From a virus, in the IMG/VR virus record IMGVR_UViG_3300044904_000036, positions 1-32,372 of that record: DNA of 32,372 nt; one strand, 5' to 3'. How positions within the stretch are numbered: the first letter of the stretch is position 1; each line of letters begins with the position of its first letter. A program made the translations under genes and the position numbers. The notes below the pieces were generated by a model. The model saw nothing but the letters and a program-made list of their open reading frames with translations, did no database searches and was not told the origin of the DNA. Positions 1 through 32,372 of the stretch are shown piece after piece.

Positions 1-49
1 GAACGCTAAGACTTGGAACGCTAAGAACGCTAACGTTCTGGAACGCTAA
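1..49. repeat. Four direct copies of GAACGCTAA
   Basis: GAACGCTAA occurs at 1-9, 16-24, 25-33 and 41-49. On the coding (minus) strand the unit reads TTAGCGTTC and mostly encodes Leu/Val-Ser-Val. Copy spacing is irregular (15, 9 and 16 bases) and one copy is read in another frame, so this is a DNA-level repeat and not only a peptide repeat. The array may continue past the window edge. Confidence 0.7.
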
Positions 50-130
50 CTTCCTGCATTTAGCACTACAATACTGTGCCGTTGCCCTTTTTGCTTCAAA
101 ATCACTATTGCATTGTTTGCACTTCTTCAT
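1..130 (-). CDS. Small zinc-finger protein, cut by left edge
   Basis: This gene starts at the ATG at 130-128 and runs off the left edge, so only its N-terminal 43 residues are visible. Cys4-x2-Cys7 and Cys21-x3-Cys25 form a compact treble-clef-like zinc site (CKQC then YCSAKC), followed by a Ser/Val-rich tail (VSVLSVPSLSV) encoded by short direct repeats. The ATG overlaps the last base of the terminase small subunit stop codon (TAATG), and an SD (AAGGAG) lies about eight bases upstream. Small proteins with this Cys arrangement and a low-complexity tail are common beside phage packaging genes. Their function is unknown; DNA binding is a guess. Confidence 0.75.
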   Translation of the reverse strand, partial: MKKCKQCNSDFEAKRATAQYCSAKCRKLAFQNVSVLSVPSLSV

Positions 131-579
131 TATCCAATCTCCTTTGTTAAGTCTATAGTTATACAAGGCTTATCACTCTTGCTTAATTGTATCTGGGCCA
201 GGCGTTTGAGCTGTTCTCTGTCTTCAGCGCTAATATCTAATGGCTTATCAGTGTTATTGTTATTAATCGTGTCGCTGTAAGCGTTTATGGTTCGACCTTC
301 ACCTATAATATTCGCTGTAACAGTTGCTAAATCACCTTTGGCAAGGCCGATAATCTGCATATTTTGATGTTTAAGCTGTATTTTTTCAACGCTTGTTTCT
401 GTTTTGCCTTGTAAATCTAACAGTCTATTATTGATTGCTTCTTTAATTTCAGGTTTTTTCAGGTTTTCACTTCCTATGGAATACGCTGTTTTTTCGCTGT
501 AACCTGCTTTTTGTGCTGATTTTGTAATATGCCCTGTTTTGATATATCCCTCAACAAACTTCTTTTGTTTAATCGTCAT
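130..579 (-). CDS. Terminase small subunit
   Basis: This 149-aa protein is a terminase small subunit (Terminase_2-type), which recognises phage DNA and delivers it to the large terminase motor for packaging. Residues 1-52 fit the family signature: a basic start (TIKQKKFVEGYI), a helix-turn-helix with SAQKAGYSEKTAYSIGSENL, then KPEIKEAI. The rest is charged and helical, as expected for the oligomerisation region. The length is usual for the family. Its ATG directly abuts the TAA of the upstream gene, so translation is probably coupled. The large terminase gene would be expected beyond the left edge. Confidence 0.88.
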   Translation of the reverse strand: MTIKQKKFVEGYIKTGHITKSAQKAGYSEKTAYSIGSENLKKPEIKEAINNRLLDLQGKTETSVEKIQLKHQNMQIIGLAKGDLATVTANIIGEGRTINAYSDTINNNNTDKPLDISAEDREQLKRLAQIQLSKSDKPCITIDLTKEIG

Positions 580-771
580 TTAAGGCTCTTGTTCGTGATT
601 ATGATAACCAATTGAAACAAGCTCGTTTTCTTGCTGGTTTGCGTAGTCTATGATTAACCTTTGCATTTTCTCGTCTTCCGGCTGTTCAGGCGGTAAATTG
701 TCTTGATATTGTCTTCCTCTTCTTCTTGCCTTCTTTAAGCTATCAGAACCCAATAAGACACCAAAAACCAT
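580..771 (-). CDS. Small charged protein upstream of terminase
   Basis: This 63-aa protein is not recognised. It has a hydrophobic start (MVFGVLLGSDSLKKA), a basic patch (RRRGRQYQ) and an acidic, Pro-rich centre with a helical tail. Its stop codon abuts the ATG of the terminase small subunit, so the two are co-translated and may act together in packaging (inference). The SD is weak (AAGAAC). It is the first gene of the leftward packaging operon after the 339-bp noncoding gap. Confidence 0.6.
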   Translation of the reverse strand: MVFGVLLGSDSLKKARRRGRQYQDNLPPEQPEDEKMQRLIIDYANQQENELVSIGYHNHEQEP

Positions 772-797
772 TTTTATTGTTCTTAAATTCTATTCTG

Positions 798-815
798 TTG
801 TGATTAAATTCACAA
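798..815. promoter_or_regulatory. CRP-type palindrome, downstream copy
   Basis: The site is TTGTGATTAAATTCACAA, with perfect six-base half-sites around a six-base spacer. It matches the TGTGA-N6-TCACA architecture bound by CRP/FNR-family dimers. It sits 27 bases upstream of the 63-aa gene start and shares its half-site with the palindrome at 1037-1062. Its position just downstream of the candidate promoter would suit a repressor (inference). Confidence 0.6.
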
Positions 816-825
816 TAACTCTTAA

Positions 826-889
826 AAAGACCATCACAGGGATAGGGTATAATCCTTTAGTTCCCTGCTGTTGTCTATCAGTAGTCTTT
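826..889. other. Nested inverted repeats, possible RNA structure
   Basis: AAAGAC (826-831) can pair with GTCTTT (884-889). They enclose CAGGGA (837-842) pairing with TCCCTG (862-867), and inside that AGG with CCT. The result is a stacked hairpin of about 64 bases on either strand. There is no U-tract, so it does not look like a terminator. It could be a leader structure for the packaging transcript or a protein-binding site. Confidence 0.35.
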
Positions 890-960
890 AGTACGCCTAT
901 ACAGCCCGTAGCAAAAGGTTCTTAAAATGAATTATTCAGATAAAAATCCGTTTAATCCCT

Positions 961-1000
961 AAAAAGAGCCTTTTCCTGTAGGCTGTAATGCCGGTCTCTT
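961..1000 (-). terminator. Terminator-like hairpin, leftward
   Basis: AAGAG (964-968) pairs with CTCTT (996-1000). The stem continues with CC/GG across one bulged base, and an inner GGC/GCC hairpin lies at 981-992. Read on the minus strand the stem is followed by TTTTT (from 965-961), as in an intrinsic terminator. It would end the transcript of the small Cys gene at 1299-1111 before the packaging operon. A weaker U-run also follows it on the plus strand. Confidence 0.45.
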
Positions 1001-1036
1001 AGCGTTTTTCGGTCGGTACTGACTCTCTGCTCATTC

Positions 1037-1062
1037 TTTATTGTGAAAATAATCACAATAAA
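1037..1062. promoter_or_regulatory. CRP-type palindrome, upstream copy
   Basis: This is a perfect inverted repeat, TTTATTGTGA, then a six-base spacer (AAATAA), then TCACAATAAA. Its core equals the half-site of the 798-815 palindrome and the TGTGA-N6-TCACA operator class. Ten-base perfect arms are very unlikely by chance. It lies between the 62-aa Cys gene and the terminator-like hairpin. Confidence 0.65.
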
Positions 1063-1110
1063 AGGCTGATGTGTGGTTACGCCCGCCTATCCGATAGACC
1101 TATTAACTTT

Positions 1111-1299
1111 TTAATTTGGAGTATAAAAATATCGACAACCTTTAGGTAATATATCCGTGCAGGCTTTAACTACACCGTGAAAACATAGCTTGCAATCGTA
1201 TTTTTTGCCGGATTTGTCCATCTCTTGAATGTATTGAGCCTTGCGCTTGTCCGCTTTAGCTTTTAACAGTTTAGCTATAAAATTGCTTTTACAGACCAT
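1111..1299 (-). CDS. Small four-Cys protein
   Basis: This 62-aa protein is not recognised. It has a basic helical N-terminal half (AKLLKAKADKRKAQYIQE) and a probable metal site made of Cys36-x2-Cys39, Cys47 and Cys55. A good SD (AAAGGGA) precedes the ATG. A promoter candidate at 1357-1329 would start the transcript about 22 bases upstream. It is the first leftward gene from the divergent promoter region and is separated from the packaging genes by a terminator-like hairpin, so it may be an independently expressed early regulator (inference). Confidence 0.6.
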   Translation of the reverse strand: MVCKSNFIAKLLKAKADKRKAQYIQEMDKSGKKYDCKLCFHGVVKACTDILPKGCRYFYTPN

Positions 1300-1328
1300 A
1301 CAATCCCTTTAAAGTATTATGTAATGCT

Positions 1329-1357
1329 ATTTTCAGACTTAACCTCTTTATTGTCAA
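1329..1357 (-). promoter_or_regulatory. Leftward sigma70-type promoter
   Basis: On the minus strand TTGACA (1357-1352) is followed by a 17-bp spacer and GAAAAT (1334-1329). The -35 is perfect and the -10 matches four of six. Transcription would start near 1322 and give a short leader with the SD AAAGGGA before the ATG at 1299. The surrounding 1300-1457 region is very AT-rich and divides the leftward and rightward operons. Confidence 0.45.
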
Positions 1358-1457
1358 GAAAAATCTAAATATTTTTTTGCTATAAGTATTTATAACTAAA
1401 ACACTTGTATTTGTCTTGATAATTTATTGTATATTTATTGTTTTTTTATGTTGACAA

Positions 1458-1571
1458 GTGTTAATAAGGTCGATTATCGCTGAATGTAAAAAGTGCAAAA
1501 GACAATTTAAAAATCTGTTTTCGTATATTAAGCACGAAAAAAAATGCAAAGGCAAAATTAAGGAGTTTTGA
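1458..1571 (+). CDS. Mini-protein with classical C2HC zinc finger
   Basis: This reading frame of at most 37 codons contains ECKKCKRQFKN and then YIKHEKKCKGK, giving Cys-x2-Cys-x12-His-x3-Cys. The Phe and Tyr fall at the hydrophobic positions of a classical C2H2 finger, so it looks like a DNA- or RNA-binding finger. The start is unclear: the only conventional one is GTG at 1458, without a clear SD, so translation may begin elsewhere. The last codons (AAG GAG TTT TGA) contain the SD of the next gene, whose ATG lies two bases after the stop. That coupling supports a real gene. Confidence 0.45.
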   Translation: MLIRSIIAECKKCKRQFKNLFSYIKHEKKCKGKIKEF

Positions 1572-1573
1572 CT

Positions 1574-1687
1574 ATGTATCAATTTTTGATTATCTTATAT
1601 CAGCTTTTAAAAGAAGGCAAAATATCACCGGCTGAATATGACGCTTTGTCAGAGTCAATTTTAGATGATGTAGAGCAAGGCAAATAA
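1574..1687 (+). CDS. Small helical protein, first gene of early operon
   Basis: This 37-aa protein starts at ATG 1574 behind a strong SD (AAGGAG, 1560-1565). The sequence has a hydrophobic helix (MYQFLIILYQLL), KEGKISPAEYDAL and an acidic helical end. The LKxGxISxxEYD pattern resembles short C-terminal oligomerisation (SHOCT-like) helices, but this is only a resemblance. Its TAA overlaps the ATG of the next gene by one base (TAATG). The function is unknown. Confidence 0.6.
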   Translation: MYQFLIILYQLLKEGKISPAEYDALSESILDDVEQGK

Positions 1688-2016
1688 TGAAAATATTGAT
1701 TATAGATGTTCCTGCTTTGTTCTCTCAAGGTAAAAAATTTTACCATTGCGCGGCTTGTCAAACTTTTGAGTTTACCTCTTTTGACTTGAAAGACAAAAAA
1801 TGTCCGTATTGCAAAAATGGATACTGGCGCACATTTCTTACTACTACCAGTCCAGAACTGCTTAAAAAAGCTAAACAAAAAGACATCGACTTTAACAAGC
1901 AATTCGGTCGAAGTGGTAAAATGATTGATAATGGCAGAGATTTTAACGGCAGAACCCCCAGTTATGGCGAAAGATTGCGAATGGGCTTTAGAATGTTAGA
2001 CGGAAAGGATATATGA
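1687..2016 (+). CDS. Zinc-ribbon protein
   Basis: This 109-aa protein has one zinc ribbon, with Cys21-x2-Cys24 (CAAC) and Cys39-x2-Cys42 (CPYC), in a rubredoxin-like arrangement. A basic C-terminal half follows that is rich in Arg, Gly and Tyr. The ATG overlaps the previous stop by one base, and the TGA overlaps the ATG of the next gene (ATGA). The ribbon suggests nucleic-acid or protein binding. No specific family is recognised. Confidence 0.75.
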   Translation: MKILIIDVPALFSQGKKFYHCAACQTFEFTSFDLKDKKCPYCKNGYWRTFLTTTSPELLKKAKQKDIDFNKQFGRSGKMIDNGRDFNGRTPSYGERLRMGFRMLDGKDI

Positions 2017-2357
2017 CTAAGACAATCGCCATAATCTTGCTCTTAACCGCCTACGGCGCGTCAGGCTCAACGCAGGACGTTAATGCCATAGCAAACGCCA
2101 TATATCGCGCTGAAGGCGGTACAGCGACCGAATACCCTTATGGCATAAGAAGTATTGATACTCACGGCGATAAGGTTTATGCTCGTAAAATATGCCTGAA
2201 TAGTATTAGAAACGCTGAAAAACGCTGGATTAAGGCAGGTAAACCGGAAGATTTTATCGTATTTATAGGGCGCAGATATTCGCCGCCAAACATAAACCCA
2301 AACTGGGTTAAATTAGTAAAATATTTTATAAAAAAGGAAGGAAACACAAAAAAATGA
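2013..2357 (+). CDS. Secreted lysozyme/transglycosylase-like protein
   Basis: The 114-aa product has a short signal peptide (TKTIAIILLLTAYGASG). Its domain resembles small lytic-transglycosylase folds. The motif AIYRAEGG places a likely catalytic Glu at residue 34, and later segments (PYGIRSI, RNAEKRWIKAG, DFIVFIGRRYSPP) match small phage muramidase-like proteins. It probably acts on peptidoglycan in the periplasm. It lies in the early operon, away from the holin-like genes, so a role other than final lysis is possible. ATGA overlaps link it to both neighbours. Confidence 0.6.
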   Translation: MTKTIAIILLLTAYGASGSTQDVNAIANAIYRAEGGTATEYPYGIRSIDTHGDKVYARKICLNSIRNAEKRWIKAGKPEDFIVFIGRRYSPPNINPNWVKLVKYFIKKEGNTKK

Positions 2358-2902
2358 AAATTGAAATCACATTAACAGAGGCAACTTTAGGAACTTTGGC
2401 CGGTAATCCGGAAATAGCCAAAGAGTTTATTATGAGCAAACACCCAGACGGAATCCAGCAAGACGAACTCCATGCAGAGACCCCAGAGGGAGATTTAGCA
2501 AAAGCCTGCACAATCTTCCCGCGGGAAAATGGTAAACCGTTCATCTGGGACTATCAAATCAAAGGCTTTTTTAAGGAAGCCTGTATTGCAATGATTGAAA
2601 CGGACACAATCACGCAGGAAGAACTTAAGGCAGTAAGATTAACTAAGTATCTGTTCAAACGAACTATCGACAGGAAGATACACGAAAACTGGAACGCTGA
2701 ATTGTCCGGCGAGATATGCTGGTGTGAACGGCCTCTACGCGGTATGACTATGCAGGGCGAAAGAATATCAATGGCCAGAAGTGAAGAAATTCCCGCGGGC
2801 AGTAAGTTTTCTTTTGAGATTATCTGTATGAATAAAAAGCTATTGCCATATATAATGGTTGACTTACGGCGCACTCATTGGTCAAGCAATGGCGTAGTTT
2901 AG
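2354..2902 (+). CDS. Conserved early phage protein, function unknown
   Basis: This 182-aa protein has features of a phage family I recall without an assigned function: an N-terminal beta strand (MKIEITLTEATLGTLAG), FPRENGKPFIWDYQIKGFFK at about residues 55-74, CERPLRGMTMQGERISMARS and PAGSKFSFEI. The last pattern recalls strand motifs of RAMP-fold proteins, but this is weak. Relatives, as I recall them, end in a Gly-rich segment containing QWRNSG; here the end is a shorter WSSNGVV, so the C-terminus may be altered. Residues 104-116 are encoded by a 41-bp sequence repeated exactly in the internal virion protein gene at 24223-24263. The start overlaps the previous gene by ATGA. Confidence 0.6.
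   Translation: MKIEITLTEATLGTLAGNPEIAKEFIMSKHPDGIQQDELHAETPEGDLAKACTIFPRENGKPFIWDYQIKGFFKEACIAMIETDTITQEELKAVRLTKYLFKRTIDRKIHENWNAELSGEICWCERPLRGMTMQGERISMARSEEIPAGSKFSFEIICMNKKLLPYIMVDLRRTHWSSNGVV
2662..2702 (+). repeat. 41-bp exact repeat, copy 1
   Basis: These 41 bases are identical to the reverse complement of 24223-24263. The bases flanking the match differ on both sides. Here they encode TIDRKIHENWNAE in the unknown early gene. The other copy encodes the same residues in the same frame in an internal virion protein. The two genes show no other similarity that I can see. Confidence 0.9.
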
Positions 2903-2937
2903 GATTAAATAAATGATGTTTAAAATAAGGAGTTACA

Positions 2938-3111
2938 ATGGAAAAGCCCTCTAAACCATATACCACCCCAATCAAGCGTAAATACGGCCTTAATTATAGA
3001 GAAATGGCCGCTAAATACGGCGGTTGTGGTGAAACATATAGAATATTAGAAACAAAAGGCCAGCTTAAGGCTGAATTGAAAAGGCTTAAAAAGCTGGCAG
3101 AAAACGTATAA
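2938..3111 (+). CDS. Small basic protein with helical tail
   Basis: This 57-aa protein starts at ATG 2938 behind a strong SD (AAGGAG, 2927-2932). The middle (YGLNYREMAAKYGGCGETYRI) looks like a short helix-turn-helix segment, and the C-terminus (QLKAELKRLKKLAENV) is a basic amphipathic helix. DNA binding is plausible but unproven. A promoter follows at 3162, so this is likely the last gene of the first early transcript segment. Confidence 0.65.
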   Translation: MEKPSKPYTTPIKRKYGLNYREMAAKYGGCGETYRILETKGQLKAELKRLKKLAENV

Positions 3112-3161
3112 TTCTGGACTAAAATAGAGTCATATATTTTAATAAAATAATAAAATAAAGT

Positions 3162-3190
3162 TTGACAAGCAAAATCAAGTATGATTTAAT
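3162..3190 (+). promoter_or_regulatory. Rightward sigma70-type promoter
   Basis: TTGACA (3162-3167) is a perfect -35, followed by a 17-bp spacer and TTTAAT (3185-3190), a five-of-six -10. It lies in the 110-bp gap before the repeat-protein gene. Transcription would start near 3197 and give a short leader with the SD AAAGGA (3210-3215). Confidence 0.6.
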
Positions 3191-3221
3191 GGCTACAGTT
3201 AAGAAAGAGAAAGGATTAAAA

Positions 3222-4031
3222 ATGTGTCAATTTTTTAGTTTAGTATCAGATGGAAAAGGTAAAGTATTTTACTTCGATTGGAAGTTACGGCAGAAATGCT
3301 TATCGGGCGAGTTAAAATATGAACCCGATAGCCATACTTCTATTGCCGATTATTATGGATACAAGGCTGACAAGGAGGATAAACTAAACAAATACGAGTA
3401 TAACTTCTTGACTGGCAATTTCGCAATAGACCAATTAAACACTACGGATGATTCTGGAAAAGTCAAAAAGATATGCAAAAAAATTAACTCCAAAAAGATT
3501 GTTCCGCAACTTATCGTAAAAGTTATTCTTGACCCATTTAAAGACAAGAACACAGAAAAAGTAACTGACAGGGATTTACAACTACTTAAAGTTTGGGCCA
3601 GCGTTAGGGCCAGCGTTAGGGACAACGTTGGGGCCAGCGTTGGGGCCAGCGTTTGGGACAGCATTGGGGACAACGTTAGGGCCAGCGTTGGGGACAGCGT
3701 TAGGGCCAGCGTTTGGGACAGCGTTTGGGACAACGTTTGGGACAACGTTTGGGCCAGCGTTAGGGACAGCGTTAGGGACAGCGTTGGGGCCAGCGTTAGG
3801 GACAGCGTTAGGGCCAGCGTTGGGGCCAGCGTTTGGGACAGCGTTGGGGACAACGTTGGGGCTTATATTTCTTCATTTTTTAAAATAAAATACAAATTTG
3901 ATTTCTCTTCTGGTGTAAAACTTTGGAAAAAAGGGCTTGTACCGTCTTTTGACGGAACGACTTGGCGATTACACGGCAAGGACGGAAAGATATTAAAAGA
4001 AATAACCAAAGAAGAATTGGACAAAATATGA
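3222..4031 (+). CDS. Protein with 22 tandem four-residue repeats
   Basis: The best start is ATG 3222, six bases after the SD AAAGGA. A TTG at 3162 is part of the promoter -35. The 269-aa product has a conserved-looking N-terminal domain ([20 protein letters not shown], then [12 protein letters not shown]). Residues 125-212 follow as 22 units of [W/R/G]-[A/D]-[S/N]-V, then a C-terminal domain ending [20 protein letters not shown]. The repeat period suggests a regular solenoid or helical surface, but no known repeat family fits exactly. Its stop overlaps the next ATG (ATGA). The N-terminal domain recurs in phage proteins of unknown role, as I recall. Confidence 0.8.
3594..3857 (+). repeat. Tandem 12-bp coding repeat, 22 units
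   Basis: The unit is [T/A/G]GG-G[C/A]C-A[G/A]C-GTT, repeated 22 times without a frameshift, with one ATT in place of GTT. Variation is confined to three positions, and AAC occurs only after GAC. The array leaves other frames open on both strands, so the long ORFs over it in other frames are artefacts of the repeat. Confidence 0.95.
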
Positions 4032-4195
4032 GTAAAACTAAACGAAAGAGAAAAAACGATAGTGCTTACCGACAAGATTATGGTCATACAATAAGAGAAA
4101 TGGAAGATATTTTCAACTGTTCATCTTCCGTTATTCTCAAGTGGCATTATCAGGGACTATTAAAAAAAAAGTTAGAAGAAAAGGAGAAAAAATGA
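4028..4195 (+). CDS. Small helix-turn-helix protein
   Basis: This 55-aa protein starts at ATG 4028, which overlaps the previous stop (ATGA). It has a basic N-terminus ([10 protein letters not shown]) and a candidate helix-turn-helix (TIREMEDIFNCSSSVILKWH followed by YQGLL), the pattern of excisionase or MerR-like DNA-binding domains. A Lys/Glu-rich tail contains the SD of the next gene. It may be a small transcription factor or a recombination accessory protein. The specific role is unknown. Confidence 0.65.
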   Translation: MSKTKRKRKNDSAYRQDYGHTIREMEDIFNCSSSVILKWHYQGLLKKKLEEKEKK

Positions 4196-4605
4196 AACCA
4201 GAGATAGTTAAAGCGTTAAAAGAGAATACTTCTGCGTTTGGCTTAATGAGTCCTGAATTGCGGGATGCAATGTCTCATATTGATAGAGACAAATTTCTAT
4301 ATTACCATTGCGGTGGTAATTGGCGCGAATGTTCATTGTCTGGAGTGTTCGGCAAAAGTTCGCAGTATCGTCTTCGTCCCGATTATCAGCTAGAATCAGA
4401 ATATGAGAAGTTTGAGATAAAAGTAAGGGAACATGGCCTTATGTATATTTCGGCAGTATCTTGTCAAAACTTTCCAGATAATGCAATAAGAGAACCTAAT
4501 TTTGCTTACTTCGCCCTTGACGATTTAGGAACAGGGATAGGCATAGAAGATATTGCGACCAAAATCCGGCAAGGTCATAAAGTTTATGCAGTATTTGTCA
4601 AATAG
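4192..4605 (+). CDS. Unknown early phage protein
   Basis: This 137-aa protein starts at ATG 4192, with the SD AAGGAG (4181-4186) and an ATGA overlap with the previous stop. An in-frame ATG at 4141 lies inside the upstream gene and has no SD. The segment YHCGGNWRECSLSGVFGKSS and then YRLRPDYQ resembles a recurrent phage module that ends in YRL+P. The remainder is a mixed alpha/beta sequence ending KIRQGHKVYAVFVK. No enzymatic motif is visible. It is the last gene before the structured RNA. Confidence 0.65.
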   Translation: MKPEIVKALKENTSAFGLMSPELRDAMSHIDRDKFLYYHCGGNWRECSLSGVFGKSSQYRLRPDYQLESEYEKFEIKVREHGLMYISAVSCQNFPDNAIREPNFAYFALDDLGTGIGIEDIATKIRQGHKVYAVFVK

Positions 4606-4623
4606 CCTTTATACTTATGCACG

Positions 4624-4655
4624 GCGGGATACGCTGTCTCCTCCGGCTGTCCCGC
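4624..4655 (+). other. Hairpin after early gene block
   Basis: GCGGGA (4624-4629) pairs with TCCCGC (4650-4655) around a 20-base loop. It sits 19 bases after a stop codon but lacks a U-tract (TAATTAAAA follows), so it is a weak terminator candidate or part of the downstream RNA region. Confidence 0.35.
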
Positions 4656-4669
4656 TAATTAAAAGTTAA

Positions 4670-4790
4670 TAAGAGTCGATAGCAATATCCCCGAAGTGGT
4701 GCGCTAACGGGTGGCTGTCCGAGCGTGGTATCAGGTAGTTTGGTGATTGTCACGAGCCACAAAAGGCCAAACCTATCGGCTCTTATTTTT
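4670..4790 (+). ncRNA. Candidate structured noncoding RNA
   Basis: A 13-bp stem closes the element: 4670-4682 (TAAGAGTCGATAG) pairs with 4773-4785 (CTATCGGCTCTTA), with one G-U pair. TATTTTT follows at the 3' end, as in an intrinsic terminator. Inside, CCCG (4690-4693) can pair with CGGG (4708-4711), GTGGCT (4711-4716) with AGCCAC (4755-4760), CGTG (4724-4727) with CACG (4751-4754), and GTTTGG (4738-4743) with CCAAAC (4767-4772). Not all of these can form at once. There is no ORF with an SD. It matches no RNA family I recognise. It is not a tRNA: it has no T-loop GTTCRA and no CCA. Confidence 0.55.
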
Positions 4791-4814
4791 ATAAGTTAAT
4801 ACAAGGGCGTAATA

Positions 4815-4852
4815 CGGGAGAAGCGTAAGGAATAGCCCGTAATACCTTATGC
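4815..4852 (+). other. Possible pseudoknot leader
   Basis: GCGTAAGG (4823-4830) pairs with CCTTATGC (4845-4852) as eight base pairs including one G-U. Its 14-base loop contains CCCG (4836-4839), which can pair with upstream CGGG (4815-4818) in a pseudoknot. It lies 39 bases before the zinc-ribbon gene at 4891 and could regulate that gene or form the 3' part of the upstream RNA locus. Confidence 0.3.
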
Positions 4853-4890
4853 GTTTGAGTTTATAGACAAAGAAAGCGTAGGTGAATAAA

Positions 4891-5064
4891 ATGTTAATAG
4901 TAAAATGTGATTTATGCGGGAAACAGACCGAAATAAGCCCAGAGTATTCTTGTTTTGTTGGTGTCAAAGAAGATGGGTGGGTGGAATTTAAGCGGAGTGG
5001 CAGTAAGGTGTGGGAAAATTATTGCCCTAAATGTGTAACTATGCGAATTGAGTCCTTGAACTAA
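4891..5064 (+). CDS. Zinc-ribbon mini-protein
   Basis: This 57-aa protein is built on Cys6-x2-Cys9 (CDLC) and Cys45-x2-Cys48 (CPKC), a two-knuckle zinc ribbon. ATG 4891 is preferred because AGGTGA lies five bases upstream. The GTG at 4882 would leave no room for that SD. The end of the gene forms half of a hairpin that covers the SD of the next gene. Confidence 0.65.
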   Translation: MLIVKCDLCGKQTEISPEYSCFVGVKEDGWVEFKRSGSKVWENYCPKCVTMRIESLN

Positions 5065-5070
5065 GGACTC
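5050..5070 (+). promoter_or_regulatory. Hairpin sequestering an SD
   Basis: GAGTCCTT (5050-5057) and AAGGACTC (5063-5070) form a perfect 8-bp stem with a five-base loop. The right arm contains the SD (AAGGA) of the gene at 5074, and the left arm and loop carry the last codons of the previous gene. Ribosomes finishing the upstream gene would open it, which is a classic arrangement for translational coupling. Confidence 0.6.
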
Positions 5071-5073
5071 AAA

Positions 5074-5220
5074 ATGAGCAGCAACTCTAATTGTGGCGAT
5101 TGTAAAGAATGTGTTCTTCGCTGTCCTCTTGAATCCAAAGATTTTGAATCAGAGCAAGACAGAGAACGTGCTGAAAAAGAGTTTGAAATTACAGACTTTG
5201 AAGAATGGGATTTAACTTAA
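5074..5220 (+). CDS. Four-Cys acidic mini-protein
   Basis: This 48-aa protein has the dense motif Cys7-x2-Cys10-x2-Cys13-x3-Cys17 (CGDCKECVLRC), a spacing also seen in ferredoxin-type [4Fe-4S] sites. A strongly acidic tail follows (EITDFEEWDLT). The SD AAGGAC lies in a hairpin with the upstream gene end. It may bind iron-sulfur or zinc. The RecB/Cas4-like nuclease begins 18 bases downstream, and a role as its partner is only a guess. Confidence 0.6.
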   Translation: MSSNSNCGDCKECVLRCPLESKDFESEQDRERAEKEFEITDFEEWDLT

Positions 5221-5238
5221 ATCTGAAAGCGGAAAGTT

Positions 5239-6252
5239 ATGAGTGATATGCAATGGAGTTTATATAATCTCTGGAATGAAAGCCTTGACAATGGGACAGA
5301 AAGGCCTATGCAAGTTCGGGACTATATCTGGGCTTCGGAAATTGGCGGCGCGTATATAGACCGATACTTAAAAATGAAAGCAATCCCATTTAGCAATCCC
5401 CCAAATCCGCGCAGCAAGAGGAAATTTGAGGCTGGAAATATCTGGGAGAGTATAATTACCTATGTATTAAGCAGGGCGGGGATATTGGTTTCGAGGCAAG
5501 ACCACTTAGCCTATCAGTATCCAAATTTAATGAAAGTAACAGGCAAACTTGACTGTAAGGCTGGCGGTAAACCAGACTACGAAAAGGCAAAGGCTTTAAT
5601 CGGAACAGAGTTTAACTGGTTGCCCGAATTTATCAGTAGGGCGACAATGAACATAGTTAAGCAGTTGTCCGAAAAGTATCCTGACGGTTTATTGGAAATC
5701 ATACTGGAAATCAAAAGCTGTTCATCGTTTATGTTTGATATTTACGAAAGAACAAATACCGCCTCGCAACATCATAAATTGCAGTTGTTTCATTATCTCA
5801 AGGCGACAAATATGCCAGAGGGACATATAGTTTATGTTTGCAAGGACGATGCAAGGCTACTCGAAATTGGGATATTGAATCCATCTGAAGTTGAGGACGA
5901 TTATAAAGCTGATATAGAACAAATGACGAAGTATTTTAATTCCGGTGAAGAACCCCCAAAAGAAAAGTTTATACTCTTTGATGATGAATTTGGCCGATTT
6001 AGTGCGAACTGGAAAGTGGCCTATTCTCAATATCTGAAGTATTTATATGGTTTTGAAAATCAGTTTGCTTTTGATAATACTTACAAACCGATAGTAGAAC
6101 GCTGGAATCGGGTTTTAGGCCGAATAAAAAAAGGCGACAAAATGACGGACAAGAATATGGCGGCAATTCTCGAAATGGGCGAGGCCGGATTTAATATCGA
6201 AGAAATAAAGAAAAATTTTAAAGGAATAGAAAATGGTACTGACAGCGAATAA
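5239..6252 (+). CDS. PD-(D/E)XK exonuclease, RecB/Cas4-like
   Basis: The 337-aa product carries the core of a PD-(D/E)XK nuclease: Asp105 in VTGKLDC, Glu157-x-Lys159 in LLEIILEIKS and Gln182 in KLQLFHYL, spaced as in the RecB/Cas4/YqaJ group. Such enzymes resect DNA ends for recombination or replication of phage genomes. The C-terminal 130 residues are charged and helical. The gene overlaps the SSB-like gene by 20 bases, and this nuclease plus SSB pairing fits a recombination module. No cas1 or cas2 is present, so a CRISPR role is not supported. The start ATG follows GGAAAG. Confidence 0.8.
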   Translation: MSDMQWSLYNLWNESLDNGTERPMQVRDYIWASEIGGAYIDRYLKMKAIPFSNPPNPRSKRKFEAGNIWESIITYVLSRAGILVSRQDHLAYQYPNLMKVTGKLDCKAGGKPDYEKAKALIGTEFNWLPEFISRATMNIVKQLSEKYPDGLLEIILEIKSCSSFMFDIYERTNTASQHHKLQLFHYLKATNMPEGHIVYVCKDDARLLEIGILNPSEVEDDYKADIEQMTKYFNSGEEPPKEKFILFDDEFGRFSANWKVAYSQYLKYLYGFENQFAFDNTYKPIVERWNRVLGRIKKGDKMTDKNMAAILEMGEAGFNIEEIKKNFKGIENGTDSE

Positions 6253-6898
6253 TAAAGGTGGTTCAAGTATCCCCCCGATTGAAGCGGGAACACACCACGC
6301 AGTTTGTTTTGGGGCAGTTGATTTGGGGACACAGGAAACTATGTTTAAAACCCCTACCGGAGAAACAAAATCCACTCATCAGATACTTCTTATGTGGGAA
6401 ATACCCAGTATAACATACGAATTTACAGACAAGGCGGGCGTAAAAACTATTCAAACTAAAACAATTACAAAGCTTTATACCTTGTCTTTAGGCGAAAAGG
6501 CGAATCTTCGTGCTGATTTAGTATCTTGGCGAGGCATACCATTTACAGAAGAAGAACTTGAAAAATTTGACGTATTTAAGGTTCTTGGCGCAAGTTGTCT
6601 ATTGCAAATAATCCACGTCAAAAAAGGCGAAAAAACATACGGCAACATATCCTCTATTGCCAAGCCGATGAAAGGTATGCCGGAATTAAAACCGACAAGA
6701 CAACTAATCAGGTATTCTATGGAAGAAGACGGCTGCTTGATACCGGCGACTGTGCCTGATTGGATAACTACCAAAATAAAACTATCTGCGGAATATCAGG
6801 CCGAAATGAATCCGCCACAGTATAACCAACCACCACCAGAAGAAAGTGAGGCTGCAACAGAATTACAATTAGACGAAAAAGGAGATATTCCCTTTTGA
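6233..6898 (+). CDS. Single-stranded DNA-binding-like protein
   Basis: This 221-aa protein has a beta-rich body (HAVCFGAVDLGTQETMF, ILLMWEIP, KLYTLSLGEKANLRADLVSW, then FKVLGASCLLQIIH). It ends in a Pro/Glu-rich linker and the acidic tip DEKGDIPF, the classic C-terminal peptide by which SSB proteins bind partners. The body pattern is familiar from phage genes next to RecB-like nucleases. ATG 6233 follows the SD AAAGGA and lies inside the end of the nuclease gene, so the two are co-translated. It probably coats ssDNA during replication or recombination. Confidence 0.7.
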   Translation: MVLTANNKGGSSIPPIEAGTHHAVCFGAVDLGTQETMFKTPTGETKSTHQILLMWEIPSITYEFTDKAGVKTIQTKTITKLYTLSLGEKANLRADLVSWRGIPFTEEELEKFDVFKVLGASCLLQIIHVKKGEKTYGNISSIAKPMKGMPELKPTRQLIRYSMEEDGCLIPATVPDWITTKIKLSAEYQAEMNPPQYNQPPPEESEAATELQLDEKGDIPF

Positions 6899-6928
6899 TG
6901 TTTATTGGAAACAGCAAGGATTGATTTT

Positions 6929-7348
6929 ATGATATATCCCGTAAAAACAGTATTTGGCAAGAAGCCGACTTTTGAAAAGCCAATAGATGAAATACTGGCA
7001 GAGTGTAAATTAGAAGGTGCAATCCAGATATTAAGTCCTTTGGAATTTATTACAGACCGTCAAAGAAAATGGTATAAAGGTGTATGCTTGCCGTTTCTCG
7101 CAAAGAATGATGAAAACCAAGAAACAGAAATTTGGTGGGATACTGAAGTTAAAAAATTATGTGGCGGTCTTGCTTATCTGAAAAAAGAAATATTTTTCCT
7201 TGATGATGGACAATCGGTAGGCCGACTAACTACAAAAGACGTAGGCAAAAAGAAAATGATAAAGTTTATTAACGAGATAATTGCCAAATCGGTAGAAAAA
7301 GGATGGGGATTGGCTGCCCCAGACAAAGAATTAAGAGGCATAGAATGA
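6929..7348 (+). CDS. Possible NinB-like recombination protein
   Basis: This 139-aa protein starts at ATG 6929, behind the SD AAGGA (6916-6920). Its centre (EFITDRQRKWYKGVCLPFLA, then TEIWWDTEVKKLCGG) and end (GWGLAAPDKELRGIE) resemble small phage proteins of the NinB/Orf type, which help load recombinases onto ssDNA. Context supports this, with the nuclease and SSB-like genes just upstream and NinG further downstream. The family assignment is tentative because key residues are not diagnostic by eye. Confidence 0.45.
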   Translation: MIYPVKTVFGKKPTFEKPIDEILAECKLEGAIQILSPLEFITDRQRKWYKGVCLPFLAKNDENQETEIWWDTEVKKLCGGLAYLKKEIFFLDDGQSVGRLTTKDVGKKKMIKFINEIIAKSVEKGWGLAAPDKELRGIE

Positions 7349-7548
7349 CCCCAACTCAAGTACAAGTTGAAAAAGCTATTAAGAACTACTTAAAGAAAAA
7401 CGGCAAGGATAAACATTGTTCTGGCTGTATGGGATTTAACACTAAAGCCCCTTTGTGTCCTGCTCACGAAACTGAACTTACCCTTGCGAATTGGTTGATA
7501 AAGGGCGAAAGACTAACAGAGCAGTATTTTGAATTGATTAAGGAATAA
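7345..7548 (+). CDS. Small Cys/His protein
   Basis: This 67-aa protein starts at ATG 7345, overlapping the previous stop (ATGA). Cys25-x2-Cys28, Cys38 and His41 (CSGCMG then CPAH) form a plausible zinc site between two helices (QVEKAIKNYLKKNG and ETELTLANWLIKGERL). The function is unknown. The longer frame from 7303 is rejected because it lies inside the upstream gene. Confidence 0.6.
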   Translation: MTPTQVQVEKAIKNYLKKNGKDKHCSGCMGFNTKAPLCPAHETELTLANWLIKGERLTEQYFELIKE

Positions 7549-7549
7549 T

Positions 7550-7726
7550 ATGCTATCGCCGTGCCTTACTTGCCAGAAATTTGCTAATTGCCGAGTGATG
7601 TGCCGTAAGTTTGACGATTACATTCATAATGATAATTCAGAACCTGAAGAGCAACTTGGCGGTAAATTTAAGAAGCCTAAAAGAATCTATCCGTTTAACC
7701 GAGTGCCGAAAAGTTTTAAGGAATAA
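7550..7726 (+). CDS. Four-Cys mini-protein
   Basis: This 58-aa protein starts one base after the previous stop. The N-terminal cluster Cys5, Cys8, Cys14, Cys18 (CLTCQKFANCRVMC) suggests one bound metal. A basic tail contains KFKKPKRIYPFNRVPKSF. The start is supported by AAGGAA in the end of the upstream gene. No family is recognised. Confidence 0.55.
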   Translation: MLSPCLTCQKFANCRVMCRKFDDYIHNDNSEPEEQLGGKFKKPKRIYPFNRVPKSFKE

Positions 7727-7740
7727 AAGGAGTAAAAAGA

Positions 7741-8124
7741 ATGAGTGCTGACAATAAATTACTGATATTTAAAATCGGCAAAAAATATTACGCAACGATG
7801 AGATTTCTTTCTGATAACAAATATCTACGCAACTTAAATTTAAAAAAAGATAGAATTATTTTTACTGCCAATTCATTAAAATCTGCTATTAAAAAAGCTA
7901 ATGAAGAAACGCACGAAGAAATATATGAATATGGATATGCATTTATGGAGAGTAAAATGAAAATTAAAAAATGTCCATTTTGTAAGGGAAATAAAATCGC
8001 AATAAATTTGGCATTTGCTGTGTATTATTTCGAGTGTCAAAATTCAAAATGTCATATTACAACTATGATTAGGGCTAAAACCAAAAAGAAAGCTATCACT
8101 GTTTGGAATAAGAGGACTAAATGA
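7741..8124 (+). CDS. Lar-like zinc ribbon fused to an extra N-terminal domain
   Basis: The 127-aa product has a C-terminal Lar-like module: CPFC (78-81), Cys99, Cys104 and WNKR (122-125). Lar proteins relieve host type I restriction in some phages and prophages. The first 70 residues (LLIFKIGKKYYATMRFLSDN, then IIFTANSLKSAIKKANEE) are an additional small alpha/beta domain not usual in Lar. An internal ATG before KIKKCPF has GGAGAG nearby, so a short Lar-only product might also be made. The SD AGGAG precedes ATG 7741. The neighbouring methyltransferase fits an anti-restriction role. Confidence 0.65.
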   Translation: MSADNKLLIFKIGKKYYATMRFLSDNKYLRNLNLKKDRIIFTANSLKSAIKKANEETHEEIYEYGYAFMESKMKIKKCPFCKGNKIAINLAFAVYYFECQNSKCHITTMIRAKTKKKAITVWNKRTK

Positions 8125-8666
8125 TACCGTTTCCGGATAAAAAATATAGCATAATCTATGCAGACCCGCCGTGGAAACAAGACAGGGGCGGTAAAAAATC
8201 TGTTCGCCCTGATTCATCGGGGATGGAATTGCCATATCAGGTTTGCAGTTTAGAAGAAATAGAAACTCTTATGAGTAAAGCGTTCTGGCTTGGCAGAGAA
8301 AATAATGTTTTGTTTTTATGGACGATAGATAAGTATTTGTTTGAAGCACAGGCAATGGCCGAAAAGTATGGTTATAAACTACACGCCCGAATGATTTGGA
8401 ATAAGGTTACTGGCATACCTGCGGCTTTTACAATACGATTTGGGCACGAATACTTGCTTTATATGTATCACGGCAAACTATTGCCTGTGGCGTTAGAGCA
8501 AAGAGGAAAATGGCACAGTGTCTTTACGGAACAAGTCAAAAAACATAGCCAGAAACCAGAAATTGCCTATCAGTTAATAGAATCTTTATACCCAAATACT
8601 GAAAAATTTGAAATGTTCGCACGACAAAAAAGGCAAGGTTGGGACGTATGGGGAAACGAAGTATGA
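8121..8666 (+). CDS. MT-A70 family adenine methyltransferase
   Basis: This 181-aa enzyme is an MT-A70-type N6-adenine methyltransferase that uses S-adenosylmethionine. Diagnostic motifs are DPPW (15-18) in YSIIYADPPW, VLFLWTIDKY at 63-72, HSQKPE (142-147) and the closing FARQKRQGWDVWGNE. The length is normal for phage members, and no target-recognition insertion is seen. It probably methylates phage DNA to evade restriction. It overlaps the Lar-like gene by ATGA, so two probable anti-restriction functions are co-translated. Confidence 0.9.
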   Translation: MIPFPDKKYSIIYADPPWKQDRGGKKSVRPDSSGMELPYQVCSLEEIETLMSKAFWLGRENNVLFLWTIDKYLFEAQAMAEKYGYKLHARMIWNKVTGIPAAFTIRFGHEYLLYMYHGKLLPVALEQRGKWHSVFTEQVKKHSQKPEIAYQLIESLYPNTEKFEMFARQKRQGWDVWGNEV

Positions 8667-9073
8667 TTAAGCCTACTCTTGAAGAAGTCCGAGCCTATAT
8701 AAAGCAGGAAGGCTATAACGATGTTAATCCTGTTAAGTTTTGGAATTATTATGAATCTATCGGTTGGGTCAGGGGTAAGGCCAGGATACCCATAACAAGA
8801 TGGCGCAGTTGCTTTGCACAATGGACAAAATTAACAGAAGACCAGAGATTAAGATATAAATATAAGACTTGTGCGGTCTGTGGTAAGCCTGCTATGATGA
8901 TAATTAACGGCAAAGGATATTGCAAGGATAGTTGTTTTGAAAAGACAAGACCAATTAAATCAGATAAGCAAACTTTGCCTGTTTCAGTTAAACTTCAAGA
9001 TGTTCCAGCCGAAAGAGATTATAGAAAAGAACTGCAAAGGCAGAAAATAGAATTATTAGGAGTGAAAAAATGA
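8663..9073 (+). CDS. Replication-type module plus zinc finger
   Basis: Starting at ATG 8663 (ATGA overlap with the methyltransferase) gives 136 residues. The first 55 (PTLEEVRAYIKQEGY, VKFWNYYESIGWVRG, ITRWRSCFAQW) match the helical module often found at the C-terminus of phage replication initiators and DnaD-like proteins. Cys70-x2-Cys73 and Cys87-x3-Cys91 then form a zinc finger. It may be a replication or DnaC-loading accessory. ATG 8648 is an alternative start inside the methyltransferase. Confidence 0.6.
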   Translation: MIKPTLEEVRAYIKQEGYNDVNPVKFWNYYESIGWVRGKARIPITRWRSCFAQWTKLTEDQRLRYKYKTCAVCGKPAMMIINGKGYCKDSCFEKTRPIKSDKQTLPVSVKLQDVPAERDYRKELQRQKIELLGVKK

Positions 9074-9459
9074 GCGAAGAATTAAAATGCGGATGCGGAG
9101 GAGGCTTGAGCGTATTGGCTTATGGAGATGGACATGAATTTAATTGCAATAAGTGTGGGGCGACAATAGTCGTAATGAATACGTCTCTGCAAGACGCCAT
9201 ATCAGCTTTTCGCCTTGCAACAAGGGCAGATATTAAGTCTGGTATTAACTGGATAAGCGTAAAGGATAGATTGCCGGAAAAGCCCTGTTGGTATTTATTT
9301 ATAAATTCTACGGAGCCTTACGAGTTTAAAGAGGCAGGTGTAAGGATTTTGTTTTGGGGGGACGACCAAAGTCCGGCGGCCAGATTTGATAACCGAAAAG
9401 GAGTTAAGAGGTTTACTCACTGGGCAGAAATTAATCTGCCGAAAGAAGGTGAAAAATGA
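9070..9459 (+). CDS. Zinc ribbon plus DUF551 protein
   Basis: The 129-aa product starts with a zinc ribbon (CGCGG at 7-11, CNKCG at 26-30). Its second half is a DUF551-type domain: INWISVKDRLPEKPCWYLFI at 59-78, then FTHWAEINLPKE. DUF551 proteins are frequent in phages and prophages and have no established function. ATGA overlaps couple it to both neighbours. The next gene ends in a divergent copy of the same domain. Confidence 0.7.
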   Translation: MSEELKCGCGGGLSVLAYGDGHEFNCNKCGATIVVMNTSLQDAISAFRLATRADIKSGINWISVKDRLPEKPCWYLFINSTEPYEFKEAGVRILFWGDDQSPAARFDNRKGVKRFTHWAEINLPKEGEK

Positions 9460-10238
9460 GCGAAGCGATTGAAAAGATAAAAGAAGCAAAGAAAATATTG
9501 TCAACTGGATATGGTGTTTATGTCAAAGGCGAAGCAATAACTTTTCTTGACGAAGCTCTTGCGGAGTTGCAAAAGCCTGTTGAGGCGTGTAGAATAACAG
9601 AGGATTTACGAAGGATTATGGGCGAATGGAAAACTGCAAACAATATTCCGGTTGAGTATATTTATGCCCCTATATTGCAAATTTGTGATTCTCTTGATGC
9701 GGCGTTATCAGCTAATGCGGATTTATTAAAGCAAAAGCCTGTCTGTAAAACGTGCGGGGGAAGTGGAATGAAATACGACCACATCAAGGCAGCACAGCAG
9801 GCAGACCCTTATATTCCTTGTCCTTCTTGCCAAAAGCCAGAAGCGGAATTGGAAAAAGAAATAAACAAATTTTTAGACGATAGCAGGTTTACTCTTGTGG
9901 CCGCCAATGAAGTATCGTTTTTAAAATTGGCTCGCATCTGGCTTTATAAGGCATTAAATAAACTCGACTCACAGGCCGAACAGATTAAGACCTTGCGGGA
10001 AAAACTTGCTACAAGGACAGACAAGCAGGGCGTAAACTGGATAGCTACCAAAGAACATTGCGCCAGAATAGGCAATTACTGTTTATTTATAAATATAGAA
10101 AATGGCGACAAGGACTTCTTCTTATTTACCGATGTTGAGTTTTTACATTGGCCGGACTTAGAAAGCAAATTTACGCACTTCGTAGAAACAGGCGAACTGC
10201 CAAAGGAAAGGAATAACTATGGCAAAGAGAAAAACTAA
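9456..10238 (+). CDS. Helical protein with DnaJ-like zinc motif and DUF551-like end
   Basis: This 260-aa protein has N-terminal helices (residues 1-90) and then CKTCGGSG (97-104) paired with CPSC (122-125), half of a DnaJ-type zinc finger. A helical spacer follows, and then a C-terminal segment (GVNWIATKEHC, GNYCLFINIENGD, FTHFVETGELPKE) that resembles the DUF551 domain of the preceding gene, with the RLPE core lost. This suggests duplication of the domain. The start is in an ATGA overlap with the SD GAAGGTG. The function is unknown. Confidence 0.6.
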   Translation: MSEAIEKIKEAKKILSTGYGVYVKGEAITFLDEALAELQKPVEACRITEDLRRIMGEWKTANNIPVEYIYAPILQICDSLDAALSANADLLKQKPVCKTCGGSGMKYDHIKAAQQADPYIPCPSCQKPEAELEKEINKFLDDSRFTLVAANEVSFLKLARIWLYKALNKLDSQAEQIKTLREKLATRTDKQGVNWIATKEHCARIGNYCLFINIENGDKDFFLFTDVEFLHWPDLESKFTHFVETGELPKERNNYGKEKN

Positions 10239-10440
10239 ACTTAAAAAATGTCCGTTTTGTGAGAGTAAAGTAAATATAAACACGGCAGGATTCGGACAAG
10301 TAGGTAAAAGAGACGTTTTTACTTTATACTTCTTTGATTGTATGAATTTTAAATGTGAAATATCTGTTCTTATTCACGCAAAAAATAAACAATCTGCGAT
10401 AGCCATTTGGAATAAGAGAAATGACCATAGTAAGAAATAA
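10219..10440 (+). CDS. Lar-like restriction alleviation protein
   Basis: The 73-aa product is a Lar-like zinc ribbon: CPFC (11-14), Cys41, Cys46 and IWNKRN (63-68). It is a paralogue of the C-terminal half of the 7741-8124 product, with the same Cys spacing and closing motif. Lar proteins modulate type I restriction enzymes. Having two in one operon with a methyltransferase suggests layered anti-restriction (inference). It overlaps the previous gene by 20 bases. Confidence 0.65.
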   Translation: MAKRKTKLKKCPFCESKVNINTAGFGQVGKRDVFTLYFFDCMNFKCEISVLIHAKNKQSAIAIWNKRNDHSKK

Positions 10441-10609
10441 TGAAATTTTGATATGCGATATGAGGAATAAATGCTTAATGCCAGTAAAATCTGGCCGATG
10501 TGTCCATATCATAAAACATACCAGAAATTCAGGTTGCCAAGAAGATATTTGCACTCTAACCGGAAAAATGTTCAGTGTTAAATGTATTCCAGTACAGGCC
10601 AAAAAATGA
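10421..10609 (+). CDS. Small Cys-rich protein
   Basis: This 62-aa frame starts at ATG 10421, inside the end of the Lar-like gene, and ends in an ATGA overlap with ninG. Cys residues at 12, 18, 27, 39, 44 and 55 could bind metal. The SD is weak (AAGAG). Position and coupling support it more than the sequence does. An alternative start is ATG 10460. Confidence 0.45.
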   Translation: MTIVRNNEILICDMRNKCLMPVKSGRCVHIIKHTRNSGCQEDICTLTGKMFSVKCIPVQAKK

Positions 10610-11016
10610 AAAAGAGTAAAACTTTATCTCAATTACACAAGATATTCTGGAAGATATTTAGCGAATATTCAAGGCGTAAATTCGCAGATAGAAACGGTTA
10701 TGTTGCTTGTTGTTCTTGCGGGCAGATACATCACTGGAAAGAAATGGACGCAGGACACTACATAAGCAGGATTCATTTAGCAGTTAAATATGACGATATG
10801 AATGTTCACGCTCAATGTAAAGGCTGTAATGCGTTTAAGCAAGGCAATCCTGTCGGATATAGACAGTTTCTTGTCCGGAGGTATAACGAAAAAGCTGTTC
10901 AAGCTCTTGAAGATAGGCGGAGTTTTCCCGCTGGATTCACGCGCGATGGCTTACAGTTAAGAATTATGGAATATAAAGCTAAATTATCAGAATTAAATGC
11001 GAAAGAAAGTATCTAA
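10606..11016 (+). CDS. ninG: NinG/Rap-like recombination nuclease
   Basis: The 136-aa product matches the NinG (lambda Rap) family, HNH-like proteins that resolve branched DNA during phage recombination. It shows KTLSQLHKIFWKIFSEYSRR at the start, CCSCG (35-39), the hallmark DAGHYISR (48-55), CKGCN (71-75) and GYRQFLVRRYNEK. Start ATG 10606 overlaps the previous stop (ATGA). A longer frame from 10582 adds a stretch overlapping the upstream gene and is less likely. Confidence 0.85.
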   Translation: MKKSKTLSQLHKIFWKIFSEYSRRKFADRNGYVACCSCGQIHHWKEMDAGHYISRIHLAVKYDDMNVHAQCKGCNAFKQGNPVGYRQFLVRRYNEKAVQALEDRRSFPAGFTRDGLQLRIMEYKAKLSELNAKESI

Positions 11017-11017
11017 A

Positions 11018-11155
11018 ATGCTAACCCGCAACCAGATATTTGTTAAATGGCTTATAATTCTCGGAGTCATTCTCTGGATTGGTGTAAGTATATATCTGGC
11101 TCATAGAGCAAAAAGTGAAGATGATAGTGATATTAAAATTAAGGTTGAAAGGTGA
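11018..11155 (+). CDS. Single-pass membrane mini-protein
   Basis: This 45-aa protein starts at ATG 11018, one base after the ninG stop. It has one clear transmembrane helix (VKWLIILGVILWIGVSIYLA, residues 9-28) and a charged C-terminus (KSEDDSDIKIKVER). The size and topology resemble small phage lysis or superinfection-exclusion membrane proteins. The role is unknown. Confidence 0.55.
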   Translation: MLTRNQIFVKWLIILGVILWIGVSIYLAHRAKSEDDSDIKIKVER

Positions 11156-11158
11156 AAT

Positions 11159-11530
11159 ATGAGAGAAATAAAATTTAGGCAACCAAGATTCGATAGTAAT
11201 GGCAAGTTTACAGATTGGTTTTATTGGGGATTTATAAATGGCGGATTTGTTTCTCCTATTCGATTTGATGTACCAAATTATCAGTTTACCGGCCTAAAAG
11301 ACAAGAACGGCAAAGAGATATACGAGGGGGATATTATAAATGTTTATTTTGGCGACCCGCCTTCTACTCTTACGGCTAAAGCTGAAATAATTTATGAACA
11401 ATCCAAATGCAGATTTATTCCCCAACGATTAGAGGATAAATGGAATGGCTGGACTATCAAATCAGACTATATTAAAGTTATCGGTAATATTTACGAAAAT
11501 CCAGAACTTTTAAAAGGTGAGATATGCTAA
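11159..11530 (+). CDS. YopX family protein
   Basis: The 123-aa product fits the YopX family, widespread in phages and of unknown function. It starts REIKFR, has the signature FTGLKDKNGKEIYEGDIINV at about residues 43-62, and ends with IKVIGNIYENPELL. The start is supported by AAAGGTGAA. The gene overlaps the protease gene by seven bases. Confidence 0.85.
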   Translation: MREIKFRQPRFDSNGKFTDWFYWGFINGGFVSPIRFDVPNYQFTGLKDKNGKEIYEGDIINVYFGDPPSTLTAKAEIIYEQSKCRFIPQRLEDKWNGWTIKSDYIKVIGNIYENPELLKGEIC

Positions 11531-12297
11531 TTGATAAAATCGTTAGAAAATACTCTTGGATTCCAGATTTGCCTGATGGTAGAGACTTACTCGGTCTATC
11601 GGAAAAACTGTTAATGTTAGCAAAACCTTTGCCGGATAAAGTTGATTTGAGAAAAGGTTGCTCGGCAATACAAGACCAGCTTTCATTAGGCTCTTGCACA
11701 GCGCAGGCGATTGTTTCAGTTCTTGAGTTTCTTGATAACAAAGACGGGAAATATATCGACCTATCAAGATTATTTCTGTACTACAACGAGCGATTAGCGG
11801 AAGGCAATGTTGATTCAGATTCAGGGGCTATGATACGAACAGGTATTAAATCTGTAAATAAAATTGGGGTATGCGATGAAAAACTATGGGTTTATGATAT
11901 TGTCAAGTTTAAAGAACCTCCAGCGACAAGATGTTTCAGCGATGCTGTGTTACATCGGTCAGTTGAATATCGCCGCCTATCGACAATTCACGAAATAAAA
12001 TCCGTTCTTGCCGCAGGCTTTCCGGTTGTTTTTGGTATGTCTGTCTATGAGTCTTTTGAATATAGCAAAACAGCTAAATCAGGGATTGTGCCGATGCCGA
12101 CAAAAGATGAGTCTATGCTCGGCGGCCATTGTGTTTATACAGCTGGTTACGACAACGACAAAAAGGATTTAATCTGTATGAACTCTTGGGGTAAGGACTG
12201 GGGCGATGCAGGGTCGTTCTATTTACCATACGAATATCTGCTGAATGGTTTGGCAGATGATTTTTGGATGATTTCAAAGATTAACTATAATGATTAG
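11524..12297 (+). CDS. Papain-like (C1A) cysteine protease
   Basis: This 257-aa protein has the papain (C1A) layout: VDLRKGCSAIQDQLSLGSC with nucleophile Cys58 and an oxyanion Gln at 50 or 52, His202 in GGHCVYTAGYD, and Asn220 in MNSWGKDWGDAGSFYLPYEY. There is no signal peptide and the prodomain is short, so it would act in the cytoplasm of the infected cell or be packaged. Papain-type proteases are uncommon in phage early operons. Targets could be host proteins or a virion precursor, and neither is shown by the sequence. Confidence 0.85.
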   Translation: MLIDKIVRKYSWIPDLPDGRDLLGLSEKLLMLAKPLPDKVDLRKGCSAIQDQLSLGSCTAQAIVSVLEFLDNKDGKYIDLSRLFLYYNERLAEGNVDSDSGAMIRTGIKSVNKIGVCDEKLWVYDIVKFKEPPATRCFSDAVLHRSVEYRRLSTIHEIKSVLAAGFPVVFGMSVYESFEYSKTAKSGIVPMPTKDESMLGGHCVYTAGYDNDKKDLICMNSWGKDWGDAGSFYLPYEYLLNGLADDFWMISKINYND

Positions 12298-12312
12298 ATA
12301 GATATTAACAAT

Positions 12313-12495
12313 ATGAACAAAACAAAGAAATGGTATCAGGGAAATAAGGGTTTAGTCGCGGGCAGATGTTTCAGAGAAGCGAGCTTGGCTGGCGAAAATA
12401 ACCCTAAAGAAAAACTTGTATGTTGCAAAGGATGTGGAAAGGATACTACGAATTACAGTATGTTATGTGATAGGTGTTCCCTTAAACAAGAATAA
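12313..12495 (+). CDS. Zinc-ribbon mini-protein
   Basis: This 60-aa protein has Cys37/38, Cys41, Cys52 and Cys55 (CCKGCG then LCDRC) as a zinc knuckle, after a basic N-terminus (NKTKKWYQGNKGLVAGRCF). The SD is poor, so translation may depend on the upstream gene. The function is unknown. Confidence 0.5.
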   Translation: MNKTKKWYQGNKGLVAGRCFREASLAGENNPKEKLVCCKGCGKDTTNYSMLCDRCSLKQE

Positions 12496-12522
12496 TAATT
12501 TATTAGAAAAGGAGTAACAGTT

Positions 12523-12858
12523 ATGTCAACAAAAAGAAAGATGGACCCGATGACAATCCTGCTTATTGCACAGTTGATTATTGAGATTATCAAGATGTGG
12601 CAGGCGGCTAATCCACCGGCGGCTAAAATTGCAAAGAAAGCATCGGTAAAGAAACTGGCAGGGCAGTTAAAGCTCAGCAGTCCCGAACTGGATAAGATTA
12701 TCGCCCTTATCCTAGCGGATACCGCAATCCTTGACCTGCATTTTGATATGACCGGCTTTACGGGGATTCTCGAAAGCCTGAATAAGCTGTCGGCTCTTAT
12801 CGCTGCAATCGAAGCGATTATGACCGGCGTTAATCCAGTTCCAGTAACACCGGCGTAA
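12523..12858 (+). CDS. Ala/Leu-rich helical protein
   Basis: This 111-aa protein has a strong SD (AAAGGAG). A hydrophobic helix (TILLIAQLIIEIIKMW, residues 11-26) is followed by a Pro/Ala hinge, a basic stretch (KIAKKASVKKLAG) and several hydrophobic helices. The region is visibly more GC-rich and Ala-rich than its neighbours, suggesting a different origin. Membrane association or a coiled oligomer is possible, and a holin-like role is a guess. A strong terminator follows. Confidence 0.55.
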   Translation: MSTKRKMDPMTILLIAQLIIEIIKMWQAANPPAAKIAKKASVKKLAGQLKLSSPELDKIIALILADTAILDLHFDMTGFTGILESLNKLSALIAAIEAIMTGVNPVPVTPA

Positions 12859-12908
12859 TGTTGACCTGAATTTAACGGATTGCTTTGAGTAAATGGATTT
12901 ACGGTATG

Positions 12909-12949
12909 GGGCGGTTAATCACGGCTAAGTTTTTAACCGCCCTTATTTT
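12909..12949 (+). terminator. Strong intrinsic terminator
   Basis: GGGCGGTTAA (12909-12918) and TTAACCGCCC (12933-12942) form a 10-bp stem with a 14-base loop, followed by TTATTTT. It ends the transcript through the 111-aa gene and is the clearest rightward terminator in the window. Genes after 12963 would need read-through or their own promoter. Confidence 0.8.
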
Positions 12950-12962
12950 GAAAGGCGAAAAA

Positions 12963-13040
12963 ATGTTTTGGATTTTTCCTATATTTTGTTTTTTTGCAGT
13001 AATATTCATAGGCGTTATGGTATTTAGGTTAACAAGGTGA
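12963..13040 (+). CDS. 25-aa membrane peptide
   Basis: This ORF encodes a single hydrophobic helix (FWIFPIFCFFAVIFIGVMVF) with a short basic end (RLTR). The SD AAAGGCG precedes it, and its last codons carry the SD of the next gene. Such peptides are easily overlooked. A role in lysis timing or membrane signalling is conceivable. Confidence 0.5.
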   Translation: MFWIFPIFCFFAVIFIGVMVFRLTR

Positions 13041-13043
13041 AAA

Positions 13044-13229
13044 ATGAAAAAACTAAAGGCTGAAATTACAAAGTGGAATGGCAATTTATATTCGGTTTAT
13101 ATGCAAATCAGAAGTGGCAATCTTGAAACTGGAAATCATAAATCTGAATCTGCTGCCAAAAGAGCGTTTGTTGCTATGTGTAATCGTGTTGGTATAGACC
13201 GAAATATATATGAGTTTGATTATAAGTAA
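13044..13229 (+). CDS. Small alpha/beta protein
   Basis: This 61-aa protein starts after AAGGTGAAA. The pattern (KAEITKWNGNLYSVYMQIRS, SESAAKRAFVAMCNRVGI) suggests three strands and a helix, a compact fold common among phage accessory proteins. It is not recognised further. It sits between a membrane peptide and the permuted NlpC/P60-like gene. Confidence 0.6.
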   Translation: MKKLKAEITKWNGNLYSVYMQIRSGNLETGNHKSESAAKRAFVAMCNRVGIDRNIYEFDYK

Positions 13230-13241
13230 AGGACTTAAACA

Positions 13242-13754
13242 ATGACAGATTGCAAATTAAGATTTTATAACGCTTACAGAGCAAACAAAATGGACAAGGT
13301 TCTGGAAGGAACGGATTGGCTTATCCTTAAATTTTCGTGGCCGGATACTCACTGTGAGTTTCAGTTTTCGGCTAAATATAGCAATGTTAGCTTTTCATCT
13401 ACCTTGCGGGACGGCGCAAAAGGCTGCCGATTTAAGCAGATTGATTATACCGCCAATCCAGAACGATGGAATACTTTGATTGTTCCGTTGACCGATGAAC
13501 AAGAGGTCGCCGCTTTTGCCAAAGCTAACGAAATTAACGGTTGCGAATATGACCTTATCGGCTTGCTTCATCTTGAAACAGGGCTTGCCAAAACAGACCC
13601 CGATAAATACTGGTGTTCTGAAGCCGTTGCCGAATTGCTAAAAGCGGCTGGTAAATTTCTGGTAGATAGCCCAGACCAATACACGCCGGCAGCCTTGTTT
13701 GACGAGATATTTTATTGGCTATCCACTAATCAAAGTTTAGAAAACCCAGAATGA
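13242..13754 (+). CDS. Permuted NlpC/P60-like enzyme
   Basis: This 170-aa protein shows the order of circularly permuted papain-fold enzymes (YiiX/YaeF type). A His motif comes first (WPDTHCEFQFS, His37 with Glu39), then SFSSTLRDGAKGCRFKQI, and the Cys near the end (KYWCSEAVAELL, Cys125), followed by a Pro-rich closing segment. Members cleave peptide, amide or ester bonds in cell walls or lipids. It could be a phage cell-wall hydrolase, though no signal peptide is present. The stop overlaps the next ATG (ATGA). Confidence 0.65.
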   Translation: MTDCKLRFYNAYRANKMDKVLEGTDWLILKFSWPDTHCEFQFSAKYSNVSFSSTLRDGAKGCRFKQIDYTANPERWNTLIVPLTDEQEVAAFAKANEINGCEYDLIGLLHLETGLAKTDPDKYWCSEAVAELLKAAGKFLVDSPDQYTPAALFDEIFYWLSTNQSLENPE

Positions 13755-13930
13755 AACAATTTATAGCTATAGTTAAAGTTAAAACAAAGCAACCTATTAC
13801 CTGTAACATTGGTATTGCTTTATATGGCTCTACTAAAGAAGAAGCATTAAAGACGTTAGATATGAAGTATTATGAGTATATATGCGATAATAAGGACTGG
13901 ACAGGCAAGGAACTGCTTGTAAGGGTTTAA
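13751..13930 (+). CDS. Small alpha/beta protein, last rightward gene
   Basis: This 59-aa protein starts in an ATGA overlap. It has a strand (KQFIAIVKVKTKQ), a second strand (NIGIALYGST) and a helix (KEEALKTLDMKYYEYIC). Its size and strand/helix order resemble the product at 13044-13229, but I see no clear sequence identity. It ends the rightward operon before the convergent junction. Confidence 0.6.
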   Translation: MKQFIAIVKVKTKQPITCNIGIALYGSTKEEALKTLDMKYYEYICDNKDWTGKELLVRV

Positions 13931-13988
13931 AAAACGCTCTACGATTGCTCAGGTTAAGCGCAAACCGTTAAGTCGAGCAAATCAGGGG

Positions 13989-14029
13989 CAAAATTAAAAC
14001 AGGCCGGAAACGTATAAGAACCGGCCTGT
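13989..14029 (-). terminator. Leftward terminator at convergent junction
   Basis: ACAGGCCGG (13999-14007) and CCGGCCTGT (14021-14029) form a 9-bp stem with a 13-base loop. On the minus strand the stem is followed by TTTAATTTT, making a good intrinsic terminator for the virion and lysis operon. On the plus strand the U-tract is missing. The rest of 13931-14072 holds two weak hairpins (TTGCTC/GAGCAA and GCGGA/TCCGC) and no gene. Confidence 0.75.
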
Positions 14030-14072
14030 CTTGCGGATACAAGCTCCGCTAAAGGAGGAGGAAAGAAGAAGA

Positions 14073-14150
14073 TTACTTCTTAAATATGCCTGCCACTTGT
14101 AAGACCAAAGAAACTACTACTACGATAAGAATCCAATTTTCCATTGACAT
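14073..14150 (-). CDS. 25-aa membrane peptide
   Basis: Reading leftward from ATG 14150 gives a single hydrophobic helix (NWILIVVVVSLVLQVAGIF) ending in KK. The SD GAAAGG lies about seven bases upstream. It is the last gene of the leftward operon, just before its terminator and next to two other membrane proteins, so a lysis role is reasonable (inference). Confidence 0.55.
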   Translation of the reverse strand: MSMENWILIVVVVSLVLQVAGIFKK

Positions 14151-14168
14151 AAAAGTACCTTTCTTTAA

Positions 14169-14438
14169 TTATTTAACTTCTGGATTAGCCGCTACTCTTT
14201 GCGCGTCTGTCGGAGTCGGTGAATTGAGCGCGATTTGGCTTAAAACCTTTACCAGAGGCAAGGCAGGATGGTTTTTGCGCAGTATCGGTATTATCTTTAT
14301 AGCGATAGCGCAGAGACTTGAAATAAGACTGAGGATGGCCGCGCCTATTAAAGTTATAGCCGTAACTATGGCCGCCTGATTGCTTATAATCCACTTTAAA
14401 TCTACTACCAATTTACTACTATTCGGGTCGTAAATCAT
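14169..14438 (-). CDS. Holin-like membrane protein
   Basis: This 89-aa protein has a short N-terminal part, one long hydrophobic stretch (AAIVTAITLIGAAILSLISS, continuing to about residue 50) that could span the membrane once or as a hairpin, and a polar tail (SPTPTDAQRVAANPEVK). A good SD (AGAGGT) precedes the ATG. The position beside other small membrane proteins at the end of the late operon suits a holin. There is no diagnostic motif. Confidence 0.5.
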   Translation of the reverse strand: MIYDPNSSKLVVDLKWIISNQAAIVTAITLIGAAILSLISSLCAIAIKIIPILRKNHPALPLVKVLSQIALNSPTPTDAQRVAANPEVK

Positions 14439-14440
14439 AA

Positions 14441-14848
14441 TTATACCTCTTTCCTTTCTTCTGTGCTTCGATAATTTCCAAAATTAGGTTGTTTATTGAC
14501 AATCAAACAAGGTCTATCGTTCATCGCTTGTGTAAATTTTTCGTCTGTTCTTATGCTCTTTTCGAGAATACTGATAACCTTCTCATTCAACGCTTCAAGA
14601 CTTCTGACTAATTCCGCGCGTTCGGCTTTATGAATCTCATTTTGTTCATATAAAGCATTAACAAGATTTTCACGTTCTGATTTATGAACCATCCTCATAT
14701 CACTTAACTGCCTGAATAACATCAATACAGAAAACCCGCAAATGCCTAAAGCTCCGTATTCAACAAACGGATTGGTTATTGGGTCGATACTTGAGATTAC
14801 CCCTGTCATTATAAACGGTGTCAAAGCTAAAATTTTTAATCCTGTCAT
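14441..14848 (-). CDS. Membrane protein with coiled coil, holin/spanin candidate
   Basis: This 135-aa protein has two hydrophobic segments (residues 3-21 and about 29-46), then a long charged coiled coil (HKSERENLVNALYEQNEIHK onward to about residue 105) and a polar tail. Membrane anchor plus coiled coil is seen in inner-membrane spanins and in some phage holins. The SD AAGGAA is well placed. With the 89-aa and 25-aa membrane proteins it forms a probable lysis cassette. Confidence 0.5.
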   Translation of the reverse strand: MTGLKILALTPFIMTGVISSIDPITNPFVEYGALGICGFSVLMLFRQLSDMRMVHKSERENLVNALYEQNEIHKAERAELVRSLEALNEKVISILEKSIRTDEKFTQAMNDRPCLIVNKQPNFGNYRSTEERKEV

Positions 14849-14858
14849 AAAATGTTCC

Positions 14859-15011
14859 TTAATCTAAATGCTGTTCTACTGGTTTTTTACGTTTTTCAAG
14901 TTCCTGATTTATAATCATAAGATTATTTTGGGTTTGCATTAAAGTTTGATATTGCTGGTCCAGAAGCAAGGCCAATTCTAAATCTGTCATTTCCTGTATA
15001 GTTTTATCCAT
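14859..15011 (-). CDS. Short coiled-coil protein
   Basis: This 50-aa protein starts at ATG 15011 with the SD AAAGGAAAG. It is almost entirely helical (MTDLELALLLDQQYQTLMQT, NNLMIINQELEKRKK), with heptad-like Leu/Ile spacing. It overlaps the Cys-rich gene by eight bases. It may be a chaperone or assembly adaptor. The function is unknown. Confidence 0.6.
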   Translation of the reverse strand: MDKTIQEMTDLELALLLDQQYQTLMQTQNNLMIINQELEKRKKPVEQHLD

Positions 15012-15204
15012 TTTTCTTTCCTTTAGAGTAGCATTTTTCGCCTATTTCGGGTTGAGGAAAAGTTCTGCACTTTTCAGGTCGTTTCCAATATATCTTACAA
15101 ACAGCTACGGTATTTACAATTTCCAATTCAGGACAGGGGCCTTGATGGTCCTTCACAAAAGGATTATAGTTCAAACAACATTGTCCACATCTTTTACAAC
15201 TCAT
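15004..15204 (-). CDS. YkgJ-type Cys-rich protein
   Basis: This 66-aa protein has eight Cys: C3, C6, C9, C10 (CKRCGQCC), C24, C36, C46 and C58. The opening CxxCGxCC and the later CxxxxxxPxKCRTFP match the YkgJ-type (zinc- or iron-binding) Cys-cluster family. It is unusual among tail genes. It starts two bases after the stop of the appendage gene without a clear SD, so it is probably coupled. Its job in the phage is unknown. Confidence 0.65.
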   Translation of the reverse strand: MSCKRCGQCCLNYNPFVKDHQGPCPELEIVNTVAVCKIYWKRPEKCRTFPQPEIGEKCYSKGKKNG

Positions 15205-15206
15205 AA

Positions 15207-16256
15207 TTAACTCTGTGCCGTTAAAATTCCGCCAACAAAAGTTAAAACCTTCGTACCTAATACTGTATCTACATAACTCACTGTTGCATTTATTCCTGCT
15301 GTTGCCCCTATCCTAAAGAGGGTGCCTGAAGAAATATCGCCGACAACGTCAAGTGGATACGCTGGCGCCGTTAGTTTTCCGATACTCAAATTGCCTTTAA
15401 GAACATTATTAACTCCATTTACTTCAAATAGTCCCCAACTTGTTAAAGTTCCACTTGTCGCACAAGCATCAATATACAAACCATAGACTGAAACTGGTCT
15501 TGTAGTGGTAATTCCGATATTTGTTGTTTTGGCATAAACTCCGCAAGCAAAACCATCAGTAGTAGAAGAATTATATGTTACAGGAAAAAGCCTTGCTTCA
15601 AACCAACCCCCATATGCAGAATAACTTGTCTTGCCAATAATTGATTTTCCTGTATAACCAAATGAAGCCTGAGTTTTTGCACCAAAAAGACTTACAACAG
15701 CGCTATTTTTACCTGAACCCCCATCAACATCAAGTTGATGTTCTGTCGAAAAACCAAGACCAGATATAGTAATATTTTTAGTGCCACTTGAGGCCGTCAA
15801 AACTGCATTAGAAACCACTCCGCCATATAATCCGTATTGAACTACGCTGTTTCCATAAGTTCCAATGGTATTAGTTAGTGTTACTTGTCCGCATTGAGTA
15901 GTTGACGGATTATTAAAATATAAATCTTGTGTTAAACCAGATAAAATTGCTGATGGCAATGGATTTGCCGCACTTGAAATAATCTCCTTAATGGCAAGAA
16001 AAGATGGTGCTATATTTGCTGTCTTATATGAAAATTTAGCACCGGATGTTACCCCAAAAGAATGACAACACATCGTCCCGAATTGCACATTTGACGATGT
16101 TGTTATATCCTGCGGTAAAGATAAGGTTAAATTCCTGCCTAAAATAACGCCAGTTCCAGAGGCAGACAGATTAACCTGATTAGTAGTCCCTGACAGGTCA
16201 TACTTTGTTAAGGTCGGCTCAAAAGCCGAACTGTCAATAATTGAGGTTAGAATCAT
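15207..16256 (-). CDS. Tail appendage/receptor-binding-type protein
   Basis: This 349-aa protein is Gly/Ser/Thr-rich. Its N-terminal motif (LTLSLPQDITTSSNVQFGTM) is shared with many phage tail and adhesin proteins, where it builds trimeric beta structures. It ends LDVVGDISSGTLFRIG and GTKVLTFVGGILTAQS, a typical C-terminal tail-fibre segment. It is probably a trimeric virion appendage or decoration. It overlaps the ATP-grasp gene by 23 bases, so the two are expressed together. Confidence 0.65.
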   Translation of the reverse strand: MILTSIIDSSAFEPTLTKYDLSGTTNQVNLSASGTGVILGRNLTLSLPQDITTSSNVQFGTMCCHSFGVTSGAKFSYKTANIAPSFLAIKEIISSAANPLPSAILSGLTQDLYFNNPSTTQCGQVTLTNTIGTYGNSVVQYGLYGGVVSNAVLTASSGTKNITISGLGFSTEHQLDVDGGSGKNSAVVSLFGAKTQASFGYTGKSIIGKTSYSAYGGWFEARLFPVTYNSSTTDGFACGVYAKTTNIGITTTRPVSVYGLYIDACATSGTLTSWGLFEVNGVNNVLKGNLSIGKLTAPAYPLDVVGDISSGTLFRIGATAGINATVSYVDTVLGTKVLTFVGGILTAQS

Positions 16257-17496
16257 AAAGTCCTATTTCTTCAAGGTCTAATAATCGTTCCTGAACGTCC
16301 TCTAAACAATCAGTCCTATATTGGATATTCGGAATTTTTAACTGTTTGGCGGTATCGTAAAGTCCATCCCATAAAGACTCCGGCGTATCGCCAGTCCCAA
16401 CCACTTCGCATATAATACCGTCATAACCGCTTGTATAAAACTTACCCTCAATTTCCATAACGTCCAGAGGAATACAGTTATCGTCCATACCTCTAACTGG
16501 TTTACCCTCTGTTTCAGGTGCTTCCTCAACCATAGGATAAGGCGGTATGCTTATTCTTAACGCGCCCAAAAACTCATCAGACGGCTGTAAATCAGGCATA
16601 ACGCCATTAGCAATAGAGGCTATGAATTCACCAAAGGGCATATTTAAACCCTGTATAAAGGCGTATATTGCGCTATAGCCCATTCTGGCAGTCCATTCAA
16701 GTATATAAGGAACACCGTCAGAGATTATACAGTTAATATCAAGTGCGCCTGAATACTTCTGTAGTTTAAGCCAGTTCTCTAACTTGCCAAAGGTTTCACC
16801 GTATAAATCAGGGCATAAATTAAACTTAACCGTAGAGGACATACAACCTGTATTCTTGCTCAAGTTGTCATTCATAAAGCGTTTAGTTTCAAGCGTATTG
16901 TTATATGAATTAGGTATAATCTGGCCGTTTACGCACCAGACTTCAGAACTTATTTCAATACCTTCTTTAACCTCTTGTAGAACGAAGTCTATTTTGCCTT
17001 TCCAGATACCTGAGAAGTTTTCAAGCATTTCAATCATATCTTCAGAGTCAGTAGATACATACGTTTCAATACCCTCTTTGTTATGCTCCGGTTTAAATAC
17101 GCAGGCGAAATCTTTTTCTTTAACCCATTTAATAGCTGATTCAAAGTCCTGAAAATCGTCCCATTCAGGGACGGCTATTCCTGCATTTTCAGCCACAGGC
17201 AAGCCAAAGGAACGGTCTAATTCCATCTTATCAGCTATGTCAGAACCGCCGAAAACAAGGAATTCCTGTTCTCTTAATTTATCAGCTTCCTTGCCTTTTT
17301 TTACCATATCAAATATTACGATAGTATCTTTATCAAGTCCCTTCCATCCATCTTTAACTCGTGGCAATATACCGTCATAGAGCTTTACTGCCTTTGGGTC
17401 TTCTATATACAGAGTAACTTCATTACCTTCATCGGCAAGTCTTTTGCCTAATCCGACTCCATCCCCCGTACAAGAAATAATCCTGAATTTAGCCAT
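16234..17496 (-). CDS. PurD-like ATP-grasp ligase
   Basis: This 420-aa protein (ATG 17496; SD AAGAGG eight bases upstream) has the three-part ATP-grasp plan of glycinamide ribonucleotide synthetase (PurD). An N-terminal Rossmann-like segment (FRIISCTGDGVGLGKRLA) is followed by the ATP-binding Lys in VFKPEHNKEG (about residue 135), LQEVKEGIEIS, and the metal/ATP site GALDINCIISDGVPYILEW with TARMGY (about 250-274). PurD proper has NxRxGDPE there, so the substrate probably differs. ATP-grasp enzymes join a carboxylate to an amine or thiol. It lies between virion genes, not metabolic genes, which is unusual. A virion or peptide modification role is inferred. Confidence 0.8.
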   Translation of the reverse strand: MAKFRIISCTGDGVGLGKRLADEGNEVTLYIEDPKAVKLYDGILPRVKDGWKGLDKDTIVIFDMVKKGKEADKLREQEFLVFGGSDIADKMELDRSFGLPVAENAGIAVPEWDDFQDFESAIKWVKEKDFACVFKPEHNKEGIETYVSTDSEDMIEMLENFSGIWKGKIDFVLQEVKEGIEISSEVWCVNGQIIPNSYNNTLETKRFMNDNLSKNTGCMSSTVKFNLCPDLYGETFGKLENWLKLQKYSGALDINCIISDGVPYILEWTARMGYSAIYAFIQGLNMPFGEFIASIANGVMPDLQPSDEFLGALRISIPPYPMVEEAPETEGKPVRGMDDNCIPLDVMEIEGKFYTSGYDGIICEVVGTGDTPESLWDGLYDTAKQLKIPNIQYRTDCLEDVQERLLDLEEIGLYDSNLNY

Positions 17497-17523
17497 TGAC
17501 AAAGCCTCTTGATATGGTATAAT
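17496..17523 (+). promoter_or_regulatory. Consensus extended -10 promoter for HNH gene
   Basis: TTGACA (17496-17501), a 16-bp spacer and TATAAT (17518-17523) are both perfect hexamers, and TGG before the -10 makes an extended -10 element. The promoter points right, against the late operon, and overlaps the start codon and SD of the ATP-grasp gene. Transcription would start near 17530. Confidence 0.85.
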
Positions 17524-17528
17524 AAAAC

Positions 17529-17563
17529 GAGTCGATAAGGGATATGTAGTCCCTGACCGACTC
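17529..17563 (+). other. 5' leader hairpin of HNH transcript
   Basis: GAGTCG (17529-17534) pairs with CGACTC (17558-17563), and inside it GGGA (17539-17542) pairs with TCCC (17550-17553). The hairpin starts at the predicted transcription start, so it would cap the mRNA 5' end. It may stabilise the transcript or control translation. Its first bases (GAGTCGATA) recur in the closing stem of the RNA at 4670. Confidence 0.5.
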
Positions 17564-17593
17564 TAAACAAAGTTTCCTATATTGGAGAAAACT

Positions 17594-18070
17594 ATGTCTG
17601 ATACGATTATAACAAAAACCTGTCATCATTACAACCAAATCAAACCTATATCTCAATTTTGTAAGGATAAAAGTTTCAAGGATGGGTATCGTTGTCTTTG
17701 CAAGGCTTGCAAACTTAAATATAATCAGAGTCCAGCACAGAAACAATATCATAAAAGACTTGCCCAAACTTCGCACAGAAAAGAACAATGGAAGAAATAT
17801 AGACAGAGCAAATCTTCCAAAGAACTTAGTAAGCAAAAAACAATTCTTTATCTTAATCAGCATCCAGACCAAGCAAAGGCTTATTGGGCGGTTAAATATG
17901 CCGTGAAAATTGGCAAATTGGCTAAGCCAAAAACACTTCAATGTTCCTATTGCCCAGAAAAAGCATCTCTTTATCACCATAATAAAGGCTATGGCAAAGA
18001 ACACCGTCTTGACGTTATTCCTGTTTGTCCTATTTGTCATATGTTTATTCACGCCGTTCAATCGTCTTAG
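17594..18070 (+). CDS. HNH endonuclease moron
   Basis: The 158-aa product starts at ATG 17594 (SD GGAG, six-base spacing). It has an N-terminal Cys-rich motif (KPISQFCKDKSFKDGYRCLC then KACK) common in phage HNH proteins. A C-terminal HNH-like site follows: CSYCPEKASLYHHNKGYGKE, then LDVIPVCPICHMFIH. It is the only rightward gene inside the leftward virion operon and has its own consensus promoter and leader hairpin, as expected of a mobile homing endonuclease or moron. Its end overlaps the small acidic gene on the other strand by four bases. Confidence 0.8.
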   Translation: MSDTIITKTCHHYNQIKPISQFCKDKSFKDGYRCLCKACKLKYNQSPAQKQYHKRLAQTSHRKEQWKKYRQSKSSKELSKQKTILYLNQHPDQAKAYWAVKYAVKIGKLAKPKTLQCSYCPEKASLYHHNKGYGKEHRLDVIPVCPICHMFIHAVQSS

Positions 18071-18144
18071 TCATCGTCATAATCGTCCATATCTGGGCTT
18101 TCCCATAGTTCAGTTTCTTCTGGTATATAATCAGGCATTACCAT
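18067..18144 (-). CDS. 25-aa acidic peptide
   Basis: Leftward from ATG 18144, overlapping the stop of the 1545-aa gene, this frame encodes a very acidic peptide (MPDYIPEETELWESP, then MDDYDDD). A second in-frame ATG is at 18138. The SD is distant (AAGGGG). Acidic composition and coupling suggest a real gene, possibly a short assembly or packaging peptide. Evidence is limited. Confidence 0.4.
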   Translation of the reverse strand: MVMPDYIPEETELWESPDMDDYDDD

Positions 18145-21100
18145 CTAATCGCATTCCCCTTTTCAGGCACATTCTTTCTTAAAACTGGTATTCCTGATTC
18201 AATATTTTCTTTAAGGCCTTTTGGTTTGCGTTGAGTAACATTTTCTGACGGATTCAAAATTGCCCCACCAAGCGTCCCTGTCGGTTTAATATCTGTATAA
18301 TTGGCAATGTCCTGAATAAGCATAGGGTCAACAAGCCCTTTTAAATATTGACCTGCCGCTTGGTCTCTTTTGCGGGGGTCTGCTAAATCGGAAACAGTTC
18401 TACCTTCATTCACAATAGGGGCGCTTTGGAAAAGGCCAATAACTGCCGCAACTACGCCCGCCGTAATACCCTGCTTTTCTCCTTTTATTTCGTGAGAGGC
18501 GACCCTGCCAATAGTTTCGTGTAATTGCCAACTTTGAATAAGTGGCAAAGCAAGCAAAACTGCCGGTATTTTAATACCAAACAATCTCGCTCCACCCCAC
18601 CTAACGTCTTCCTCATCTCGTTTTTCGCCTGGCTGATAATATCCGCCTAAATGCCGATGTTTAGCGTCATTTTTGTATCCATCTATGAACGCCAATACAT
18701 TTCCAATTTCTGCGACAGCACCAACCTTTAACAATTTAGCAATAGCGTCTTTTTGTGCGGGAGACAATGTGTCTAATCCTTTTACCATCGCAGTAGCAAA
18801 CTTAATATTGCCAGTATAAAAACCGACAGCGGCGTTAATAGTTTGCTTGACGTGGTTAAAGGCTACTTTCTTAACAGGGATATTGAGTCTGATTGCAGTT
18901 GCGGCAACCTTGCCCCATAGAGGAGTTTTGCCGGTAGCCTTATCTTTTGCTTCAAACTGTTTTTCGATATTATTAACAATATCAGTTAGTTTGTTTTTCT
19001 CCAACAATAGCGCAGCATTAGAATCCTCAAAAGCATCTTTACCTATTAACGCCTGAACAACAGGATTTAAAGGAACGTCTGGATTATCGCTATTCATTAT
19101 AGCGTGTTCTGTTCTTTTTTCCTTAGATAGTTCATATTCAAATCTGCGCAATGGCGATTTTTCTATTTCGTGAACTACCGCAGCCATATTATACCATCGT
19201 CTTGCTGTGGCGGTTTTAGAGTATTCATCATATAACATTTTATAATCAGGTTGTTTATCAGAGCCAACTTTATAAGCGTCTCTTAGTCCTTTTGTGAACG
19301 CACTTGAAAGAGCATTAGCAATCGCTTTGACGTTAAACCCGCCTTCTCTCGGCGCACCCTTAAATAATTTGCTATATCCTGGCAAATTAGAATAAACACC
19401 TCCAACGGCTTCCTCTGCTATTGTTTGTGGAATTTTACCAGCAGTATAACTGAAAAGTTTAACCAAAGTTCTTATGCCAGATATAGCCCCCATTTTTCTA
19501 ACATTAGACAGTAAATCTAAAGTTTTTTCCCACCAAGGGCGTTTGTCTAATTCATATTGCCTTAACTTCTTTTTGTATTCATTTTCAACCCTGTTAATAT
19601 CGGCTTGTATCTTTTCACCTTCCACGTCTAATTTGACCGGCTCACGGGGTTGCTTTTTCTCAAAGTCTCCCCTCGCTATTTTGTCTCTTAGTTCTGCCAT
19701 CCTGTTGGTTTTTCTGGTCTTCCAAGACTGTAATCTTATTTCTTCTGGCGTTTTCTTTGGGTTAGCCAAGTCTTTTAATTCTTGATGTTCTTCTTTCAAT
19801 GCTTCTGTTCTGGCTTTTATGGCTTCTAATTTGTCGCTTTTTGGCATATCGTCTGGTTGTTCGGTCTTTTCAAAAATGCCATTTTTTGCATCTTCAAGCC
19901 TTTTTGTCCAGTTAGCCTCGTTGCGTTCAGCCGCTTTAATAGCACGACTCAATCTTTGTTCGTCAGTTAATTCTGGCTTGCCAAAAATGTCATCATATTG
20001 TCCCTTGAGTTCATTTCTCTTTTTAATCAATCCTTCTAACTCTGCATCTGTTTGCGGAACACTAACACCTTTTATTGTCTTATGTCCCGATTTAATCTGG
20101 TCTTCAATATCTGTTATCTGATTTTTATAATATGTTTTCCGAGAATCCAACGCTGATTTTAACTGCGTTTCCTTATCAGTGGTTTCTACGCCGTGTCTCT
20201 TTTTGGCCTCCTCTGCCAACTTAGTCATTTTCATGCCTTCTTCGGTCAAAGGTACTCGTTGATAACCGGTTGCAGGAGCAGGCTCGCCCTCTTTGTAATG
20301 TCTTATTTTGGCCGTCTGTTGTAATTGTTGTTTAATATCTCTCAGTTCGTCTTCAACTTCGCTACGTTTAGCTAACCTAAATTTGCCCGAACCGGAAATA
20401 GCGTCTTCTGTTTCCTGTCGTGTTATATCAGGAATGATTTCTCTAAGAATAGTGTGAACTTCATCTCTTAATGGTTTTGCGCCTCTAACCCCACTTTCAA
20501 TGAGTCCCCTTGCGAGATTTTGAATTTGGATTCCTATTTCAGATAATTCCTTGCCACTCTCAATGCCCGTTGCTATTTTTGTCTTTGCCGCTTCTATATC
20601 AGACTTACTAACTTTACTCTGTATATCTCCCCATATTTTACTAAGATTAGGCTTAACCCATTCACCTAAATCTTCAATCATCGCTTTAGACCACGCACCT
20701 ATTTCTCTAACTCCACCCTCGAACAAATATCCTGCATATTCCCCCGCCCTTAATATCGCCGTTGGGTCAATGCCAACATTAAGTCGGGTCATCATCTTTC
20801 GTATTTCTGCTCTTGCTATGTCGGCACGCTCTTTTGTGAATAATCTATTTCTTGAACCGAAAGATGGCCTGGTTCTGTCTGGCGGCAATTTGACCGTTGG
20901 TGCAATACTCTCAAGAGTTTTTGCTTTTTGAAATTCTTTAAGTTGATTGTCTAATTCTGCCAGTCTATCGCTCTGTTCTTTAATGGTTTTTCGTTCATCT
21001 TCTGTTAAAGGCGATTCTTTTTTCGCTCTTGCCCTTTGTTCCATACGGATAGGGTCGTGGCTTTCAGACATAAATTGTTGTCTCATACGACCAGCAAGTC

Positions 21101-22775
21101 CCCATTCACTACCGGAAGACTTATCGACATCGTAAATGTCTTGCAATTCATCATTTACCCTTGCCGTCCGAAGCCGTAACTCTGATTTTACGTTCTCATC
21201 TTCGGTTTCACCCATTTGCTTATCAAGGCTATATCTTTCAGTTTCAAGGTCTATTTGTTTGTGTTTTAAAATTATATCTTCTTCATCACTTAACATTCTT
21301 GGATTTTGTTTCCGGTCAGCTATAATATCGTCTGCTATTCTGGGGTTAGCCTCTATTTTTGCCATAGCATTAGAATAAGCTACTTTATCTGTCTTAGTAA
21401 ACTTTTCCTCTACTGGCGGCAAGCCAAATTCTGCTCTTTTTTGATTGGTAATTTCATTTTTAAGAGAAGTCATTTTTAGTTTTTCAGGCGGTATCTCTTG
21501 CGGTTCATCTGTCTTTGCTGGTTTTGGCGTTCCCTCTGGCGGAACAACCTTATTAAGCATTTCCTCGCCAATTTTAATGGCTTGGTCAGGAGTAGTTTCT
21601 GCTTGTCCAGTTTCAGGGGCAACATTGGTAGGGGTCTTAGCTTTGCTCTCGTCCTGCGCAATCGTAGGCGGTTCTTCAGGGAGTATATCCGATTTAGTCA
21701 ATCCCTGTATAACTTTAGGGTCTGATACAGTATCAATAATCTGTTGGTCTGGAATTTTGGCAAGTTCAGGTTCAAGGGTTTTTAAGTGGTTTATATCCTC
21801 TTTTTGTCGTTCACCGCCGAGTAAGCCCATAACACCCATTATTACGGCCTGTTTAGTGGCCTGTTTCTTATCCTGCGTTTCAGCGTAAGTCTGGCCGTAA
21901 GCCGCGCCACCGTAAAGAACAGCCTTATCCATAGCAGTCTTAACAAAGGGTATTGCGTCTAAAGCCTTAAAACCAACGCCAGTGGCAACGCCTTTTAAAA
22001 ACTCTTTGCCGTATTGACCGCCCAGACTTTCTTCACTGGCTAATTGTGCGTCTGTCGGGACGTGTGCTATACTTGCAAGTCCCATACCTAAAGGCAAATC
22101 ACCGCCAGCCAAAGCAGTCGTTAAACCTATTTTGGCCAGTCCGCCAACCGCACCGCCCGCCGCCTGTGTCCAGTTGGGATTTTCCTGATTATAAATCTGT
22201 GCCGCTTTTATAGCTGCTCTTGTTTCAGGGTCAACGATATGCTTGAGTAAATCAGTTCCGTTAAGTGCCGCTTGGTCTGTGGCAAGCCAAAACTGATTAA
22301 ACTTAGTATTAAGAACAGAATCATTTTTCATTCTAAACAGATAATCGCTTACCTTTTGCTGTTCAGTGTTAACAGGCGGAACCCATTTCATTTCGGGTGA
22401 ACCGGGCGCGCCAATAGCTTGCATAGAATCATAATTAGTTCTATGTAAGTCATTTATTGCGGTCTTAAATTCATCTGGTTTATTTCCGATATAAGTTCCA
22501 TAAAGTTTTTCAGCAGTTTCAACGTGAGGTAAAGGAACATTGTATTTAGTAGCCGCTTCGAAAATCTTATGTGCTTTTTGGTCTAATTCGATAGGATTAT
22601 ACTTAGCGGGATTCGTAAATTCAAAAGGCGTAAGATTTAATTGTGGAACATCCGGCGTGCCTTCCTGTGATTGTGGTTTAGGTGAAGTGCCAATTAGTTC
22701 ATCACTTTGCCCAAAACTCGTTTTTTGAGTAGTATCTAAAACTCCAACAGATTCATCGTTTTGTCCGAAGGTCAT
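18138..22775 (-). CDS. Large polyvalent/internal virion protein
   Basis: This 1545-aa protein is the largest gene and lies where T7-like phages encode their big ejection protein. The N-terminus has a duplicated motif (FGQNDESVG, then FGQSDELIG). Next come helical segments, a Gly/Ala-rich hydrophobic stretch at about 205-240, and a central region (GSRNRLFTKERADIARAEIR, then LNVGIDPTAILRAGEYAGYL) typical of large polyvalent protein-associated domains. Long charged coiled coils follow, and a C-terminal part (VKKVAFNHVKQTINAAVGFY) also resembles such domains. No lytic transglycosylase Glu motif is obvious. It is probably ejected with the DNA. It overlaps its upstream neighbour by ATGA. Confidence 0.7.
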   Translation of the reverse strand: MTFGQNDESVGVLDTTQKTSFGQSDELIGTSPKPQSQEGTPDVPQLNLTPFEFTNPAKYNPIELDQKAHKIFEAATKYNVPLPHVETAEKLYGTYIGNKPDEFKTAINDLHRTNYDSMQAIGAPGSPEMKWVPPVNTEQQKVSDYLFRMKNDSVLNTKFNQFWLATDQAALNGTDLLKHIVDPETRAAIKAAQIYNQENPNWTQAAGGAVGGLAKIGLTTALAGGDLPLGMGLASIAHVPTDAQLASEESLGGQYGKEFLKGVATGVGFKALDAIPFVKTAMDKAVLYGGAAYGQTYAETQDKKQATKQAVIMGVMGLLGGERQKEDINHLKTLEPELAKIPDQQIIDTVSDPKVIQGLTKSDILPEEPPTIAQDESKAKTPTNVAPETGQAETTPDQAIKIGEEMLNKVVPPEGTPKPAKTDEPQEIPPEKLKMTSLKNEITNQKRAEFGLPPVEEKFTKTDKVAYSNAMAKIEANPRIADDIIADRKQNPRMLSDEEDIILKHKQIDLETERYSLDKQMGETEDENVKSELRLRTARVNDELQDIYDVDKSSGSEWGLAGRMRQQFMSESHDPIRMEQRARAKKESPLTEDERKTIKEQSDRLAELDNQLKEFQKAKTLESIAPTVKLPPDRTRPSFGSRNRLFTKERADIARAEIRKMMTRLNVGIDPTAILRAGEYAGYLFEGGVREIGAWSKAMIEDLGEWVKPNLSKIWGDIQSKVSKSDIEAAKTKIATGIESGKELSEIGIQIQNLARGLIESGVRGAKPLRDEVHTILREIIPDITRQETEDAISGSGKFRLAKRSEVEDELRDIKQQLQQTAKIRHYKEGEPAPATGYQRVPLTEEGMKMTKLAEEAKKRHGVETTDKETQLKSALDSRKTYYKNQITDIEDQIKSGHKTIKGVSVPQTDAELEGLIKKRNELKGQYDDIFGKPELTDEQRLSRAIKAAERNEANWTKRLEDAKNGIFEKTEQPDDMPKSDKLEAIKARTEALKEEHQELKDLANPKKTPEEIRLQSWKTRKTNRMAELRDKIARGDFEKKQPREPVKLDVEGEKIQADINRVENEYKKKLRQYELDKRPWWEKTLDLLSNVRKMGAISGIRTLVKLFSYTAGKIPQTIAEEAVGGVYSNLPGYSKLFKGAPREGGFNVKAIANALSSAFTKGLRDAYKVGSDKQPDYKMLYDEYSKTATARRWYNMAAVVHEIEKSPLRRFEYELSKEKRTEHAIMNSDNPDVPLNPVVQALIGKDAFEDSNAALLLEKNKLTDIVNNIEKQFEAKDKATGKTPLWGKVAATAIRLNIPVKKVAFNHVKQTINAAVGFYTGNIKFATAMVKGLDTLSPAQKDAIAKLLKVGAVAEIGNVLAFIDGYKNDAKHRHLGGYYQPGEKRDEEDVRWGGARLFGIKIPAVLLALPLIQSWQLHETIGRVASHEIKGEKQGITAGVVAAVIGLFQSAPIVNEGRTVSDLADPRKRDQAAGQYLKGLVDPMLIQDIANYTDIKPTGTLGGAILNPSENVTQRKPKGLKENIESGIPVLRKNVPEKGNAIRW

Positions 22776-24445
22776 TTCTTCCTCTTGATTTCGTTAGATT
22801 CGTTAATCCATATCGAATTTGAAGGTAGTTTATTGTATTCTGCTTCCGTTTTTGGGTAAGCAGTTTTCGGGTCTAAAATACTGCCGTCAGGAAAAACAAG
22901 TTTAGAGTCTGGTTCTGCTTGTATAAAATATCTAACCATTTGTTCCTTGCTATGTTGTTGCAGATTAAAAGACGAAGCGTGAAAATCCCATTTTTTGCCT
23001 TCTTGTTTCCATTCACCACCTATTTGTCCTTCTTTGCTATATTTACTATCAGTCGAAAAAGTTATATGATTAGGTAGTTTGTATTCGTCAGTGTAATGAC
23101 CTCTTTCGTCTGGTTTTACGCCTGCGGCTTGCGCGCCTGCCATATCATAATCTGGTTGTTCTGTCTTGGGAACAGGTTGCGTAGAATTTCTCAACTGCAT
23201 AGACTTTTTATACATATCCTCTTTTGACGGTGGGTTATCCTGTTTGTCCACCCATTCAACTAATGCCTGATTGACAGTTTTGGAATCTTCTGATTCTTTA
23301 CCACTCTCCCACCAACCGTGATAATTAGCTTTATTATCCTCAAGAGTGGCCTGTAATTCAGTAGCTAAAGCTTTTGGATATTTATTATCCAACTTGTCAA
23401 TAGCCCATTTAAAGTCCTTATCTGAAATACTACTGTTTTTGCCGTATCTTAAATCATAAATCTGTCTATACGCTTCGTTCTTATTCATTTCAGCATCATC
23501 ATTCGAGTATTTGGTTATTACCCCAACAAGACTACTATATCCCTGCGATGTGGTTGCAGTATTGAAATCCTTAGCCTGTGAGTTTTTCAACCATCCTGCC
23601 ATTTGAGTTTTTTCTGTAGTGCCTAAGCCGAGCCTGCCTATGTCATCAGGCATCATATCATTATTTCTTAATTTTTCAGAAGTGTTCTTATAGTCCTGAC
23701 CGTCTTTGTCAAATTTGACAGAGCCAGCCTTTTTATTAAGTCTATCAAAGTGAGCCGATACAGTTCTTTCGGCACTATCTTTTATTTTATCTGTAACAGC
23801 AGATGCCTCTATGGAATTAAGAGCTTCTTCTTTGGTCTTGAAACTTTCAGCCATAGAAACAGTCTTTCGGTAATCTATTTCCCCTTTGGCTCTTTGCAAG
23901 TCAAATTCGGCCTCATCAGGATTTATCAAACCTGTATGAATTGCAAGACCTGTATATTTTTCTGCTGCTGAATAATTTTCAAGATTTATAGCACTTTCAA
24001 GATTAGTCTTGTAATCAAACTTTGCAGAGGTTATTTTCATTTCTCTGTCTAATCCGTTAAAATGAACATCCCAACTCGGCTCATAACTGTCAAGGTTTAT
24101 CTTCGCCGCTTTAATTACATTAGACCTTTTTGAGGATAAAGCAATCTGCTGTCTGTCCTGCATAGCTTTTTCGTGAAGTTTAACTCTTGCCTCTGGGTCT
24201 TGAGTAGTTTGCAAAGTAGAATATTCAGCGTTCCAGTTTTCGTGTATCTTCCTGTCGATAGTTGACAGTTCAGAAGCGTCTTGAGCATTTCTGATGTTAT
24301 CTTCTACGCTCCTTATTGCACCGCCTAAATTTATTAAGCCTCTGGAAATATCTTCACCGCCGGTAGAAGTGTCGAGATGCGCTCTCGGATTAACACCCCT
24401 GCCTGAAGGGGTCATTTGATTATATTGGATTGGAAATTGTGCCAT
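22772..24445 (-). CDS. Internal virion protein
   Basis: This 557-aa protein is largely helical and polar. It starts MAQFPIQYNQMTPSGRGVNP and then GLINLGGAIRSVEDNIRNAQ, a pattern typical of phage ejection or internal-core proteins upstream of the very large core protein. Residues 62-74 (TIDRKIHENWNAE) are encoded by the 41-bp repeat shared with the early gene at 2354-2902. The C-terminal 150 residues are richer in Tyr, Pro and Trp. No enzyme motif is seen. The function is assigned by position and composition. Confidence 0.65.
   Translation of the reverse strand: MAQFPIQYNQMTPSGRGVNPRAHLDTSTGGEDISRGLINLGGAIRSVEDNIRNAQDASELSTIDRKIHENWNAEYSTLQTTQDPEARVKLHEKAMQDRQQIALSSKRSNVIKAAKINLDSYEPSWDVHFNGLDREMKITSAKFDYKTNLESAINLENYSAAEKYTGLAIHTGLINPDEAEFDLQRAKGEIDYRKTVSMAESFKTKEEALNSIEASAVTDKIKDSAERTVSAHFDRLNKKAGSVKFDKDGQDYKNTSEKLRNNDMMPDDIGRLGLGTTEKTQMAGWLKNSQAKDFNTATTSQGYSSLVGVITKYSNDDAEMNKNEAYRQIYDLRYGKNSSISDKDFKWAIDKLDNKYPKALATELQATLEDNKANYHGWWESGKESEDSKTVNQALVEWVDKQDNPPSKEDMYKKSMQLRNSTQPVPKTEQPDYDMAGAQAAGVKPDERGHYTDEYKLPNHITFSTDSKYSKEGQIGGEWKQEGKKWDFHASSFNLQQHSKEQMVRYFIQAEPDSKLVFPDGSILDPKTAYPKTEAEYNKLPSNSIWINESNEIKRKK
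24223..24263 (-). repeat. 41-bp exact repeat, copy 2
   Basis: This is the reverse complement of 2662-2702, identical over all 41 bases. It encodes residues 62-74 of the internal virion protein in the same reading frame as the other copy. The helical, polar setting here looks natural, so the direction of transfer cannot be told from the sequence alone. Confidence 0.9.
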
Positions 24446-24454
24446 TAGTCATTC

Positions 24455-25018
24455 CTAAGCATAATAAGTTCCTTGATAAGTCGGAGTTCCGCCAAAGCCA
24501 CCAAAGCCAGATGGAGACTGGTTATATGAGCCTGAATTAAACATTCCAGTATTAAAACCTGATAATTGAGTTTGAGACGAACTCGACATCATTCTTTGGA
24601 AGCCCGGCGCACTATAAGCCGCTGCGTTTAAGAACCCGCCGACAAGTCTGTTTTTGGCCTGTTGTTTTAGGTATTTAGCCTGTGTCGTATCTAATACGCC
24701 TTGTATCCTTTGCTGTTGTGCGCCTGTTTGGGTATCATAACCAATCATTAAATTCTCAAGTTCAGATTGAGAGGCTTGTTTGGCCTGTATGAGTAACGGC
24801 GAACCAGCATCAGAAGAAGCACCTGATATTCCTATTCCAGCCTCAATAGTGCTTTGTGTTCTATCTGCCTCTTCTGCCTGCTGTTGAGATTTTAAAATAC
24901 CAGCCGCTTCTATGCTCTTAGCGTTCTGTTCGTCAACTTTAGCATTATATAAAGCTACGTTTTCCTGACTCTTTAGTTCCTGACTTTGCTGGATACCGCC
25001 AACAATAGAACCCATCAT
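24455..25018 (-). CDS. Internal virion protein, gp14-like
   Basis: This 187-aa protein has a Gly/hydrophobic N-terminus (MMGSIVGGIQQ), a long Ala/Gln/Glu-rich helix (ALYNAKVDEQNAKSIEAAG onward), and a low-complexity Gly/Ser/Gln/Tyr tail. This is the layout of T7 gp14-type ejection proteins, which form the membrane channel. ATG 25018 has AGGA six bases upstream. The frame stays open upstream to 25070 with protein-like sequence (ISDFGLGAGIQ), but with no ATG or GTG there. An ATT start at 25051 would be needed to include it. Confidence 0.6.
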   Translation of the reverse strand: MMGSIVGGIQQSQELKSQENVALYNAKVDEQNAKSIEAAGILKSQQQAEEADRTQSTIEAGIGISGASSDAGSPLLIQAKQASQSELENLMIGYDTQTGAQQQRIQGVLDTTQAKYLKQQAKNRLVGGFLNAAAYSAPGFQRMMSSSSQTQLSGFNTGMFNSGSYNQSPSGFGGFGGTPTYQGTYYA

Positions 25019-25078
25019 TTGAATTCCTGCGCCTAATCCGAAATCACTAATGGGACACCCCCACTTCTTTTAAATAAT

Positions 25079-25504
25079 TCATTTTAACCTCGCATAAATA
25101 TAAGCATCACAGCCATCTGGGAAGTAATATACAAGTCCGTTTGGCGTTTCATTCGTAAAACCCATAAATTCAATCATTTCAATAGCCTTTGGAAAATCTG
25201 CTCTTATTGTAGCTTGAACCCTTCTGTAATTTCCCTCTTTAATCATTCGTTTCAGTTCTCTTTTAATAGTCATAAAGCCTTCATACTTAAACTCCATAAC
25301 ATCTTTAGTAAATATGACCCAAGCTTCACCAACCCCTTCCCATAACTTCATTACACCGCCGACAACGAAAACTTTACCATTATAAAGTCCGGTAGAACAT
25401 TCGCCCATTATCGGATGTTTAGGATAGTTCTTAACTTGTTCCTCTAAAGGATTAAGTCTAACAAAATCCAAATCTTCTTCTGTACTTGGCCGAACTTCTA
25501 TCAT
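25079..25504 (-). CDS. GNAT-like protein, T7 gp13-type (DUF2833)
   Basis: This 141-aa protein resembles the DUF2833/gp13 group, a GNAT acetyltransferase-type fold found between tailspike and core genes in podoviruses. It begins MIEVRPSTEEDLDFVR and has strand/helix segments (VFVVGGVMKLWEGVGEAWVI, RRVQATIRADFPKAIEMIEF, MGFTNETPNGLVYYFPDG). T7 gp13 is needed for virion core assembly. Whether this one acetylates anything is unknown. The ATG overlaps the tailspike stop by one base. Confidence 0.7.
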   Translation of the reverse strand: MIEVRPSTEEDLDFVRLNPLEEQVKNYPKHPIMGECSTGLYNGKVFVVGGVMKLWEGVGEAWVIFTKDVMEFKYEGFMTIKRELKRMIKEGNYRRVQATIRADFPKAIEMIEFMGFTNETPNGLVYYFPDGCDAYIYARLK

Positions 25505-27621
25505 TATGCTCCCAAATGATTATCCGCACTTACATCGACAAATCCCACAAGTCTCCAGATGGAACTTGTCGTTCCTCCTACTTCACATACCCAGGCAGTA
25601 ACATCACCACTGGCAGTAACAATATCAGCCGAACTGCCTATTAGTCTTGCGTTGGAAGTAGTATCATAAGTTACTGCGCCCTTTGAGATAATTGTAATCT
25701 GCTGACCTGCAACACCTCCGTAAAGAGCTATTATAGTTACCGTAGTTGTTCCAGAAAGCCATACATTAGAGTTAGTAATATAAGGAGTCTGGTCGGTATC
25801 TGCAAGTGTACCAGGCGCAGTTGCAATGGCGGAATATAAAGTCTGAATAGATGTATTTATGGCAAGACTGGTTAAAACTGGTGCTGAAAAACCACCATCA
25901 CAATCATTACCAAAACCCCAGTAAAGATTAGTATTCACCGCCGTTTTAACTGCACCACTGGCCTGATTACTGAAATGAACATCATTGATAGCGCAATATC
26001 CTGTTTGTAGATTTATACCGTAACCAGTAGTGCCATCGTAATGGCCTAAAATTATGCCGCCACTTATAACCACTTTAGGAGTTGTCGGTGCTGTTTTGTC
26101 GGAACTAAGAATATCTATTGCGGGTTTAGCAATACCACTAAAATAGAAATCGCAATCTGTGAATTTTATGTATTGGCCGCCCTTTAATAAAACCAGCGTA
26201 GTTGCTTTTTCGTCAGTAGTTAAAGTGTATGGCGAGGCGTCTACGGCGGCGATTAGGCCGTGAAAAATACAGTTTGAAAACCCTATATTTCTTACTTCAT
26301 TGGCCGCACCAGCAATAACATTCATCCATACAGCATCGCCCATAGAGTAAACAAAATGGACATTGCTAAAATATAAGAAGTTATGACTATCGACCGTACC
26401 GTTTTCAGTGAGATTTAATGCCGGATAACTTGTTCCGGCAGTATTTCTATTGCCGCAATATCTTATTCTTATATTAGTAAATGTACATTCCCGAACTTCA
26501 TCATGACAATTTATTCCCTCTTTAGCCAGTCTTTGTATGGTTACATTGTTGAAAGTACAATGGTCAACACCAGAAAGATATAACCCGCCCATATTAGGTC
26601 TTGTCGTATTTACCCCGCCGTCAAGTGAAAGATTTTCTATAACAACACCCCAAAGTTGACCTTCGGAATCCAAAACCGTATCTTTGGATATTGTTATGAT
26701 GTATGAGTTGCCGCCAGTTTTGGCTTTCAATACCGAGCCAGCCTCATAAACAGTAGCGTAAGGCATATCACTATTAGTAGTTCCTAATAATCTCAGCGGT
26801 TTCTGTATTGTAATTCCCGAACATACATAATTACCATTCGGGAAAAATACTACCCCGCCAGCATCGGTCGCAGTAATGGCCGCCTGTATCGCCGAGGTAT
26901 CATCTGTAGTACCATCGCCAGTGGCACCATAATCAACAACATTTGTAAACTCAACATTAGTATATGGACTTATGCCGAGAGTTGTTTTTACTGCGGCAGC
27001 AGTAGTGTCATCAAGGATAGTCTTAGCAAATGCCGTTACTGTAAGCCCTAAAGTAGCCAGGGCAGCAGTAGCATTAGCGTCATCAATCAAGGTTTCACCA
27101 AAGGCACTTATATTAGCAGTTCCAACATTCAAACTCGAAGCTACAGTAGGCGCACCATCGCTTACCCCAAAATATAAATACTTGCCAGCCCTTGTTACCG
27201 CATTGTCCAGTATCGCCGTTGTTGGGTCTGTATCAGGTAATCGCAAACACCTATCCAAGCTATCTGCATTTTCTATAGAAAGTTTGTCATTTTTATCTAA
27301 TGCATCTTCAATGTTTGTAGCACTGTACACACCGCCAGTTTCAAGCAAGAGTGCCTGTGTCATCGGGGTATCCCTTATTATGTGAATGTAACTTGTCGCA
27401 GGGACAGCAGTTACCATTATAATAGACCCGCCAATATCCCCAGTTATCGTAACAGTATAATTGGTCGTCTCGGCCAGAGTAGTTTCAACACCAGTTGTCG
27501 TTACTCTTGTCTTAACCACCAAATCACTTGTGGCTGTTATTGGAAACGAAAAAGGAATTACTTGTCCGATGGTATTAGTTCCAACCGCCGATGTTCTATT
27601 TGTAACATTGCTTACTGTCAT
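25504..27621 (-). CDS. Tailspike with T7-like anchor and beta-helix
   Basis: Starting at ATG 27621 (SD AAGGT) gives 705 residues. Residues 1-130 match the T7 tail-fibre N-terminal anchor (NRTSAVGTNTIGQVIPFSFP, NIEDALDKNDKLSIENADSL). A linker with two ATLGLT/TTLGIS repeats follows. Next comes a pectate-lyase-type right-handed beta-helix (VVDYGATGDGTTDDTSAIQA, then GVVFFPNGNYVCSG), with Asn/Cys ladders to about residue 560 and a C-terminal beta domain. It probably binds or depolymerises host surface polysaccharide. The ATG lies two bases after the nozzle C-half stop. A frame from 27672 is longer but overlaps that gene. Confidence 0.85.
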   Translation of the reverse strand: MTVSNVTNRTSAVGTNTIGQVIPFSFPITATSDLVVKTRVTTTGVETTLAETTNYTVTITGDIGGSIIMVTAVPATSYIHIIRDTPMTQALLLETGGVYSATNIEDALDKNDKLSIENADSLDRCLRLPDTDPTTAILDNAVTRAGKYLYFGVSDGAPTVASSLNVGTANISAFGETLIDDANATAALATLGLTVTAFAKTILDDTTAAAVKTTLGISPYTNVEFTNVVDYGATGDGTTDDTSAIQAAITATDAGGVVFFPNGNYVCSGITIQKPLRLLGTTNSDMPYATVYEAGSVLKAKTGGNSYIITISKDTVLDSEGQLWGVVIENLSLDGGVNTTRPNMGGLYLSGVDHCTFNNVTIQRLAKEGINCHDEVRECTFTNIRIRYCGNRNTAGTSYPALNLTENGTVDSHNFLYFSNVHFVYSMGDAVWMNVIAGAANEVRNIGFSNCIFHGLIAAVDASPYTLTTDEKATTLVLLKGGQYIKFTDCDFYFSGIAKPAIDILSSDKTAPTTPKVVISGGIILGHYDGTTGYGINLQTGYCAINDVHFSNQASGAVKTAVNTNLYWGFGNDCDGGFSAPVLTSLAINTSIQTLYSAIATAPGTLADTDQTPYITNSNVWLSGTTTVTIIALYGGVAGQQITIISKGAVTYDTTSNARLIGSSADIVTASGDVTAWVCEVGGTTSSIWRLVGFVDVSADNHLGA

Positions 27622-27623
27622 AT

Positions 27624-28799
27624 TTACCTTCCAGTCTTTTCTATTCTTGCTATAATCGCCCTTACTGTACACGGCGTAGGGTCATCACCTGAAATTATAA
27701 TAGGTGCTTCAATATCGAAACCACCGTCCAATACAACGACTTTATCACCAGAGAATAATACTGGCGGACTGTCGTAATCTTCAATACTGCGCCAGTCTAT
27801 ATCGAATAATTCACTATCACTTGCACCATATTTAGCATTTAATGTTTTTAAGAAACTTATTACCAGTTCCGGTATCTTTTTAATTGAGCCGTGTGTCGTT
27901 CCGCCCGCACTTGATATATCTATTCTATTCGGTTGCAACTTATAGGTGTATGGTAATCCTATCGCCACTTTTGACGCCGGTTGCGAGATTGTTATCTGCC
28001 CGCCAACAACGACTTGCTCTGTGAATACTGCACCATCGGCAAGTATTTTAACTGTCTCTCCGTTAAGATGGTCTAAACCCGTAAAGGTCGTTGCCGGAAC
28101 ACCATCATATTTAATCCCGCAATCTACGAAATAACAATCTGCCTGCGTTGCGAAGTATCTCGGCTGCATTTGTTCTATATAAGAATAATTACCCGTGTTT
28201 AATGTTCGGGTTACATTTAACCAGATTTCATCTTCTGTCGTTGACGGTATAATGCAAATACTATTTACTGTGCCCGCCATAGGGTGTCTTGACGCAGCAA
28301 TTACATTTTGTTCACGGTTATAAGTCAATGAGAATAAATCACCATTGTTAAGAACACACCATAAAATTGACTCTGGATTTCTTTGATAGGCATATTCTTT
28401 AATACCGCCAAGACTAATATGTTCGCATAGCGTCAATAAATCCGGTGCGGTATATTTTTGTTCATTACTGTTATAAACTATCTCCCTGATTTTACGACCA
28501 ACGAAGTCAACAAATAAAATAGAATTATTGACAACGACTGGTTGCATATCACCACTGCCGTATGAACATTGCAGTTTTACAGAAAAATTTGTTGCAGTTA
28601 ATGGCAGGTCGAGTTTGGTAGAACCTATTCGCCATTCATCACCAGACGTACCGATAAGCAACGACTCAATTGCACCCACCCACTTTGCGTCATTAGTAGA
28701 TGGTATGGTAAGTGAGAACGAATCAGAGTCATTTACGTCTTCCGCAAAATCTTCGTAATCGTCAGTATGACTCAACCAAACTGTAAGTTCTTTTGCCAT
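27624..28799 (-). CDS. Tail nozzle (gp12-like), C-terminal half
   Basis: This 391-aa protein matches the C-terminal half of T7 gp12-type nozzle (tail tubular B) proteins. It starts KELTVWLSHTDDYEDF, where full-length proteins have a W-S-x-T-x-DYENF segment. Then come WVGAIESLLIGTSGDEWRI, NSILFVDFVGRKIREIVYN, DLLTLCEHI and YQRNPESILWCVLNNGDL, all characteristic of that half. Its ATG is one base after the stop of the N-terminal half, in another frame, with a poor SD. The two probably assemble into one nozzle, or depend on coupling or frameshifting. Confidence 0.75.
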   Translation of the reverse strand: MAKELTVWLSHTDDYEDFAEDVNDSDSFSLTIPSTNDAKWVGAIESLLIGTSGDEWRIGSTKLDLPLTATNFSVKLQCSYGSGDMQPVVVNNSILFVDFVGRKIREIVYNSNEQKYTAPDLLTLCEHISLGGIKEYAYQRNPESILWCVLNNGDLFSLTYNREQNVIAASRHPMAGTVNSICIIPSTTEDEIWLNVTRTLNTGNYSYIEQMQPRYFATQADCYFVDCGIKYDGVPATTFTGLDHLNGETVKILADGAVFTEQVVVGGQITISQPASKVAIGLPYTYKLQPNRIDISSAGGTTHGSIKKIPELVISFLKTLNAKYGASDSELFDIDWRSIEDYDSPPVLFSGDKVVVLDGGFDIEAPIIISGDDPTPCTVRAIIARIEKTGR

Positions 28800-28800
28800 T

Positions 28801-29970
28801 TTATGTGTAATATACCTGTACTGGAATAGTTGCCATTCCGCCGTAAATACATCTATTCTCGAAAAATGTTACAGAAGTAGGATAACCCTGCACATTAGAC
28901 CATGCGCCTTCCGCCCATCTTCGAGTAACTTTAACTCCTTCTGTGGTATCCAATTTTGCAATAACCTCCACGGAAACTAATGATGCGCTTGTATATGAAG
29001 TTACCCTCACAATGCCGTCCATAGTTGTATTTCCTACTGTAATATCTGCCCTAACAGAACCAGATGCATGTGCTGTTACAGTCGCCCTATATTGAACATT
29101 ATCAGAATTTTCAGTTTTAGTCAGGGCTATATTATTATCACCGTCCACACATACGACAGTCCGTACCGTTTCCCAATCTGAACCATTTTCGCATCTTTCT
29201 AAAATAATCGTGCCAGACCAAACCGCATGTGTTACAAATGTAAATGTTCCTTTAACATCTATTGCTGCACAAATAATTCCAGTATCAGTGCCATCAAGAG
29301 TATTTTCGCTAACAACTGTAGTTCTTTTGGTAGTAAGTTTATACAATGCACCAACATGTCCAGGTTGAAACGCCGAAACTGGAGTAATACCATCTGCCTT
29401 GCAACAAAGTAATGTTCCAGTTGAGCCAATAGTAGTAGTTCCGGTATATTTCATATACGCCGACAATGTAACATCTGGGTCTATAAGGTCGTTGCGGAGT
29501 AGGAACGGCCCCTTCTTAAATGGTATTTCATCCAATGAAAAAGTTATCGCTGATGTTCTCGTGAGTTTACTTTGCGGATAATCTGAATAAACTGTCCATT
29601 TGGTATCCGCTATTTGTTTGGTTTGCAGTTTCCATAAATCGGCAGTTGTATATGGTGTTGATATTTCGACTGGAACACCCCCGCTTGTAAGTATTTCTCC
29701 TTTATAATAAAATCGGGCGTATAGATTACCAAATTCTACTACATAGGCAATTTCAGATGAATAGATAAATGATATTAACCGTACGGCCACTGGACTTTGA
29801 TTGGCAACGTGAACAAACTTTGTTCCTGGCCTGCGTTCTACCCCGCCGTATATTGTAGGTATCATATTCTCCAGTGCAATACAACCGGACGAGTATTTTT
29901 CCGTATCAGACCGACAATCCGTTTTCGGTGTCGTCTCCCCATTATTAAATGATAAAATCCCAATATCCAT
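28801..29970 (-). CDS. Tail nozzle (gp12-like), N-terminal half
   Basis: Starting at ATG 29970, just after the upstream stop, gives 389 residues. The N-terminus (GCIALENMIPTIYGGVERRP, then GTKFVHVA, then VRLISFIYSSEIAYVVEFGN) is the signature of gp12-type nozzle proteins. The end (GYPTSVTFFENRCIYGGMA, then TIPVQVYYT) stops exactly where intact relatives continue into the next ORF. A 150-residue beta-rich insertion (about 180-340) resembles an Ig-like module. Without a fused C-half it is shorter than the usual single gene. Confidence 0.75.
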   Translation of the reverse strand: MDIGILSFNNGETTPKTDCRSDTEKYSSGCIALENMIPTIYGGVERRPGTKFVHVANQSPVAVRLISFIYSSEIAYVVEFGNLYARFYYKGEILTSGGVPVEISTPYTTADLWKLQTKQIADTKWTVYSDYPQSKLTRTSAITFSLDEIPFKKGPFLLRNDLIDPDVTLSAYMKYTGTTTIGSTGTLLCCKADGITPVSAFQPGHVGALYKLTTKRTTVVSENTLDGTDTGIICAAIDVKGTFTFVTHAVWSGTIILERCENGSDWETVRTVVCVDGDNNIALTKTENSDNVQYRATVTAHASGSVRADITVGNTTMDGIVRVTSYTSASLVSVEVIAKLDTTEGVKVTRRWAEGAWSNVQGYPTSVTFFENRCIYGGMATIPVQVYYT

Positions 29971-29971
29971 A

Positions 29972-30328
29972 TTATTCAGTAAAAGTAAATGTTTGCGGTG
30001 AAACATTACCTCCTATAGATTCGTTGATTATAGTAGTATGCCCCTGTGCAATAAGTGTATCTATTTTAGTTTCAATACTTGTTAAATCTACAGTTATCCC
30101 AGTATTAACTGTTGGTTGGTATTGCCCGCCAGCGATTATAGTCGTCCCTTCTTTTACTATCACAAAATCACTGGCAATTATATTGGCGTCAGATGCAGCG
30201 TAGTAACCAGTTGTCCCAACTTCCGGCAATGATGTTCCCGCAGCAGTACGAACCGTACCATCTGGCTGATAAACGCCATAAGTTAAAGTTGCACCAGTCG
30301 AATAACCCAGGGTTATCTCGTAAGACAT
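29972..30328 (-). CDS. Small virion-associated beta protein
   Basis: This 118-aa protein has a beta-sandwich-like N-terminal domain (YEITLGYSTGATLTYGVYQP, then PEVGTTGYYAASDANI, then DFVIVKEGTTIIAGGQY) and a short helical or coiled tail (DLTSIETKIDTLIAQG). Such modules are attached to phage tail or head proteins as adaptors. The assignment is by position and fold impression. Confidence 0.55.
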   Translation of the reverse strand: MSYEITLGYSTGATLTYGVYQPDGTVRTAAGTSLPEVGTTGYYAASDANIIASDFVIVKEGTTIIAGGQYQPTVNTGITVDLTSIETKIDTLIAQGHTTIINESIGGNVSPQTFTFTE

Positions 30329-30331
30329 TTA

Positions 30332-30559
30332 CTATCCCAATACAGTTTTCTTGCCAGTTGGTTTAGGTTCTAATGCGCCTGTAATTATTGTCTTTTGATA
30401 GCCAGACCGCTTCCTTGCAGAACTTATTGCCTCGTCCCCAGTTTCATCATCTACAACTGGAATCGCAGGAGGCGCAGGAACATCTGGCATAGTTACAGGT
30501 TCTCCACCAATACCACTAAATAATTTTCCCAAAATCGGCAGTTTACTTATTGCACTCAT
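30332..30559 (-). CDS. Small Pro-rich tail-region protein
   Basis: This 75-aa protein has a hydrophobic N-terminal segment (SKLPILGKLFSGIGGEP), a Pro-rich centre (MPDVPAPPAIPVVDDETG), a basic helix (AISSARKRSGYQKTII) and the end KKTVLG. Short proteins with a KxTxLG-like end are common in podovirus tail operons. The SD AAAGGA is well placed. Its function is unknown. Confidence 0.6.
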   Translation of the reverse strand: MSAISKLPILGKLFSGIGGEPVTMPDVPAPPAIPVVDDETGDEAISSARKRSGYQKTIITGALEPKPTGKKTVLG

Positions 30560-30571
30560 AATTTATTTCCT

Positions 30572-31153
30572 TTAAGGTCTAATCTTTCCTGAACCATATC
30601 TTGCCAAGTTCCAGTCACTTCTACCACTTGTATTTTGTTCTTGTCTTGATATAACTCTTGCCCTTGCCGTTAATACTCTAAGTTCGCCACGAATATCCGC
30701 TAAGACATTAACCATATTAGTACCGGCCAAAGGATTGATAAACTTTAGAGCAAGATGTAGAACTAAAACTTCCACAAATAATGGGTCAAATTCAGTCGGG
30801 TCTATTACTCTTTTGATGTACTCAATCTGCATAGTAGTCTTATTTGTCAGAACCCTTTTACCCTCGATAGAGAAATGTTTATTTTCCTCTACTTCCACCA
30901 TTCTAAGATAGTCGTCAGGTAGAATAAATTGATGGTCATAATCAAAATCGGGGGTTGCAGTATCCTCACTCAAAGTTGCCCTTGCTTTTGCAAACGACCA
31001 CTCAAACGACCTCAATAGCGCATCCCTCGTTTGTTCATATTGAGTTCTTGCCTGTATTGCCTCTATAGATTTGTCAGTAGTTATATCATTTATCCGCTTA
31101 CTGCCAATTCGGGCAAATGCCATATTTACAATAATAGTTTCTGATATTGCCAT
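30572..31153 (-). CDS. Tail adaptor (gp11-like)
   Basis: This 193-aa protein is a gp11-type adaptor (tail tubular A), which links the portal to the nozzle. The signature is at the start (VNMAFARIGSKRINDITTD, then ARTQYEQTRDALLRSFEWSF followed by AKARATL), then FILPDDYLRMVEVE, FDPLFVEVLVLHLALKF and a C-terminal helical part. Length and order fit the family. A truncated paralogue lies just upstream at 31344-31877. The SD AAGGT precedes the ATG. Confidence 0.85.
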   Translation of the reverse strand: MAISETIIVNMAFARIGSKRINDITTDKSIEAIQARTQYEQTRDALLRSFEWSFAKARATLSEDTATPDFDYDHQFILPDDYLRMVEVEENKHFSIEGKRVLTNKTTMQIEYIKRVIDPTEFDPLFVEVLVLHLALKFINPLAGTNMVNVLADIRGELRVLTARARVISRQEQNTSGRSDWNLARYGSGKIRP

Positions 31154-31161
31154 AATTTACC

Positions 31162-31347
31162 TTAATCATGCCCGAAGGCAAGACGATAATTTTCCTGATA
31201 CTTTTTACTCGGCGGCATAGACATAATCTTAGTTTTGTAAGGCGGTTCGCCAAGACTGGTAGTATAACCCACTTTAGCATTTCGCCTTAAAACCTCATCT
31301 TTCAAGTCTTTTTCGTTCACATTATCAGGCACAAATTCGGTTTTCAT
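31162..31347 (-). CDS. Small basic protein between adaptor paralogues
   Basis: This 61-aa protein starts in an ATGA overlap with the XRE-fusion gene. The sequence (KTEFVPDNVNEKDLKDEVLR, GYTTSLGEPPYKTKIMSMPP) is polar and likely flexible. No family is recognised. Its place between two adaptor-like genes suggests a tail-assembly role (inference). Confidence 0.55.
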   Translation of the reverse strand: MKTEFVPDNVNEKDLKDEVLRRNAKVGYTTSLGEPPYKTKIMSMPPSKKYQENYRLAFGHD

Positions 31348-31877
31348 AAGAATAGTTTTTTAGGTCTAACTCCAAGCGCAGACGATATTACCCACAATAA
31401 TCTTAATTTAGGATTACGGGTATCATTCTCAATTGCTACCCAAGCATCAACAGATAAACCTGAAACTGATGCACACCCTTCAATAGTTAGTTTTTGCTGT
31501 TCCCGAATTTCTTTTATTCTTTCACCCAAAGTTGATGCCTTGCTTTCCTCGTCAACCAGAATCCAGTCAGCACTTGACAGGTCAGTTGCGAAAACATCCG
31601 AAGTATGTGCAACCAGACATTTATAAAGTAAAGAATTCGTCCATACATATTGACCGACAACATAATCAGTTGCAGTAAGCCAAGTTGATACAAGCAGAAA
31701 TCTTTTCTTTGCAAAGTTCCACTGGAAACTTCTTAATAAACTATCTCTCGTATGGACAAAGTGTAAATTAGCCTGAACGCCCTGAACCGGAGTTTGGTCG
31801 GCAAGAGTAAATTGCTTTGCACCGATTCTTCCGAGCGACATATTGGCAATATCTGTCTCTAATTGACTTAAACTCAT
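31344..31877 (-). CDS. Adaptor-like N-terminus fused to XRE helix-turn-helix
   Basis: This 177-aa protein has three parts. Residues 1-63 match the gp11 adaptor N-terminus (IANMSLGRIGAKQFTLADQ, then VHTRDSLLRSFQWNFAKKRF), as in the next-door adaptor. Residues 67-108 look like a small carbohydrate-binding (CBM5/12-like) module (YVVGQYVWTNSLLYKCLVAH, SSADWILV). Residues 117-177 are a Cro/C1-type helix-turn-helix (LGERIKEIREQQKLTI, then AWVAIENDTRNPKLRLLWVI, then ALGVRPKKLF). I know of no standard tail protein with this end. The frame is intact throughout. It may be a regulator built from a duplicated adaptor, or a DNA-contacting virion protein. Confidence 0.75.
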   Translation of the reverse strand: MSLSQLETDIANMSLGRIGAKQFTLADQTPVQGVQANLHFVHTRDSLLRSFQWNFAKKRFLLVSTWLTATDYVVGQYVWTNSLLYKCLVAHTSDVFATDLSSADWILVDEESKASTLGERIKEIREQQKLTIEGCASVSGLSVDAWVAIENDTRNPKLRLLWVISSALGVRPKKLFL

Positions 31878-32372
31878 AAAGTATAGCCCTCAATTAAAAT
31901 GCAACAATTTCCTGCACCCGAACCTTGAACCTCTATCGGATAACCAACTGTTCCCTGTATGGGATAATTACTAAAATCAAGCGTAATAAACTTTGAACTG
32001 CCAACCGCATAGAACGGCCCTAAAGTAAACCGGCCCAATCCAAAAGTTAAATCTATAGCAGAAGTTGAGTTAATTGTTATCTTACTTATATAATGACTTT
32101 TGCCTGTTTCTGCCGCTTTTAAGATTGCCGCTATTGATAAGTCTGTGCTTGTTGAATTTATAAGCCAGTGATTAGTTAATATACTCGGAGTTGAAACTGG
32201 AATCTGATTTTGAGTTTCATTATATAGTCCTAAAATCTCGGCATCTGATAATGCCCTGTTGTAAATACGAACATCGTCAAGAGAACCGGAATATAAAAGC
32301 AAGTTACTATTCACATTAGATGAGGCAAATCTCAAAGTAGTATCAGCTATAAAATCTGACATATTATTATCG
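31874..32372 (-). CDS. LamG-like virion protein, cut by right edge
   Basis: The frame is open to the right edge, so the 5' end is missing. The ATG at 32362 is only an internal Met. The visible N-terminal part ends a LamG/concanavalin-like domain (GSLDDVRIYNRALSDAEILG). A beta-rich C-terminal domain follows (SHYISKITINSTSAIDLTFG, then GYPIEVQGSGAGNCCILIEG), a fold seen in phage decoration proteins. It is probably a capsid or tail decoration protein that binds glycans. The stop overlaps the next ATG. Confidence 0.7.
   Translation of the reverse strand, partial: DNNMSDFIADTTLRFASSNVNSNLLLYSGSLDDVRIYNRALSDAEILGLYNETQNQIPVSTPSILTNHWLINSTSTDLSIAAILKAAETGKSHYISKITINSTSAIDLTFGLGRFTLGPFYAVGSSKFITLDFSNYPIQGTVGYPIEVQGSGAGNCCILIEGYTL

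Follow-up and report, generated by a model that had tools for sequence, protein, structure and literature searches.

Templated mutations of phage T4, which arise by ectopic strand switching (Schultz, Carver and Drake 2006, reviewed in PMC3016281), involve the copying of a short tract from a non-allelic, imperfectly similar place; the strand then returns, and a clustered replacement is left. In yeast, template switching between short inverted repeats alters coding genes (PMC8604942): the two inverted arms end up identical, with several neighbouring amino acids altered at once. Ectopic templated replacement in phages is known mainly from T4 genetics.

The locus described here lies in IMG/VR record IMGVR_UViG_3300044904_000036, which consists of one contig of 32,372 bp and is referred to below as the window. 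Like the T4 mutations, it appears to hold a short tract copied from a non-allelic and imperfectly similar place, with return of the strand and a clustered replacement; unlike them, it is an evolutionary trace in an environmental phage, known from sequence alone, in which the two places are 21.5 kb apart and inverted. As in the yeast repeats, two inverted stretches appear to have become identical and several adjacent amino acids to have changed together. The yeast repeats, however, are short and near each other, whereas the stretches in the window are 41 bp long and belong to two genes separated by 21.5 kb; length appears to have been altered as well. We infer that the same mechanism acted in the window.

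The window is a podophage-like genome fragment with early genes on the plus strand; the minus strand carries a small terminase, tail tubular proteins, a gp14-like protein and two large late proteins. A tail tubular protein B-like gene (27624-30006, minus strand) is divided into two open reading frames (ORFs) by a frame change, reflecting either real decay or an indel error; its counterparts form one ORF in contigs L101 and G002 and two in G001 and L102. Tail tubular protein A-like genes occur as a tandem pair (30572-31877, minus strand), the second of which (31344-31877) has a helix-turn-helix domain at its end and a CBM_5_12-like stretch. Within ORF 3162-4031, a tandem repeat with a 12-bp period (3540-3909) codes for repeats of the SVRDSVGA type. 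The window also encodes a papain-family cysteine protease (11524-12297, plus strand) and an ATP-grasp protein (16234-17502, minus strand), which we judge to be unusual in a podophage-like genome.

An exact inverted match between an early gene and a virion gene

Bases 2662-2702 of the window are the exact reverse complement of bases 24223-24263 (41/41 nucleotides). The features that bear on this match are the following:

2354..2902, plus strand: early gene of a RAMP/Cas7-fold family, probable Vipr homologue and putative recipient of the patch, apparently decayed (87-homologue alignment, profile and fold)
2662..2702, plus strand: 41-bp copy in the early gene, with a native-like left part (TIDRKI codons) and a seemingly foreign right part (HENWNAE codons)
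2681..2702, plus strand: putative minimal transferred tract, 22 bp, CACGAAAACTGGAACGCTGAAT, which would replace the F..[PE]R segment (BLOSUM62 scores and F110 invariance)
2856..2882, plus strand: remnant of the C-terminus of the family (WLTYGALIG), shifted into a frame other than that of the ORF
2887..2904, plus strand: QWRSLG in a third frame, a possible but weak trace of the G-loop motif QWRNSGKGRF
22772..24445, minus strand: internal virion protein of 557 amino acids, T7 gp15-like by its position directly after the gp14-like gene, putative donor
24223..24263, minus strand: virion-gene copy of 41 bp, whose native register agrees with that of relatives

Each copy begins at the third position of a codon, and the two share one reading frame, (A) ACT ATC GAC AGG AAG ATA CAC GAA AAC TGG AAC GCT GAA (T), so that the peptide encoded by both is TIDRKIHENWNAE. 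Identity ends abruptly, and the DNA flanking either copy does not match. The longest other exact inverted repeat in the window measures 15 bp; the longest per genome is 13-19 bp in 300 genomes simulated under an order-2 Markov model and 13-17 bp in eleven other phage contigs or parts of contigs, with one exception of 28 bp. A chance origin of the 41-bp match was therefore rejected. The original prediction had reported this repeat, its common reading frame, its abrupt ends and a length incompatible with chance, and recomputation reproduced all four. Antisense pairing of the two mRNAs was also rejected: judging from the frames, both would carry the same sense sequence and would not be complementary.

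The 41-mer occurs in no other IMG/VR contig by exact search, from which records very near the window may have been left out. It was not found with up to 3 mismatches in six relatives, and a similarity search against phages and plasmids returned nothing or 19-bp chance matches.

Another phage contig, L007, contains an exact inverted repeat of 28 bp (6949-6976 and 14504-14531). Its copies lie close to the beginning of two small ORFs and, read in one common frame, both give YCDDMMIAEE; the ORFs may be paralogues, or the repeat may record a similar event.

The peptide against the two gene families

Homologues of the early gene were collected in a first round (15 sequences) and in an alignment-based scan (80 loci), and 87 distinct homologues were aligned; the peptide is absent from every one of them. 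The five nearest relatives (L021, L022, L023, L025 and L026) are 50-59% identical to the window protein and have in common with it a 7-residue insertion. At the site of the patch, where the window protein reads RLTKYLFKRTIDRKIHENWNAELSGEICWCERPL, relatives read, for example, RLTQYLYKKTIDRQVFISPRR or RLTLYLHKRTIDKQIFMAERF, and the five nearest follow the pattern KR/KK-T-[IV]-[DG]-x-x-[IV]-F-x-x-[PE]-R. The first alignments had placed the RKI of the patch on the PRKI of the family; this placement was rejected, as the nearer relatives match TIDRKI to the TID..I upstream.

The two parts of the peptide fare differently against these five relatives. TIDRKI attains a mean BLOSUM62 score of +18, which a fraction of 1e-4 (0.01%) of random window peptides equals, whereas HENWNAE scores -11.2 on average, a value reached by 80% of random window peptides. 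Since the relatives read TID..I and then F..[PE]R, the TIDRKI codons are, by alignment, native-like in the early gene, and the HENWNAE codons, which stand where the family has its conserved F..[PE]R segment, are foreign-looking there. All 39 aligned intact homologues have the phenylalanine of that segment, F110. Compared to the near relatives, the early gene is about 3-5 residues shorter at the patch, with the frame kept.

The virion protein was harder to place. Single-sequence searches, including tblastn in a phage collection and pattern searches, found no relatives of it, and scans of both proteins against Pfam and PHROGs at strict cut-offs gave nothing useful; the gene preceding it is gp14-like (phrog_418, E 9.5e-16). 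Four distant relatives, about 31-41% identical, were obtained from contigs G001, G002, G013 and G014, two of them from contigs that carry near relatives of the early gene and two from an alignment scan. None carries the peptide, and all four align across it ungapped. Three read E[YF]S[EG]LKRQVDE[RK]G[FY]AA and the fourth ELSQGQRQIEEKGFAL, where the window has ELSTIDRKIHENWNAEY; the family pattern under the peptide is [EGQ][LG][KQ]RQ[VI][DE]E[RK]G[FY]A, and R65, E69 and A73 are invariant in a three-sequence alignment. Both halves of the peptide score above random against this family (0.7% of random peptides for the left half and 6% for the right), the support for the right half being modest. 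Because of the ungapped register with its four relatives, the peptide reads as native in the virion protein.

A RAMP-fold family and its apparently decayed member

Phage-encoded RAMP proteins (Vipr) with GGYNN-repeat guide RNAs are the subject of a 2026 preprint (PMC13142463). In the PDB, a profile built from 39 intact early-gene homologues hits type VII Cas7 (E 9e-4). The AlphaFold2 (AF2) model of the intact relative L022 has a pLDDT of 82, and its best Foldseek matches are type VII Cas7 chains (E 6e-8); the AF2 model of the window protein is poor (pLDDT 53). The predicted fold of the family, as seen in its intact relatives, is thus RAMP/Cas7-like, and the family is probably of the Vipr kind. 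Relatives resemble Vipr and Cas7 RAMP proteins in their fold, in a glycine-rich loop, in being phage-encoded and, possibly, in having GGYNN-like repeats beside the gene. In 31 of 83 homologues an RGYNN array with at least 6 of 12 units follows the gene downstream on its own strand, and none of the 83 has one on the other strand, in a measure by which shuffled sequences quite often reach at least 6 units. In SUSP1, the example phage of the preprint, a 195-codon gene (28474-29061) has a perfect GGYNN array of 10 units next to it and is presumably the SUSP1 vipr; the end of this gene shows a weak resemblance to the early-gene family that falls short of proving membership (E 0.44). In G001 (L105-L107) and G002 (L108-L109) the early RAMP gene lies on the strand of the late genes; in the window the two are on opposite strands.

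The window copy differs from Vipr and Cas7 RAMP proteins: there is no GGYNN or RGYNN array near it, and it has no intact G-loop, the Vipr feature, this having been lost through an apparent frameshift. The conserved end QWRNSGKGRF, the G-loop motif, is missing from the ORF because the C-terminal motif runs on in a second and, weakly, in a third frame. The remnant WLTYGALIG scores 49 against L025, where the null maximum is 34; QWRSLG scores 26-29 against a null 95% quantile of 28. Either the early gene is in decay or the contig carries indel errors. The apparent loss of the C-terminal frame and of GKGRF fits relaxed constraint, and decay would account for the tolerance of a disruptive patch.

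Probable direction and mechanism of the proposed replacement

Ectopic templated replacement, from the virion gene to the early gene, is on the alignments a probable explanation of the 41-bp match, with some 22-41 bp of the virion gene copied in the opposite orientation. Direct support comes from the identity of the copies, from a right half that appears foreign in the early-gene family, and from the apparently native register of the peptide in the virion family. As in template switching, the acceptor holds sequence identical to that of a non-allelic donor, and the identity stops abruptly; a tract foreign to the acceptor family and native to the donor family is seen for the right half only, with modest support on the donor side. 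Copying would have been one-way, from virion to early gene, because the right half reads as native to the former and foreign to the latter.

We envisage the following course of events. During copying or repair of the early gene, one strand would have ended in the (TID)RKI codons, which by chance are similar in the two genes, and paired with their counterpart in the virion gene, 21.5 kb away and on the other strand. The virion gene would then have served as template for a minimum of 22 nucleotides (HENWNAE codons), and possibly for all 41, before the strand went back to the early gene near its E-L codons, perhaps guided by microhomology at this right end. In this way 22 bp would have taken the place of about 30-36 bp of the early gene, with the frame kept. 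The virion gene would be the unchanged donor, and the early gene the recipient that lost its conserved F..[PE]R segment.

The left part of the match fits this scheme: TID..I is native in the early-gene family, and R[KQ][IV] occurs in the virion family. TIDRKI may thus be independently native, or nearly so, in both families, and about half of the match may be chance similarity that preceded the event. This refines the earlier argument that convergence alone is unlikely, the reasoning of which holds. A perfect 19-bp left half arose by chance in 1 of 300 simulated genomes, and because such identity is rare, part of the left half was probably converted too. At the left switch point the two families offer the TID..I / R[KQ][IV] similarity; at the right one, a microhomology is presumed. 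Since no close patch-free strain was found, the pre-event sequence of the early gene was deduced from relatives at most 59% identical.

The origin of the window as a metagenomic IMG/VR contig, for which there is assembled sequence only, raises the question of an artefact, in which a chimeric library molecule (e.g. from whole-genome amplification) or a wrong gap fill put virion sequence into the early gene. Inverted chimeras are known to arise in amplification (PMC13265396), and signs of sequence errors may be seen in the apparent frameshifts of the early gene and in the split of the tail tubular protein B gene, although the latter gene is also split in relatives G001 and L102. A simple contig misjoin was rejected because early-family sequence remains collinear to the left and right of the patch. 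What would be needed instead is a double switch that came to dominate the coverage, with two junctions 41 bp apart, the frame kept and one junction placed at native similarity. We consider an artefact unlikely. Copying in the reverse direction, with the early gene as donor and the virion gene as recipient, would agree with TID suiting the early family better than the virion family; HENWNAE, however, is foreign to 87 of 87 early homologues, and the virion protein keeps the R, E and A of its family and aligns ungapped across the whole peptide, which makes this direction very improbable.

A diversity-generating retroelement has a reverse transcriptase together with template and variable repeats that differ at adenines. 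This possibility was rejected, as the copies are identical and no reverse transcriptase was matched among the window ORFs scanned. The identical frame in both genes could also point to a selected element, either a common binding peptide or a coding DNA site or inversion target, and crossover between the copies would, from their coordinates, give two in-frame fusions. Yet the repeat is in no relative of either gene and the 41-mer nowhere else in IMG/VR, the recipient looks broken and lacks the conserved F..[PE]R segment, both genes are whole in their present orientation with no inversion product seen, and neither a reverse transcriptase nor an invertase was recognised among the window ORFs scanned. 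Selection for a shared element is in our judgement extremely improbable. Among the explanations listed in the original prediction, templated transfer is thus favoured, now with a direction from virion to early gene, and a shared binding peptide is disfavoured.

Most likely, then, the 41-bp patch is the scar of a known kind of mutation, left by one event in a decaying gene, and not a functional element. Identical peptides in unrelated phage genes need not imply a shared function. The analysis also brought up a RAMP-fold phage family that probably belongs to the VIPR systems and may lie near GGYNN-like repeats; its member in the window appears decayed. It is a long shot, but conceivable, that Vipr/RAMP genes which no longer benefit a phage, or even harm it, are repeatedly inactivated and overwritten by microhomology-guided copying from other parts of the phage genome, in which case such scars would be common in environmental phages and would form a readable trace of ectopic strand switching. 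If real, the replacement would be a well-resolved natural case of long-distance ectopic templated replacement in a phage, to which donor, recipient and direction can be assigned.
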